Below are positions 1 to 58,274 of a DNA stretch of 58,274 nt, piece after piece (positions within the stretch are counted from its first letter, which is position 1; each line of letters starts with the position of its first letter). The notes below the pieces were generated by a model. It did no database searches, was not told where the DNA came from, and worked only from the letters and a program-made list of their open reading frames with translations. Source of the DNA: Thiotrichaceae bacterium (GTDB lineage Bacteria > Pseudomonadota > Gammaproteobacteria > Thiotrichales > Thiotrichaceae); assembly GCA_026989145.1 (NCBI GenBank), contig JALSJU010000074.1, positions 1 through 58,274 on the forward strand, in the 5' to 3' direction. The position numbers were made by a program, and so were the translations under genes.

Positions 1-1053
1 CAAAAATACATCGTTTGTAACTCAGATGAATCAGAGCCGGGTACTTGTAAAGATCGTGATATTTTACGTTTTAATCCGCACGCTTTGGTTGAAGGTATGG
101 CAATCGCTGGTTATTGTATTGGCGCAACCGTTGGTTATAACTACATGCGTGGCGAGTTTATGGACGAGCCTTCAATTCGTTTTGAGCAAGCGGTTAAAGA
201 AGCCTACGAAGCAGGGTTGCTCGGAAAAGATATTTTAGGCAGTGGGGTCGATTTTGATTTATATGGCTCACTCGGCGCGGGTGCTTATATTTGCGGTGAA
301 GAGACGGCACTATTGGAGTCGCTGGAAGGTAAGATGGGTCAGCCACGCTTCAAACCGCCTTTTCCTGCGAGTTATGGTTTATACGGTCGCCCGACAACAA
401 TTAATAATACCGAAACATTATCCTCCATTCCTAAAATTCTTTCAGGTGGTGGAGAGTGGTTTAAAGATATGGGTGTTGAGGGCTCTGGCGGAGAAAAATT
501 ATTCTCTATGTCAGGTCATTTAAATAACCCTGGAAACTTTGAAGTACCGATGGGAATCCCGTTTAAAGAGTTACTTGAATTAGCGGGTGGCGTGAAAGAT
601 GGCAATAAGCTTAAAGCAGTAATTCCTGGAGGATCATCTGTTCCCGTGCTAACCGGTGATCAGATGATGGCACTAACAATGGATTACGACACCATTGCCA
701 AAGCTGGCTCTTATCTTGGTTCGGGTGCAGTTATTGTAATGGATGAAACCACTGATATGGTTAAAGTGTTGCAACGAATTTCACAATTTTATTTTTCTGA
801 GTCTTGCGGTCAGTGTACTCCGTGTCGTGAAGGTACAGGCTGGTTGTATCGTTTGGTGAGCCGAATTGTAGAGGGTAAAGGCACGCTCGAAGATATTGAG
901 CGCCTAGAAGATGTTGCGCATAAAATTGAAGGCAGAACCATTTGTGCCTTGGGTGAAGCGGCGGCGATGCCTGTCTGGAGTTTTGTTGAAAACTTTAGAG
1001 AAGAATTTGTTCATTATGTTGAGCACGGTTACTCAATGGTAGGTGCTAAATGA
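1..1053 (+). CDS. nuoF: NADH-quinone oxidoreductase subunit F (5' end outside window)
   Basis: NADH-binding, FMN-carrying subunit of complex I: it oxidises NADH in the cytoplasmic arm and passes electrons to the Fe-S chain. The reading frame is open from base 1, and its first codons give the conserved [15 protein letters not shown] segment, so the N-terminus lies upstream of the window. Visible signatures are the FMN/NADH-site glycines ([19 protein letters not shown]) and the N3 cluster ligands [11 protein letters not shown] plus the distal cysteine in RTICALGEA. The stop overlaps the nuoG start by ATGA, so translation is probably coupled. nuoA-E presumably lie upstream. The identification is secure; only the start is missing. 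Confidence 0.98.
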
Positions 1054-3461
1054 GTGACAAATTAGAAACAATCAAAATTATCGTTGATGGTAAAGAGCTA
1101 GAAGCCAAGCCCGGTGCTATGTTGATTGAGTTGACAGATCAAGTTGGTATCCATGTTCCGCGTTTTTGTTATCATAAAAAGCTTTCGGTATCCGCAAATT
1201 GTCGAATGTGTTTGGTTGAGGTTGAAAAAGCACCTAAGCCAATGCCTGCTTGTGCAACGCCGGTGGCAGAAGGAATGAAGGTTTGGACGCGCTCTGAAAA
1301 AGCCTTGACTGCACAAAAAGATACGATGGAATTTTTGCTGATTAACCATCCTTTGGATTGCCCCATTTGTGATCAAGGTGGTGAGTGCGAACTACAAGAC
1401 TTATCGGTTGCTTTCGGTGGTTCATCCTCTAATTATCATGAAGTAAAGCGTGTTGTTGTTGATAAAGATATTGGTGAACTCGTTTCTACCGAACTTACTC
1501 GTTGTATTCAATGTATGCGTTGTGTACGTTTTGGTGAAGAAATAGCCGGAATGCGTGAGCTCGGTGCAATGGGGCGGGGCGACCGGGTGGAAATAGGTAC
1601 CTTTGTACAAAAAAGCCTGTCTTCAGAGCTTTCAGGGAATATTATTGATATTTGTCCTGTGGGTGCGCTGACTGCAAAGCCATCACGTTTTACCTCGCGT
1701 GCATGGGAAATGCTACAAACTGCTGCAGTCGCTTCGCATGATTGTGTTGGCTCGAATACCTATGTTCACACGTTCAAGAAAAAACTGGTACGTGTTGTTG
1801 CCGGTGAGAATGAAGCGATTAATGAGTGCTGGATTTCAGATAGGGATCGTTTTAGCTATCAAGGAATAGAATCAAAAGATCGCGCAGAAGTACCAATGAT
1901 AAAGCAAAACGGTAACTGGAAGCGAGTCAGTTGGGAAGATGCACTAAATGCCGTTGCGGAAAAGCTGAGGGCGACCCATCCTGATAATATTGGTGTGTTA
2001 GCGTCTCCTAGAGCAACTGTTGAAGAGCTTTATTTATTACAAAAATTAATGCGTGCCATTGGTGTAAATAGTATAGATCATCGCCTGCGCCAAACCGATT
2101 TCAATCAACAAGAAAGCATGGGCCTATTTCCTTGGCTGGGCATGTCTTTGAGTGATATTGACTCTCAAAATGCTTTTTTATTGGTGGGATCAAATGTTCG
2201 CAAAGAGCAGCCGATGATTAATCATCGTATTCGTAACGCGGTTAACCAGCAAAATGCAAAAGTATTTACAGTGAATCCCAGAGAGTTAGATTTTAACTAT
2301 GCGGTTGATCTGCAACTTGCTAGCGACCCTTTTGAAATGGTGAATACACTAGCAGCTATAGCTGCGGCGAGTTTTAAATTGAGTAAAGCAGTAATTCCAG
2401 CGGGTTTAAAAGATTTATTAAGCGCAGTGAAAGTGACAGCTGAGAGTAAGTTACTGGCTAAAGAGCTTAACGATGCTGGAAATGCGGTAGTTTTCCTTGG
2501 AAGTATCGCTGTGCAACATCCCGGTTATTCAACGCTACGTGCTTTATCTTCCGTGATTGCCGCTAATACAGGGGCGAGCTTAGGTTATTTTGCAGAATCC
2601 GCAAATACCGTGGGTGCATGGTTGGCGGGTGTTGTACCGCATCGTACTCAAGCAGGCGATGCCGTTGAAATAGATGAGCAAGGCGTTGCTTACAATACAG
2701 CACAAATGCTTGATAAAGGCATGAATACGTTTGTACTACTGGATGTTGAGCCTAACTTTGATTGTGATGATGCAACCTTAGCCAGTGAAACGATGAAGTC
2801 AGCAGATTGTGTGATTTCTATCTCACCTTATTTGAGCGGTGAGATGCTTGAGCAAGCTGATATTATCTTACCTAGTGCAGCTTATACTGAAACATCAGGG
2901 ACATTGGTAAACGCTGAAGGTGTTTGGCAAAGTTTTAATGCGGCATCACAAAGCTATGAAGATGCACGTCCTGCGTGGAAAATATTGCGCGTACTCGGTA
3001 ATGTGTTGGGAGTAGATGGTTTTGACTATGTGTCCTCGGTGGATGTTCGCGATGAATTAAAACAAGCTTGCGATACTATAACTGCTGTTAATAATGATTT
3101 TGAAGTTTCAGGCATCTATACGAATTTAGACAAACTAGCTGTTACTGATAATGTACTGCAACGCATCGGTGAGGTAGCAGAGTTTTGTGGTGACTCTTTA
3201 GTACGACGGGCAGACGCCTTACAAAAAAGTGCGCCTCAGCAAAATGCCATGCAAATAAATACAGCAGAAATTGCCCGTCTTGGTTTGCAAACATCACTCG
3301 ATGAAAATCAACTAATTGATGTAAAACAAGGTGTTGAAACCATTTCAATGCCTTTAATTCTTAATGATGCTATTCCTGATGGCTGTGTTTTATTACCTTC
3401 AGGTACAGAATCAAGTAGTTTACTTGGTTCAGCATTTGGCTCAGTGGAAATAACAAGTTAA
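1050..3461 (+). CDS. nuoG: NADH-quinone oxidoreductase subunit G
   Basis: Largest peripheral-arm subunit of complex I (803 residues); it carries several Fe-S clusters relaying electrons from NuoF towards quinone. The N-terminal 2Fe-2S ferredoxin domain shows [16 protein letters not shown] and a later cysteine in MPACATPV. Next come the His-Cys cluster region [18 protein letters not shown] and a 4Fe-4S pair, [18 protein letters not shown] with [10 protein letters not shown]. The remaining ~550 residues are a molybdopterin-oxidoreductase-like domain that has lost its cofactor role in this family. The ATG lies inside the nuoF stop (ATGA) and the stop shares one base with the nuoH start (TAATG). 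Confidence 0.98.
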
Positions 3462-4522
3462 TGGATAGTGTAGCAACATTTTTAAATGGCTTTTTGCCAG
3501 AAGGTTTAACCACCTTGATCGTGATTATGATAAAAATAGTCGCTATCTTGTTGCCGTTAATTTTAGCCGTTGCCTACACAACATTTGCTGAAAGAAAAAT
3601 AATTGGCTATATGCAGGTGCGTATGGGGCCAAATCGTGTCGGCCCTAAAGGTTGGTTGCAACCGATTGCAGATACGGTAAAGCTGATGTTCAAGGAGATT
3701 ATATCTCCAACCAAAGCCAGTACCATTGTGTTCTTTATTGCGCCCATGTTGGCATTGGCGCCTGCTTTAGCGGCTTGGTCGGTGATCCCATTTTGGGATG
3801 GTGGTGTGCTTGCCGATGTTGATGCTGGCTTAGTGCTTATTTTAGCGATAACCTCACTGGATGTATTTGGTATTATTTTGGCAGGTTGGGCATCTAACTC
3901 TAAATACGCAATTTTAAGTTCGCTGCGAGTAGGCGCGCAAGTAGTCTCTTACGAAATTGCGATGGGCTTTGCTTTGGTCGGTGTTTTAATGGCTGCCGGC
4001 AGTATGAACTTAACTGACATTGTTCGTGCACAAGATGGTGGAATCCTTAATTGGTTTGCGTGGCCATTGATTGGTTTATTATTGGTGTTCTTTATTTCAG
4101 GTGTGGCAGAAACGAACCGAGCACCGTTTGATGTGGCTGAGGGTGAGTCTGAAATCGTCGCGGGTTTTCATATTGAATACTCGGGTATGGCGTTTGCACT
4201 ATTTTTCTTAGCAGAATACGCCAGTATGATTCTGGTATCGACTTTAACAGCCTTGTTATTCTTAGGTGGTTGGTTGTCGCCATTCGGCCATGTGCTTGAT
4301 GATATTCCCGTACTAGGTTCGCTATTAGGTGACGGCTTTCATTGGTTGTTTATAAAGTCCTTTTTCTTCTTGTTTTGTTATTTATGGTTCCGTGCCACAT
4401 TCCCGCGTTACCGCTATGATCAGATTATGCGCTTGGGTTGGAAAATCCTAATCCCAGTGACTTTGGTTTGGATATTCGGCGAAGGTGTTGCCATTGCATT
4501 AGGGTGGAAACCATGGTTATAG
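3461..4522 (+). CDS. nuoH: NADH-quinone oxidoreductase subunit H
   Basis: Membrane subunit of complex I (353 residues) that helps form the quinone-binding chamber at the junction with the peripheral arm. It is strongly hydrophobic, with about eight or nine membrane segments. The family loops are intact: [20 protein letters not shown] near the N-terminus and [20 protein letters not shown] in the middle, the latter holding acidic residues of the quinone/proton pathway. The length is slightly above the usual ~325-350. The start overlaps the nuoG stop by one base, and nuoI follows after 27 bases. Confidence 0.98.
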
Positions 4523-4549
4523 GCAACTGGAAACAGGTAGGAGTTTACG

Positions 4550-5041
4550 ATGCTCAGTAACATTAAACATTATATAAAGTCATTTACCTTATTTGAGTTG
4601 TTTCAAGGCTTAGGTGTAACGGGTAAGTATCTGTTTAAACGAAAAATTACGATTCAATACCCTGAGCAAAAAACACCGATGTCGCCACGCTTTCGAGGGC
4701 ATCACGCATTGCGTCGTTACCCTAACGGGCAAGAACGTTGTATCGCTTGCAAGTTGTGTGAAGCAGTTTGCCCAGCCTTGGCGATTGATATTGAATCTGA
4801 GGAGCGCGCCGATGGAACACGCCGTACTACCAAATACGAGATCGATTTTTTTAAATGTATTTATTGCGGTTTTTGTGAAGAAGTTTGCCCGGTTGATGCA
4901 ATCGTTGAGACGCATATTTTTGAGTATCATTACGAAGAACGTGGTGGAAACTTAATCACAAAACAAGAGTTACTTGCGTTTGGTGATAAACATGAAACCG
5001 AAATTGCTAAACGAAAAGCTGCTGACGCACCTTACAGATAG
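4550..5041 (+). CDS. nuoI: NADH-quinone oxidoreductase subunit I
   Basis: Connecting subunit of complex I (163 residues) carrying two 4Fe-4S clusters (N6a/N6b) that hand electrons to N2. Both ferredoxin-type motifs are complete: [12 protein letters not shown] and [16 protein letters not shown]. The amphipathic N-terminus would lie on the membrane, as is usual for NuoI. A purine-rich site (GGTAGGAG) sits a few bases before the ATG. It lies between nuoH and nuoJ, 15 bases from the latter. Confidence 0.98.
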
Positions 5042-5056
5042 AGACTAGAGACGCTA

Positions 5057-5653
5057 ATGACCTTTCAACTGTTTGTTTTTTTCTTATTTTCTGCAGTGAC
5101 CTTGCTCTCAGCGGTCGCAGTTGTGACGATGCGTAACCCTATCTATGCAGCTTTGTTTTTGATTTTAGCATTTTTTAGTAGTGCTGCAACTTGGGTGTTA
5201 TTAGAAGCTGAGTTTTTAGGTGTGGTTTTAGTGTTGGTGTATGTTGGCGCTGTGATGGTGTTGTTTTTGTTTGTCATCATGATGCTTGATATTCAAATCG
5301 ATACTTTGCGCGAAGGCTTTATTCGTTATTTGCCCGTTGGTTTAATGGTTGCGATTGCGATGGCGGTTGAGTTGATTTTAGTGATGAAGTCAGGGGTATT
5401 TAATCGAGATATCCCCGAACCGTCGCCATTAAGTGTGAGTAACACTGAATCATTGGGCGAAGTGCTTTATACAGAGTATGTTTTTCCTTTTGAGATTGCT
5501 GCAATAATTTTGGTGGTTGCAATCATCGCTGCCATTGTTCTTACACATCGCCGTCGTAAAGGTGTTAAAAAACAAGACCCTTCAAAGCAAGTACGTGTGC
5601 GTCGTGAAGATAGAGTACGCTTGGTGAAAATGAAATCAGAGGAGAAACAATGA
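5057..5653 (+). CDS. nuoJ: NADH-quinone oxidoreductase subunit J
   Basis: Membrane subunit of complex I (198 residues) with five predicted transmembrane helices. The conserved helix-3 region [21 protein letters not shown] is readable around residues 54-75. The C-terminus is a basic cytoplasmic tail (many Lys/Arg after residue ~165). NuoJ contributes to the water and proton path next to NuoH. The stop overlaps the nuoK start by ATGA. Confidence 0.97.
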
Positions 5654-5955
5654 TACCGTTATCCTACTTTCTTGTTGTCGGCGCTTTACTGTTTTCAATC
5701 GCGGTTGCGGGAATCTTCTTAAACCGAAAAAATATGATTATTTTATTGATGTGTATTGAGCTAATGTTGCTAGCCGTAAATCTAAACTTTATCGCATTTT
5801 CACATTACTTAGGTGATGTGGCAGGGCAAGTTTTTGTCTTCTTTATTTTAACCGTAGCGGCGGCAGAAGCAGCCATCGGTTTGGCAATTTTGGTAACGGT
5901 TTTCCGTAATCGCCGTACCATTAATGTTGAAGAACTTGATGAGATGAAGGGATAA
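5650..5955 (+). CDS. nuoK: NADH-quinone oxidoreductase subunit K
   Basis: Small three-helix membrane subunit of complex I (101 residues, the normal size). Two membrane-embedded glutamates typical of the proton channel are visible, in [16 protein letters not shown] and in [12 protein letters not shown]. It overlaps nuoJ by four bases and is followed two bases later by nuoL. No anomalies. Confidence 0.97.
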
Positions 5956-5957
5956 AT

Positions 5958-7949
5958 ATGCAAACAATCTATTTACTCATCCCATTATCTGCACTATTTG
6001 GCTCTATTATTGCAGGTTTATTCGGTGCAAAAATTGGCCGTAAAGGCGCGCATAGTATTACCATTGCTGGCGTTGGAATAGCATGTATATTGTCGTTTAT
6101 TGTTTTGTTTGATGTGCTGGCGGGCAATACGTTTTATGGTGACCTTTATACGTGGGCACAGATAGGCAATACAACAATTGCAGTGGGTTTTAAAATTGAC
6201 CAACTAACTGCGATGATGATGGTTGTGGTTACGTTTGTTTCTCTGATGGTGCATTTTTACACGATCGGCTATATGGAAGACGACAAACATAATTGGCCTA
6301 AAGATAGCCGTGGTGGTGATAATAGTTACCAGCGCTTTTTTGCTTATATTTCACTTTTTACTTTTTCTATGCTGATGCTGGTGATGTCGAATAACTTTAT
6401 GCAGTTATTCTTCGGTTGGGAAGCCGTGGGGCTTGTGTCTTATTTGTTGATTGGCTTTTGGTCAACACGGGATACGGCTATTTTTGCAAATATGAAAGCG
6501 TTCTTGGTGAATCGTGTCGGTGACTTTGGATTTTTATTAGGTATTGCTGCAATCTGGACTTACACGGGTTCATTGGATTATCACGAAGTTTTTGCGCGTC
6601 TGCCAGCCATAGAACATACGACAGTTACGTTAATCCCTGGTCAAGAGTGGTTGTTAGTTTCGGTGATTGCTATTTCATTATTTATCGGCGCGATGGGTAA
6701 GTCTGCCCAAGTGCCTTTGCATGTTTGGTTACCTGATTCTATGGAAGGCCCCACCCCAATATCTGCATTAATCCATGCGGCGACGATGGTAACCGCTGGT
6801 ATCTTTATGGTATCGAGAATGTCACCGATTTTTGAAATGTCAGATACTGCTTTGAGTTTGATCTTGATTATTGGTGCTACCACCGCTTTCTTTATGGGCT
6901 TAATTGGTGTGGTACAAAACGATATAAAGAAAGTGGTCGCATATTCAACCTTGTCGCAATTAGGTTATATGACAGTAGCCTTAGGTGCATCGGCGTACAG
7001 CGCTGCAGTGTTTCATTTGATGACACATGCGTTTTTTAAAGCATTGCTGTTTTTGGCGGCAGGTTCGGTGATTATTGCGATGCACCATGAGCAAGATATT
7101 CGTAAAATGGGTGGTTTGAAAAAGTATTTACCGATAACGTATTGGACGTCATTGATTGGTTCACTGGCATTAATTGGTTTTCCATTCTTTTCAGGCTTCT
7201 TTTCAAAGGATTTAATTATTGAGTCGGTGCATGAGTCCGAATTATTCGGTGCGCACTATGCCTATTGGATGGTTTTATTGGGTGTCTTTGTAACTGCATT
7301 TTATAGTTTCCGTATGTTCTTTTTGGTTTTCCACGGTGAAGAACGGATGGACAAGCACACCAAAGAAGAGTTATTTGAACCAGGTAAAGTAGTGACGTGG
7401 CCATTGATTGCGTTGGCCATTCCTGCGGTACTTTCAGGCTACTTAATTGATCCAATGGTCGTGGGTGATTTCTTTAAAGGCGTACTACATTTTGATGAGT
7501 CACACAAAGCGATTGAAATTATTAAAGAAGAATATCAAGGCATCTTTAGTTTTGTAGGTCATGGTTTGATGGCGCCCCCATTTTGGTTAGCAATGGGTGG
7601 AGTGGCTAGTGCGTGGTTTATTTACATGAAAAATCCTGCTATCGCACAATGGGGTTATGACAAACTTCGCCCTATACACACTTTGTTAGATAAAAAATAC
7701 TTTGCTGATGAGTTTAATATGGCGGTCTTTGCAGGTGGTGCACTGGCTTTAGGTAAAGGTTTATGGGCTGTGGGTGATCGTTTCTTAATTGATGGCTTAA
7801 TGGTTAACGGTTCAGCAAAAATAACCGGCTGGTTTTCATCTATATTTCGTCATGTGCAAACGGGTTATTTATATCATTATGCCTTCTCAATTATTGTCGG
7901 TGTGCTGGCAATTATGAGCTGGTTAGTATTTGGCATGGGGCGCATTTAA
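5958..7949 (+). CDS. nuoL: NADH-quinone oxidoreductase subunit L
   Basis: Distal antiporter-like proton-pumping subunit of complex I (663 residues; the E. coli protein is ~610). Family markers are LFFGWEAVGLVSYLLIGFW (pump glutamate), LPDSMEGPTPISALIHAATM and KKVVAYSTLSQLGYM. The C-terminal part includes the long lateral amphipathic helix and last membrane helix that distinguish NuoL from NuoM and NuoN. It follows nuoK by two bases and is followed one base later by nuoM. Confidence 0.98.
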   Translation: MQTIYLLIPLSALFGSIIAGLFGAKIGRKGAHSITIAGVGIACILSFIVLFDVLAGNTFYGDLYTWAQIGNTTIAVGFKIDQLTAMMMVVVTFVSLMVHFYTIGYMEDDKHNWPKDSRGGDNSYQRFFAYISLFTFSMLMLVMSNNFMQLFFGWEAVGLVSYLLIGFWSTRDTAIFANMKAFLVNRVGDFGFLLGIAAIWTYTGSLDYHEVFARLPAIEHTTVTLIPGQEWLLVSVIAISLFIGAMGKSAQVPLHVWLPDSMEGPTPISALIHAATMVTAGIFMVSRMSPIFEMSDTALSLILIIGATTAFFMGLIGVVQNDIKKVVAYSTLSQLGYMTVALGASAYSAAVFHLMTHAFFKALLFLAAGSVIIAMHHEQDIRKMGGLKKYLPITYWTSLIGSLALIGFPFFSGFFSKDLIIESVHESELFGAHYAYWMVLLGVFVTAFYSFRMFFLVFHGEERMDKHTKEELFEPGKVVTWPLIALAIPAVLSGYLIDPMVVGDFFKGVLHFDESHKAIEIIKEEYQGIFSFVGHGLMAPPFWLAMGGVASAWFIYMKNPAIAQWGYDKLRPIHTLLDKKYFADEFNMAVFAGGALALGKGLWAVGDRFLIDGLMVNGSAKITGWFSSIFRHVQTGYLYHYAFSIIVGVLAIMSWLVFGMGRI

Positions 7950-7950
7950 T

Positions 7951-9462
7951 ATGTTTGATGGTTATTTGTTAAGTGTCTTAATTTGGTTGCCTATACTGGG
8001 TGGCATACTGACCTTGTTTGCGGGGGATAATGTTGCGGCTCGCCCAGTGGCTTTAGTGGTGAGCGTGCTTACTTTTGGGATTAGTTTGCTGTTGTGGACG
8101 GGCTTTAGTCCCGAAGGTTATCAATTACAGTTTGTAGAAATTATTCCCTGGATTGAAAGCTTTAAAATTAATTACAGTTTGGGTGTTGATGGCATTTCAA
8201 TGCCGTTAATATTGTTGAATACATTTATTACTGTATTGATTGTTCTGGCAGGCTGGGAAATTATTCAAACTAAACCTGCACAATACATGGCTGCTTTTTT
8301 GATTATGGAAGGAATCATTAATGGAGTTTTTGCAGCTCAAGATGCCATGTTGTTTTATGTGTTCTTTGAAGCAATGCTGATTCCTATGTTTATTGTCATC
8401 GGTATTTGGGGTGGTGATAATCGTATTTACGCAACCATTAAGTTTTTCCTTTACACCTTTTTTGGTTCAGTGTTCATGTTGGTTAGCTTAATCTATATGT
8501 ACACGCAGGCAGGTAGTTTTAATATTGCGGACTTGCATAATGTGAAGTTGGGGCTGACGCCACAGATATTAATCTTCCTATCGTTTCTGATTGCATTTGG
8601 TGTGAAAGTACCGATGTGGCCAGTTCATACCTGGCTCCCTGATGCACATGTTCAAGCACCTACAGGTGGTTCGGTTATTTTAGCCGCCGTTATGCTTAAA
8701 ATAGGTGGCTATGGATTCTTACGGTTTTCGTTGCCGATGGTACCTGATGCTTCGGCAGAACTCGCTTGGTTAGTTATTTTTATGTCATTAACTGCAGTGG
8801 TTTACATTGGGTTTATCGCCTTGGTACAACGTGATATGAAAAAGCTGGTGGCGTATTCATCCATTGCACACATGGGGTTTGTGACCTTGGGGTTCTTTGT
8901 TTTATATCCGATTTTAAAAAATACTGGAAGTACGGATGGTGCATTGATGGGATTGCAAGGTGGCATGGTACAAATGATGTCACACGGATTTATCTCGGGT
9001 GCAATGTTTCTATGTATTGGTGTTTTGTACGACCGCATGCACACTCGTGAAATTTCGGCTTACGGTGGTGTTGCGAATCGTATGCCTTGGTTTGCAGGTT
9101 TCTTTGTGTTGTTTGCCATGGCGAATACAGGTTTGCCAGGAACCTCAGGTTTTGTCGGTGAATTTATGGTGATACTTGCTGGTTTTAAAGCCAACTTCTG
9201 GATTGCTTTTTTAGCTGCGACTACCTTAATTGTTGGTGCCGGTTATACACTTTGGCTAGTTAAGCGTGTGATTTTTGGTGCTGTTACAAATGATGAGGTG
9301 TCTGCGCTCACAGATATAAATAAGCGTGAAATGTTTATTTTAAGTGTGTTAGCTATTTTTGTATTGTTACTAGGCTTATGGCCAGAGCCATTAGTACATG
9401 TAATGAATGATTCGTTAGTTCATGTTATTGAACAAGCGACAACTAGCAAATTGGTAAAGTGA
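7951..9462 (+). CDS. nuoM: NADH-quinone oxidoreductase subunit M
   Basis: Second antiporter-like proton-pumping subunit of complex I. An in-frame ATG exists at 7930, but it lies inside nuoL; the ATG at 7951, one base after the nuoL stop, gives the normal N-terminus MFDGYLLSVLIWLPILGG and a 503-residue protein. Characteristic motifs are MLFYVFFEAMLIPMF (pump glutamate), PVHTWLPDAHVQAPTGGSV and KKLVAYSSIAHMGFV. nuoN starts one base after the stop. Confidence 0.98.
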   Translation: MFDGYLLSVLIWLPILGGILTLFAGDNVAARPVALVVSVLTFGISLLLWTGFSPEGYQLQFVEIIPWIESFKINYSLGVDGISMPLILLNTFITVLIVLAGWEIIQTKPAQYMAAFLIMEGIINGVFAAQDAMLFYVFFEAMLIPMFIVIGIWGGDNRIYATIKFFLYTFFGSVFMLVSLIYMYTQAGSFNIADLHNVKLGLTPQILIFLSFLIAFGVKVPMWPVHTWLPDAHVQAPTGGSVILAAVMLKIGGYGFLRFSLPMVPDASAELAWLVIFMSLTAVVYIGFIALVQRDMKKLVAYSSIAHMGFVTLGFFVLYPILKNTGSTDGALMGLQGGMVQMMSHGFISGAMFLCIGVLYDRMHTREISAYGGVANRMPWFAGFFVLFAMANTGLPGTSGFVGEFMVILAGFKANFWIAFLAATTLIVGAGYTLWLVKRVIFGAVTNDEVSALTDINKREMFILSVLAIFVLLLGLWPEPLVHVMNDSLVHVIEQATTSKLVK

Positions 9463-9463
9463 T

Positions 9464-10978
9464 ATGCAATTAATTCCAATGGGCTTTGAAGTCCCTAATT
9501 TCACTCCTGCTATACCAGAGATTTTTTTATTAGCGGGTGCATGTTTTGTGTTGCTAGCAGATTTATTTGTCAGTGATAAAAATCGTTTTATTACCTACTT
9601 AATGGCACAAGTCGTATTATTAATCACGGCAGGATTAGTCTTAACAAACTTTGGGAGTGAGACTATTACTACCTTTAGTGACATGTTTGTACTTGATCCA
9701 ATGGCGCAAGTTTTAAAAGTTGCTTTAATCTTGGTTACAGTAGGTGTGTTTGTTTATTCTCGCGATTACTTACGGGATAGACATATGTACCGCGGAGAGT
9801 ATTTTACACTGGGTTTGTTTGCCGTATTAGGCATGATGATCATGGTGTCAGCGCAAACTATGTTACTGATCTATTTAGGGTTAGAACTATTATCTCTTGC
9901 CATGTATGCCTTAGTCGCTTTTAAACGTGATGATGGGCGCGCGTCAGAAGCTGCTATGAAATATTTTGTTCTTGGTGCTATTGCGTCAGGTATGTTGCTA
10001 TACGGTATGTCATTCATTTACGGTATTACCGGTAGTTTGCATCTTGCCCATATCAGCAGCTATATGTCATCAAACCCAGTGATGCAAAACGTAGGCTTGC
10101 TACTGGGTTTAGCCTTTGTCATTGTTGGGCTTGGTTTTAAACTCGGGGCAGTTCCTTTTCATATGTGGGTGCCCGATGTTTATGATGGTGCACCAACCTC
10201 AGTGACTATGTTCTTAGGTACAGCACCCAAAATTGCCGCCTTTGCGATGATTATTCGTTTATTAGCTGAAGGCTTAGGGGATATGGTGCAAGGTTGGCAG
10301 CAAATTTTAGCAATACTTGCCGCGCTTTCCGTTGTGTTAGGTAACATTATTGCCATTGCGCAAACCAATATTAAACGAATGTTGGCTTATTCAACTATCT
10401 CACATATGGGCTTTGTCTTGATGGGGATTCTTGCTGGCACGCAAACAGGTTATGCTGCTTCAATGTTTTATATAATTACTTACGCGATTATATCAATGGG
10501 TGGGTTTGCGGTTATTATTTATTTAAGTAAAAATGGCAAAGAAGCTGATCAACTAGATGACTTAAAAGGTTTAAGCAGTACGCATCCGTGGGTTGCCTTT
10601 ATGATGATGCTATTTTTGTTTGCTATGGCCGGTGTGCCGCCAACCGTAGGTTTTTATGCTAAATTGTCGGTGATAACGGCAGTGGTTGATGTAAATTTAA
10701 TTTGGTTGGCGGTACTTGCTGTTGTGATGTCTGTGATTGGTGCTTATTATTATTTGCGAGCTATAAAACTTATGTATTTTGATAAGCCAAATGAAGCTAG
10801 AAATATAGAAACAACGTTCAGAAACAATGAAGTTGAAGCTTATTCAACGTCGGTCGTGAATAGCTCATTAGACTTTACGGTATTATTAAGTATTAATGGT
10901 TTAGCGGTGTTGCTACTGGGTATTTTACCTGGTGCTTTAATGTCACTTTGTTTGTATGCAATACAAGCAAGCTTATAA
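9464..10978 (+). CDS. nuoN: NADH-quinone oxidoreductase subunit N
   Basis: Third antiporter-like proton-pumping subunit of complex I and last gene of the operon (504 residues). Motifs include LIYLGLELLSLAMYALVAF, VPFHMWVPDVYDGAPTSVT and KRMLAYSTISHMGFVLMG. The ATG at 9464 follows the nuoM stop by one base; a second in-frame ATG five codons on (GFEVPNFTPAIPEIF) is possible but has no better ribosome site. After the stop there are 224 bases without a gene. They hold a loose inverted repeat (AGATGAA...TTCATCT, about 11055-11082) before a T-rich stretch that may weakly terminate the operon. Confidence 0.97.
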   Translation: MQLIPMGFEVPNFTPAIPEIFLLAGACFVLLADLFVSDKNRFITYLMAQVVLLITAGLVLTNFGSETITTFSDMFVLDPMAQVLKVALILVTVGVFVYSRDYLRDRHMYRGEYFTLGLFAVLGMMIMVSAQTMLLIYLGLELLSLAMYALVAFKRDDGRASEAAMKYFVLGAIASGMLLYGMSFIYGITGSLHLAHISSYMSSNPVMQNVGLLLGLAFVIVGLGFKLGAVPFHMWVPDVYDGAPTSVTMFLGTAPKIAAFAMIIRLLAEGLGDMVQGWQQILAILAALSVVLGNIIAIAQTNIKRMLAYSTISHMGFVLMGILAGTQTGYAASMFYIITYAIISMGGFAVIIYLSKNGKEADQLDDLKGLSSTHPWVAFMMMLFLFAMAGVPPTVGFYAKLSVITAVVDVNLIWLAVLAVVMSVIGAYYYLRAIKLMYFDKPNEARNIETTFRNNEVEAYSTSVVNSSLDFTVLLSINGLAVLLLGILPGALMSLCLYAIQASL

Positions 10979-11156
10979 ACCTTAGTTAAAGTATTATCTC
11001 CCATAAAATTGTCTAACTATTGTTTCTTTTGAAAAATAGGCGGTTGAAAATTACAGATGAATGGATTATTCTTTGTTCATCTAAGGTTCAGTTTTCTTTT
11101 TTAAGATCAAATAGAAATAAGTAAACTGAAAGTTGATTAAGCTGTGAAAACACAAC

Positions 11157-11177
11157 TTATTGTGGCTATCACAATAA
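11157..11177. promoter_or_regulatory. Perfect 8-bp inverted repeat upstream of the four-repeat secreted protein
   Basis: TTATTGTG and CACAATAA face each other across a 5-base spacer, 25 bases before the ATG of the next gene and just before its AAGGAG site (11191-11196). It could be an operator for a dimeric regulator, or a small hairpin in the 5' untranslated region. No convincing -35/-10 pair was found, so the promoter is not assigned. Confidence 0.45.
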
Positions 11178-11202
11178 AGACAAAAAAATAAAGGAGTTCC
11201 AA

Positions 11203-12612
11203 ATGTTTATTAAAAGTTTTGCATCTGTTGCCGTATTGGCATTTTTGCTTCCCTCTACGCAAGTAATAGCAGCACAACATGAAAAAGTAGAGGGTCGTGT
11301 AGATGCTACGTCAACCCTACCAAATGCAAAACCCGGCGAATGTTACGCAAAAGTTATCGTACCGGCTAAGTATGATGTTAAAACAGAGGAGGTGTTAGTT
11401 AAGCCCGAATCTGAAGAGGTTACCATTAAGCCAGCTGTCTTTGATGCTGCTGAAAAGCCCGTAGTTGTAAAGGCTGGTTACACAAAGATTAAGGTTGTAC
11501 CTGCAAAATTTAGAGAGGAAGTGGAAGAAGTTGAAGTCTCAAAAGCAGGAACAGCATGGCTAACACGTCTTGGTAAAGGGGGGATTCCTGCTAGTCCTGC
11601 GCTCTTAGCAGGCGCTAAAACTAGTGGTATAGAAATCGAGAAAGCAGCACCAGGTCAGTGTTTTAAAGAGTACTTTACACCCGCAAAGTTTGAGCAAACA
11701 GAAAAAGAGATTTTAGTTAAAGAAGAGTCAGAAGAAATTAAGATTATAGCACCGCAGTTTGAGAGTGGTGAAGAGCTTGTAGTTGTTAAGCAAGCGAGCA
11801 AGAAGAAAATATATAAACCTGCGGAGTATGAAGTTGTAGAAGAGAAAATTGAAATTGAACCTGCTAAAGCTGTCTGGAAAAAAGGAGATGGCCCAATTTC
11901 TAAAATCGATAACTCTACAGGCGATATTATGTGTTTGGTGCAGGTTCCTGCAAAGTACCAAATAATTAAAAAAACGGTTCTTAAAAATAAACCAAGTGTT
12001 GAATTAGTTGATGTGCCTGAAGCAACGAAAGCTATCAAAATTAGTAAGCTCGTGACAGATGCATCGGTTGATAAGGTGAAAATTCCTGCAGAATATAAAA
12101 AAGTATCGATCAAGAATAAAGTATCTGATGCGAGTTTCTCATGGGTAGCTGCAGGCGAAAAAGGCAATGGGACTTATACAGGTAATCAAATTTGTTTAAA
12201 AGAGATATCAGCTAAGTTTGCAAAAGTGAAGAAGCTGGTTATTGACTCGGCAGCAGCCGTGGAAGAAGAAAAAGTTGCCCCTGTCTCAAAAATTATTAAA
12301 GTCAGTAACGTGGCTACAGAATCTGAAGAAGTTCGTACAAAAATACCTGCTGTTTACAAGACTGTTGAAAAAAGAACGAAGGTTAGCCCAGAAAAACTCG
12401 TTTGGCGTCAGATACTTTGTCGTACCAATATGGGGCCTGGAATTAACAAAAAAATCCAACAAGCGCTTAAAGATGCGGGTGCATACAGTGGTGCAGTTGA
12501 TGGTAATATTGGTCGCGGTACGATGAAGGCGCTTGAGCAGTACCAGAAGGATAACGGTATGGCTATTGGTGGCATTACTATGGATGTATTGAAGAAGTTG
12601 GGTGTTCAGTAA
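11203..12612 (+). CDS. Secreted protein with four internal repeats and a C-terminal peptidoglycan-binding domain
   Basis: 469 residues, starting after a good AAGGAG site. Residues 1-23 form a signal peptide (cleavage probably after VIAA). Residues ~46-402 are four related units of about 75 residues (starting near 46, 152, 243 and 330). Each opens with a cysteine (C47, C153, C244, C331), contains a P-A-K/E-Y/F motif and closes with a tryptophan (W119, W225, W314, W401); they are rich in Val, Glu and Lys. Residues ~410-469 match the peptidoglycan-binding domain type 1 pattern (IQQALKDAGAYSGAVDG, then GTMKALEQYQ). The protein is therefore probably periplasmic and anchored to the cell wall. I do not recognise the repeat family, and its function is unknown. 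Monocistronic, with its own terminator. Confidence 0.85.
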   Translation: MFIKSFASVAVLAFLLPSTQVIAAQHEKVEGRVDATSTLPNAKPGECYAKVIVPAKYDVKTEEVLVKPESEEVTIKPAVFDAAEKPVVVKAGYTKIKVVPAKFREEVEEVEVSKAGTAWLTRLGKGGIPASPALLAGAKTSGIEIEKAAPGQCFKEYFTPAKFEQTEKEILVKEESEEIKIIAPQFESGEELVVVKQASKKKIYKPAEYEVVEEKIEIEPAKAVWKKGDGPISKIDNSTGDIMCLVQVPAKYQIIKKTVLKNKPSVELVDVPEATKAIKISKLVTDASVDKVKIPAEYKKVSIKNKVSDASFSWVAAGEKGNGTYTGNQICLKEISAKFAKVKKLVIDSAAAVEEEKVAPVSKIIKVSNVATESEEVRTKIPAVYKTVEKRTKVSPEKLVWRQILCRTNMGPGINKKIQQALKDAGAYSGAVDGNIGRGTMKALEQYQKDNGMAIGGITMDVLKKLGVQ

Positions 12613-12634
12613 TAAGTAGTATTACAGTCTAGTT

Positions 12635-12667
12635 AAAAAAGAGTCACTTGATAGTGACTCTTTTTTT
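12635..12667. terminator. Bidirectional intrinsic terminator
   Basis: GAGTCACT and AGTGACTC form a perfect 8-bp stem around the loop TGAT, flanked by an A-run on the left and a T-run on the right, so U-tracts exist in both directions. It lies between two convergent genes (the secreted repeat protein and tgt) and can serve both. Confidence 0.9.
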
Positions 12668-12704
12668 TGCTTTAAATTACATATTAATATGCTCAAGCGG
12701 TTAT

Positions 12705-13841
<1,137 letters not shown>

Positions 13842-13985
13842 TTATCACTGGTATGGTAGTGCTGATTGCTTGAATACACAATCAGCTTTTAAATATTTGA
13901 ATATAAAAGAACAGCTTGAATAAGTAATTAATTATATAATTATAAAATAATATAAGCAAAATCAACGACTTGCGAGTGATTTGTA

Positions 13986-14042
13986 TTGACATTAGTGCCT
14001 TTCCTCTGTCATATTGCTGTAATCTTGCTTGATAATTATCAA
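13986..14042 (+). promoter_or_regulatory. Possible promoter and palindromic operator upstream of the SCP2-type protein
   Basis: The gene-free stretch 13824-14134 is AT-rich. It holds a perfect -35 (TTGACA, 13986-13991) followed after 18 bases by CATATT (14010-14015), which predicts a start near 14022. A perfect 14-base palindrome, TTGATAATTATCAA, lies at 14029-14042, just downstream of that start, where a repressor could block transcription. It is reminiscent of Fur-type GATAAT elements but shorter than a Fur box. Nothing else was recognised in the stretch. Confidence 0.4.
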
Positions 14043-14134
14043 TGTAAATAACGATACTTGTCATGCAGTCAGTCAGGTTTTAAAGTTAGAGCCAGTTATT
14101 GGTTTATTTTGTTTGATCTCTAGGAGGATTAATA

Positions 14135-14662
14135 ATGTTAAAAAAGGCAGGAATAGTAGTCTCGACAGTTTTATTAACTAGCTCAGTGATGGCGGCTGAT
14201 TTTATGGACCCTACATGGGCAAAGCAAGCCTGCAATGCATGGAATGCTAATGCAACGCTGACTACGCAGTTGGGAAGTAAAAGCAGTTCTAAATGGATTT
14301 CAAATGATGCAGGAAGAGGTTATAAAGTGTTGCAGATGTACCGCAGTCAATGCGGTGCTAAGACCAAAATTCAATTAACAATCGCAGATAAAGGCGGAAA
14401 AGCTATGTGCATCTACGGTGGTAAGCCCGATGGTAAAAAACTAAATATGTCGGTTGATTATATTATGCACGCAACCGATAAGAACTGGACTTGTATGGGG
14501 AAAGGCTCTTGGGGGTGTGGCGCGATGGGTGCAATGGGTACAGGGAAGCTAAAGTTTAGTGGGCCGAAGGTTGAAGCTATGAAGGTAATGGGGCCATTTG
14601 GAAGCTTCTTGAAGCTGGCTGGTGCTGTACCTGGAAATAAAGGCGCAACTTGCCCTAAGTAA
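14135..14662 (+). CDS. Periplasmic SCP2 sterol-binding-domain-like protein
   Basis: 175 residues behind a strong AGGAGG site. The N-terminus is a signal peptide (hydrophobic VVSTVLLTSSVMAA, cleavage near residue 20). The C-terminal half has the SCP2-like pattern: VDYIMHATDKNW, then a glycine-rich step, TGKLKFSGPKVEAMKVM and a final FLKLAG. SCP2 domains bind lipids or sterols in a hydrophobic tunnel, so a periplasmic lipid-binding role is inferred. Five cysteines are present. It is transcribed alone, with a terminator behind it. The family call comes from pattern recall rather than a search. Confidence 0.65.
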   Translation: MLKKAGIVVSTVLLTSSVMAADFMDPTWAKQACNAWNANATLTTQLGSKSSSKWISNDAGRGYKVLQMYRSQCGAKTKIQLTIADKGGKAMCIYGGKPDGKKLNMSVDYIMHATDKNWTCMGKGSWGCGAMGAMGTGKLKFSGPKVEAMKVMGPFGSFLKLAGAVPGNKGATCPK

Positions 14663-14702
14663 TTTTATTTCCTTTGTAAAATTACTTAATTAGTTTAACT
14701 AT

Positions 14703-14731
14703 AAAAAGCCGCAATAAATTAGCGGCTTTTT
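14703..14731 (+). terminator. Intrinsic terminator after the SCP2-type gene
   Basis: AAAAAGCCGC and GCGGCTTTTT form a 10-bp stem with a 9-base loop, 40 bases after the stop codon. A/T runs on both sides could also serve folD, which ends at 14784 on the other strand. Confidence 0.88.
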
Positions 14732-14783
14732 ATAGGCTGTGTAGGAGAGGGATAAAAGGTGGAAGAGTTAGATTAAATTAATC

Positions 14784-15638
14784 CTAAAACTGATGTTTTT
14801 CACAAGCCGTTAATGTGTTTTGCATAAGCATGGCAACTGTCATAGGGCCAACGCCACCAGGTACAGGTGTAATCCAAGCGGCACGTTTTGAGGCTTTCTC
14901 AAAGTCTACGTCGCCTGCTAACTTCCCATTTTCTAGGCGGTTAATGCCTACATCAACAACAGTAGCTCCTTTCTTAATCCAATCGCCTTTAACTAAGCCT
15001 GGCTTGCCAACAGCAACTATCACAATATCAGCTTGGCCGACAAGTTCAGGGGTGTTTTTAGTAAAGCGATGACAAACAGTCACTGTAGCACCTGTAAGAA
15101 GTAGTTCCAGCATCATCGGGCGGCCAACAATATTGGAAGCCCCTACAATGACAGCGTGCTTACCATAAAAAGTTTCACCAATGGATTCTAATAAGCGAAT
15201 AATACCAAAGGGAGTACAAGGGCGTAGGCTTGGAATGCGTAACGCTAAGCGGCCTAAATTGATAGGGTGGAAGCCGTCGACATCCTTATCGGGATGTATT
15301 TGCTCGATAACCAGTGAAGCATCCATATGTTCTGGAAGAGGTAATTGGACTAAAATACCGTCAATGTCACTATCATTGTTGAGTGTTTCTATCAATGTTA
15401 TGAGTTCGTGCTGAGTGGTGGCAGAACTTAAATCATAAGAGCGAGAATAAATGCCAACTTCTTTACAGGCTTTGCGTTTATGCCCTACATATATTTGAGA
15501 AGCAGGGTCGCCACCGATTAAGATAACCGCTAACCCAGGAGGACGTTTTTCTTGGCTAGTTCGTTCTTCGATTGCTATTTTGACTTCAGTTCTTACCCTG
15601 GTTGCAACTTCTTTGCCATCAATAATTTTAGCACTCAT
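14784..15638 (-). CDS. folD: Bifunctional methylenetetrahydrofolate dehydrogenase / methenyltetrahydrofolate cyclohydrolase
   Basis: Interconverts 5,10-methylene-, 5,10-methenyl- and 10-formyl-tetrahydrofolate in the cytoplasm, with NADP. 284 residues, the normal length. Motifs are [18 protein letters not shown] with the catalytic lysine at residue 54, [25 protein letters not shown], the NADP-binding region [13 protein letters not shown], and the C-terminal [15 protein letters not shown]. It points away from the tRNA operon, in the folD - tRNA - tig arrangement also known in pseudomonads. Confidence 0.98.
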
Positions 15639-15751
15639 CGTATTTCCTAACTTGATTTTAGTTTATGAAGTGAATCTTCTCATGCGCACTAGTAACGAAC
15701 AAGGGATGGACATTTAAATTTAAGAAATAAAAAAATATCAAACTTACACGC

Positions 15752-15780
15752 TTGACGAGAATAGTTTAGGTGCGTATTAT
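15752..15780 (+). promoter_or_regulatory. Sigma-70 promoter of the tRNA operon
   Basis: TTGACG (15752-15757), a 17-base spacer and TATTAT (15775-15780), each one base off consensus. They are followed by a GC-rich discriminator (TCGCGC), as expected for a growth-rate/ppGpp-controlled stable-RNA promoter. The predicted start near 15787 is about 22 bases before tRNA-Pro. Confidence 0.85.
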
Positions 15781-15808
15781 TCGCGCTCTGTCATTTGTGG
15801 CGGTATGT

Positions 15809-15885
15809 CGGGATATAGCGCAGTCTGGTAGCGCGCCTGCTTTGGGTGCAGGATGTCGGGAGTTCGAATCTCTCTATCCCGACCA
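15809..15885 (+). tRNA. tRNA-Pro (anticodon TGG)
   Basis: 77 bases with an encoded CCA. The acceptor stem CGGGATA/TATCCCG and anticodon stem CCTGC/GCAGG are fully paired. The loop TTTGGGT places TGG at 15843-15845. First gene of the tRNA operon. Confidence 0.97.
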
Positions 15886-15917
15886 TTTTTATTTTTTAAA
15901 GTTGGTCGTACTTGATT

Positions 15918-15994
<77 letters not shown>

Positions 15995-16021
15995 TTAAGA
16001 TTTTTGGTTAGCTTTTATTAT

Positions 16022-16098
16022 GGTGGGTATAGCTCAGTTGGTAGAGCCCCGGCTTGTGATGCCGGTCGTCGTGGGTTCGAGTCCCATTATCCACCCCA
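16022..16098 (+). tRNA. tRNA-His (anticodon GTG)
   Basis: 77 bases including the extra 5' G (position -1) typical of tRNA-His and an encoded CCA. The acceptor has one G-T wobble. The anticodon GTG is at 16056-16058. It is a substrate of the Tgt enzyme encoded nearby. Confidence 0.97.
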
Positions 16099-16108
16099 GT
16101 ATTTTTAG

Positions 16109-16139
16109 TTGCTTGTATCTAAAAACAAGTGATTTTTTT
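16109..16139 (+). terminator. Intrinsic terminator after tRNA-His
   Basis: TTGCTTGT (16109-16116) pairs with ACAAGTGA (16125-16132), an 8-bp stem with two G-U pairs, followed by seven Ts. It separates the Pro-Arg-His transcript from tRNA-Leu. Confidence 0.65.
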
Positions 16140-16150
16140 CAGTTTCCGGT

Positions 16151-16179
16151 TATACACGGGCTTCAATGCACTGTATAAT
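16151..16179 (+). promoter_or_regulatory. Promoter for tRNA-Leu
   Basis: TATACA (16151-16156), a 17-base spacer and a perfect TATAAT (16174-16179) followed by a CGCG discriminator. The predicted start near 16186 leaves only about four bases before the mature tRNA-Leu 5' end. Confidence 0.7.
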
Positions 16180-16189
16180 CGCGTTTTTT

Positions 16190-16274
<85 letters not shown>

Positions 16275-16290
16275 TTATTTAAATATACTG

Positions 16291-16320
16291 CCAGTAACAA
16301 AGGTTGCTGGTGGTTTTTTT
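16291..16320 (+). terminator. Intrinsic terminator after tRNA-Leu
   Basis: CCAGTAAC and GTTGCTGG form an 8-bp stem (one G-U pair) with an AAAG loop, followed by TGG and seven Ts. It would separate tRNA-Leu from tig. Confidence 0.75.
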
Positions 16321-16381
16321 ATAAACCATTATTACTTTGAAATACTTGGCTCTTCCTAGAAAGCTGAGTTGAGGTTATTGC

Positions 16382-17671
16382 ATGCAAGTTTCAGTTGAAT
16401 CTACAGGAAATATCGAACGAAAGTTAACCATTACTATCCCCGCGGAACGTGTAGATGGTGATGTGGAAAGTCGCTTAAAAACGATGCGTAGCAGAGTTAA
16501 AATCGATGGTTTTCGCCCGGGTAAAGTGCCTATTAGTGTAGTTGCCCAGCAATATGGGGACTCAGTATACCAAGAAGTGGTTGGGGAACTTTTTCAGTCA
16601 ACTTTTTACGAGGCAGCAGAGCAAGAAAAACTACGTGTTGCTGGTATGCCAAAAATTGAAGCAAAAACGGTAGAGGCGGGTAAAGATTTAGAATATACCG
16701 CAACTTTTGATACTTATCCTGAATTTAAAATTGCAGATATTTCTAAATTGGAAGTCGAACGTCCTGCCGTTAAAGTGATGGCGGCAGATATTGATGAAAT
16801 GATAGAAACTTTACGCAAACAACAGCAAGACTGGAAAGAAGTTAAGCGCAAAGCAAAGAAAGGTGATTTACTTTCAGTTGATTTCGAAGGGAAAATAGAC
16901 GGTGAGGTTTTCGACGGTGGTTCAGCAGAAGATTTTTCTGTTGAGTTAGGTGCTGGTCGTATGCTTAAAGATTTTGAAGATGCACTTATTGGCGTTAAAG
17001 CAGGTGAAAAGAAAGATGCTGATGTCACTTTTCCGGAAGATTATCCTGCGGAGAAATTAAAAGGTAAAACAGCACAGTTTTCTCTTAATGTTAAATCTGT
17101 TAGTGAGCCTGCTTTACCAGAGGTAGATAAGGACTTTATTAAAAAGTTTGGTGTTGAAGATGGTACTCAAAAAAGCTTTAAAGCCGAAATAAAGACTAAT
17201 ATGGAGCGTGAACTAGAACAGCGCATTAAAAGTAGTGTTAAGCAATCTGTAATGGATGGTTTGCATGAAATACATGAAATTGACCTGCCAGAAGCTTTAG
17301 TTAGCGATGAAATACAGCAAGTTAGAAATGAAATGGCGCAGAACTCTCAAGGTGCGGATTTGTCAACACTCCCTGATGATATGTTTAAAGACCAAGCTGC
17401 GCGACGTGTAAAACTTGGTTTAATCGTTGGTGAGATTATAAATGGTAATAAGCTAGAAAAAGATCCAAAACGTGTTGATGATATGCTCGAATCACTTGCG
17501 GCTAGTTATGAAGATCCTGCAGCTCTATTGGAGTATTACCGGAGTACACCAGAAGCTATGCAAACGATTGAAGCGGCTGTAATGGAAGAAATGATTGTTG
17601 ACTGGGTTATGGAAAAAGCTAAAGTTAAAGATAAAAAAATGAAGTTTACTGAGTTAGTTAACGATAAATAG
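16382..17671 (+). CDS. tig: Trigger factor (ribosome-associated chaperone, PPIase)
   Basis: Binds the ribosome exit tunnel and shields nascent chains. 429 residues, the normal length. The N-terminal ribosome-binding signature is visible as VKIDGFRPGKVPISVV, the central FKBP-type PPIase domain runs roughly 150-245 (GDLLSVDFEGKIDGEVFDGG), and a long acidic/basic C-terminal chaperone arm follows. The TTGAGG site is nine bases before the ATG. It is followed 48 bases later by clpP in the standard tig-clpP-clpX order. Confidence 0.98.
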   Translation: MQVSVESTGNIERKLTITIPAERVDGDVESRLKTMRSRVKIDGFRPGKVPISVVAQQYGDSVYQEVVGELFQSTFYEAAEQEKLRVAGMPKIEAKTVEAGKDLEYTATFDTYPEFKIADISKLEVERPAVKVMAADIDEMIETLRKQQQDWKEVKRKAKKGDLLSVDFEGKIDGEVFDGGSAEDFSVELGAGRMLKDFEDALIGVKAGEKKDADVTFPEDYPAEKLKGKTAQFSLNVKSVSEPALPEVDKDFIKKFGVEDGTQKSFKAEIKTNMERELEQRIKSSVKQSVMDGLHEIHEIDLPEALVSDEIQQVRNEMAQNSQGADLSTLPDDMFKDQAARRVKLGLIVGEIINGNKLEKDPKRVDDMLESLAASYEDPAALLEYYRSTPEAMQTIEAAVMEEMIVDWVMEKAKVKDKKMKFTELVNDK

Positions 17672-17719
17672 TAACGCTAATAAAATAGAGTTAACAGAAA
17701 AGATAAAAAGGATAATAAA

Positions 17720-18349
17720 ATGTTTGAAAATAATAAATCAAATAATGTTGAGCCACAATCAGCCTTAGTTCCAATGGTTGTTGAGCAAACTTCTCGGGGT
17801 GAGCGTTCATACGATATTTATTCACGACTGTTGAAGGAACGCGTCATTTTTATCGTGGGTCAAATTGAAGATCACATGGCAAACTTGATTATTGCTCAGT
17901 TGCTTTTTTTAGAGTCAGAAAATTCTGAAAAAGACATTCATTTATACATAAACTCACCTGGTGGTGTGGTGACGGCAGGTATGGCAATTTACGATACTAT
18001 GCAGTTTATTAAGCCTAAAGTAAGTACGCTTTGTATCGGTCAGGCAGCAAGTATGGGCGCGGTATTGTTAGCCGGTGGTGAAAAGGGCATGCGTTACGCG
18101 TTGCCACACTCACGTGTCATGATCCATCAGCCACTTGGTGGTTTTCAAGGGCAGGCTTCTGATATTGATATACATGCAAAAGAGATATTAAAGATTCGTG
18201 AAGAGCTTAATAAAGTGCTAGCAAATCACTCGGGGCAGTCATTGAAAACCATTTCAAAAGATACCGATCGTGATAATTTTATGGACGCAGAAACAGCAAT
18301 GAAATATGGCTTGATTGATGAAGTTTTGAATAGTCGCTCTAAGAAGTAA
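17720..18349 (+). CDS. clpP: ATP-dependent Clp protease proteolytic subunit
   Basis: Forms the tetradecameric serine-protease chamber that degrades substrates unfolded by ClpX or ClpA. 209 residues. Catalytic triad: S111 (in [14 protein letters not shown]), H136 (in MIHQPLGG) and D185 (in DTDRDNFM). The N-terminal ~15 residues are likely a propeptide. An AAAAGGA site precedes the ATG. A strong terminator follows, so clpX probably has its own promoter. Confidence 0.98.
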
Positions 18350-18372
18350 CTCATTACTGAAACGTTTTTTAC

Positions 18373-18399
18373 AAAAGCCTGATTTATTCAGGCTTTTTT
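18373..18399 (+). terminator. Intrinsic terminator after clpP
   Basis: AAAAGCCTGA and TCAGGCTTTT form a 10-bp stem with a TTTAT loop and a run of six Ts, 24 bases after the clpP stop. Confidence 0.9.
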
Positions 18400-18554
18400 A
18401 TACCATTCAGCAACGCTAAACGATTTATTTGCTAAGCTGAGACGTAATAGTGAAATATTTACATTACTTTAATTATTCTTAATGTACTTTTTTCCTATTA
18501 AATATTATTGTATGCTGAGTGATAGCTAATGAATAAACGAGGTTTTTGAAGCAA

Positions 18555-19844
18555 ATGAGTAAAGATAAAAGCACGAGTAAAAGTGATGGTAAGTTACTGT
18601 ATTGCTCTTTTTGTGGAAAAAGCCAGCACGAAGTAAGAAAACTGATTGCAGGCCCTTCGGTGTTTATTTGTGATGAATGTGTTGATCTGTGTAACGATAT
18701 AATTACAGAAGAGTTGCAAGAAACAGGCGATGTAGAGCAAAAAGCTTTGCCAGTACCTCAGGAAATCAACGAGTTACTCAATGATTATGTAATTGATCAA
18801 GAGCCTGCGAAAAAAGTACTCTCGGTTGCGGTTTACAACCATTACAAACGGATGGAAAGTAATACCGGTAAAAATGACAATATCGAACTTTCAAAAAGTA
18901 ATATTCTATTAATCGGTCCAACCGGTAGCGGTAAAACACTACTAGCAGAAACCTTAGCACGAACCTTAAATGTGCCTTTCACAATGGCGGATGCCACCAC
19001 ATTAACCGAAGCAGGTTATGTCGGTGAAGATGTTGAAAACATTATTCAAAAGTTATTACAAAAATGTGACTATGATGTCGAAAAAGCACAAACAGGTATC
19101 GTTTACATTGACGAGATTGACAAAATTTCTCGAAAATCAGATAACCCCTCTATCACGCGTGATGTATCGGGTGAAGGTGTCCAACAAGCACTGTTAAAGC
19201 TTATTGAAGGAACAATAGCTTCAGTTCCACCACAAGGTGGTCGTAAACACCCTCAGCAAGAATTCTTACAAGTTGATACTAAAAATATACTCTTTATTTG
19301 TGGTGGCGCTTTTGCAGGCTTAGATAAAGTCGTGCTTGATCGTACCGAAAAGGGTGGTATCGGATTCTCGGCAGAAGTTAAAGCACCTGATGACGACAAG
19401 ATGTTTGGTGAAGTTATAAAAGGCATTGAAGCAGAAGATTTAGTACGTTACGGCTTGATTCCTGAGTTTGTGGGTCGCTTACCTGTTATTGCAACCCTAG
19501 AAGAGCTAAATGAAGATGCGCTCGTACGGATTCTTACTGAGCCTAAAAACGCATTAACCAAACAATACTCAGTATTGTTTGATATGGAAAATGTAGAAAT
19601 TGATTTCCGAGAAGAAGCGCTACATGCCATCGCGCGTAAAGCGATGGAGAGAAAAACAGGAGCGCGTGGTTTACGCTCAATCATGGAAAAAGTATTGCTT
19701 GATACCATGTATGAACTGCCTTCGTTAGAAGGTGTGACTAAGGTCGTTGTGGATGAGTCGGTTATTAATGGTGACTCGCAACCGTATTTAATCTACGAAA
19801 ATAAAGACGTTAAAAAGAAAAAGAGCGCTTCTGGAAAGGGTTAG
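18555..19844 (+). CDS. clpX: ATP-dependent Clp protease ATP-binding subunit
   Basis: AAA+ unfoldase that feeds substrates to ClpP. The ATG at 18555 (MSKDKSTSK) gives 429 residues; a TTG three codons earlier is open but only three bases from the GAGG site. The N-terminal zinc domain has C17, C20, C39 and C42 ([11 protein letters not shown] ... [10 protein letters not shown]). Walker A is GPTGSGKT, Walker [10 protein letters not shown], the pore loop is in [10 protein letters not shown], and the ClpP-binding loop reads GGIGFSAEV. The C-terminus is lysine-rich. lon, its frequent downstream neighbour, is replaced by the glycan island. Confidence 0.98.
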
Positions 19845-19920
19845 TAAATCTATTTTTTACTTTTAGTTTGAGGTGGTTATTAGTTATTCTTTAAAAGACT
19901 CGTAAACTTTGATTATGATA

Positions 19921-20712
19921 TTACTTTAGGGTTAAATTTTTAGATATTTTTACTTTCCGTTTACTTGCATGGTGCAAGTGAGCAATATGATTAACTCCTG
20001 TTTTTACTTGTGATATAAAGCGTCTAAACTTACACTTTATACATTTATCTATAATTGAATTTGAATTTAATTTAGGTGTTATAGATGAGTCCACATCTAA
20101 CGGAGCCTTAATACTATGATAAACACACTGATCTAGCTGAATTAAAACAGCAGGATCAAGCTGATACGATAATAGGGAGTAGTTATTGTTTATAAACTTG
20201 TCTGCAAGGCCGATCTTCCCATTTTCAAATTCCCCTAATAATTTCCTGGCCCCGCTAGGCCAAAGTATATAGCCACCAGCTCCTGAACGTCCTTGATATA
20301 GCCTAAATAGTTTGCTTTCACAAATTTCCTTCGTCGCTTTAGTCGCTAATAGTTTTTTTTTGTTGGTTCCAGTCACTTCAATATTGATATAGTCAATATT
20401 GGTTAGAGTTTCCAGCTCTTTTAATACACAGTTAATAGTTTTTGAAAAGTAAGCATCATCCTCAATTATTAAGAAAGGCTTATTGCTTTTCAAAACTAAG
20501 CCCCATGCATTTTTATGGCTCAAGAAGCAGGCTACCTCTTCACTTTTTAGCTTACGTTCCCACGTTGAAGAGAGCTTTTTATAAACTAAGTCATCGGTGG
20601 ATAATAATACGGCAGGTAAACGTATATAATCAATTCCAAAAGAACAGAGTTGTTTTCTTTGAAAAGTCATTCTCTCTATAGCGGAGTCGAGATTAATTAC
20701 AATTGCTTTCAT
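19921..20712 (-). CDS. Glycosyltransferase family 25 (LPS/LOS-type)
   Basis: 263 residues with the GT25 pattern: N-terminal AIVINLDSAIERM, then EEVACFLSHKNAW and the metal-binding acidic motif LIIEDDAYF (E84-D85-D86). A conserved segment ends in GAGGYILWPSGARKLL. GT25 enzymes transfer a hexose, often galactose, onto lipooligosaccharide or similar acceptors at the cytoplasmic membrane; donor and acceptor here cannot be told from the sequence. The gene is divergent from the second GT25 gene. The region looks AT-richer than the housekeeping genes (by eye, not computed). Confidence 0.85.
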   Translation of the reverse strand: MKAIVINLDSAIERMTFQRKQLCSFGIDYIRLPAVLLSTDDLVYKKLSSTWERKLKSEEVACFLSHKNAWGLVLKSNKPFLIIEDDAYFSKTINCVLKELETLTNIDYINIEVTGTNKKKLLATKATKEICESKLFRLYQGRSGAGGYILWPSGARKLLGEFENGKIGLADKFINNNYSLLSYQLDPAVLIQLDQCVYHSIKAPLDVDSSITPKLNSNSIIDKCIKCKFRRFISQVKTGVNHIAHLHHASKRKVKISKNLTLK

Positions 20713-20872
20713 TGTTTTATTGTGATCATCTTAGTGCATCCTTGATTTCTCATATAATAGCTCTAAGGTACGAGTTTATAAATATAAATCTTTAAGTGCT
20801 GAATTAATTTTGAAAAAAGTAGCTTTATCTGTTTAAGGCCTGCAAGTTAGGCGTATTTATGAGGTCGTATTT

Positions 20873-21730
20873 ATGAGTTTTGAAGGCAAACATATACATA
20901 CATTTGTAATAAATCTAGATAAACGAACTGATCGTTTAAAATATGTTGCAGAAAATTTAGCAAAGGTTGGATTAGATTACCAACGAGTTAGTGCTGTTGA
21001 TGGATCTTTATTAGCAGACGAGCACAAACTTATAAACGAAGATGGCTTTTTTATTCAAAAAGGTAGGTCTGCAACTAAAGGTGAAATTGGTTGTGCTGAG
21101 TCTCATCGGCTTATTTGGAAGGAAATGATAGATAAAGATATACCCTATGCTCTAATTTTAGAATATGATGTTCGAGTTGATATGTCAACATGGAGTATTT
21201 TACAACCAGAGGTGTATGGTAAATTTGACTTTTTAAACCTTTCATATACAAAGCCTTATTTACTTGATAATAAGGCTTTAAAGTTGTTGATAAAAGAGTG
21301 TATAGCACAGCGTCCTTACATCTTTTCTAAATGGAGGGCTACTTGGAAGAAACTAGAAGGAAGGTATAGGCGTCGTATTTTTTCCCTTGCTTTTTTACCT
21401 GATAATAGTGTGATTTGTGAATGTGACCCTGCTCGAATATTAGCTAGTGGTTATATTGTATCCTTGGGTGCGGCTAAAATATTTTTAGAGGATAGTAATA
21501 GTCTATCTTTTCCTGTCGACTATATTTGGCGTTATAGTAGAGGAATGTTGGTGCAAGGATTTGTATCTTCACCTGTTGTAAGTCAATCTTTTGGCGATAC
21601 AAACATAGAGGGAAGAGAAAATAACTTGAACCTATCGAAAAAGCAATATTTTAAACGTTTATTTCTTAGGAATAAGCGCCTCAAGCGGAAACTGGATGTT
21701 GTTAGAATGTATGGTTTGAGGGTTTTATGA
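20873..21730 (+). CDS. Glycosyltransferase family 25-like protein with altered acidic motif
   Basis: 285 residues. TFVINLDKRTDRL near the N-terminus, RVSAVDG and GEIGCAESHRLIW are typical GT25 landmarks. The usual E-D-D metal motif reads E97-Y98-D99 (LILEYDVRVD), so the middle aspartate is missing. About 50 extra residues (~125-180) separate this from the C-terminal SGYIVSLGAAKIF block. The intergenic region to the divergent GT25 contains a perfect TATAAT (20753-20758) but no good -35. The following gene starts four bases after the stop. The family is fairly sure; activity is uncertain. Confidence 0.78.
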   Translation: MSFEGKHIHTFVINLDKRTDRLKYVAENLAKVGLDYQRVSAVDGSLLADEHKLINEDGFFIQKGRSATKGEIGCAESHRLIWKEMIDKDIPYALILEYDVRVDMSTWSILQPEVYGKFDFLNLSYTKPYLLDNKALKLLIKECIAQRPYIFSKWRATWKKLEGRYRRRIFSLAFLPDNSVICECDPARILASGYIVSLGAAKIFLEDSNSLSFPVDYIWRYSRGMLVQGFVSSPVVSQSFGDTNIEGRENNLNLSKKQYFKRLFLRNKRLKRKLDVVRMYGLRVL

Positions 21731-21734
21731 AGCT

Positions 21735-22550
21735 ATGAAACTTAAAGAGTTACCTATATCTATATTTTATAGCTTGCGATTGCGTTATTTAGCTAAAGAG
21801 CAGAAAAAAACAGAATGCTTGAATATGATCATCAGTCTGACCTCAATTCCTAGTAGAATAGCTACATTGGATATTGTGGTTACCAGTTTATTGGAACAAA
21901 GTAAGCCACCTCGAAAGATTATTTTATGGTTAAATACAGAGCTGAAAACTCGACTGCCTACGCGTTTAAAGCGTCTAGAAGGGGATTGTTTTAAAATACG
22001 TTATTGCAAAGGAACCAGCTCATACCGTAAATTATTACCAAGCTTAAAAGCATACCCTGATGAAACTATTGTTACTTGTGATGATGATATGATTTACCCT
22101 GTTGACTGGTTGAGTAACTTATATCGTTGTCACTTAGTACATAAAAGCTGTGTGATTTCTCAGGTTGGGCGGTTGATTGAGCGTGATAATAATTCTGAGC
22201 TTATGCCGTATAAAGAGTGGAAGTTTATTCGTCATGAATATTCTAAACCAAACTTATTACCGATAGGGTATGGAGGGGTTCTTTACCCTCCTAATACTTT
22301 TAATGAGCAAGTTTTTGATGAGGAAATATATTTGCGGTTAAGTCCAAAAGCAGACGATTTATGGTTTAAAGCTATGGCCTATTTGAATGGGAAGGAAGCC
22401 TATTGTGCCTCAGAAAAAGCTCGGCCAATCCCTATTATCAGATCTCAAAAAATTGCTTTGAATAATGAAAATATCGATGAGGATAGAAATCGCAAACAAT
22501 GGCAAGCCCTGTGCGAGTACTATCCTTCACTTAAATCAATTAACTCCTAA
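21735..22550 (+). CDS. GT-A-type glycosyltransferase
   Basis: 271 residues. After a basic N-terminus, MIISLTSIPSRI (residues 31-42) begins a nucleotide-sugar-binding fold. A D-D-D motif (D116-D118, in TIVTCDDDMIYP) is the likely metal/donor site, and a downstream PIGYGGVLYPP plus ADDLWFK resembles acceptor-side motifs of polysaccharide glycosyltransferases. It forms a two-gene unit with the preceding GT25 gene. The donor sugar is unknown. It overlaps the 3' end of the convergent methyltransferase gene by four bases. Confidence 0.75.
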   Translation: MKLKELPISIFYSLRLRYLAKEQKKTECLNMIISLTSIPSRIATLDIVVTSLLEQSKPPRKIILWLNTELKTRLPTRLKRLEGDCFKIRYCKGTSSYRKLLPSLKAYPDETIVTCDDDMIYPVDWLSNLYRCHLVHKSCVISQVGRLIERDNNSELMPYKEWKFIRHEYSKPNLLPIGYGGVLYPPNTFNEQVFDEEIYLRLSPKADDLWFKAMAYLNGKEAYCASEKARPIPIIRSQKIALNNENIDEDRNRKQWQALCEYYPSLKSINS

Positions 22551-23200
22551 GTTTTTGCAAATATATAAAAATCAGCAAAGGAACTCACTTTATTATTGCC
22601 TGTATATGGGTTTTCATTGGGGATGTGTTGGAGTAGTTTCCAGTCACTTTGGTTTGCAGCAAGCCAGTTGGTAAACTTTCTATGTCTAACATGGTGGTTT
22701 GGGGCTTCAACCGTATCTGTATTGGAAGAAAAGATAATTACATATTTATTTGCAGCCGAGAAAAGTAGCTCCATATATTCGTTGAAAACTTGATCCTCAA
22801 CTAAATGGAAAATCACATCTAACGATAAAGTTACATCAGCGTTTTGATTGTTATAGTGATCCAATAGCATGAAAGATTTGCTAGAGTCATCATTAAATAA
22901 TGATTGGCATAAGCTAATTGCTTTAGGGCTTATGTCAAACCCTATATAGTTGGGATATTCTGCAAGTGTTAATTGATTTCCGTCACCACAACCAAACTCA
23001 ATTACTGTTTTAATATTTTCTTTTTTTACAAAGTTATTTAAAATATTTGCTTTGAAATCAGCAAGAACTCCGTAAGAACCACCACCAGAATTCCCACCAT
23101 CATTATAGCGGTTTCTCCAATAGTCTCCTGAATTCTGAAATGGCTTTTTACTGGCGGTAAGTTTTTTCCATTTTGCTTTTAGCTTAGATATTACGCTCAT
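22547..23200 (-). CDS. SAM-dependent class I methyltransferase
   Basis: 217 residues. The SAM-binding glycine motif is VIEFGCGDGNQL (residues ~67-77), followed by YIGFDISPKAI and the post-motif VTLSLDVIFHL. The N-terminal stretch contains FQNSGDYWRNRY, seen in methyltransferases linked to glycan clusters. Its ATG overlaps the stop of the upstream glycosyltransferase (ATGA), so the two are co-translated. Likely substrates are a sugar or a glycan terminus, inferred only from the neighbours. Confidence 0.82.
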   Translation of the reverse strand: MSVISKLKAKWKKLTASKKPFQNSGDYWRNRYNDGGNSGGGSYGVLADFKANILNNFVKKENIKTVIEFGCGDGNQLTLAEYPNYIGFDISPKAISLCQSLFNDDSSKSFMLLDHYNNQNADVTLSLDVIFHLVEDQVFNEYMELLFSAANKYVIIFSSNTDTVEAPNHHVRHRKFTNWLAANQSDWKLLQHIPNENPYTGNNKVSSFADFYIFAKT

Positions 23201-24024
23201 ACTTTTTTCCTTTTAGTTTTTTCAATACCATAGTCTGTCCAAGCAAGTTTCTTTGATTTCACCATGCTCCTAATTGCTTTATTTTTTGCCCAAATATCAG
23301 GCGATTCGTAGCTCCGTTTATGATCAAGATGCAAGCAAATAGTGCTATAGCGTATTTGTTTGCCTTTGATTCCTTTGTTGTTCATTCGCTCACCAAGCTC
23401 TCGATCTAGTCCGCCATATTGCATGCGCTCATCAAAGCCGTTTACAGAAATTATATCTTCTTTAAAGGCAGAGCTATTTGCGCCATTCCATGTGGCTTTT
23501 GCTGGGGTGAGGGTGTTGAGTAACTTTTGTAGCATGCCTTTCGCTGTTAATTTCAAAGCTTTGTTGGTTTTAGGTAAATCATTCTCTTGTAGCCAGTTAT
23601 AGTTAAAAGCATTACCTGACTTAATGTCACTTTCGCTAATTTTGTGACTAACATCCATAGATAACTTAAAGTAGGCTGCAGAGCAAAAATAACCTTTTTG
23701 GGATTGTTGCTTATGCACAGCGACAGTATCCCCGCGAGGGATGCAATCACCGTCAGTAAACAGCAGATAATCACATGCAGTTTGTGTGATAGCTTTGTTT
23801 AAAATAATTGTTTTTTGAAAACCATTATCTTCGTGCCAGACATGAACAATATTAAGCTTAGCCCTTTGTTTAAAGCTATCGATTAATACTTTAGTCTCAC
23901 TTCCTGAGCCATCATCAGCAATGATGACGGTAAAGTCTTTATCTGTTTGGTTTTCGTATCCCCATAACACCTTTTCTAACCATGCGAGTGAGTTGTAGGT
24001 AGTTATGATTACGCCAAACTTCAT
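23197..24024 (-). CDS. Glycosyltransferase family 2 protein
   Basis: 275 residues. N-terminal VIITTYNSLAWLEKVL, ADDGS (residues 36-40) and TDGDCIP (metal-binding D91-G-D93) are classic GT2 landmarks. The C-terminal half has WNGANSSAFKEDIISVNGFDE and GGLDRELGERM, the galactosyltransferase-like acceptor part found in LPS and capsule enzymes. It is the first gene of a two-gene minus-strand unit with the methyltransferase. Only 78 bases separate it from the divergent next gene. Confidence 0.88.
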   Translation of the reverse strand: MKFGVIITTYNSLAWLEKVLWGYENQTDKDFTVIIADDGSGSETKVLIDSFKQRAKLNIVHVWHEDNGFQKTIILNKAITQTACDYLLFTDGDCIPRGDTVAVHKQQSQKGYFCSAAYFKLSMDVSHKISESDIKSGNAFNYNWLQENDLPKTNKALKLTAKGMLQKLLNTLTPAKATWNGANSSAFKEDIISVNGFDERMQYGGLDRELGERMNNKGIKGKQIRYSTICLHLDHKRSYESPDIWAKNKAIRSMVKSKKLAWTDYGIEKTKRKKV

Positions 24025-24102
24025 TTAAAATTACTCAAAATAAATCGCCTATGTTAAGTCATTTTTAGTATTATTATCGACTAAGAAAAGGGATTTTACA
24101 CA

Positions 24103-24840
24103 ATGGAAGAGAAGAAAGCTGTAAATATCATTTGTATGAAGTGGGGTGATAAATATGGTGCAGAATATGTTAACAAGCTATATGCAATGGTATCTCGAAA
24201 TATCACAATTCCTTTTCAGTTTGTGTGCTTTACGGATAATAAGGCAGAAATTAATCCTGTTGTGAAAACGTACCCCCTACCCAGTTTAGGGTTGCCTGAA
24301 AATATTCCTGAGCGTGGTTGGCTAAAGTTAGCAACCTTTCAAAAAAACTTGGAAGGCCTAGAGGGCACAGCACTATTTTTAGATCTTGATGTATTGGTTG
24401 TGGATAATATTGATGCATTTTTTGAGTTAGATGCAGAGTTTGCTTTGTGTTTTGATGAAAAGAAGCAGTCACAATTTATTGGTAATTCCTCAGTATATCG
24501 TTTTGAAATAGGGCAACATGCTGAAGTATTAGCCTTTTTTCTTGAAAACTTTGTTTCGATTAAGGATAAACACCGTAATGAGCAGGCTTATTTGTCGCAT
24601 CAAATGAATGCTAAGAATGTATTGAAATTTTGGCCAAAAGAATGGACGCCAAGTTTCAAATATCATTGTGTGCCAAGTTTTCCACAAAATTTTTGGCGCT
24701 CTCCATTTATTCCCAGGGGGGCAAAAATCATCCTATTTCACGGTAAGCCAGAACCTATTGATGCTATGCACGGCATTAGTGGAAAATGGTACCGGTATTT
24801 ACGTCCAGCCACTTGGATTAAGGACTATTGGAAACTTTAA
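24103..24840 (+). CDS. GT8-like glycosyltransferase
   Basis: 245 residues. Motifs VNIICMKWGDKYGAEYVNKL, FVCFTDN and the D-L-D metal-binding motif in LFLDLDVLVVDNID (D94-D96) are typical of glycogenin/LgtC-like GT-A enzymes. The late segment IILFHGKPEPIDAM matches the conserved H-G-K-P region of such proteins. It is the first gene of a four-gene plus-strand operon: the next gene begins one base after its stop. A ribosome site (AAGGGA) lies 11 bases before the ATG. Confidence 0.78.
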   Translation: MEEKKAVNIICMKWGDKYGAEYVNKLYAMVSRNITIPFQFVCFTDNKAEINPVVKTYPLPSLGLPENIPERGWLKLATFQKNLEGLEGTALFLDLDVLVVDNIDAFFELDAEFALCFDEKKQSQFIGNSSVYRFEIGQHAEVLAFFLENFVSIKDKHRNEQAYLSHQMNAKNVLKFWPKEWTPSFKYHCVPSFPQNFWRSPFIPRGAKIILFHGKPEPIDAMHGISGKWYRYLRPATWIKDYWKL

Positions 24841-24841
24841 A

Positions 24842-26800
24842 ATGAATAATAACCCATCAATTTTTCTTTTTTTCAAAAAGCTTTTTATCATCTATCTGGG
24901 GCTTATCGCTATCTTTTTTATCGGACGGCTAGGTTTGTTTTTCCTGTACTATGATCGTATTAGTCAGAGTGGAACAGCGTATGGTTGGAGTTTTCTTTAT
25001 GGCTTAAAGATGGATACGATGGTGGTATCCATGTTATTGGTAATACCTGCTACATTAATGCTTTTACTGCCAAGGCTCTTGAGTCGGGTAGGGGTAATTT
25101 TTTTACGGTTCTACTTTTTAATCGCTTTTTTACTTGCAATTTATATCGAGAATGCAACATTTCCATTTTTTGCTGAGTTTGATGTACGTCCCAATGAGTT
25201 ATTTATAAACTATTTAGAATACCCAAAGGAAGTGCTTGGTAATATTTGGGCAAGTTATAAACTTGAAATTTTAATTAGCAGCATAATGCTGTTGCTATTT
25301 GGCTGGTGGTTTTGGCGTAAATCTTCCAGCTTCTTTACTGATATTTACTCTATACCTTACTGGAAACGTCTTCTTGCGTTTATTCCAATTACGTTAATAC
25401 TCTTCGTTGGTATTCGTTCTTCTTTTGGGCATCGTCCTGCGAACATTTCAGATGCTACCTATACCAGCAGTCATTTAGTTAACGAAGTAACAAAAAACTC
25501 GTTATATGCAATTGGGTATGCGTATTATTCACAGAAGAAAACTGATGTTGCAGTATCAAAAATATATGGAAAAATGCCTGTAGAAGAAGCATTTGAACGT
25601 ATGGGTAAGTTGCTTGATCTTGATGTAACACGTTGTAATACACCTTTTGCGCGCCCAGTTACTACGCATTTTAAACAGGCTAAGCCGAAAAACTTGGTTA
25701 TTTTTATACAAGAAAGCTTAGGAGCACAATTTGTTGGTGGGCTGAATGGAGCAGAAGGAGAAAAAGGCATAACACCGAACTTAGATCAGTTAATTCAAGA
25801 AAGCATATCATTTAATCAACTGTACTCGAACGGTACGCGCAGTATTCGTGGTTTGGCAGGGCTAACAGCAGGTTTTCTATCTGTGCCAGGTAAGGGCGTT
25901 TTAAAACGTAACAAGTCTCAAAAAGATTTCTTTACTGTCGCACAATTACTTAAGCCTTATGGCTACCACAGTGTATTTATATACGGAGGAGAAAAACGTT
26001 TTGACAATATGGCATCTTGGTTTTATGGGAATGGCTTTGATGAAATTATTGATGAAGAAATGTTTATTAATCCGAAGTTTCATGGTGTTTGGGGAGTAAG
26101 TGATGAGGATTTAGTCGAGCGAGCTAACAAAGAATTTAAACAGCTATACGCGAAAAATAAGCCATTTGTATCAGTAATGTTCTCAACCACAAATCACACA
26201 CCTTTTGACTTTCCTGAAGGGCGTATTGAATTGGTTAAGGGAGTAGAGCCTCATACAGTTAAAAATGCTATCAAATTTGCCGATTATGCAATTGGTAAAT
26301 TTATCGATCAAGCTAAGAAGGAAGACTACTATAAAGATACGATATTTGTTATTGCGGCAGATCATAATGTTAGGGTTTACGGGGATGATTTATTACCTTA
26401 TACGATGTTCCGTATTCCAGGATTAATTTTAGGTGGTGGTGTGAAAGCACAAAACATAGGCCGATTAAGCACGCAAGCTGATGTACTAGCTACCTCACTT
26501 GATTTACTCGGTATTGATGATTTACATTATCCAATATTGGGACATAGTATTTTTGAAAGTCATAAAAAAAACATGTCATTAATGCAGTTTCATCAAATGT
26601 ATGGGCTTAGGGTGGGTGATGAAATTGCTATTATTCAGCCGCAAGAAAAACCAGTAACGATGAAGATAGTTAATGGTCATTTAGAAAAAGCTCCGCGTAA
26701 TCAAGAGCTAGAAAAAGATGTACTAGCGTTTGTAGTAGGACTAAATGAACTCTACCAAAAGAAACTTTATAAACCTGTTGTCACTAGCGATTGTCAATGA
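24842..26800 (+). CDS. LtaS/OpgB-like membrane phosphotransferase (sulfatase fold)
   Basis: 652 residues from the ATG at 24842; the frame is open further upstream but would run through the previous gene. The N-terminal ~195 residues hold about five membrane helices. A periplasmic alkaline-phosphatase-superfamily domain follows, with VIFIQESLG (metal ligand E291), the nucleophile threonine in SNGTRS (T332), TTNHTPFDFP, and IAADHN (D507, H508). The family includes lipoteichoic acid synthase and OpgB/MdoB, which move phosphoglycerol, or phosphoethanolamine in relatives, from phospholipids to glycans. In a Gram-negative bacterium, decoration of LPS or a periplasmic glucan is likely. Its stop overlaps the next start. 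Confidence 0.88.
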   Translation: MNNNPSIFLFFKKLFIIYLGLIAIFFIGRLGLFFLYYDRISQSGTAYGWSFLYGLKMDTMVVSMLLVIPATLMLLLPRLLSRVGVIFLRFYFLIAFLLAIYIENATFPFFAEFDVRPNELFINYLEYPKEVLGNIWASYKLEILISSIMLLLFGWWFWRKSSSFFTDIYSIPYWKRLLAFIPITLILFVGIRSSFGHRPANISDATYTSSHLVNEVTKNSLYAIGYAYYSQKKTDVAVSKIYGKMPVEEAFERMGKLLDLDVTRCNTPFARPVTTHFKQAKPKNLVIFIQESLGAQFVGGLNGAEGEKGITPNLDQLIQESISFNQLYSNGTRSIRGLAGLTAGFLSVPGKGVLKRNKSQKDFFTVAQLLKPYGYHSVFIYGGEKRFDNMASWFYGNGFDEIIDEEMFINPKFHGVWGVSDEDLVERANKEFKQLYAKNKPFVSVMFSTTNHTPFDFPEGRIELVKGVEPHTVKNAIKFADYAIGKFIDQAKKEDYYKDTIFVIAADHNVRVYGDDLLPYTMFRIPGLILGGGVKAQNIGRLSTQADVLATSLDLLGIDDLHYPILGHSIFESHKKNMSLMQFHQMYGLRVGDEIAIIQPQEKPVTMKIVNGHLEKAPRNQELEKDVLAFVVGLNELYQKKLYKPVVTSDCQ

Positions 26801-28092
26801 AGTTACCTTGGGATACGTTTTCAGATCAGCCCTACGTCATACGTGATAAAATATTAAAAAAAGAACTATACAAAAAAGGGCGCTGGGATTTAGTAAAGTT
26901 AGTCTTAACGAATATTATCATTCTACCTGCAACCCTTTTAATTTATAAGTTAGTCCCTATTAATGAGAGACGTTTTGACACTCTGAACTTTTTTGGCATT
27001 GGAATTAACCTCGATAAAAACCCAAAAGAAACACAGGCAATAATTGATGATATTGGGGTTAATAATCTGCTGATTCGAATGCCACTACATGATATCGAAA
27101 ATCTTTCAGAGTATGTTGCATTTGCAGAACAGTTCAAAAATAAAAATATATTGATAAATATATTGCAAGATCGGCGGCATATAGAAGATTTAGAACTCGC
27201 AAAACAATCAATTACTTCTATTTTTAAACAGTTTGGACATTTAACCAAACGCTTTCAAATTGGTAACGCGGTTAACCGAAAAAAGTGGGCAATCTTTTCC
27301 ATGGATGAATACATGCACTTTTACAAAGTAGCGTATGATCTTAAGAAAAAGGATTATCCAAATTTTGTATTACTTGGTGCATCAATTATTGATTTTGAAT
27401 ATTACTTTACAGCACGTACTTTATTTAACTTGGGAAGATTGAAGTATGATCAATGCAGCAGTTTACTGTATGTGGATAGACGAGGTGCGCCTGAAAATAC
27501 CCAAATGGGTTTAGATCTAAGTAATAAACTAAAGCTTTTACATGCTATGTTACGTTTAAGCCCAAAAACAGGTAACGATATAGTCATCACAGAAACGAAC
27601 TGGCCGATTACGCAAACAGCACCCTATGCGCCAACCAGCGAAAATGATTGCGTAAGTTTGGATGATCATGCAAATTTTTTAGTACGTTATTATTTGTTAG
27701 CAATAAGCTCCGGTGTGGTTAAACAAGTTTATTGGCATCAATTGATTGCACCAGGTTATGGTTTAATGGATAACAGAGGCGATAAGCTTGTAAAGTACCC
27801 TGCTTATTATGCCTTTAGATTTATGATGAGCATGTTACAAAGTGCTGATTACAAAGCTATTAGTAAAGATGGGGATATTTACCAGGTATCCTTTTTTAAA
27901 GATAAACAAAGCATTGATGTGTTCTGGTCTTTGTCTGCGGCTAGCTTAGAACAGGTGATAAATACATACTGCAAAACCAATTACTCTAATAAAAAAGTGT
28001 TCTCCAAAGAAGGTAATAAGTTAGAGCTTGCAGCTGATGACGATATTATACTTAAGGGTTCTCCCATATATGTCGTAGGGGAAAGCCTATGA
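26797..28092 (+). CDS. Membrane-anchored TIM-barrel glycosidase-like protein
   Basis: 431 residues from the ATG at 26797 (ATGA overlap with the LtaS-like gene); an upstream in-frame TTG is less likely. Residues ~35-54 are a single membrane anchor. Residues ~62-350 look like a clan GH-A (beta/alpha)8 barrel: GIGINL, LLIRMPLHD, and a candidate nucleophile E266 in VITETNWP. Where clan members carry the acid/base glutamate (pattern I-G-N-E-P-N) this protein reads IGNAVNR, with alanine at 158. A beta-rich C-terminal tail follows. I cannot name a function; a glycan-binding or unusual glycan-processing role in the periplasm is inferred from the operon. Confidence 0.6.
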   Translation: MKLPWDTFSDQPYVIRDKILKKELYKKGRWDLVKLVLTNIIILPATLLIYKLVPINERRFDTLNFFGIGINLDKNPKETQAIIDDIGVNNLLIRMPLHDIENLSEYVAFAEQFKNKNILINILQDRRHIEDLELAKQSITSIFKQFGHLTKRFQIGNAVNRKKWAIFSMDEYMHFYKVAYDLKKKDYPNFVLLGASIIDFEYYFTARTLFNLGRLKYDQCSSLLYVDRRGAPENTQMGLDLSNKLKLLHAMLRLSPKTGNDIVITETNWPITQTAPYAPTSENDCVSLDDHANFLVRYYLLAISSGVVKQVYWHQLIAPGYGLMDNRGDKLVKYPAYYAFRFMMSMLQSADYKAISKDGDIYQVSFFKDKQSIDVFWSLSAASLEQVINTYCKTNYSNKKVFSKEGNKLELAADDDIILKGSPIYVVGESL

Positions 28093-28826
28093 AAGTTGTT
28101 ATTAACTCAAAATATCAATCATTGGCGGTATTTATTGAAAACATAGAAAGCTATTTTGAAAGTTCTGAGGATATTTTATACGACCAACGAAATCTAATAA
28201 AAGGCGTGTCCTATCAGGGGCAAGATTACGTGGTTAAAAAATTTAAAATCCCCAACGTTATTAACCGTATTGTGTATCGCTACTTTCGGCCCTCTAAAGC
28301 AAAGCGCTCTTATGACTATTCATTAAAAATAGGGGAAGGTATTTGTCCAGAGCCAATTGCATATATTGAGGATAGGGTACGAGGTCTGCTAGGTAAAAGC
28401 TATTATATTTCAAGGCGTTATTCTTATGATTTTACGATTCGCCCAGTATTATTGGATAATAATTTTGAGAAAGTACTGAGAGATCAAGTTTTAACTAGCT
28501 TTGCGGACTTCACTTTTTCCCTGCATGAAAAAGGCATATTACACCGCGATTACTCCTATGGAAATATTCTCATTAAGCACCAACAAGGTCAGTTTGAATT
28601 TAATATCATTGATGTTAATCGTATGCAATTTAGGATGCTTAGCTTAAATGACCGATTAGAAAACTTTGCACGTTTATCTGCAGATGATGATGCTATGCAA
28701 GTGATAATGACACGTTATGCCAAGTTAGTTAATAAACCTGTTAATCAACTACTACCAGTAGCAAATGCCTTTCGGGATGAGTTTATGCGTAAACGTAAGC
28801 TAAAAAAGAAGCTACGGGGGCGTTAG
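28089..28826 (+). CDS. WaaP/InaA-like lipopolysaccharide kinase
   Basis: 245 residues. Kinase landmarks are a lysine pair near residue 50 (DYVVKKFKIP), the catalytic loop LHRDYSYGNILI (D154, N159) and the metal-binding FNIIDVNRMQF (D175). This fits the Kdo/heptose kinase family (WaaP, KdkA, InaA), which phosphorylates LPS-core sugars and stabilises the outer membrane. It is the last gene of the operon, overlapping the TIM-barrel gene by ATGA. The acceptor sugar is unknown. Confidence 0.82.
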   Translation: MKVVINSKYQSLAVFIENIESYFESSEDILYDQRNLIKGVSYQGQDYVVKKFKIPNVINRIVYRYFRPSKAKRSYDYSLKIGEGICPEPIAYIEDRVRGLLGKSYYISRRYSYDFTIRPVLLDNNFEKVLRDQVLTSFADFTFSLHEKGILHRDYSYGNILIKHQQGQFEFNIIDVNRMQFRMLSLNDRLENFARLSADDDAMQVIMTRYAKLVNKPVNQLLPVANAFRDEFMRKRKLKKKLRGR

Positions 28827-28924
28827 TTAACTTTCAAATATCGTGTAGAGTTCATGCTCTATTCAGCTCATGGATGCTTTAATGGTGTGCAATATTAATT
28901 CTAATAAATCCAAAGGTGCTTGCT

Positions 28925-29752
28925 ATGCTTAAAACTTTTCTCTCACTTAGCGTTGTTTCTTCGCTATTAATAATGACGACTACTTCAGCATTAACACCAG
29001 TTGCACCAAAACCACAGAAAAAAACTGCAGTGAAAAGTGTGACCAAAGTAAAAACAGCGAAAGTTTTAAACACTAAGATATACAAGAAAACTAAAGCTAA
29101 TAAAAAGCTAGCTGATAAAGGTAATGCTGGTGGTTTTGGTCTGACAGCAAAAGTAAGCACGTTAGGCATAGGTGTTGATCTTACTTACGGCATAATGGAT
29201 AAACTTAATGTACGTTTAAACCTTAATGGCGGAAGTCTAAATATTGATAATGAAATAGAAGGCATTAATTATGATGGGAAATTGAACCTGCAATCTGTAG
29301 GCGGCTTATTAGATTTCCATCCTACGGGTGGTGGTTTTAGGGTTTCTGCAGGTATTTATAATAACTCTAATAATATGGATGTTGATGCTAGCGGTATAAA
29401 CAATAGTAATGTTGAAATTGGTGGTCGTCGTTATGACTTATCGGATGCTACCTTAAACACCAAAGTTACCTTTAAAAGTACCGCTCCTTATCTTGGTTTA
29501 GGCTGGGGTAACGCTGCTGATAAAGATTCTAAATTTAGTTTAACGACAGATTTGGGTGTATTATTTCAGGGTGAGCCTAGTGCTAAATTATCAACAAAAG
29601 GTACTGTTAAGGATGTTCAAACAGCAACAGCAGTTGATGTAAGCATATTAAATGGCGAACTGGCAAAGGAAGAGGTTAAATTAAACGATGGTGATTTGAA
29701 GAAGTTTAAGCTACTCCCTGTTGTTTCTTTAGGTATGAACTACCGCTTCTAA
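28925..29752 (+). CDS. Small outer-membrane beta-barrel protein with lysine-rich N-terminal segment
   Basis: 275 residues from the ATG at 28925, which sits eight bases after AAAGG; an in-frame GTG three codons earlier overlaps the ribosome site. Signal peptide about residues 1-22. Residues ~31-61 are very lysine-rich, and then alternating polar/hydrophobic strands (GFGLTAKVSTLGIGVDLTYG and onwards) end in VVSLGMNYRF with a terminal Phe, the outer-membrane assembly signature. The glycine-rich mid-part LLDFHPTGGGFRVSAGIY resembles OmpW-like or YaiO-like barrels. The function is not recognised. It stands alone, convergent to lptG. Confidence 0.75.
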   Translation: MLKTFLSLSVVSSLLIMTTTSALTPVAPKPQKKTAVKSVTKVKTAKVLNTKIYKKTKANKKLADKGNAGGFGLTAKVSTLGIGVDLTYGIMDKLNVRLNLNGGSLNIDNEIEGINYDGKLNLQSVGGLLDFHPTGGGFRVSAGIYNNSNNMDVDASGINNSNVEIGGRRYDLSDATLNTKVTFKSTAPYLGLGWGNAADKDSKFSLTTDLGVLFQGEPSAKLSTKGTVKDVQTATAVDVSILNGELAKEEVKLNDGDLKKFKLLPVVSLGMNYRF

Positions 29753-29770
29753 AAAAAACAAACAGAAAAA

Positions 29771-30835
29771 TTAACGAATTCGGCTAATTGCAAATAAGCC
29801 AATAATAAGAAAAAGTAGCAAGGGCAAAAAGGCGCTGACTATCGGTGAGAAGCCATAAACAATGCCGAGTTCATTGATTGATCGGTTTACTAATGAAAAG
29901 ACAATTCCCACTACGATACCTATAAACAAACGTGTGCCGGCGCCGCCACTTCGGTTTGAGCCAAATAAAAAGGGCATCGCTAATAACAACATGACGAGGG
30001 CTGAGAGGGGAACCGAGTAGCGTTTCCAATAAATTAATTCGTATTTGTCGGTATTTAAGTTATTTTGTTTTTGATGCTGAATAATTTGAGTGAGTGATTT
30101 TGAAGATAGCTGGCTCGGTTCTATGGTTGCGACACCCAATAACTCTGGTCTGATAAGGTTTGCTTTTAAACGCTCGGCTTGTTTGTTTTTAAGCAGCCGT
30201 GAATCTTCAAAGATAGTTTCTTGTGAATTGCTGAGTAACCAGCCGTCGCTGCTTGCTGTTGCTTTACTACTAGTTAGTAAGGTTTTTAAACCCTTGTGCC
30301 CTGACTTAAAGGTGTAAATAGAAATATTTGCTAGCTCTCTTTCATTGATGACTTTTCCAATGTGGATAATGCTATTATGTTCTTTTACCCACAAACCTTC
30401 ACCGCCGACCAAGACGATATTTTTTGATTGTAAATGTGCTTTAAAATTTCTTGCGTGCAGGTCAGACATGGGAACGAGCCATTCACCCACAATAAAAATC
30501 CCTAGCGCTAGTAAAAAACCCAATTTAAGTACTGAGAATATAAGTTGTTTAACCGATAATCCCGCAGCGCGCATGGCCGTAAATTCTGAATTGGCGGATA
30601 AGGCACCTAGCCCAAGCAGTGCGCCAATCAAGGTCATAACCGGAAAGTATTCATAAAAAATACTTGGTAACTTAAACACCAAATAAATTGCTGCATGTAG
30701 ATTGGTGTAAATCGCATCGGTTTTACCTGCTTCATCAATAAAAGCAAAAAAAGTTAGCAACGTGACGAGCGCAAAGCTGGTAATTAAGATGCCTTGTAGG
30801 GTGGCGCCCCAGAGATAGTAGTTAAGCGTTTTCAT
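29771..30835 (-). CDS. lptG: LPS export ABC transporter permease LptG
   Basis: 354 residues. Inner-membrane half of the LptB2FG transporter that extracts LPS and passes it to the Lpt bridge. Three N-terminal and three C-terminal membrane helices flank a periplasmic beta-jellyroll (~100-250). YFPVMTLIGALLGLGALSANSEFTAMRAAGLS is the coupling-helix region facing LptB (given here as its known role; positions ~60-92). The start overlaps the lptF stop by ATGA, the usual lptF-lptG order. Confidence 0.95.
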   Translation of the reverse strand: MKTLNYYLWGATLQGILITSFALVTLLTFFAFIDEAGKTDAIYTNLHAAIYLVFKLPSIFYEYFPVMTLIGALLGLGALSANSEFTAMRAAGLSVKQLIFSVLKLGFLLALGIFIVGEWLVPMSDLHARNFKAHLQSKNIVLVGGEGLWVKEHNSIIHIGKVINERELANISIYTFKSGHKGLKTLLTSSKATASSDGWLLSNSQETIFEDSRLLKNKQAERLKANLIRPELLGVATIEPSQLSSKSLTQIIQHQKQNNLNTDKYELIYWKRYSVPLSALVMLLLAMPFLFGSNRSGGAGTRLFIGIVVGIVFSLVNRSINELGIVYGFSPIVSAFLPLLLFLIIGLFAISRIR

Positions 30836-31962
30836 GATTGTTTACCGTAGCGCCGATGCACCAGCCATAGCGCGAGAATAATAAACGCAATATGAACCCA
30901 CCATAAACCAAGCCAGTGTGGGATTTTTCCATCTTCAATGAGTGATTGCCCAGTAATGATGAGGTTGGCGTAGATCGCATACAGTAGGATGCCAATAGCT
31001 ATTTTACCAAAGCGGCCTTCGCGTGGCGTGGTGTAACTTAATGGAAAGGCAAGCAATGCCATAATTGGAGCTTGTAAAATTAGCGCAATACGCCAATGAA
31101 TTTCGCCATGGCTTTCATTGTCATCATTTTTTAAAAGGCTTAAAAATGATTCAGCTTCTAAATCTTTTGTGTTGGAAATAGACAGCGCAGGTATGTGGAT
31201 ACCATGTTCTCTAAAGTTGAAAATAGTAAATTCTTCGCTGATTTTGTCATGATCATAACTGCTGCCATTCTCAATTTTAAATATTCTATCGCCACTTTCA
31301 GGGTCGATATACAGAAGTGCTTTTTCGGCAGAAATAATTTTTTCATTATTAATCACTTTTTTGTCTGGGTTTTTTTTCGTATTATTGCTGTTAATTTCAT
31401 TACTATATTCTGATTTATCTTCGATATGCAGGAAAAAGCGATTCATGACAACCTTGTCTTTATCAATACCCTCTACAAAAAGCGTGACTTTTTTATTGCC
31501 CGCCGTGGCGTGCATAAATTCACCCACAGGGATGCCTGCTGCTTCCGGCCTTTGTTTAATTTCATTTTTAATATCTTGGCTGGTTTTTTCAATAGCTGGT
31601 GTGGCAAATAAAACCAAGCCGGCTATTAATAACGTCAGAGGCCCTACAAAGAGAAATATACCCTTGTAAAACTGTTTTGGGCCAACACCAGATGCGTGTA
31701 ATGCGGCAATTTCATGGTCACTATAGAGCCGACCAAAGGCAAACATCATGCCGATTAGAAGTGCGATTGGTACCAGTTTTATAATCCCGCCGACAGATTG
31801 TAATAAAACTAACTTACCAAGTGCGTCAACGGGAATACTGCCACCACTGACATCTCCTAGTAGGCGTACAAAAGTATTGCCAAGAATAATTAACAATAAA
31901 ATAGATAGGGTGGCGAGAAAACCTAACATAATTTCTCGTACTAAATAGCGTTGAATGATCAT
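30832..31962 (-). CDS. lptF: LPS export ABC transporter permease LptF
   Basis: 376 residues. Partner of LptG in the LPS-extracting ABC transporter. It opens with MIIQRYLVREIMLGFLA, has the coupling region FGRLYSDHEIAALHASGVG, a periplasmic domain (~125-275) and helices at the C-terminus ending in a basic tail. The hydrophilic insert around SNEINSNNTKKNPDKK (~190-205) is longer than in many homologues. Its ATG overlaps the stop of the upstream acyltransferase gene. Confidence 0.95.
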   Translation of the reverse strand: MIIQRYLVREIMLGFLATLSILLLIILGNTFVRLLGDVSGGSIPVDALGKLVLLQSVGGIIKLVPIALLIGMMFAFGRLYSDHEIAALHASGVGPKQFYKGIFLFVGPLTLLIAGLVLFATPAIEKTSQDIKNEIKQRPEAAGIPVGEFMHATAGNKKVTLFVEGIDKDKVVMNRFFLHIEDKSEYSNEINSNNTKKNPDKKVINNEKIISAEKALLYIDPESGDRIFKIENGSSYDHDKISEEFTIFNFREHGIHIPALSISNTKDLEAESFLSLLKNDDNESHGEIHWRIALILQAPIMALLAFPLSYTTPREGRFGKIAIGILLYAIYANLIITGQSLIEDGKIPHWLGLWWVHIAFIILALWLVHRRYGKQS

Positions 31963-32912
31963 TGACAGTTCACGTCAGGGTGTGCACGCAAATAGTCTTT
32001 ATAAAAATCTTTATTTTCATCATGGTAATGCTTATAGCGCTCATGTGACCAGAGATATTGTTCAGGAAACTGTTTGATTTGCGCTTCAATAATCTGATTT
32101 AAACGAGAAATATCTTGATAATCATCACCACTGGGAAAATTATCTACCGGCGGTAAAATCCGCAGTAAATAGCCTTGGCGTTTATCTGAACCTTTGCCCA
32201 ATAACCGTAAGGTGAATATTGGAATAATGGTCGCTTTTGTCATTTTTGCAATGCGAGCAGTGCTAGGATTTGTGGGTGCTTCCACACCAAAAAAGGGGAT
32301 TAGCATGCTGCCTTTTAAACGGTAGTTTTGATCAGTGGCATACCAAGAAACATGGCCGTCTTTAAGGCTTTTAATCATTTGGCGTATATTGCGTTTTGAG
32401 ATGGTTTTTCTAAAGTGTTTATTGCGTTCTTTAGCGACTAAATACTCTAATAATTTATTTTGATGCGGGCGGTATACCGCATCGACTGGAGTATGTGCGG
32501 CTATAATTCGTCCACCCACTTCAAGTGAGGTAAAGTGCGCACCGACTAATAAAATATTTTCCCCTGCTTCTTTGGCGGCTTTTATATGCTCTATTCCTTC
32601 AATGTGGGTAAGTTTTTCTAGGCGCTTTTCATTTCCCCACCAACTTTGAGCAGCATCTAATAAACCTTGCGCCAGTGAAATATAATGTTTTTTGTTTAGC
32701 GTATTTAATGCTTGCTTATCTAATTCAGGAAAAGCAATTTTAAGGTTAACACAACTGATTTTACGGCGTGAAGGGATGGCATGGTAAAGGAGCTTGCCGA
32801 TAACAGCACCGATTCGCATTTGCCAAGGCCAAGGCAATCGAGTGATTAACCAAAGTAGGCCAAGACCCAGCCAGACAAGCCAATAACGGGGGTGATAAAA
32901 TTTAGCAGGCAT
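31959..32912 (-). CDS. Lipid A acyltransferase (LpxL/HtrB family)
   Basis: 317 residues. It adds a secondary acyl chain to Kdo-lipid IVA at the cytoplasmic membrane. There is an N-terminal membrane anchor (WLVWLGLGLLWLITRLP). The H-X4-E active site is at H126-E131 (GAHFTSLEVGGR). Later blocks DAVYRPHQNK, WYATDQNYRLKGSMLIPFFG and LWSHERYKHY are typical. Whether it is LpxL, LpxM or LpxP cannot be decided here, so no symbol is given. It lies directly before lptF, coupling lipid A synthesis to LPS export. Confidence 0.92.
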   Translation of the reverse strand: MPAKFYHPRYWLVWLGLGLLWLITRLPWPWQMRIGAVIGKLLYHAIPSRRKISCVNLKIAFPELDKQALNTLNKKHYISLAQGLLDAAQSWWGNEKRLEKLTHIEGIEHIKAAKEAGENILLVGAHFTSLEVGGRIIAAHTPVDAVYRPHQNKLLEYLVAKERNKHFRKTISKRNIRQMIKSLKDGHVSWYATDQNYRLKGSMLIPFFGVEAPTNPSTARIAKMTKATIIPIFTLRLLGKGSDKRQGYLLRILPPVDNFPSGDDYQDISRLNQIIEAQIKQFPEQYLWSHERYKHYHDENKDFYKDYLRAHPDVNCQ

Positions 32913-32927
32913 TGGATGTAGTGGACG

Positions 32928-33140
32928 TTACTTTTGCAAGCGGTACAAAGTACCACAGTAAGGGCAGCGTGATGTGCCATCTTTGGAGCTTTCGATGGCT
33001 AAAAATACTTTAGGGTGTGCACACCAAAGTGCAGACTCATTCATCGGGCAGTGCAGAGGAAGGTCAGCTTGAGTGACTGTCAGCTCATTGGTTAAGTTAA
33101 GCTTTTTATAATCCGCTTGTCTATCGTTGCTTTGTGCCAT
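32928..33140 (-). CDS. Small CHCC-type zinc-finger protein
   Basis: 70 residues. The zinc ligands are visible in LPLHCPMNES, CAHPKVFLAIE and the final CPYCGTLYRL (Cys-His-Cys-Cys arrangement). The family resembles the domain of the complex I accessory subunit NDUFS6 and is often found next to ilvE/htrB in gammaproteobacteria; the bacterial role is not established. It lies 41 bases after ilvE and 15 before the acyltransferase. Confidence 0.88.
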   Translation of the reverse strand: MAQSNDRQADYKKLNLTNELTVTQADLPLHCPMNESALWCAHPKVFLAIESSKDGTSRCPYCGTLYRLQK

Positions 33141-33181
33141 GCTTAGATCCTTTAGTGGTTATTGATGCTACTTGTTGCTTC

Positions 33182-34108
33182 TTATTCGTTGATATACGTT
33201 AGCCATTTTTTGTACTTTTCAACTTTTCCTTGCACAATATCAAAATACAATGATTGTAGTTTTTCTGTTATTGGGCCACGGGTTCTGCCACCAATAGGGC
33301 GGTTGTCTAATTCCCGAATTGGGGTTACTTCAGCAGCTGTACCACTGAAAAAGGCTTCATCCGCAATATAGACTTCATCTCGTGTGATGCGTTTTTCAAC
33401 CAGCCGATAGCCCAAATCATCGGCTAACTCCATAATGGTGTTGCGGGTAATACCGTTAAGTGCGGAGGTTAAGTCAGGCGTATAGATGATGTTATCGCGA
33501 ATAACAAAAATATTCTCACCACTGCCTTCTGCGACAAAACCTTCAACATCTAATAATAAGGCTTCATCATAGCCGTCGGTGATGGCTTCTTGTAGTGCTA
33601 GCATTGAGTTAATGTAATGCCCATTAGCTTTGGCTTTACACATACTGATATTGACGTGATGACGTGTAAAGGACGAGGTTTTAATGCGGATGCCTTTTTC
33701 CATATTATCAGCACCGAGGTACGAGCCCCACTCCCATGCGGCAACAATGGTGTGTGTTTTTAGGTTATCAGCACGCAAGCCCATGCCTTCAGAGCCGTAA
33801 AAACTCATTGGGCGTAGGTAGGCTGAATCTAGATTATTATCACGAACCGCAGATTTTTGTGCTTCGTTGAGTTCTTCATGTGAATAGGGGATATCCATAT
33901 TCATAATTTTGGCGGAATCAAGTAAACGACGAGTGTGATCATCAAGTCGAAAGATTGCTGGGCCTTTGTCGGTTTTGTATGCACGAACGCCTTCAAAAAC
34001 ACCCATGCCGTAATGTAGCGTATGCGTTAAAACATGAATATTGGCATCACGCCAAGGTACCATTTTACCGTCAAACCAAATTACCCCATCACGATCAGAC
34101 ATCGACAT
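33182..34108 (-). CDS. ilvE: Branched-chain amino acid aminotransferase
   Basis: 308 residues. PLP-dependent fold-type IV enzyme that transfers the amino group between glutamate and the branched-chain keto acids. The N-terminal DGVIWFDGKMVPWRDANIHVL and HYGMGVFEGVRAY are characteristic; the PLP lysine lies in the KAKANGHYINSMLAL region; EGFVAEGSGENIFV and FFSGTAAEVTPI are further family blocks. The ATG at 34108 has an AAGGAG site eight bases upstream. That site lies in a hairpin (see separate entry). It heads the ilvE - zinc finger - acyltransferase - lptF - lptG run. Confidence 0.97.
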   Translation of the reverse strand: MSMSDRDGVIWFDGKMVPWRDANIHVLTHTLHYGMGVFEGVRAYKTDKGPAIFRLDDHTRRLLDSAKIMNMDIPYSHEELNEAQKSAVRDNNLDSAYLRPMSFYGSEGMGLRADNLKTHTIVAAWEWGSYLGADNMEKGIRIKTSSFTRHHVNISMCKAKANGHYINSMLALQEAITDGYDEALLLDVEGFVAEGSGENIFVIRDNIIYTPDLTSALNGITRNTIMELADDLGYRLVEKRITRDEVYIADEAFFSGTAAEVTPIRELDNRPIGGRTRGPITEKLQSLYFDIVQGKVEKYKKWLTYINE

Positions 34109-34116
34109 CGTTTATT

Positions 34117-34147
34117 CTCCTTCGCTCTAAATTAATATAAGCGAAGG
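34117..34147 (-). promoter_or_regulatory. Hairpin sequestering the ilvE ribosome binding site
   Basis: In the ilvE leader, CCTTCGCT (mRNA strand, 34147-34140) can pair perfectly with AGCGAAGG (34126-34119) across a 13-base AT-rich loop. The second arm contains most of the GAAGGAG ribosome site (34123-34117), so the folded leader would hide it. This suggests thermosensor-like, ligand or translational control; the pairing is seen, the regulation is inferred. Confidence 0.5.
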
Positions 34148-34200
34148 ATACTACAAGCGTAAGGTTTCAACTACCTTGTCGTAACTTTTAATGGTGATGC

Positions 34201-35076
34201 CTAGCGTGAAGCAACACGGCGGTCAGGGTAACCAATTCCGTCTGCTTTCAAACGCTTATACTCAGCATAAACTCGTTTCACGTAATGACGTGTTTCTTTA
34301 AAAGGTGGTACACCTCGGTATTTATTAACATTACCTGGGCCGGCATTATAAGCTGCGATCGCAAGCTTAGGTTTACCGTTAAACATTTTAAGCATTTGGG
34401 CAATGTATTTAATACCACCTTGAATATTATGTTCAGGGTTCCAAGGGTCTGAAATACGTAAGCCTAATGCTGTTTGTGGCATTAACTGCATCAATCCAAT
34501 GGCGCCAACACGTGATTTAGCACCTTCATTAAAACAAGACTCTTGGCGAACAATCGCATGGATTAACTCAGGGTCAACGTTGTAAATTTGTGAATAAATT
34601 TGAATGGTTTTTTTATAAAGTTTAGCTTTTTTAGCTAAGTGTTTATTACTGTGGCAGCCTACGATTATGCCGTTGTCCCTGCCATTGGCGTGCACCATAT
34701 TTTTTAGTGCTTTTTCTGAGCGGATTCTTTTTGTACGCCATTTTTTACTTTTTTTAGAGTAGCGGCGTTTTTTTGATCCAGATCTTTTGGCCTTAGATTT
34801 TTTAACCAAGGTCTTTTTATTATTACTAATAGAGGCTTTTCCAGCTGGTTTTCTCAAGCTAGATTTATAAGCACCTGCTTTTTTAATGCGGTAAATCTTA
34901 ACCAGTTTATTACCACTGCCGCTTAAGCGTTTACTGGTTAAAACGGTACGACCATCTTGAGTAATGTACTTATACATATCTGCATATACAGGCGCACTGC
35001 TGAAAAGTGAGGTGCAAAAGGTAAGCACTGCAAAAAATGTGTATTTATAAAAATTCAGGGGGCTGATTTTTTTCAT
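34201..35076 (-). CDS. Secreted lytic transglycosylase (SLT domain) with DUF4124-like N-terminus
   Basis: 291 residues. Signal peptide (~1-32), then a short DUF4124-like segment (MYKYITQDGRTVLTSKRL), then a strongly basic linker (~74-122). The SLT/goose-lysozyme-like domain occupies ~160-285: catalytic E179 in IVRQESCFNEGAKS, GAIGLMQLMPQTA, LAIAAYNAGPGNV and PPFKETRHYVKRV. It cleaves the glycan strand of peptidoglycan to form 1,6-anhydromuropeptides. It probably has its own promoter (35154-35182) behind a terminator. Confidence 0.92.
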   Translation of the reverse strand: MKKISPLNFYKYTFFAVLTFCTSLFSSAPVYADMYKYITQDGRTVLTSKRLSGSGNKLVKIYRIKKAGAYKSSLRKPAGKASISNNKKTLVKKSKAKRSGSKKRRYSKKSKKWRTKRIRSEKALKNMVHANGRDNGIIVGCHSNKHLAKKAKLYKKTIQIYSQIYNVDPELIHAIVRQESCFNEGAKSRVGAIGLMQLMPQTALGLRISDPWNPEHNIQGGIKYIAQMLKMFNGKPKLAIAAYNAGPGNVNKYRGVPPFKETRHYVKRVYAEYKRLKADGIGYPDRRVASR

Positions 35077-35153
35077 AGTTAGGGTTTGTTTTATTTTTAT
35101 TATTATTTTTAGAATGACTCAGTGGAGCGGGGGGAATCATTTTTATAAGATCG

Positions 35154-35182
35154 ATGTTAAGTGATTATTGGGGAGCTGTCAT
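35154..35182 (-). promoter_or_regulatory. Sigma-70 promoter of the lytic transglycosylase gene
   Basis: On the minus strand ATGACA (35182-35177), 17 bases, then TAACAT (35159-35154): five and four of six consensus positions respectively. The predicted start near 35147 gives a leader of about 70 bases. Confidence 0.55.
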
Positions 35183-35225
35183 GTAGATTACGATGAATGG
35201 CTTTTTGCTAGAGCGCGCGCGAACG

Positions 35226-35250
35226 TAAAAAGCCACCTCAAGAGGTGGCT
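35226..35250 (-). terminator. Minus-strand intrinsic terminator
   Basis: AGCCACCT and AGGTGGCT pair around a four-base loop (CTTG on the minus strand), followed on that strand by five Ts. It closes whatever transcript runs from apaG and insulates the lytic transglycosylase promoter just beyond it. Confidence 0.6.
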
Positions 35251-35485
35251 AAAATGTGCAGATATCAAATCCGTATGAGTATCTACAACCAATGTATGTG
35301 TTAATTAAAGGGGGAATTAACACATGTGCGTAGAATACGAAGGCGTTGTTTTTAAAGATATTAAGATCGGAAGTTTGGTTGTCTTTTAGTGATAAGCTGT
35401 GAAGCTAAATCACTACTAGCTAAGGTTTTCACTTTTTAGTGAGTATTATTTATTCAAGTTCTTCATGATGAAATCGTTTATTCAA
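35251..35485 (-). other. Gene-free stretch with three consecutive hairpins (3' UTR or small RNA)
   Basis: No coding frame is convincing here. Three inverted repeats lie in series: TCACT/AGTGA (35429-35442); TAGTGAT with nested AGC/GCT and ATCACTA (35387-35415); and an 11-bp perfect stem, ATGTGTTAATT/AATTAACACAT with an 8-base loop (35296-35325). The terminator at 35226-35250 ends the run. Read on the minus strand it would be a structured ~240-base tail of the apaG message or a processed small RNA. No internal promoter was recognised. Confidence 0.4.
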
Positions 35486-35860
35486 TTAATTCAAAACACG
35501 CGGCATTGCTAGTGTAAAGGGTGCTATCACTGCATCAAAGTGATGCCCGTCATCGGCGACCATTTGGTACGTTCCCTGCATTGATCCCACAGGTGTTTCT
35601 AACATTGTACCGCTGGTGTAAGTAAAGGCGTTGGCTTGCCTTAAATAAGGCTGCTCTCCAATCACGCCTTTGCCTTTTACTTCTTGTATGCGGTTGTTTG
35701 CGTCGGTGATTACCCAGTGCCTGCTGAGTAACTTAGCGGCAATCTCTCCGTGATTTTCTATATTAATTGTGTAGGAGAATATATAACGATTTGCATCGGG
35801 ATTTGATTCTGCTTCGATATATTGGGTGCTTACGGTTACGCGGATGTCATATTTGTTCAT
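35486..35860 (-). CDS. apaG: ApaG domain protein
   Basis: 124 residues, the normal ApaG length. Family pattern: YIFSYTINIENHG, LLSRHWVITDANN, GKGVIGEQPYLR, FTYTSGTMLETPVGSMQGTY. It has an immunoglobulin-like fold; ApaG is linked genetically to ApaH/KsgA and cobalt/magnesium resistance in E. coli, but its biochemical role is unclear. Here it is away from ksgA/apaH and divergent to trmO with only 21 bases between the start codons. There is no Shine-Dalgarno sequence before the ATG, suggesting a leaderless message. Confidence 0.95.
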   Translation of the reverse strand: MNKYDIRVTVSTQYIEAESNPDANRYIFSYTINIENHGEIAAKLLSRHWVITDANNRIQEVKGKGVIGEQPYLRQANAFTYTSGTMLETPVGSMQGTYQMVADDGHHFDAVIAPFTLAMPRVLN

Positions 35861-35881
35861 AGAGTGAGTATAATCGAAACT
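35861..35881. promoter_or_regulatory. Overlapping back-to-back promoters of apaG and trmO
   Basis: The whole 21-base gap between the two ATGs holds a plus-strand -10 TATAAT (35869-35874) and, sharing its TATA, a minus-strand -10 TATACT (35872-35867). Counting seven bases on, transcription would start one base before the trmO ATG and on the apaG ATG itself, so both messages would be leaderless. The -35 regions would lie inside the opposite gene and are weak (about three of six matches each). Confidence 0.5.
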
Positions 35882-36589
35882 ATGACGACATTCAGTTTTA
35901 ATCCTATCGGTACGATCAATTCTTGTTATAAAGAGAAATTTGGTATTCCACGCCAGCCTAATTTAGTGCCAGCGGCTGAGACACAATTATTACTTAATCA
36001 AGAGTTTAGTGAAGAAAGCGTGCGTGGTCTTGAGGGTTTTTCGCATATTTGGATTAGTTTTATTTTTCATGCGACGCAAGCACAAGGTTGGAAGCCGATG
36101 GTTCGTCCACCACGCCTAGGCGGCAATAAAAAAGTAGGGGTGTTTGCGACTCGTTCAACGTTTAGGCCGAATCCTCTGGGCTTGTCGGTGGTTGAGCTTG
36201 AACGTATTGAGGCATCAGCGGCAGGAATAATTCTACATTTACGGGGTTGTGATTTGTTAGATCAAACCCCTGTGATCGATATTAAGCCCTATCTTCCGTA
36301 TGTGGATGCCGTTTTTGATGCGCAGAGTGGCTTTGCTGAGAATTCTCCTGCGGTAAATCAGCAGGTTAAATTCTCACAACAAGCTAAAAGTGATTGTGAG
36401 CTAGCAACTTTAAGAATTGGGGTGGAGGTTGAAAAGCTTGTTTTGCAGGTTCTTCAGCTAGACCCTAGGCCTTCCTATAAACAAGGGGAGAAAACAGCAC
36501 GCGTTTATTCAATGAAACTGTATGACTTTGACCTTAAATGGAAATATTTAGATGATAATAAAATCATGGTCTTAGCGCTGGTTTTGTAA
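35882..36589 (+). CDS. trmO: tRNA (N6-threonylcarbamoyladenosine(37)-N6)-methyltransferase TrmO
   Basis: 235 residues from the ATG at 35882; the frame is open upstream but would run into apaG. The SAM-dependent TsaA/YaeB domain shows FNPIGTINSCYKEKFGIPRQ, SHIWISFIFH, ATRSTFRPNPLGLSVVELE and DLLDQTPVIDIKPYLPYVD. The C-terminal DPRPSYKQ motif marks TrmO_C. It methylates t6A37 to m6t6A37 in tRNA-Thr. No Shine-Dalgarno site is seen before the ATG. Confidence 0.93.
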   Translation: MTTFSFNPIGTINSCYKEKFGIPRQPNLVPAAETQLLLNQEFSEESVRGLEGFSHIWISFIFHATQAQGWKPMVRPPRLGGNKKVGVFATRSTFRPNPLGLSVVELERIEASAAGIILHLRGCDLLDQTPVIDIKPYLPYVDAVFDAQSGFAENSPAVNQQVKFSQQAKSDCELATLRIGVEVEKLVLQVLQLDPRPSYKQGEKTARVYSMKLYDFDLKWKYLDDNKIMVLALVL

Positions 36590-36611
36590 GTATGCAGTTG
36601 GTCTGAAAATA

Positions 36612-36640
36612 TTCAAGCTTACTTAAAGTTAGGGTATTAT
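36612..36640 (+). promoter_or_regulatory. Possible promoter of the dacB-tamA-tamB operon
   Basis: TATTAT (36635-36640) preceded, 17 bases upstream, by TTCAAG (36612-36617). The -10 is good and the -35 poor. The leader to the dacB ATG is about 70 bases. Confidence 0.35.
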
Positions 36641-36717
36641 AAGCTTTGCTTAAAATTACAATAAATAAAACGTGCATAATAAAAAAGAGAGCATCAAATT
36701 TTTTTGATTGGGGAATC

Positions 36718-38352
36718 ATGAAGGGGATTGGTAATAAACTAACGCAAGCGATTTTCTGTGTGTCCGTTGTATTTACGGCTACTGACTTTGTGTACGCTAA
36801 AAAAACTGATTCTAGCGACTCAAAACTAAGGCCACGTTTAGCAATAACGCATTATGATGCACGGCAAGAGAAGCAAGATTTACCCGGTAGTGTTGTTAAA
36901 CTACTTAAAAAATATAAAATATCTGCTGATAATTTAAGCATTTATGTTCGTGACTTGAATGCGGATAAACCACTGTTAGAACATAATGTTGAAGTGATGC
37001 GAAATCCCGCATCAACCATGAAACTATTAACGACTTATGCAGGCTTAAAAGGTTTAGGGCCTAATTATTCTTGGCGAACAGAGGCTTGGCTGCGCGGTGA
37101 ACTTGATGATAAAGGCGTGTTGGATGGTGACTTAATATTAAAAGGTTACGGCGATCCTTTTATGGTCTACGAGAACTTTTGGAAGTTTATAAAAACATTA
37201 CGGATTAAAGGCTTAAAAGAAATCACGGGCAATTTAATAATTGATAATAGTTATTTTGAATTGCCAGAGCATGATGCTGCAGCGTTTGATGGTAAGCCAT
37301 TTCGGGTTTATAACGCCCCAAGCTCCCCGTTAATGTTTAATTTTCAAGCGACTCGATTTTTGCTACGCCCAAAATTATCGGAGCTAGAAAAAACTAAACG
37401 AAGTAAAGTTAAAAGTAAAAAGAAAGTAACGAAAAAAACAAAAAGAAAGCTACTGGGTACGGTTGAAATTGTTCCGTATCCAGCGTTCTCAAAACTAAAG
37501 GTTGATAATCAGTTAAAACTGATTTCAGGAAAATGTAGGCGTTCTCACTTACGCCCCGAATTTTCTAAAACGGAAGATGGTGTACTGGTTATTAAAGGTA
37601 ACTATGCAAAACGTTGTGGCCAGCGCTTTATATTACGGGCTGTTTCACCCCCTGAACAACATGCTTATAATGCATTTCGAGAGTTTTGGTCAGATTTACA
37701 AGGGAGTTTTAAAGGAGAGTTGAAATTAGGGCGGGTCAAGGCTGGTGATAAACGTTTTCATACTTATAGTTCAAAAACATTAAGTGAGCAAATCCGATTG
37801 ATAAACAAATGGAGCAACAACGTGATGACCCAGCAAGTTTTGCTAACCTTAGGTGCTAAAAAGTTTGGTGTACCAGCAACCTTGAAAAAAGGCACAAAAG
37901 CAGTGATTGAAATATTGGCAGAAAATGGCATTGATACAGGTTATTCGGTCAGCTTCATTAACGATAATGAAAAAAATGTAACAAAAGATAATCATAAAAT
38001 AGTTCTTGAAAATGGCTCAGGTTTATCCCGTAATGCAAAAATTAACGCCAAACAAATGGCAAGCTTATTAGAAACTGCCTATCGCGATCCTTTGATGCCA
38101 GAGTTTATGTCATCACTGGCGTTACCTGGTATTGATGGTACTTTGGTGAATCGTTTTCGTAAGGGTGATTTACGTGGGCGAAGCCATCTTAAAACAGGTA
38201 CACTTAATTTTGTTTCAAGCATTGCAGGTTATATGTTGAACCGAAAGGGTAAGCGCCTAGTCATAGTGATACAGCATAACGGGAAAAGAACAGGTGGTGG
38301 GCGTGCTAAAAAAATACAGAATGCACTGCTAAGCTGGAGCTTCGAGCAATAA
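36718..38352 (+). CDS. dacB: D-alanyl-D-alanine carboxypeptidase/endopeptidase (PBP4 family)
   Basis: 544 residues from the ATG at 36718, which follows a GGGGA site and begins the signal peptide (cleavage near FVYA, residue 27); an in-frame ATG at 36646 has no such site. Peptidase S13 motifs: S99-X-X-K102 in RNPASTMK, S-N-N in NKWSNNVM, and KTG in SHLKTGTLN. It trims or cuts peptidoglycan cross-links in the periplasm. A highly lysine-rich insert at ~223-248 interrupts the inner domains. Its stop overlaps the tamA start (TAATG). Confidence 0.93.
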   Translation: MKGIGNKLTQAIFCVSVVFTATDFVYAKKTDSSDSKLRPRLAITHYDARQEKQDLPGSVVKLLKKYKISADNLSIYVRDLNADKPLLEHNVEVMRNPASTMKLLTTYAGLKGLGPNYSWRTEAWLRGELDDKGVLDGDLILKGYGDPFMVYENFWKFIKTLRIKGLKEITGNLIIDNSYFELPEHDAAAFDGKPFRVYNAPSSPLMFNFQATRFLLRPKLSELEKTKRSKVKSKKKVTKKTKRKLLGTVEIVPYPAFSKLKVDNQLKLISGKCRRSHLRPEFSKTEDGVLVIKGNYAKRCGQRFILRAVSPPEQHAYNAFREFWSDLQGSFKGELKLGRVKAGDKRFHTYSSKTLSEQIRLINKWSNNVMTQQVLLTLGAKKFGVPATLKKGTKAVIEILAENGIDTGYSVSFINDNEKNVTKDNHKIVLENGSGLSRNAKINAKQMASLLETAYRDPLMPEFMSSLALPGIDGTLVNRFRKGDLRGRSHLKTGTLNFVSSIAGYMLNRKGKRLVIVIQHNGKRTGGGRAKKIQNALLSWSFEQ

Positions 38353-40301
38353 TGATGTTAAAAATAATGCTTTCAGGGTTGGGTCTTTTTTGCCTGTCGT
38401 TTGTGACAGTGGCAGAAGAAGTCGTAGAGGTGGAAAAAAGGTCTGCGCCTGTTGTGGGTGCTAGCATACCTAATTTAGTGATAAAAACTACGGAGAAAAC
38501 TAGAACAGATTTACCAACACCTATAACAAGTGGGGTTAAGTTTGAAAAGCCAAAAGAAAAAGTAAAAACTACTAAAAAATCAACAAAGCTAAATTTAGCC
38601 AGTATTGAAGTCACCGGCGTTGATGAGGAATTAGCAAAAAATATCGAATTACACATGCCCGTGACTGTGCCTGAATGTAAGGCTGATCGAGGTGAAGTTA
38701 AGCAGTTTTTCACCACAGTAAAAAAACGGTTACGCAAAGCCTCACGTGCGCTAGGCTACTACGATACAGAATTTAGATCAGGCGGTAAAATTGAGAAAGG
38801 CTGTTGGAAGTTACGGTTAAAAGTTACTCAGGGCAAGCCGACTAAAGTCATTTCGCAAAAAATTAGTATTGTGGGTGAGGGTGCTAGGCTTCCTATTTTT
38901 AGAAAAATCCTTAGCGAAAAGCCTTATAAAAAGGGTGATGTACTTAATCATAAACTATATATAGATTACAAAACCCGCATGTCCGATGCTGCGCAAGCAT
39001 TAGGTTTTTTTGATGCCGAATTTGAAACGCACAGCATTCGGGTTGACGCTTTAGCGCATAAGGCAAAATTAGATTTAACGTTTAATACAGGGTCGAGATA
39101 CCGTTATGGTGTGGTAACGATTGAACAGGATGTATTGGATGATTCGACTATCAATAATTACTTATTGTTAAAAACAGGCAAACCTTTCAAAGCAGAAGAT
39201 CTGTTGCAACAACAGCAGTTACTACAACGCAGTGGCTATTTCAATACGATTAACATTACGGTAAAGCATGAACAAGCGAGTAATGGAAGTGTGCCCATTA
39301 GCATTAAATTAACTCGTAAAAAGCGTAATGCGTATAAGTTAAAGCTGGGTTACGGTTCTGAAACAGGGCCTCGAGTTGCGGTTGAAATGAATCGACGTTG
39401 GACGGGTAGTAATGGAAAAGCCTTAAAAGCGATTACACGAGTGTCTAAAAATGACCAGGTGGTGTCATTGTTTTTATTGAATCCGCAAGAAAAGCCTGAG
39501 GATGATACCTTGGTTTACAATATTGATTTTAAACGAGAAACAAAGCCAGATTCAATAAGTAAAAATATCAATGTGGGTGGAAAATTTAACCGTAAACGTG
39601 ATAGTGGATGGGTACAAACAGCATCACTAGGTTTATTGCTTGATATAACAACACCAGAGGGTGAGGATGATCAGTTTTCAAAGTATATTCTATTTGGTGT
39701 TGGATTAGAAAAAACTAAAGCGGATAACCTATTATTCCCGTTAGATGGCTGGCGTATTAAGTACTCTGCAAATCTCGCATCAAAAGCATTGCTGAGTGAC
39801 CAAGATATTTTACAAGCTAAGGTATCAGCAAAACGCATAAAACAATTGGGGGAAGGTCGCTTTTTGGGTCGTTTTGACGTCGGCAGTACCTTAGTAAATA
39901 ATTATGATGAGTTACCTCAGGGTTTGCGTTATTACTCTGGTGGACAAAACAGTGTACGTGGTTATAAATTTTCTAGTCTAGGGGATAAGGTTGACAAGTT
40001 AGTGGATGGTGAAATTAAAACGGTTAATATTGGGGGGAGAAACTTATTAAATTTAAGCTTTGAATATCAATATCCTATCAATAAAGAATGGAGTATTGCT
40101 ACTTTTACCGATATAGGAAATGCTTTTGATGACTGGGCTGATTATGAGCTAAAAGTGGGTGTGGGTTTTGGTGTCCGTTGGAAATCTCCCATCGGCCCTG
40201 TGCGTATTGATTTAGGTTTTCCGACTGACAGTCCTGAAGATAACTCAGAAGACAACTATAAAAAGCCGAGGCTTTATTTAGGCATAGGATCTGACCTGTG
40301 A
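38352..40301 (+). CDS. tamA: Autotransporter assembly complex outer-membrane protein TamA
   Basis: 649 residues. Omp85-superfamily outer-membrane barrel that works with TamB in insertion or lipid transport at the outer membrane. Signal peptide ~1-21, then a low-complexity linker, then POTRA-type domains (~75-315; e.g. RALGYYDTEF, AALGFF-like repeats, LLQQQQLLQRSGYFNTINITV). The C-terminal barrel carries LRYYSGGQNSVRGYKF (the conserved R-G-Y motif) and IGPVRIDLGFP near the end. The ATG lies in the dacB stop, and the stop overlaps the tamB start. Confidence 0.93.
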   Translation: MMLKIMLSGLGLFCLSFVTVAEEVVEVEKRSAPVVGASIPNLVIKTTEKTRTDLPTPITSGVKFEKPKEKVKTTKKSTKLNLASIEVTGVDEELAKNIELHMPVTVPECKADRGEVKQFFTTVKKRLRKASRALGYYDTEFRSGGKIEKGCWKLRLKVTQGKPTKVISQKISIVGEGARLPIFRKILSEKPYKKGDVLNHKLYIDYKTRMSDAAQALGFFDAEFETHSIRVDALAHKAKLDLTFNTGSRYRYGVVTIEQDVLDDSTINNYLLLKTGKPFKAEDLLQQQQLLQRSGYFNTINITVKHEQASNGSVPISIKLTRKKRNAYKLKLGYGSETGPRVAVEMNRRWTGSNGKALKAITRVSKNDQVVSLFLLNPQEKPEDDTLVYNIDFKRETKPDSISKNINVGGKFNRKRDSGWVQTASLGLLLDITTPEGEDDQFSKYILFGVGLEKTKADNLLFPLDGWRIKYSANLASKALLSDQDILQAKVSAKRIKQLGEGRFLGRFDVGSTLVNNYDELPQGLRYYSGGQNSVRGYKFSSLGDKVDKLVDGEIKTVNIGGRNLLNLSFEYQYPINKEWSIATFTDIGNAFDDWADYELKVGVGFGVRWKSPIGPVRIDLGFPTDSPEDNSEDNYKKPRLYLGIGSDL

Positions 40302-43300
40302 GAAAGCACGTAAATGCCTATTTATTTTCACCTTTAGCATGGCTATTAACGATTCTAATAGTTACTTTGCTAATCATTGTGTTGTTGTTTCTTACCCCTG
40401 TTGGAACTAAAACTATTGCGAGCCTAGCGGACTCCTCTCTGGATGCATTAACGATTAAAGGTATTAAAGGTACCTTGCTTACCGGCTTGCATGTTGATGA
40501 GGTGAGTTGGTCTGACGGCGATAGTATTCTGTTGAAAAATGTTGATATTAAACTTCGCCATTTTGATACAAATCGAGAACGCTTGGTTGCTGATTTAATA
40601 ACCGCAGATTACCTAAGTATTAATATAGCAACTCCAAGTAGTGCTGAGGATACAACCTCGCTTCCTGATTTTGGTTTGCCGTTAAATATTAACGCGCATG
40701 TTATAAAATTGGGTTCTTTGCGTATTACCGAGCCTGTTAAAGGCGATGAAGAAAGCCAAACTTTATTATTTCAAATTAAGGATTTAGAGTTAAGAAAAGT
40801 AACGATTAACGATGGTCATCTACGCTTTAGACAGTTACTTGGTGCGCCGATTATTATGGATCAACCGTTAAAAATTAATGTGCGGGAAGGTAACCTCAAT
40901 ATGAATCAGCCGCATGACTTAACAACTAGCGGTGATATTTCATACGACCACCCTGATTTAGGCAGTATGACAGGAACGATTGATCTAGCGGGAACACTCA
41001 CCAACTATGAGTTTGAGGGATATATCAACCATCAACATAAGTTGGTGGGGCAACAGTCGATTAGCCTACAAGGTAAAGGTGATTATAAGCAAGTGACCTT
41101 GGATAATTTGAGTCTTGATAATGAAACCGATAGCATTATTGGTAATGGTTATGCTGTGTGGGATCCTGATATTCGTTGGGATTTTGACATGAATGCGAAT
41201 AAGGTGAATACCCAAAAATACCTACCTGATTGGCCAATAGAAGCAAGCGCGCAGCTCAGTTATAACGGAAGTTATATTGATGGGATTTTGGAAAATAATC
41301 TGAATATAGTATCACTTAAAGGTACTTTACACGGTTTGCCAGTTTCAATTTCAGGGCAAATTAATGAGCGCGAAGGGTTAATCAGAACTAAAAATGTAAT
41401 TGCTTATTTGGGTGATAATATTGTTAAAGCCAGTGGTGCAATTAGCGAGCCTTTTAACCTTAAGTGGAGTATTGATGCGCCAAAACTAAAACAAATCTCC
41501 CCCAGTTTGGTTAGCGCATTAAAGTTAACTGAAAAGCCACTGATTGGCGGAAGTATAAAAGGATCTGGTGTGTTAAAAGGTACTTTAAAACGTCCAGAAC
41601 TTAAAGCTAAGCTCACTGCTAAGCACCTTGTTTATAACGATTTTAAGCAGGGTAAAGAAGCATTGATTGTTGAAACCGACTTAGAAGTATCAGAAAAAGG
41701 CTTGTTTGAACTTAAAAAATTACAAGTTAAAAGTGGCTCAAATGAAATTGTCGCAAGTGGCCAAGCTACTGAGCCTTATGCGGTTACATGGGATATTAAA
41801 GCTACAGATTTGAAGCAATTCTCACCACAGTTATCGGGTAGTGTGGTGGGTAAAGGTTTTTTTGAAGGTGCGTTGGGCGCACCTAAAATCAAACTAAAGT
41901 TAACAGCTAATAGACTTGCTTTTGATGGTTTTAAACAGGGTAAAGCAGCGATTAATTTAGCAGGTGATGTCAGCATTAATAAAATAGCCGGCAAGGATGT
42001 TATTCAGCTTAATACACTATTGTTACAAAGTGCGGGTAATAAAGTCACGCTAGACGGGCAGGTGAGTGAACCCTTAGCAATTAACTTTAAAATTGATGCG
42101 CCAAAAATCAATAAAATCTCCCCTGATTTAGGGGGGCGTTTAAGCGGTGAGGGATCGGTTAATGGTAGCTATCAATCCCCCATCATTAAAACGTCTATCA
42201 CGGCTTCAAAAGTACGTTATAAAGATTTTGAGTTTGCAAAATCAGCATTAAAAGCCAGTGGAGAGGTTCAACTTGTTGAGGGTGTGCCCATAATTAAAGA
42301 GTTGATTACGCAAGCGGGTAAGAACCGTATTAAAATCTCAGGTAGAGCGAGTAGCCCCTTTGACTTAAATTGGGATATTGATAGCAAAAATCTTAAACAG
42401 TTAATGACTGGTTTATCAGGGCACTTAGTGGCAAAAGGTAAATTGCAAGGTACTATTGAGAAACCCATAATTAATGCGAAGGGGCAGGCAAAGAATATTA
42501 TATTTCAGACGTTCAAATTAGGTTCTGCTAATTTCTCAGCAAAAACTAAAAATGGAAATTATAAAATTAGTGCTGATTTGAAAAAATTAGAATCGGCGGA
42601 TCAAAAAATATCTCAAGCACAGTTTGATCTTAATGGTCGGATTGAAAACCATACCGTCAAACTCTCGTTTAAACATGAACTGGCAGCTGTAAAGCTGACC
42701 GCCAACGGTGGTTGGAAAAACAAACAATGGAGTGGAAATGTACAAAAGTTTGCTTTACAAGGTAAAGAATATGGCAAATGGCGTTTACAAAAACCAATTC
42801 ACATCAGTGTTTCAGAGAAAGCCTTTAGTAGTTCAGAGCTTTGTTTAAGCGATAACAAAACACAGTTTTGTTCAACCGCTAGTTGGTCGGATGTTGCTGG
42901 TTTAAAAGCCAAGGGTAATCTTAATAAAACGCCGCTAGCCCTATTTAAGCCTTTCTTGCCTGAGGGTATCGAGCTTAATGGCTTAGTTAGCGGACGTTAT
43001 GATATTAAGCAAAATAACGGCAAACCAAAGGGTTTTGTAAAACTAACCTTCCCTGATAGTAGTTTCTCTTTTAAAGGGGGGGATGGTGAGCAGCAGACGT
43101 TCTCATACGAAGCTGCTAAGGTAGATGCCAAAATTAACGATAAAACAATTCAAGCTAAAGCCACTATGAGTATTGTTAATCGCGGGCAACTCAATGCGGG
43201 TATGGAAATAAAGTTATCGCCCAAAAATGGTAAGCATACTATTAAAGGTACGGCTAACTTTGATGTGCCAAATATCAACTGGGCGCAAGAATTTGTGCCA

Positions 43301-44503
43301 CATAGCCGTGGTTTACGTGGTCAATTCAATTCTAAAATATCCTTTTCTGGCTTATTAGAAAAACCCAAAATTACCGGCGTGGCTACCTTGAAAAAAGGCT
43401 ATCTACGTTTACCTGAAGCAGGTACAGAAATCACTGATATTGGCATTAATATGACGGCTAACAAGCCCGGAGTTGTTGATATCAATGGTCAGATGTTTAT
43501 GGGCAAAGGTAAAGTTAGCGTTACGGGTAATATGGATATTCGTGAAATAGCTAATTGGAAAGTTTACTTAAAACTAGCGGGCAAGAATCTACGTTTCATG
43601 GATACCAATGAAGTGCGCGCCTTTATGACGCCAGATTTGACCTTAGAAATCACGCCCAAAGTTATTGCTATAAAAGGAAAAATAATAATTCCCGAAGGTG
43701 AAATAAACTTAAAAGAACTACCTGAAACGAGTATTGATGAATCAGATGACGTGATTGTTGTTGGTGAGAAAAAAGCGGGAGAGCAGGTCTCGGCAATTAA
43801 AATTCAGCCAAATATCTTAATAGAACTGGGCGAAAAGGTTCGTTTAAATGCATTTGGCTTACGAGCAAAATTATCGGGAAAGGTGAATGTATCGCATAAT
43901 CGCCGAGATATTCTAAGTAGCGGTTCTTTGCGTGTCACCGATGGAAAATATGAAGCCTATGGTCAATTGCTAGAAATTAGTAATGGGCGTCTAATTTTTA
44001 ATGGCTCCCCTAAGTTGATTGGTATGGATATTCGCGCCACAAGAAAAATAAACTCTCAAACAGTTGGCGTTCACTTAGGCGGCACACTACTTAGCCCGAA
44101 ATCAAAAATATTCTCAGAACCTGCGATTTCAGACAGTGATGCACTTGCTTACTTGTTGACTGGTCACAGTTTATCAACAGCATCAGGTAAGGAAAGCGCC
44201 TTGTTAATGTCGGCAGTACGTGGCCTAGGCATAACAGGTAATGACAGCATAATGTCAAAACTAGGATCCTCGTTGGGCTTGGATGATGTTAATTTTGTTG
44301 CGGGAGAGGATTTAGATAAAAGCCAAATTCAATTAGGTAAGCGTTTAGGCTCAAGCCTGTATGTGCGTTATTTGGTTGGCTTGTTTGATCAAACGCAAAA
44401 AGTGATTGTAGAATATAAAATCAATAAAATGCTCTCGCTTGAAGTTGAAACAAATATAGAAAACTACGGTTTGGACTTAATCTATGAGATTGAGAGGGAC
44501 TAA
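40298..44503 (+). CDS. tamB: Translocation and assembly module TamB (DUF490)
   Basis: 1401 residues with a GTG start (GTGA overlap with the tamA stop). An N-terminal membrane anchor (~15-36) is followed by a very long AsmA-like beta-taco body with degenerate repeats (e.g. recurring A-P-K-L/I-K-Q/N-I-S-P at ~400, ~600, each followed by G-X-G-X-L-K/N-G). The C-terminal DUF490 domain (~1090-1401) contains GSLRVTDGKYEAYGQLLEI, GRLIFNGSP and SDSDALAYLLTGHSL. It spans the periplasm and is thought to conduct lipids between membranes with TamA. Confidence 0.94.
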   Translation: MRKHVNAYLFSPLAWLLTILIVTLLIIVLLFLTPVGTKTIASLADSSLDALTIKGIKGTLLTGLHVDEVSWSDGDSILLKNVDIKLRHFDTNRERLVADLITADYLSINIATPSSAEDTTSLPDFGLPLNINAHVIKLGSLRITEPVKGDEESQTLLFQIKDLELRKVTINDGHLRFRQLLGAPIIMDQPLKINVREGNLNMNQPHDLTTSGDISYDHPDLGSMTGTIDLAGTLTNYEFEGYINHQHKLVGQQSISLQGKGDYKQVTLDNLSLDNETDSIIGNGYAVWDPDIRWDFDMNANKVNTQKYLPDWPIEASAQLSYNGSYIDGILENNLNIVSLKGTLHGLPVSISGQINEREGLIRTKNVIAYLGDNIVKASGAISEPFNLKWSIDAPKLKQISPSLVSALKLTEKPLIGGSIKGSGVLKGTLKRPELKAKLTAKHLVYNDFKQGKEALIVETDLEVSEKGLFELKKLQVKSGSNEIVASGQATEPYAVTWDIKATDLKQFSPQLSGSVVGKGFFEGALGAPKIKLKLTANRLAFDGFKQGKAAINLAGDVSINKIAGKDVIQLNTLLLQSAGNKVTLDGQVSEPLAINFKIDAPKINKISPDLGGRLSGEGSVNGSYQSPIIKTSITASKVRYKDFEFAKSALKASGEVQLVEGVPIIKELITQAGKNRIKISGRASSPFDLNWDIDSKNLKQLMTGLSGHLVAKGKLQGTIEKPIINAKGQAKNIIFQTFKLGSANFSAKTKNGNYKISADLKKLESADQKISQAQFDLNGRIENHTVKLSFKHELAAVKLTANGGWKNKQWSGNVQKFALQGKEYGKWRLQKPIHISVSEKAFSSSELCLSDNKTQFCSTASWSDVAGLKAKGNLNKTPLALFKPFLPEGIELNGLVSGRYDIKQNNGKPKGFVKLTFPDSSFSFKGGDGEQQTFSYEAAKVDAKINDKTIQAKATMSIVNRGQLNAGMEIKLSPKNGKHTIKGTANFDVPNINWAQEFVPHSRGLRGQFNSKISFSGLLEKPKITGVATLKKGYLRLPEAGTEITDIGINMTANKPGVVDINGQMFMGKGKVSVTGNMDIREIANWKVYLKLAGKNLRFMDTNEVRAFMTPDLTLEITPKVIAIKGKIIIPEGEINLKELPETSIDESDDVIVVGEKKAGEQVSAIKIQPNILIELGEKVRLNAFGLRAKLSGKVNVSHNRRDILSSGSLRVTDGKYEAYGQLLEISNGRLIFNGSPKLIGMDIRATRKINSQTVGVHLGGTLLSPKSKIFSEPAISDSDALAYLLTGHSLSTASGKESALLMSAVRGLGITGNDSIMSKLGSSLGLDDVNFVAGEDLDKSQIQLGKRLGSSLYVRYLVGLFDQTQKVIVEYKINKMLSLEVETNIENYGLDLIYEIERD

Positions 44504-44638
44504 GGAGAGGCTGATCAATTCCTATATGGTAAGCCACTGGGCTTATCTCTGCTAGAGGTTTACAGAATTTTATTGGATTTGCTCAGTCTCCTTGTCAGTA
44601 TATTTCCTCGTAAACTTGAGATAGCCCGATTTAAGAAA

Positions 44639-45472
44639 TCACTTAGCAATATTGCAGCAACCAAAGTAAAAGTTCTTATTAATTGTCGCATTAACCTCAT
44701 AAGTAAAAGTTTTTGATGAACCATCGTTGTGGCAACTATTGGTTTTTTCTAAATTTACATCAACCATGTTACGGCCCTTATCGCCGCCAAGATTCATGCG
44801 AACTTTACGATTACTTTCCCACTCTTGATAATTTATAGGCATGTTAAAAGTTGGACGGCTGGGTACTTTAAGGCGCATTGCACCTTGGTTTAAATCTAAG
44901 GTTATACGCCAGTTTTTGGGTCTGCTGCCTTGGCAGTTAAAAATTTTTGATGGATGATTGCCATTATCTGAATACGCTACCTTTACATCGGATGCGCTCA
45001 TTTTTACGGGCTGGTCATAGCGGTCACCACCAAATTGCTGTGGTTTATCTTCAGGCCTTGTTACGGGCATATTAATTACTTTCGCACGTTTTATAATATT
45101 ACGAGAAGAGTTTGAAACAGCTCGCTTATTCTTAACAGTTACTTTTTTACTTTTCCTAACTAAAACACCTGTTTTTTTAAGGTACCGGGCTTTTACCCAT
45201 CCTTGTTGTTTATTCCAGTTGACTTGGCGCCAAGTGGTTCGACCGACCTTTTTCTTTTTACCCGTTTCAACAATATCTTTAGCATCATAAGGCAGAGATA
45301 TTTTAATACGTGATTTAGGGCTAGGGTAGGCGCGAAGTTTAAGTTTTTGTTTTTTTGTTAAATGGTTAACTTTAAAAATTGTAATTTTTTTGTCTGCGTA
45401 AGCCGTTGTTAGGTTGGCCGAGCTCGCAAAAATTGCTAAAGCTGAGAGTGTTGTTATTAGTGCCTTTCTCAT
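44639..45472 (-). CDS. Periplasmic SH3-domain protein with cysteine-containing C-terminal domain
   Basis: 277 residues behind a GGGGGA site. Signal peptide ~1-26. A bacterial SH3-like domain occupies ~30-105 (LRAYPSPKSRIKISLPYDA, GRTTWRQVNWNKQQGWVKARYL). A lysine-rich linker (~108-130) follows. The C-terminal part (~170-277) starts with KIFNCQGSRPKNWRITLDL and has cysteines near C179, C249 and at the very end (YFGCCNI), resembling COG3650-type membrane/periplasmic proteins. The function is unknown; a cell-wall association is inferred from the SH3 domain. Confidence 0.7.
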   Translation of the reverse strand: MRKALITTLSALAIFASSANLTTAYADKKITIFKVNHLTKKQKLKLRAYPSPKSRIKISLPYDAKDIVETGKKKKVGRTTWRQVNWNKQQGWVKARYLKKTGVLVRKSKKVTVKNKRAVSNSSRNIIKRAKVINMPVTRPEDKPQQFGGDRYDQPVKMSASDVKVAYSDNGNHPSKIFNCQGSRPKNWRITLDLNQGAMRLKVPSRPTFNMPINYQEWESNRKVRMNLGGDKGRNMVDVNLEKTNSCHNDGSSKTFTYEVNATINKNFYFGCCNIAK

Positions 45473-45950
45473 AATAATCCCCCATGATTATCTGTATAAA
45501 ATTCACTCAATTTTATATGAGTTGTTGGCATTGTAGCTTAACTTAGATTGGCTATCAAATAAGTTGGTGTGCTTATAAATACTGGATGAAATACCAATGA
45601 TTAGGTGAGAAGTGAAGTTCATACGGCCTATTAGCAAGTTTTCAACAAAAAAGCAGTGGTGTATTTATACCCGACTCGTGAAAAGTTTTTTTTATAAAAC
45701 TAACAATTTAGTTTTTCACCGTTCATCTGTGAACTTCCACCAAAAGTCTCATAAGCAGAGATTATTAATGATTTTGCTAATAATTTGCTTGGCTAATGAG
45801 TGTAATGCAAAATACTTATATACTTTCTTGATTCGTTTAAGTTTAATATCAGTGTAAAGTATTTTACATTTTACTTTGTTATAAGTAATAAAACCTCCCC
45901 TCCGTGCTTCTACAGAACAATGGATATCATAATTTACTAAGGATAGTAAT
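45473..45950. other. Gene-free stretch between the SH3 protein and the GH26 lipoprotein
   Basis: 478 AT-rich bases between divergent genes. An open frame at 45612-45857 starts with GTG, has no ribosome site and shows no recognisable family, so it is not called. A small inverted repeat GTAAA/TTTAC lies at 45854-45867, and an AAGGA site precedes the lipoprotein ATG. No clear promoter was found on either strand. Confidence 0.3.
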
Positions 45951-48900
45951 ATGAAATATTTACCTTCAAAAAGCCTAAGCCAAGCAACAAATATCGCTTT
46001 AAGCTTGGTTTTCACCAGTATATTATTAACAGCCTGTGGCGGTGGAGGGTCTGCTTCTGTCGATGCAAATGACAATGCGGCGGGTGGCGGTGGAAATGGT
46101 GGAAATATGGCTACAGCCCCAGTTTCAACTACAAGGACGACAACTCCAACAAGTACAAGTAAAACAAATGAAGCTCCCATTGCCAATGCAGGAACCTTTC
46201 TTAATATAACCGTCAATGCGTCTGCCCATATTAGCGGCTCTGGGCTTGATAATGATGGCAAAATTGTCGCTTATCAGTGGTCTGAAAATGGTCAAGTACT
46301 GGCTAATAGTAAAGCTTTTTCTTATGTTCCTGCTACTGTGGGTGAACATCAATTAATCCTTACCGTAACGGATGATAAAAAGGCAACCGGTATGGACACC
46401 CTTACCGTTATAGCTAAAGCAGCCCCTGTGACAACGGTACCTTGTATTAGCTTGGAAACTTTAAAAGGAAAAATTAAAAACAAGCAAGATATTTCAGCCG
46501 TTAATACCGGTTGTATCACCAATATGAGCAACTTGTTTTACAGTGAAACTGATTTTAATGATGATATTAGTGCTTGGGATGTTTCAAACGTTAGCGATAT
46601 GAGCCATATGTTTGATGAAGCTACCAACTTTAATCAAGATATAAGTGCTTGGGATGTGTCAAATGTAACGGACATGAGTTTTATGTTTGACTCAACAGAC
46701 CATTTCAATCAAGACATTAGTGGTTGGAATGTTTCGAATGTAGCCACCATGCATGAAATGTTTGAAGATGCGATAGCCTTTAATCAAGATATCAGTGCTT
46801 GGAATGTCGGCAATGTGACGAATATGAGCTATATGTTCTACGGAGCTACAGCCTTTACTGATCGTGACTTACGTAGCTGGGATGTGGTCAATGTTACCAA
46901 GCATATAGATTTTATGCTCGATGCAGGCATAAATAATACCGAGCCAAACTGGGAAACTTATGATTTAACGGCTCCTGTAATTAGTATGAATGGAGCTGAT
47001 ATAACCATTGAGCAAGGCGCAACCTATGTCGATGCAGGTGCAACTGCGATTGATAACATTGATGGTGTAATTACGCCTGTAGTAACGGGCACCGTCGATA
47101 CACAGACTATTGGTACATACACCATCACCTATACAGCAACGGATGCGGCAGGTAATACCAGTACGGCGACAAGGCAAATTACTGTGATAGCGGTAATTCC
47201 GCAGAATCAAGCACCTACGGTTCTTAATGTACATACCAATTTAACAGAAAATAGCGCGTCACATGAAATCACGCTTTTAGGCAGCGATGCTGAAGGCGAT
47301 ACACTAAGCTACAGTATTGTCGTTCAGCCCACTCATGGAGTAGTAACCATTAATGGCAACAAAGCACTGTATACCCCTGAGACAAATTACTACGGGGTAG
47401 ATAGCTTTACTTACAAAGCTAATGACGGTAATGCTGATAATGGCGATTCAAATATTGCCACGGTGAGTATAACGATTAGCGGGGTGAATAAAAAACCGAC
47501 CGCAAATACTGGTGTAAATAAGACCGTTCAAGTCAATACTCCTGTTACTCTCACGGGAACAGCAATAGACGAAGATGGCACAATTGAAAGTTACCATTGG
47601 ACAGAAGATGGAATAGAGTTAGCGACTACAGCACAGTTTGTTTATACACCAACTACCGAGGGTAAGCATACGCTAACCTTTATGGTACTTGATGATAAAA
47701 ACGGAATGGCAACTGATACAGTAGAGGTAATTGCTACAGCTGTACCTAATGTAGCGCCTACAGCAAACGCAGGTGCGGATGCAAGTATTCAAGTTAATAA
47801 AGCGATTACACTCACAGGCGTAGGTACAGACTCTGATGGTAAAATCGTAAGTTACCAATGGAGCGAAGGATCTGCAAAACTAGCGACCACCGCTCAGTTT
47901 TCTTACACTCCAACAACCGTAGGTAAGCATATACTCACCTTAACGGTGGAGGATGATAAAGGTGAGACGGCAACCGATACGGTAGCGATAACCGCAACGG
48001 CTATACCTAATGTAGCGCCTACAGCAAACGCAGGTGCGGATGCAAGTATTCAAGTTAATAAAGCGATCACACTCACAGGCGTAGGTACAGACTCTGATGG
48101 TAAAATCGTAAGTTACCAATGGAGCGAAGGATCTGAAAAACTAGCGACCACCGCTCAGTTTTCTTACACTCCAACAACCGTAGGTAAGCATATCCTCACC
48201 TTAACGGTGGAGGATGATAAAGGTGCGATTGGAACCGATACGGTAGCGATAACCGCAACGGCTATACCTAATGTAGCGCCTACAGCAAACGCAGGTGCGG
48301 ATGCAAGTATTCAAGTTAATAAAGCGATCACACTCACAGGCGTAGGTACAGACTCTGATGGTAAAATCGTAAGTTACCAATGGAGCGAAGGATCTGCAAA
48401 ACTAGCGACCACCGCTCAGTTTTCTTACACTCCAACAACGGTAGGCAAGCATATCCTCACCTTAACGGTGGAGGATGATAAAGGTGCGATTGGAACCGAT
48501 ACGGCAGCGATAACCGCAACGGCTATACCTAATGTAGCGCCTGTTGCTAAAAATACAGGTGAGAATCGAGTTGTCGAATTAAAAACGATTAAGTTACTTG
48601 GCAGTGGTAGTGATGCCGATGGTAATAGTTTAAGTTTTAGATGGTCGCCCAGCACCTATTTAAGTGATCCCAATATCGCTCAGCCAACCCTAACTGCGCC
48701 CGCGTTAACTGCTGATAAGGAAATAAAGTATACCTTAACCGTTACTGATAACGGTATTCCTCCGTTGAGTGGTAAAGCTAGTGTTACAGTTTCTTTTCAA
48801 AATATTCCCTCTCAACCTCAAAACTTACAAGCAATATCAGGTGATAAACAATTGAAACTAACCTGGGATACAGTTTCAGATGCCACTTTCTATGATGCTT

Positions 48901-50234
48901 GTTATTCAACTAACGTAATAGTAACCCCAAGAATTTGTAACGCTCCAGGTGAGAAAAAGGTTCTTAATATAAAGAACGCGGGATTTATAACGGGTTTAAC
49001 TGCCGATACAAATTATCACATCGTACTTATTCCTGGAAATACCCATGGATACGGTCTGCCTAGTGTTGAAGTTGTTCAAATAACAAAACCCGATACTAAA
49101 AAACTAAAAGCTCCCCCTGCAGGAAAAATTTATTTTGGTGCAAACCCAGGGTTTAAAGATGAAGAAGAAGTGGTGACCCAAACAATTAAACATTTTGATG
49201 AAATTGCAGGCAAGCCTGCTATGTGGTCTTACTTTTCAAATAAATGGAAAGAAAGTATTGTGTACCCTAAAAATAAAATTCAGACCATTGTTGATAATGG
49301 TAAGGTTCCTTTTATACGCTTGATGCCGATGGGATCAATTAAGTATGATCTTGATGTTTATAATATCTGTCCAAAAATAAACTTTAATTCTTTTGTAGAG
49401 GCAAAAAAATCCTATAAAGAAACGTGCCAAACTCTCGACTTGAAATCAATTGATAGAACAGGTGTTGTTAAATACAGTCTAAAGAATATTGCCACTAATA
49501 AAGATATCGAAAATGAACTTCGCAAATGGGCGCAAGATGCTAATGCGCATTATGAAAAAACTAAAACTCCGTTATTGATAGATTTTGCTTGGGAAATGAA
49601 TGGCTATTGGTTTCCTTGGGGAGGCGAACATCAAAAACCTACTGATTATATAGCAGCGTACCAGCGTGTTATTCAGATTTTTAGAGATGAAGGTGTTAAT
49701 CATGTAACGTGGTTTTTTCATGCAGATGTTTCTAAGACCCCGTATGAGAGCGAGAAACTAGATAACCCCTTTAGATCATCTGTTTTTGACCCAGCTAAGT
49801 ATTACCCTGGGGATGATTATATTGATTGGTTAGGCTTTAGTCTTTATGGTTTAAATGATTACACGCAGGCACAAGATCAATGGATAGAATTTAAAGATGT
49901 TGCTGAAGCTACTTCGGTATTCTCCACTGGGAAAAATAAATTTGAACATCTTGCAAGTATCTCAAATAAACCTATAGCGTTGCTGGAATTTGGAGTAACC
50001 GATAAGCATGGAAGTAATGGAGCGACTAAAAAAGCAACGTGGTATAAAAATGCTTTTAAGAGCATAAAAACATTAAAAGATGCATCGGGTAAGAAAAGAA
50101 TTAAGGCAATTAGTTATTGGAACGAAAAGTGGGATGTAGCTGATATGACTATTGACTCATCTCCAGAAGCGCAAAAGCAGTTTCAATCATTAATTAAAGC
50201 CCCTACTTTTATTAATCAGCCCATTTGGGAGTAG
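45951..50234 (+). CDS. Multi-domain surface lipoprotein: BspA-type repeats, PKD domains and GH26-like glycosidase
   Basis: 1427 residues. Lipobox L26-T-A-C29, then a Gly/Thr-rich spacer. Order: PKD domain (~74-155); BspA/DUF285 repeats (~165-330; DISAWDVSNVTDMSFMF-type units); Ig-like DUF5011 domain (~340-420; TYTITYTATDAAGNTS); cadherin-like domain (~425-515); further PKD domains (~515-945), of which three (599-859) are nearly identical; a fibronectin-III-like domain (~950-1045); and a GH26-like barrel (~1055-1420). Likely catalytic residues are E1215 in FAWEMNGYWFPWGG and E1346 in ALLEFGV. GH26 enzymes cut beta-mannans and related glycans; the true substrate is unknown. Confidence 0.85.
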   Translation: MKYLPSKSLSQATNIALSLVFTSILLTACGGGGSASVDANDNAAGGGGNGGNMATAPVSTTRTTTPTSTSKTNEAPIANAGTFLNITVNASAHISGSGLDNDGKIVAYQWSENGQVLANSKAFSYVPATVGEHQLILTVTDDKKATGMDTLTVIAKAAPVTTVPCISLETLKGKIKNKQDISAVNTGCITNMSNLFYSETDFNDDISAWDVSNVSDMSHMFDEATNFNQDISAWDVSNVTDMSFMFDSTDHFNQDISGWNVSNVATMHEMFEDAIAFNQDISAWNVGNVTNMSYMFYGATAFTDRDLRSWDVVNVTKHIDFMLDAGINNTEPNWETYDLTAPVISMNGADITIEQGATYVDAGATAIDNIDGVITPVVTGTVDTQTIGTYTITYTATDAAGNTSTATRQITVIAVIPQNQAPTVLNVHTNLTENSASHEITLLGSDAEGDTLSYSIVVQPTHGVVTINGNKALYTPETNYYGVDSFTYKANDGNADNGDSNIATVSITISGVNKKPTANTGVNKTVQVNTPVTLTGTAIDEDGTIESYHWTEDGIELATTAQFVYTPTTEGKHTLTFMVLDDKNGMATDTVEVIATAVPNVAPTANAGADASIQVNKAITLTGVGTDSDGKIVSYQWSEGSAKLATTAQFSYTPTTVGKHILTLTVEDDKGETATDTVAITATAIPNVAPTANAGADASIQVNKAITLTGVGTDSDGKIVSYQWSEGSEKLATTAQFSYTPTTVGKHILTLTVEDDKGAIGTDTVAITATAIPNVAPTANAGADASIQVNKAITLTGVGTDSDGKIVSYQWSEGSAKLATTAQFSYTPTTVGKHILTLTVEDDKGAIGTDTAAITATAIPNVAPVAKNTGENRVVELKTIKLLGSGSDADGNSLSFRWSPSTYLSDPNIAQPTLTAPALTADKEIKYTLTVTDNGIPPLSGKASVTVSFQNIPSQPQNLQAISGDKQLKLTWDTVSDATFYDACYSTNVIVTPRICNAPGEKKVLNIKNAGFITGLTADTNYHIVLIPGNTHGYGLPSVEVVQITKPDTKKLKAPPAGKIYFGANPGFKDEEEVVTQTIKHFDEIAGKPAMWSYFSNKWKESIVYPKNKIQTIVDNGKVPFIRLMPMGSIKYDLDVYNICPKINFNSFVEAKKSYKETCQTLDLKSIDRTGVVKYSLKNIATNKDIENELRKWAQDANAHYEKTKTPLLIDFAWEMNGYWFPWGGEHQKPTDYIAAYQRVIQIFRDEGVNHVTWFFHADVSKTPYESEKLDNPFRSSVFDPAKYYPGDDYIDWLGFSLYGLNDYTQAQDQWIEFKDVAEATSVFSTGKNKFEHLASISNKPIALLEFGVTDKHGSNGATKKATWYKNAFKSIKTLKDASGKKRIKAISYWNEKWDVADMTIDSSPEAQKQFQSLIKAPTFINQPIWE
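47745..48527 (+). repeat. Three tandem 261-bp repeats encoding PKD domains
   Basis: Unit starts at 47745, 48006 and 48267, with exactly 261 bases (87 codons) each. The units differ at only a few positions (for example GAGACGGCA against GCGATTGGA near the end of unit 1, and single codon changes). A fourth boundary at 48528 begins with the same dozen or so bases and then diverges. The near-identity points to recent in-frame duplication or gene conversion. Confidence 0.97.
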
Positions 50235-50305
50235 TATTTGGTACTATCGTTTGTATGCTATGAGAACTACTAAATGAGGGATTTAAGAGTTTCGTTTAAG
50301 GTTTA

Positions 50306-50334
50306 ATGACAAAAACAGTTACATCGCGGATAAT
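50306..50334 (+). promoter_or_regulatory. Sigma-70 promoter of miaB
   Basis: ATGACA (50306-50311), 17 bases, GATAAT (50329-50334): five of six matches in each box. The predicted start near 50341 gives a 28-base leader. Confidence 0.65.
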
Positions 50335-50368
50335 GATCTTATTATTGTAACCCCTAAGATAACTCGTT

Positions 50369-51694
50369 ATGTCTGGAAAGATTTTTATACAAACCCACGG
50401 TTGCCAAATGAATGAATATGATTCAGCGAAAATGCTGGATGTACTCAAAGATTCTGATGGTCTCGAATTAACCGATAATGCCGATGAAGCCGATGTGTTA
50501 TTGCTTAATACTTGCTCAATTCGTGAGAAAGCGCAGGAGAAAGTGTTTCATCAATTAGGCCGTTGGCGAAAAATTAAAGAGAAAAACCCGCATGTAATAA
50601 TTGGTGTGGGTGGCTGTGTGGCAAGTCAAGAAGGTGAGGCTCTACAAAAGCGTGCGCCCGTAGTTGATGTGATCTTTGGCCCGCAAACTTTACATCGATT
50701 GCCTGAGCTGGTAGCAGAAGCTAAACAAACCAAGAAATTTGTAATGGATACCTCTTTTCCTGAGATTGAAAAGTTTGACCGTCTCCCTGAGCCTGTTGCA
50801 GAAGGTGTTAGCGCATTCGTCTCTATCATGGAAGGTTGCAGTAAATATTGTACCTTTTGTGTAGTGCCATATACCCGTGGCACCGAAATATCTCGCCCCT
50901 TTGATGATGTGATTGCTGAGGTGGCTAAGTTAGCCGAGCAGGGTGTTCGTGAGATTAACTTGCTGGGGCAGAATGTGAATGCATTTCGTGGTGAAATGCA
51001 TAATGGGGATATTGCAGATTTAGCCATGCTGATTCATTACGTAGCTGCGGTTGAAGGTATTGACCGCATACGTTACACGACCTCGCACCCTGTTGAGTTT
51101 AGTGACAGCTTAATTCAGGCGTACGCCGAAGTGCCAGAGCTAGTAAACCATTTGCACCTTCCTGTGCAAAGTGGCTCTGACCGCATTTTAGCTGCCATGA
51201 AGCGTGGTCATATGGCGGTTGAGTACAAACAAAAAATTCGTAAACTTCGTGAAATTCGCCCTGACATTAGTTTGTCATCCGATTTTATTATCGGCTTCCC
51301 GGGTGAGACCGATAAAGACTATGAAGACACCATGAACTTAATTGAAGAGATCGGTTTTGATAAAAGCTTTAGCTTTATTTACAGCGCGCGCCCAGGTACA
51401 CCCGCGGCATCTTTTGAAGATGATGTGCCGATGGCAGTAAAGAAAACTCGTTTATTTCGTTTGCAGCAACGGATTACTGAAATGGAACAAGCAATTAGTC
51501 AAAAGATGGTGGGTACAGAAGTTACTGTGCTGGTTGAACGCGCCTCAAAGAAAAACCCGAAACAAATGGCAGGTCGCACTGAAAACAATCGTATTGTAAA
51601 CTTTGATGGTGATGCATCGTTGATAGGAAATTTTGCCAAAGTTGAAATTAGCGAAGCACAACCCAATTCTTTACGTGGTAAACTAGTTAAATAG
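50369..51694 (+). CDS. miaB: tRNA-2-methylthio-N6-dimethylallyladenosine synthase
   Basis: 441 residues. Radical-SAM methylthiotransferase acting on i6A37 of tRNAs reading UNN codons. The N-terminal cluster domain has three cysteines ([32 protein letters not shown]). The radical-SAM motif is [15 protein letters not shown], followed by [22 protein letters not shown] and [12 protein letters not shown]-terminal TRAM domain closes it. The ribosome binding site is weak. Confidence 0.98.
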
Positions 51695-51713
51695 CAATGT
51701 TAAGGAAGAAACT

Positions 51714-52586
51714 ATGAAGTGGCGTGATAGAAAGCAAAGCAGAAATGTAGAAGATAGAAGATCAAGTAGTGGCGGATTAGGTGGTGGTCGCGGTCTTCCC
51801 TCCATCGGAACCTTGATGTTTTTATGGCCTTTAGTGAAACCTTTATTACGTTCAAAACTAGGCTTGGCGGTTGTTGGTGTAGGCGCTGCAGCATATTTCT
51901 TTATGCCTTCGTTGATGGGTGGTGGTAGCCCTAAACCTGTGAGTGAGGCCGCAGATGATGAGCAGGCCGCTTTCATTAAAACCGTTATGGCAGATACAGA
52001 AGCTGTGTGGGGTAATGTGTTTGCACAAGCAGGTGAGCGCTATCCAGCGCCGAAGCTGGTTTTATATCGAGGTGGAACGCGCAGCGGTTGTGGCCCAGCA
52101 AGTTCAGGGATGGGGCCGTTTTACTGTCCATCAGATCAAAAAGTATATGTGGATTTAAGCTTCTTTAATGATTTGAAAAGAAAACACGGCGCTGGTGGTG
52201 ACTTTGCACAAGCCTATGTTTTAGCCCATGAAGTTGGGCATCATATTCAAAATATGGAAGGCACACTCGATAAAGTACAACGTGCTAAACAACAAGTTCG
52301 TGGCAATGACGATAATAAACTGCAAGTGATGGTGGAGTTACAGGCAGATTGTTATGCAGGTGTGTGGACTAATCACGCGCAAAAGAAGTTTAAAATATTA
52401 GAAGCAGGCGACTTAGAGGAAGCCTTAACCGCTGCAGCCTCAATTGGTGATGATCGTTTGCAAAAGCAAGCACAAGGTTTTGCAATACCGCATACGTTTA
52501 CTCATGGTAGCTCTAAACAGCGTGTTGAATGGTTCTCACGCGGGGTTAAAAGTGGCATGTTGAAGGATTGTAATACGTTTAATTGA
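51714..52586 (+). CDS. Neutral zinc metallopeptidase family protein (YpfJ-like)
   Basis: 290 residues behind an AAGGAA site. N-terminus MKWRDRKQSRNVEDRRSS is the family signature; a single membrane helix follows (~42-64, GLAVVGVGAAAYFF). The catalytic zinc motif is HEVGHHIQ (H172, E173, H176), with SGCGPASSGMGPFYCPSDQKVYVD before it and VELQADCYAGVW after it. It is likely a membrane-anchored peptidase; its substrate is unknown. It follows miaB by 19 bases and may be cotranscribed. Confidence 0.93.
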   Translation: MKWRDRKQSRNVEDRRSSSGGLGGGRGLPSIGTLMFLWPLVKPLLRSKLGLAVVGVGAAAYFFMPSLMGGGSPKPVSEAADDEQAAFIKTVMADTEAVWGNVFAQAGERYPAPKLVLYRGGTRSGCGPASSGMGPFYCPSDQKVYVDLSFFNDLKRKHGAGGDFAQAYVLAHEVGHHIQNMEGTLDKVQRAKQQVRGNDDNKLQVMVELQADCYAGVWTNHAQKKFKILEAGDLEEALTAAASIGDDRLQKQAQGFAIPHTFTHGSSKQRVEWFSRGVKSGMLKDCNTFN

Positions 52587-52610
52587 GTTTCATTAACTTC
52601 TTGTAACAAT

Positions 52611-52642
52611 AAAAATGCCTATTCAGTTGAATAGGCATTTTT
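52611..52642. terminator. Strong intrinsic terminator after the metallopeptidase gene
   Basis: A perfect 14-bp stem, AAAAATGCCTATTC against GAATAGGCATTTTT with the loop AGTT, 24 bases after the stop. A/T arms make it usable from both sides. Confidence 0.92.
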
Positions 52643-52800
52643 ATTGGAAAGTATAGTGATTGCCTTGACTGTTCTCAAATACGAACTAAGCTAAGAATAT
52701 AAAGAGGGCGTAGTACGAGAAATGGTAATTAACTGTGTGTTTCGTATATCAAATATGCAAAGCCTCTTCATATAAAAACAACGACATAAAGGCACTTAAA

Positions 52801-53238
52801 ATGACTAATATCTTAGAGCTAAATACTCAGAATTCTAAAATTAAAGAGCTATCAAGCGTGCTCCAATATTTAATTTCAAACAAAGAGATGTGTAATACGC
52901 AGGTAACCTGTGATCTGTTTTTGGATTACGCAGAACAGGTAACGAATCATTTGTATTTAGAAGAAAAAGACGTTTACCGGCATTTGTTAAATCACAATGA
53001 TAGTCAAGTAAGAAATACCAGTAACGACTTCTTTTCGGGTTCAATTGAAATCAAACGAGTGTTTAATGAATACTTAGGACGGTGGTGTAAACATAAAAAG
53101 CTACGTGTAATTAAACATCAAGAATTCATGCAAGACTCTAAAGAAATTTTTGAGTTGGTGTTGAATCGGGTTAATGCCGAGACAACGATACTTTACCCCT
53201 TAATTGAGAGTGCTTTAGACAAAAAAATTGCAGCGTAG
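52801..53238 (+). CDS. Hemerythrin-like domain protein
   Basis: 145 residues from the ATG at 52801 (AAAGG-type site upstream); the open frame starts earlier but without a ribosome site. It is all-helical, with candidate iron ligands H50 and E54 in TNHLYLEEKDVYRHL, H61, H106 in IKHQEFM, and E127 in NAETTILYPLIE. Such proteins bind O2, NO or iron, or act in signalling (Rsd/AlgQ-like regulators have a similar four-helix pattern and are an alternative). A TTGACT (52665-52670) lies upstream but has no well-spaced -10. Confidence 0.6.
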   Translation: MTNILELNTQNSKIKELSSVLQYLISNKEMCNTQVTCDLFLDYAEQVTNHLYLEEKDVYRHLLNHNDSQVRNTSNDFFSGSIEIKRVFNEYLGRWCKHKKLRVIKHQEFMQDSKEIFELVLNRVNAETTILYPLIESALDKKIAA

Positions 53239-53301
53239 TAAACTTGGTTTTTTGAAGCTAAATATACACTTAGAGAAGTGAAATGGGTACAAGTATTCGT
53301 G

Positions 53302-53315
53302 TTTCTAAGTGTGGA
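53302..53315 (+). repeat. Dispersed short repeat, copy A
   Basis: TTTCTAAGTGTGGA just upstream of the LysE-type gene; the similarity to copy C extends on both sides (CGTGTTTCTAAG... and TGG(A/T)TTTG). Confidence 0.6.
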
Positions 53316-53349
53316 TATGGTTTGAATTTCTTTTTAGTAGGAGAAGTTG

Positions 53350-53982
53350 ATGGATCAATACATAGTTTACTTGCTTATCGTTGCAGTTACCGTCGCTAGC
53401 CCAGGCCCTGGGGTAATCCTTACCTTGTCTAACGCGATTCGATTTGGTGTTAAATCAGCGTTGTTTGGCGTGTTAGGTATCGCTTTGGGTATTTTTATTA
53501 TCGCTATTATTTCAGCAAGTAGTTTGGGCGTGTTGTTGGCTTCCTCGGCAGTGGCTTTTAGCGTTTTAAAGTATATTGGTGCGGCCTATTTGATTTATTT
53601 AGGCGTCAAACTTTGGCGTTCACCGCCTATTAGTTTTCAAAAAGAAGAAGTTGATGAGGGCGAAAATCAGCTAATAAAACAGCAATACGGCTTTTGCTTT
53701 AAAGAAGGTTTTTTGATTACGTTATTAAATCCAAAACCAATATTTTTCTTTATGTCCTTATTTCCACAATTTATAAATCATCAGCAAAGTTATTATTTTC
53801 AATTTACGGTTTTAACGCTCACTTTCTGTAGCATGATTCTTATTGTACACAGTATTTATGCTTTTGCAGCAAATTCAATTAAAGGCTGGCTAGCATCACC
53901 GAAAGGCTCTAAAACAGTTAATCGAGCTGGTGGAGGAGTTTTTGTTTTATTTGGAGTGGGTTTGGCTACAACGCAAAAATAA
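53350..53982 (+). CDS. LysE/RhtB-family amino acid exporter
   Basis: 210 residues from the ATG at 53350, six bases after AGGAG; an in-frame TTG one codon earlier is not needed. The N-terminal VASPGPGVILTLSNAIRFG is the LysE/RhtB signature, followed by GAAYLIYLGVKLWRSPP and FLITLLNPKPIFFFMSLFPQF. About six membrane helices. It exports amino acids or related solutes; the substrate cannot be read from the sequence. Flanked by inverted copies of a 14-base repeat. Confidence 0.93.
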   Translation: MDQYIVYLLIVAVTVASPGPGVILTLSNAIRFGVKSALFGVLGIALGIFIIAIISASSLGVLLASSAVAFSVLKYIGAAYLIYLGVKLWRSPPISFQKEEVDEGENQLIKQQYGFCFKEGFLITLLNPKPIFFFMSLFPQFINHQQSYYFQFTVLTLTFCSMILIVHSIYAFAANSIKGWLASPKGSKTVNRAGGGVFVLFGVGLATTQK

Positions 53983-54020
53983 ATGTTATAGGTTTGATTT
54001 GTGATTTTACTATTACCAGC

Positions 54021-54034
54021 TCCACACTTAGAAA
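54021..54034 (-). repeat. Dispersed short repeat, copy B (inverted)
   Basis: TCCACACTTAGAAA, the exact reverse complement of copy A, 38 bases after the LysE-type gene. Confidence 0.6.
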
Positions 54035-54208
54035 AATGAAATAGAATGCAAATATTTGGTTCACAACATTATTAGTTTGCACACTATATTCAAAATATCT
54101 TAGGTTAGCCATAGGTTTTAGTGAGCGCTACTGCACTCAATTATGCTTTAGTGTAAACGGGGATTTTTTGGATGCACTGTGGATTTAAAGATTTTTGTTA
54201 TATCCGTG

Positions 54209-54222
54209 TTTCTAAGTATGGA
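54209..54222 (+). repeat. Dispersed short repeat, copy C
   Basis: TTTCTAAGTATGGA, one base different from copy A. It contains the stop codon of the DUF423 gene on the minus strand. Confidence 0.6.
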
Positions 54223-54589
54223 TTTGGGTTTTAATAGAAAACGCTAATAAAAGCCCCCATCCGATTAGAAAGCAAAGCCCACCGAGTGGTGTTATCATGC
54301 CAAAAAACTTTGTACCTGTTAACGCATAAGCATAGAGGCTTCCTGAAAAAAGAATAATTCCTAAGGTAAAAAATATTCCCGATAAAGTTAGCTGGCTAGA
54401 TTGGGCTTGGCTTAAGGCTAACCCGATAATAAGTAATGCACCTGCATGATAAAATTGGTATTCAACCCCTGTTTGAAAGCGTGCTAAAGCATGTTCTGTT
54501 AACTTACCTTCTAGCCCATGTGCGCCAAAAGCGCCAATCATTACACCAAGTAATCCAAAGGTTGCACCGATACTAAGAAAGTAATTCAT
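54212..54589 (-). CDS. DUF423 small membrane protein (YgdD-like)
   Basis: 125 residues with four membrane helices. The DUF423 pattern is clear: [16 protein letters not shown] near the N-terminus, [16 protein letters not shown], and [32 protein letters not shown] towards the C-terminus. The function is unknown in all bacteria. The last codons lie in repeat copy C, so the C-terminus IKTQIHT may have been altered by it. Divergent from the cbpA-type gene (88 bases). Confidence 0.92.
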
Positions 54590-54677
54590 ATTTAACGCTC
54601 CAATATTATGTTATCTGCTTGATTTTTATGCGAACGATACCATCTTAGCATGTCTTAATAACAATTTTTTAAACGCT

Positions 54678-55583
54678 ATGGACTATAAAGATTATTATAA
54701 AATATTAGGTGTTGAGCGGGATGTAAGTCAGTCAGAGCTTAAAAAGGCTTACCGCAAGATGGCTCGTAAATATCATCCTGATGTCAGCAAAGAGGCGGAT
54801 GCCGAAGAGCGCTTTAAAGAAGTGAATGAGGCGTATGAGGTGCTGGGGGATGAGGGTAAACGTTCTCAGTACGATACTCTGGGTAGTAACTACCAAAATG
54901 GCCAAAATTTTAATCCGCCACCTGGTTGGGAGGGGGGCTTTGATTTTAATCAGTTTTCGCAAGGTGCGCATGGACAGCAAGCAGGTGGCGCTGGTTTTAG
55001 TGATTTCTTTGAGTCTATGTTTGGTGGTGCTGCAGGTAGTGCGGGTTTTCAGCAGGGAGGTTTTGGTCAACAACGTCGCAAACCATCTGCTGAAACGATG
55101 ATTCTATGGGTTGATTTAGAAGATGTATTTTCTGGTGGTAAGAAGAAAGTTCGTTTACCAAGTGGCTCAACCATAGAAGTTAAAATACCGAAAGGTTTTG
55201 AGGATGGTAAAAAAATCCGTCTTACTGGTAAGGGCTCAAATGGAGCTGATATACATTTAAAAATACAACTTAAAAAACATTCTCTTTATAAGGTTGATGG
55301 TAAAAATTTAACTATAGAGTTGCCTATAGCGCCGTGGGAGGCAGCCCTAGGTGCGAGTCTAAATGTGGATACCTTGGCGGGTAAGATTAAATTGAAGATA
55401 CCCGAAGGCTCTGAATCAGGAAAGAAAATGCGTCTAAAAGGTCGGGGGTTGCCAAGTGCTTCGACGTCACTAACAGGTGATCAATTTGTAGTCTTGCAAA
55501 TAAAAACACCACCTGCCACTACAAATGAAGAAAAAGCCTTTTATCACGAAATGCAGAAGAAGTTTGACTGGAGCCCTCGTTAA
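54678..55583 (+). CDS. cbpA: CbpA-type DnaJ co-chaperone
   Basis: 301 residues. J-domain 1-68 with the H33-P34-D35 tripeptide (YHPDVSKE). It is followed by a Gly/Phe/Gln-rich linker (~75-135) and two DnaJ C-terminal substrate-binding domains (~140-295), with no zinc-finger cysteines, which separates CbpA from DnaJ. It stimulates DnaK ATPase and binds curved DNA in E. coli. The usual partner cbpM is not next to it. The ribosome site is weak. Confidence 0.9.
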
Positions 55584-55640
55584 GCTTATAAGAGAATAGA
55601 ATTCTCCGATCGTGCAAGCTAAAGATGTCAAGGTCAAAAA

Positions 55641-56810
55641 ATGATCAGTTTTAACATGAAATTAATTTCCCTTTTATTCGTTCTACTCCTGAGCTTTAGT
55701 AGTAGTGTTCAAGCAAAGCTTCCGTTTGCCGTGAATGGAAAACCATTACCATCATTAGCGGATATGTTAGAAAAAATAACACCTGCAGTGGTTAATATAA
55801 CGACCGAGGCTGCTATGCAGGGAGCGAACCTAAAAGACCCTGTTTATCGCCATTTCTTCGGTAAGCGACTTCCTGCTAAGAAAAAGAAAACTCGAGGCAC
55901 AGGATCGGGAATTATTGTCGATGCAGATAGTGGTTACATTGTTACCAATGCACATGTTATTGAGGGTGCTGGTAAAATTATTGTAACGCTGACCGATCAA
56001 CGTCAGTTTTATGCCGAAATTACGGGTATCGATAATAGTGCAGATATTGCAGTAATTCGTATATTACCCGAGCGTCTTACAGCAATGCCGATGGCTAATA
56101 GCAAAAAAGTCAGGGTGGGTGATTTTGTGGTTGCCATTGGCAATCCGTATGGCTTAGGGCAGTCTGTCTCATCTGGTATTGTAAGTGCATTGGGCAGAAC
56201 AGGTTTGGGAATAGAGCATTACGAAGACTTTATTCAAACCGATGCACCTATTAACCCAGGTAATTCAGGAGGAGCCTTAGTAAATTTAAGAGGTGAGTTA
56301 ATTGGTATTAATACCGCGATATTGGGAAATAGCAATGGCGGTAATGTTGGAATTGGCTTTGCTATTCCTGTATCAATGGTTATTAATATTAAAGACCAAA
56401 TTGTACAAAATGGTCAGGTAGAAAGAGGCCAACTTGGAATAGAAATTCAAGATGTTAGACCGGCGTTGGTTAAAGCGTTTAAATTAAAAGATGGACTGGG
56501 TGCATTAATTTCAGGTGTTGCAATGCGCTCTCCTGCGGAACTGGCTGGTATTAAAGAGGGTGATGTTATTATTCGAATAAATGGCGTAACCGTTAGAAAT
56601 AGCTCAAATTTAAAAAGTATGATTGCCAATATGCGTATGGGTGCCAAGGTTGATATGGAATACGTGAGAGATGGTTTAGTGCTAAAAAGTGTCGCCACTG
56701 TAGGTGAGGTTAGTTCTGCATCGTATAGCAAGCGGCAAAAAATTATAGAGCCTACAAAAGTAAAGCCCAAATCACCTAAAAAATACTATCAAGACCCTTG
56801 GAACTTTTAG
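55641..56810 (+). CDS. Periplasmic DegQ/DegS-like serine protease with one PDZ domain
   Basis: 389 residues; AAGG lies eight bases before the ATG at 55641. Signal peptide ~1-25 ending VQA, so probably soluble rather than anchored like DegS. Trypsin-like domain with catalytic H105 (VTNAHVIEG), D135 (NSADIAVIRI) and S209 (NPGNSGGALV). A single PDZ domain (~265-355; LGIEIQDV ... SPAELAGIKEGDVIIRINGV). A ~30-residue basic tail follows. It is shorter than DegP/DegQ (two PDZ domains). It is 57 bases after cbpA, perhaps in the same transcript. Confidence 0.92.
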   Translation: MISFNMKLISLLFVLLLSFSSSVQAKLPFAVNGKPLPSLADMLEKITPAVVNITTEAAMQGANLKDPVYRHFFGKRLPAKKKKTRGTGSGIIVDADSGYIVTNAHVIEGAGKIIVTLTDQRQFYAEITGIDNSADIAVIRILPERLTAMPMANSKKVRVGDFVVAIGNPYGLGQSVSSGIVSALGRTGLGIEHYEDFIQTDAPINPGNSGGALVNLRGELIGINTAILGNSNGGNVGIGFAIPVSMVINIKDQIVQNGQVERGQLGIEIQDVRPALVKAFKLKDGLGALISGVAMRSPAELAGIKEGDVIIRINGVTVRNSSNLKSMIANMRMGAKVDMEYVRDGLVLKSVATVGEVSSASYSKRQKIIEPTKVKPKSPKKYYQDPWNF

Positions 56811-57178
56811 CACCATAATCTCCTCTGTATAGCCGTCACTAAATTAGCTTCAATTTTCTGTCTCTGTCTCTGTGAATTTATCCGATTTTAGTAAGTTTAT
56901 CGCCAGCTGCTTATGCAGATAACTTGATTATTAAAGCTTTAGACGTTTTTTTTGTCACCGAGTTGCGATATAGGTCTCTAATCATAATTAGATGTTACTT
57001 ATGAGTTTGGAGAAGAAGTGTTTGCTCATCGAGTATTAACACTTCCTTCGACTTTTTTCTTGCAGATTAGCGGTTTGCCAGTTATCCTAGTAACTGAAGA
57101 CTTTATCAGTACTAGCTCGAAACGACTGAAGGATTGTAGTCTTATAGCGTTATCAGCAAGTGGTACTTGTTCCATTTG
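56811..57178. other. Gene-free stretch upstream of the small RNA
   Basis: No credible coding frame. It contains an 8-bp inverted repeat, GAAGTGTT/AACACTTC (57015-57045), followed by a T-run at 57053-57058, which may terminate the protease transcript or belong to another RNA. A T8 run also lies near 56946. polA, the usual neighbour at this position in E. coli and Pseudomonas, is not here. Confidence 0.35.
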
Positions 57179-57206
57179 TTGACCATCCGCAGCGAGGGAA
57201 GATAAA
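57179..57206 (+). promoter_or_regulatory. Promoter of the engB-convergent small RNA
   Basis: TTGACC (57179-57184), a 16-base spacer and GATAAA (57201-57206). Counting seven bases on from the -10 puts the start exactly on G57213, the first base of a perfect hairpin. Confidence 0.55.
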
Positions 57207-57212
57207 ACTTAT

Positions 57213-57314
57213 GAACACTTAAGCCCGGTGTTCTTTATCTTTCTTGCGGACACAGGTTTGGTGTCCCCAATCCAGACCTGTTCTTTTAACCCCGCTTTTG
57301 AGCGGGGTTTTTTT
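57213..57314 (+). ncRNA. Predicted Hfq-type small RNA at the Spot 42/ErsA locus position
   Basis: About 102 bases. The 5' end folds as GAACAC/GTGTTC (57213-57233, 9-base loop). A pyrimidine-rich single strand follows (TTTATCTTTCTTGC). Then there are two mutually exclusive hairpins: GGACAC/GTGTCC, or the 10-bp ACAGGTTTGG/CCAGACCTGT. A U-rich patch and a very strong terminator end it. It is convergent with engB, as Spot 42 (spf) is in E. coli and ErsA in Pseudomonas. The segment GTTCTTTATCTTTC resembles GTTCTATCTTTC of E. coli Spot 42 as I recall it. Identity with that family is inferred. Confidence 0.65.
57288..57314 (+). terminator. Intrinsic terminator of the small RNA
   Basis: AACCCCGCT and AGCGGGGTT form a 9-bp GC-rich stem with a TTTG loop and seven Ts. 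On the minus strand the following tract (TTAAAAG) is poor, so it serves the plus-strand RNA best, though it also lies just after the engB stop. Confidence 0.92.
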
Positions 57315-57322
57315 ATGAGAAT

Positions 57323-57952
57323 TTATTTATCGCTAGATATTCCTATATATTTTTCAGGTGGTTGTAGCCATTTATCTAAGTGATTGCTAAGCTCTTCAAC
57401 GCCTGAACCTTTTAATGCAGAAAACATCTGCACGCTGAACTCATTGGAATAATTTTTTAATTGATGTCTTGTTCTGAGTAAAGCTGTCTTTGCCTGCCCA
57501 TGTTTTAATTTATCATGCTTATTTAAAACGATATGCACTGGAAGTTGATGGGCCTCAGCCCAATTTAGCATGTTTATATCGTATTCCAGCATGGGGCGTC
57601 TAATATCCATTACAATGACTAAGCCTTGTAATGTCATGCGATCTCTCAAGTAAGATTCTATAAAGCGTTGCCATTCAAACTTGACTTTATTGGGTACTTT
57701 GGCATAGCCGTAGCCTGGTAAATCAACCAAGAATTTATCATCAGGTAAGCCAAAAAAATTTATTAGTTGTGTTCTTCCTGGGGTTTTACTCGTTCTAGCT
57801 AAGCTTTTTTGTTGGCACAAACGGTTCAACGTGCTGGATTTACCCGAGTTTGAACGTCCTGAAAAGGCCACTTCAAACCCTTGCTCAGGTGGTAATGTTT
57901 TAGTTGTGCTAGCACTTTGCAAAAAGCACGCTTGTTGATAAAAAGCGCTCAT
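57323..57952 (-). CDS. engB: Ribosome biogenesis GTPase EngB (YihA/YsxC)
   Basis: 209 residues. Essential GTPase for 50S subunit assembly in many bacteria. G1 GRSNSGKS (32-39), G2 region with TPGRTQ, G3 DLPGYG (77-82), G4 NKHDK (the usual T-K-x-D reads N-K-H-D) and G5 SALKG. The ATG at 57952 starts [14 protein letters not shown]. The gene ends nine bases from the small-RNA terminator. Confidence 0.96.
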
Positions 57953-58049
57953 GATTTATTCTCAATGTTGGTATATAAGCTGATTTTTTTTGATATGAAT
58001 CAACTCATTTAATGTAAAAAAAAGTTCTTAGTTAATGTTCTGTATTTTT

Positions 58050-58079
58050 TGGACAAGGTCCTAAAGTATATGGTATAAA
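58050..58079 (+). promoter_or_regulatory. Plus-strand promoter facing the insertion sequence
   Basis: TGGACA (58050-58055), 18 bases, TATAAA (58074-58079), five of six matches in each. The predicted start near 58086 is 65 bases before the insertion-sequence end. It may originally have driven a gene divergent from engB that now lies beyond the element. Confidence 0.45.
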
Positions 58080-58150
58080 ACGCCGCTAATTGATAGTAAA
58101 TTAATACAAGAGTATTTCTTTATTTTTTTATCGTTAAAAAATAGAAGTAT

Positions 58151-58274
58151 GAGACCTTTGCACGAGAGTGCAAAAATCCCACAAAAATGGGATAATAGCA
58201 TTTTACCCAACAGGTTCACAAAATGGCTTGGAAAAATATCAAACAGCAAAGTTTTGCCGATGATCTTGTTGTGA
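58151..58274 (+). mobile_element. Left end of an IS5-family-like insertion sequence (continues beyond the window)
   Basis: The block begins with GAGACCTTTGCACGAGAGTG, which matches the terminal inverted-repeat style of many IS5-family elements, and leads after about 70 bases into a transposase start. The right end and target duplication are outside the window. Confidence 0.7.
58223..58274 (+). CDS. IS5-family transposase (first 17 codons only)
   Basis: ATG followed by AWKNIKQQSFADDLVV, the typical N-terminus of a group of IS5-family DDE transposases. The frame runs off the window edge, so nothing can be said about the integrity of the gene. The call rests on this short N-terminus together with the terminal repeat. 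Confidence 0.65.
   Translation, partial: MAWKNIKQQSFADDLVV

Follow-up and report, generated by a model that had tools for sequence, protein, structure and literature searches.

A predicted GH39-like barrel protein without its acid/base glutamate, linked or fused to a Kdo/WaaP-type LPS core kinase

The strength of the outer membrane and its permeability to drugs depend on LPS core kinases, and how these recognize a membrane-bound glycan is, to our knowledge, poorly known. In animals, the Klotho proteins are clan GH-A barrels with incomplete catalytic pairs that act as partners of another protein. Among the bacterial systems closest to the locus described here, WaaP-type kinases meet the lipid A-core on the cytoplasmic face of the membrane (PMC6147952), and PslG of Pseudomonas aeruginosa has Glu165 as its acid/base and Glu276 as its nucleophile (PMC11912335). 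Basic residues placed before a hydrophobic helix, together with a mid-helix Pro, have been proposed as features of re-entrant membrane helices (PMC6133551).

We analyzed a stretch of 58,274 nucleotides from a Thiotrichaceae bacterium (hereafter, the window), in which a sequence-only reading had pointed to a clan GH-A-like barrel protein with a nucleophile Glu and no acid/base Glu. The open reading frame at 26797-28092 of the forward strand contains 431 codons free of stops and the opposite strand contains many stops, indicating that the gene is real. At 26797-26800, an ATGA joins the stop codon of the upstream sulfatase-fold gene to the ATG of the barrel gene, and the stop codon of the latter overlaps the kinase ATG in the same manner at 28089-28092, so that the proposed translational coupling holds on each side. 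The residues that had been cited are also exact, since IGNAVNR starts at residue 155 (giving A158) and ITETNWP at residue 264 (giving E266). Both neighbors had been named correctly: the upstream gene has a sulfatase domain (PF00884, 129 bits), and the downstream gene encodes a Kdo/WaaP kinase (PF06293, 28.8 bits versus a cut-off of 21.3) whose K50, H152, D154, N159 and D175 are invariant, indicating that its catalytic residues are intact. Positions of the features are listed in Table 1.

Table 1. Positions of the barrel gene, its functional features and its coupled neighbors in the window.
Feature	Position	Strand	Basis
GH39-like barrel protein without acid/base Glu, 431 aa	26797..28092	+	Translation; AF2 model; VIA fold comparison
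Barrel (~residues 60-348) and C-terminal beta domain (351-431)	within 26797..28092	+	AF2 model
N-terminal motif WDxxSDQP, residues 5-12	26809..26832	+	Alignments; kept in stand-alone homologues, missing from kinase fusions
Hydrophobic helix 29-52 with conserved central Pro44 and basic residues before it; predicted membrane anchor, possibly re-entrant	26881..26952	+	DSSP of model; hydropathy
Ala158 codon, acid/base position	27268..27270	+	Ala/Thr in 53/53 homologues
N160, R161, K163, W164 codons after beta 4	27274..27288	+	N160, R161, W164 invariant
D199-F200-E201 codons, end of beta 5	27391..27399	+	D199, E201 invariant in all 53
R228 codon after beta 6	27478..27480	+	Invariant
Glu266 codon, nucleophile position	27592..27594	+	Glu in 26/26 stand-alone; Tyr/Ala/Asn in 27/27 fusions
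Kdo/WaaP-type LPS core kinase, 245 aa, constant neighbor	28089..28826	+	PF06293; Lys50, H152, D154, N159, D175 conserved
LtaS/OpgB-like sulfatase-fold phosphotransferase, coupled upstream, recurrent non-constant partner	24842..26800	+	PF00884, ATGA overlap

The AlphaFold2 model of the barrel protein, built on 25 homologues, had a pLDDT of 91.8 and a pTM of 0.92. The top Foldseek match of this model was the GH39 enzyme 5jvk (E 3.7e-17), and VIA-align gave Z scores of 31.7 to 5jvk and 30.1 to PslG (9g17), with an rmsd of 3.0-3.2 over 345-350 residues; the next group followed at Z ~25. All eight strands of a GH39-type (beta/alpha)8 barrel are in place and are followed by a C-terminal beta domain, so that the GH-A barrel suspected earlier can be described more specifically as GH39-like. 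Strand beta 4 covers residues 152-155 and beta 7 residues 262-266; because A158 follows the former and E266 ends the latter, they are taken to occupy the acid/base and nucleophile positions of clan GH-A. In profile-profile alignments with GH39-domain proteins (99.1% probability), A158 aligns with the Glu of WNEW, and E266 with that of FTEFSWP. The GH39 reference proteins (L089 and L092) score over the PF01229 cut-off. GH113 was detected weakly for 4 of the 25 members (best E 0.012) and was set aside because GH39 leads both fold comparisons.

On the other hand, the barrel protein has no match in Pfam at E 1, the PF01229 threshold included, and neither NCBIfam (noise only) nor PHROGs provided a family for it. 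It had no significant match by sequence among PDB sequences, where a profile of the 25 members reached 5jvk at only E 0.037. Judged from sequence and model, the barrel protein is thus a degenerate GH39 barrel, and its family is new and undescribed but made of known parts, in agreement with one of the three options in the sequence-only reading.

Searches of whole genomes and of named contigs provided 53 non-redundant homologues from Gammaproteobacteria and Campylobacterota (Arcobacter, Sulfurimonas), whereas a plasmid collection contained none. Their tree, from which the misaligned GH39 row L090 was left out, has two branches. Most members of the stand-alone branch (26 rows) have a hydrophobic helix and, at the N-terminus, the motif WDxxSDQP, and proteins of the kinase-fused branch (27 rows; ~740-811 aa) have the barrel first and then the kinase. 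The residue after beta 4, where GH39 enzymes have the general acid/base Glu, is Ala or Thr in all 53 homologues and never Glu in either branch; since the substitution is fixed throughout the non-redundant set, it is not a matter of chance. The nucleophile Glu ending beta 7 is present in the window protein and in every stand-alone homologue (26/26), whereas it is replaced by Tyr, Ala or Asn in all 27 fusions, and no member carrying both catalytic Glu was found in the barrel family. By parsimony, these patterns suggest that the acid/base was lost before the branches split and the nucleophile later in the fused branch, although this order is tentative because the tree has long branches. Retention of Glu266 in all 26 stand-alone proteins suggests that it still has some role there, possibly in chemistry.

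Two observations were made alongside. In the tree, the Campylobacterales barrel L016:7992-9203 is placed within the branch of the Thiotrichaceae (the wider fork has 99/97 support), and this placement suggests a transfer from one phylum to the other. In L089, L090 and L091 (genomes G664, G581 and G585, ~6 Mb), an O-antigen-ligase-type membrane protein (Wzy_C) continues in frame into a GH39 domain with both catalytic Glu intact (the GH39 domain was seen in L089), forming an unusual ligase-hydrolase fusion.

The gene neighborhoods show that the kinase is recurrently adjacent to the barrel or fused to it. In the taxonomic order to which the window belongs, the barrel occurs in 14 of 63 genomes and the kinase in 17 of 63, and the kinase lies directly downstream of the barrel in 14/14 cases. 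Among the 46 genomes that are at least 90% complete, the same 10 carry both genes, and the kinase-only genomes (G402, G406 and G407) are 58-84% complete. Note that this co-occurrence was counted among related genomes without kinship correction. As judged from the sequences, the barrel-kinase fusion in other lineages (27 non-redundant proteins from three family groups, forming one clade) is stronger and independent evidence of partnership. The model of a fused protein was well determined (pLDDT 89.7, pTM 0.89); one part of it matches PslG and another WaaP (6dfl, E 8e-8), and GH39 leads for the fused form too. A search of the literature available to us found no relevant report of a GH domain fused to an LPS/Kdo kinase, nor of a pseudoglycosidase in work on LPS. 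Six stand-alone homologues from two other family groups adjoin trmB or rpiA, in genomes that have no kinase of the partner type but do hold other Kdo/WaaP-type kinases. As a separate observation, near the barrel-kinase fusion, L032:12902-15127 and L038:12851-15088 encode a protein of 741-745 aa that carries two or more Kdo/WaaP-type kinase domains and adjoins GT4, epimerase and YrbL-like genes, so that there are several LPS-type kinases per locus.

The upstream gene scored below the NCBIfam equivalog cut-offs for LtaS, OpgB and phosphoglycerol transferase I (best 88 bits versus 572). Among the loci mapped, this LtaS-like gene is next to the barrel in the window, L012, L015 and L046, and lies upstream of the barrel-kinase fusion in L107. 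We rejected it as the defining partner as it is absent from most loci, whereas every barrel-bearing genome in the window's taxonomic order has the kinase; the LtaS-like gene is a recurrent but optional neighbor. Hence, of the LtaS-kinase operon described earlier, both coupled neighbors are real, but only the kinase is the constant partner. Across loci, the neighbors include HldE, HldD, a GT9 heptosyltransferase, an O-antigen ligase, GT25, GT90 and a SIS-domain (GmhA-like) isomerase, and the cluster in the window, which includes two GT25 genes, lies between clpX and LptG/LptF/lipid A acyltransferase genes. The setting is therefore LPS inner-core/heptose assembly. The earlier suggestion that an undescribed envelope modification most likely takes place at this operon accordingly goes further than the evidence; phosphorylation of the LPS core is itself known. 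Two further proteins of the window have no Pfam match at the limits used. One (24103-24840, 245 aa) looks by eye like a GT8-type glycosyltransferase and precedes the LtaS-like gene in L012 as well; the other (28916-29752, 278 aa) has a signal-like N-terminus and a final Phe, giving it the look of an outer-membrane beta-barrel, and follows the kinase in the window and in L012.

We then considered which part of the barrel is conserved. All 53 homologues share N160, R161, W164, D199, E201, R228, P232, K244, W269 and Y298 without exception, and most of these residues come after the C-terminal ends of strands 4 to 7, on what used to be the active-site face. Mean loop entropy was 1.35 bits on this face and 2.37 bits on the opposite face, a difference reached in 0 of 20,000 shuffles. 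Selection thus acts on the pocket even in proteins that have lost both catalytic Glu, a pattern typical of a binding site or of different chemistry; from this conservation, we infer that it is a ligand-binding site.

The single membrane anchor proposed earlier corresponds to a real hydrophobic helix (residues 29-52), but this may not be a simple membrane span. Its hydropathy is 2.07 in the window protein but 0.74-1.53 among the trmB/rpiA homologues and only 0.17 in L040, where the helix has five charges; thus, the helix grades from hydrophobic to amphipathic across homologues and has a conserved Pro. Flanking basic residues in stand-alone proteins mostly number 5-9 before the helix and 1-4 after it, so that a PglC-like arrangement, with basic residues before a single hydrophobic helix and a helix-breaking Pro within it, is present. 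In ten kinase fusions examined at full length, there was no candidate for a membrane span (best hydropathy 1.0-1.3, inside the barrel), which argues for a cytoplasmic rather than a periplasmic barrel. The stand-alone barrel therefore probably lies at the inner membrane on its cytoplasmic side, a placement that calls for caution because a naive reading of the positive-inside rule gives the periplasm.

On balance, we favor, with some reservation, the explanation that the degenerate GH39 barrel is a partner subunit of a WaaP/Kdo-type LPS core kinase, binding the core for the kinase or stabilizing it. The former cleft (N160, R161, K163, D199, E201, R228 and W269) would bind nascent LPS at its anionic sugar core and leave the core uncleaved, and the barrel would present the bound core to the kinase or steady the kinase itself. 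In stand-alone forms, the N-terminal helix would keep the barrel-kinase pair on the cytoplasmic side of the inner membrane, the site of core phosphorylation; in fused forms, the kinase would be on the same chain and the helix dispensed with. A glycan-binding scaffold is the best supported of the options raised by the sequence-only reading, with the kinase as its partner. Against a partner role stand the retention of Glu266 in all stand-alone proteins, the six homologues beside trmB or rpiA that lack a partner-type kinase, and the positive-inside rule, which in its naive form would put the stand-alone barrel in the periplasm.

The retained Glu266 would be explained if the stand-alone barrel were an active enzyme transferring sugar in LPS core assembly, which we regard as doubtful. 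Glycosidases without an acid/base can use activated donors, as do engineered thioglycoligases and myrosinase; Glu266 could thus attack a donor with a good leaving group (a sugar phosphate or nucleotide sugar) that needs no acid catalyst, or the invariant D199/E201 on beta 5 could serve as a relocated acid/base. The location of the gene among core glycosyltransferases would fit as well. However, the kinase-fused sister branch has the same pocket without Glu266, which argues for a shared function independent of this residue, and members with both Glu were not found. A bolder version, which we also consider improbable, is that the rebuilt GH39 fold is a new LPS-core-handling module whose N160/R161/D199/E201/R228 site is catalytic in the stand-alone branch (Glu266-based sugar or phosphosugar transfer without an acid), working with the LPS kinase, part of the family having merged into one bifunctional protein.

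The preponderance of basic residues before the hydrophobic helix, the LtaS-like gene recurring at the loci named above and the periplasmic mature form of PslG would all suit a bitopic, periplasmic protein that binds glycan as a partner of the LtaS-like phosphotransferase, acting on LPS or periplasmic glycan after export. We think this decidedly unlikely: an ATP-dependent kinase fused to the barrel without a membrane span indicates that the barrel domain is cytoplasmic in the fusions, the LtaS-like gene is missing from most loci whereas the kinase is constant, and the helix is too polar to span the membrane in divergent stand-alone members. Constant linkage and fusion could also mean that the barrel has no glycan ligand and binds the kinase alone, which would require it for folding or regulation, much as P. 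aeruginosa WaaP is stabilized by a bound acyl-ACP partner (PMC6147952). This appears very unlikely, however, since conservation is strongest in the old active-site loops and not on the opposite face, which points to a ligand, and the genomes of some stand-alone members lack such a kinase.

If the partner-subunit explanation is true, a pseudoglycosidase subunit, separate or fused depending on the lineage, would explain how substrate is presented to the kinase and give bacteria a counterpart of Klotho and other animal pseudoglycosidases. An uncharted protein family of Gammaproteobacteria and Campylobacterota is thereby named, with clear test residues, and the pairing of a GH39-type barrel with an LPS kinase is a surprising one for specialists in LPS and in glycosidases.

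Compared with known systems, PslG (5bx9, 4zn2 and 9g17) and the GH39 enzyme 5jvk share with the window protein the same barrel and C-terminal beta domain (Z 30-32), and Glu266 lies at their nucleophile position; PslG is, moreover, likewise tied to surface polysaccharide assembly. The window protein differs from them in having Ala/Thr at the acid/base position (Glu165 in PslG) and other invariant residues in the cleft, in not being recognized by PF01229, and in its linkage or fusion to a kinase. Klotho proteins appear in the fold-comparison list of the barrel model, but they are animal hormone co-receptors of GH1 fold unrelated to LPS, so that the likeness is one of analogy only. PglC, a monotopic phosphoglycosyl transferase, has a re-entrant helix that shares with the window protein the basic residues before a hydrophobic helix and, in the middle of that helix, a conserved Pro preceded by a branched or aromatic residue; in contrast, the window protein has no Ser-Pro dyad as such, the catalytic domain of PglC is unrelated to it and its topology is predicted only. 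Finally, the neighboring or fused kinase domain shares the catalytic Lys, HxD, Asn and Asp of WaaP/Kdo kinases (PF06293, 6dfl), whereas the WaaP of 6dfl, unlike the system in the window, has no GH-like domain and is stabilized by acyl-ACP.
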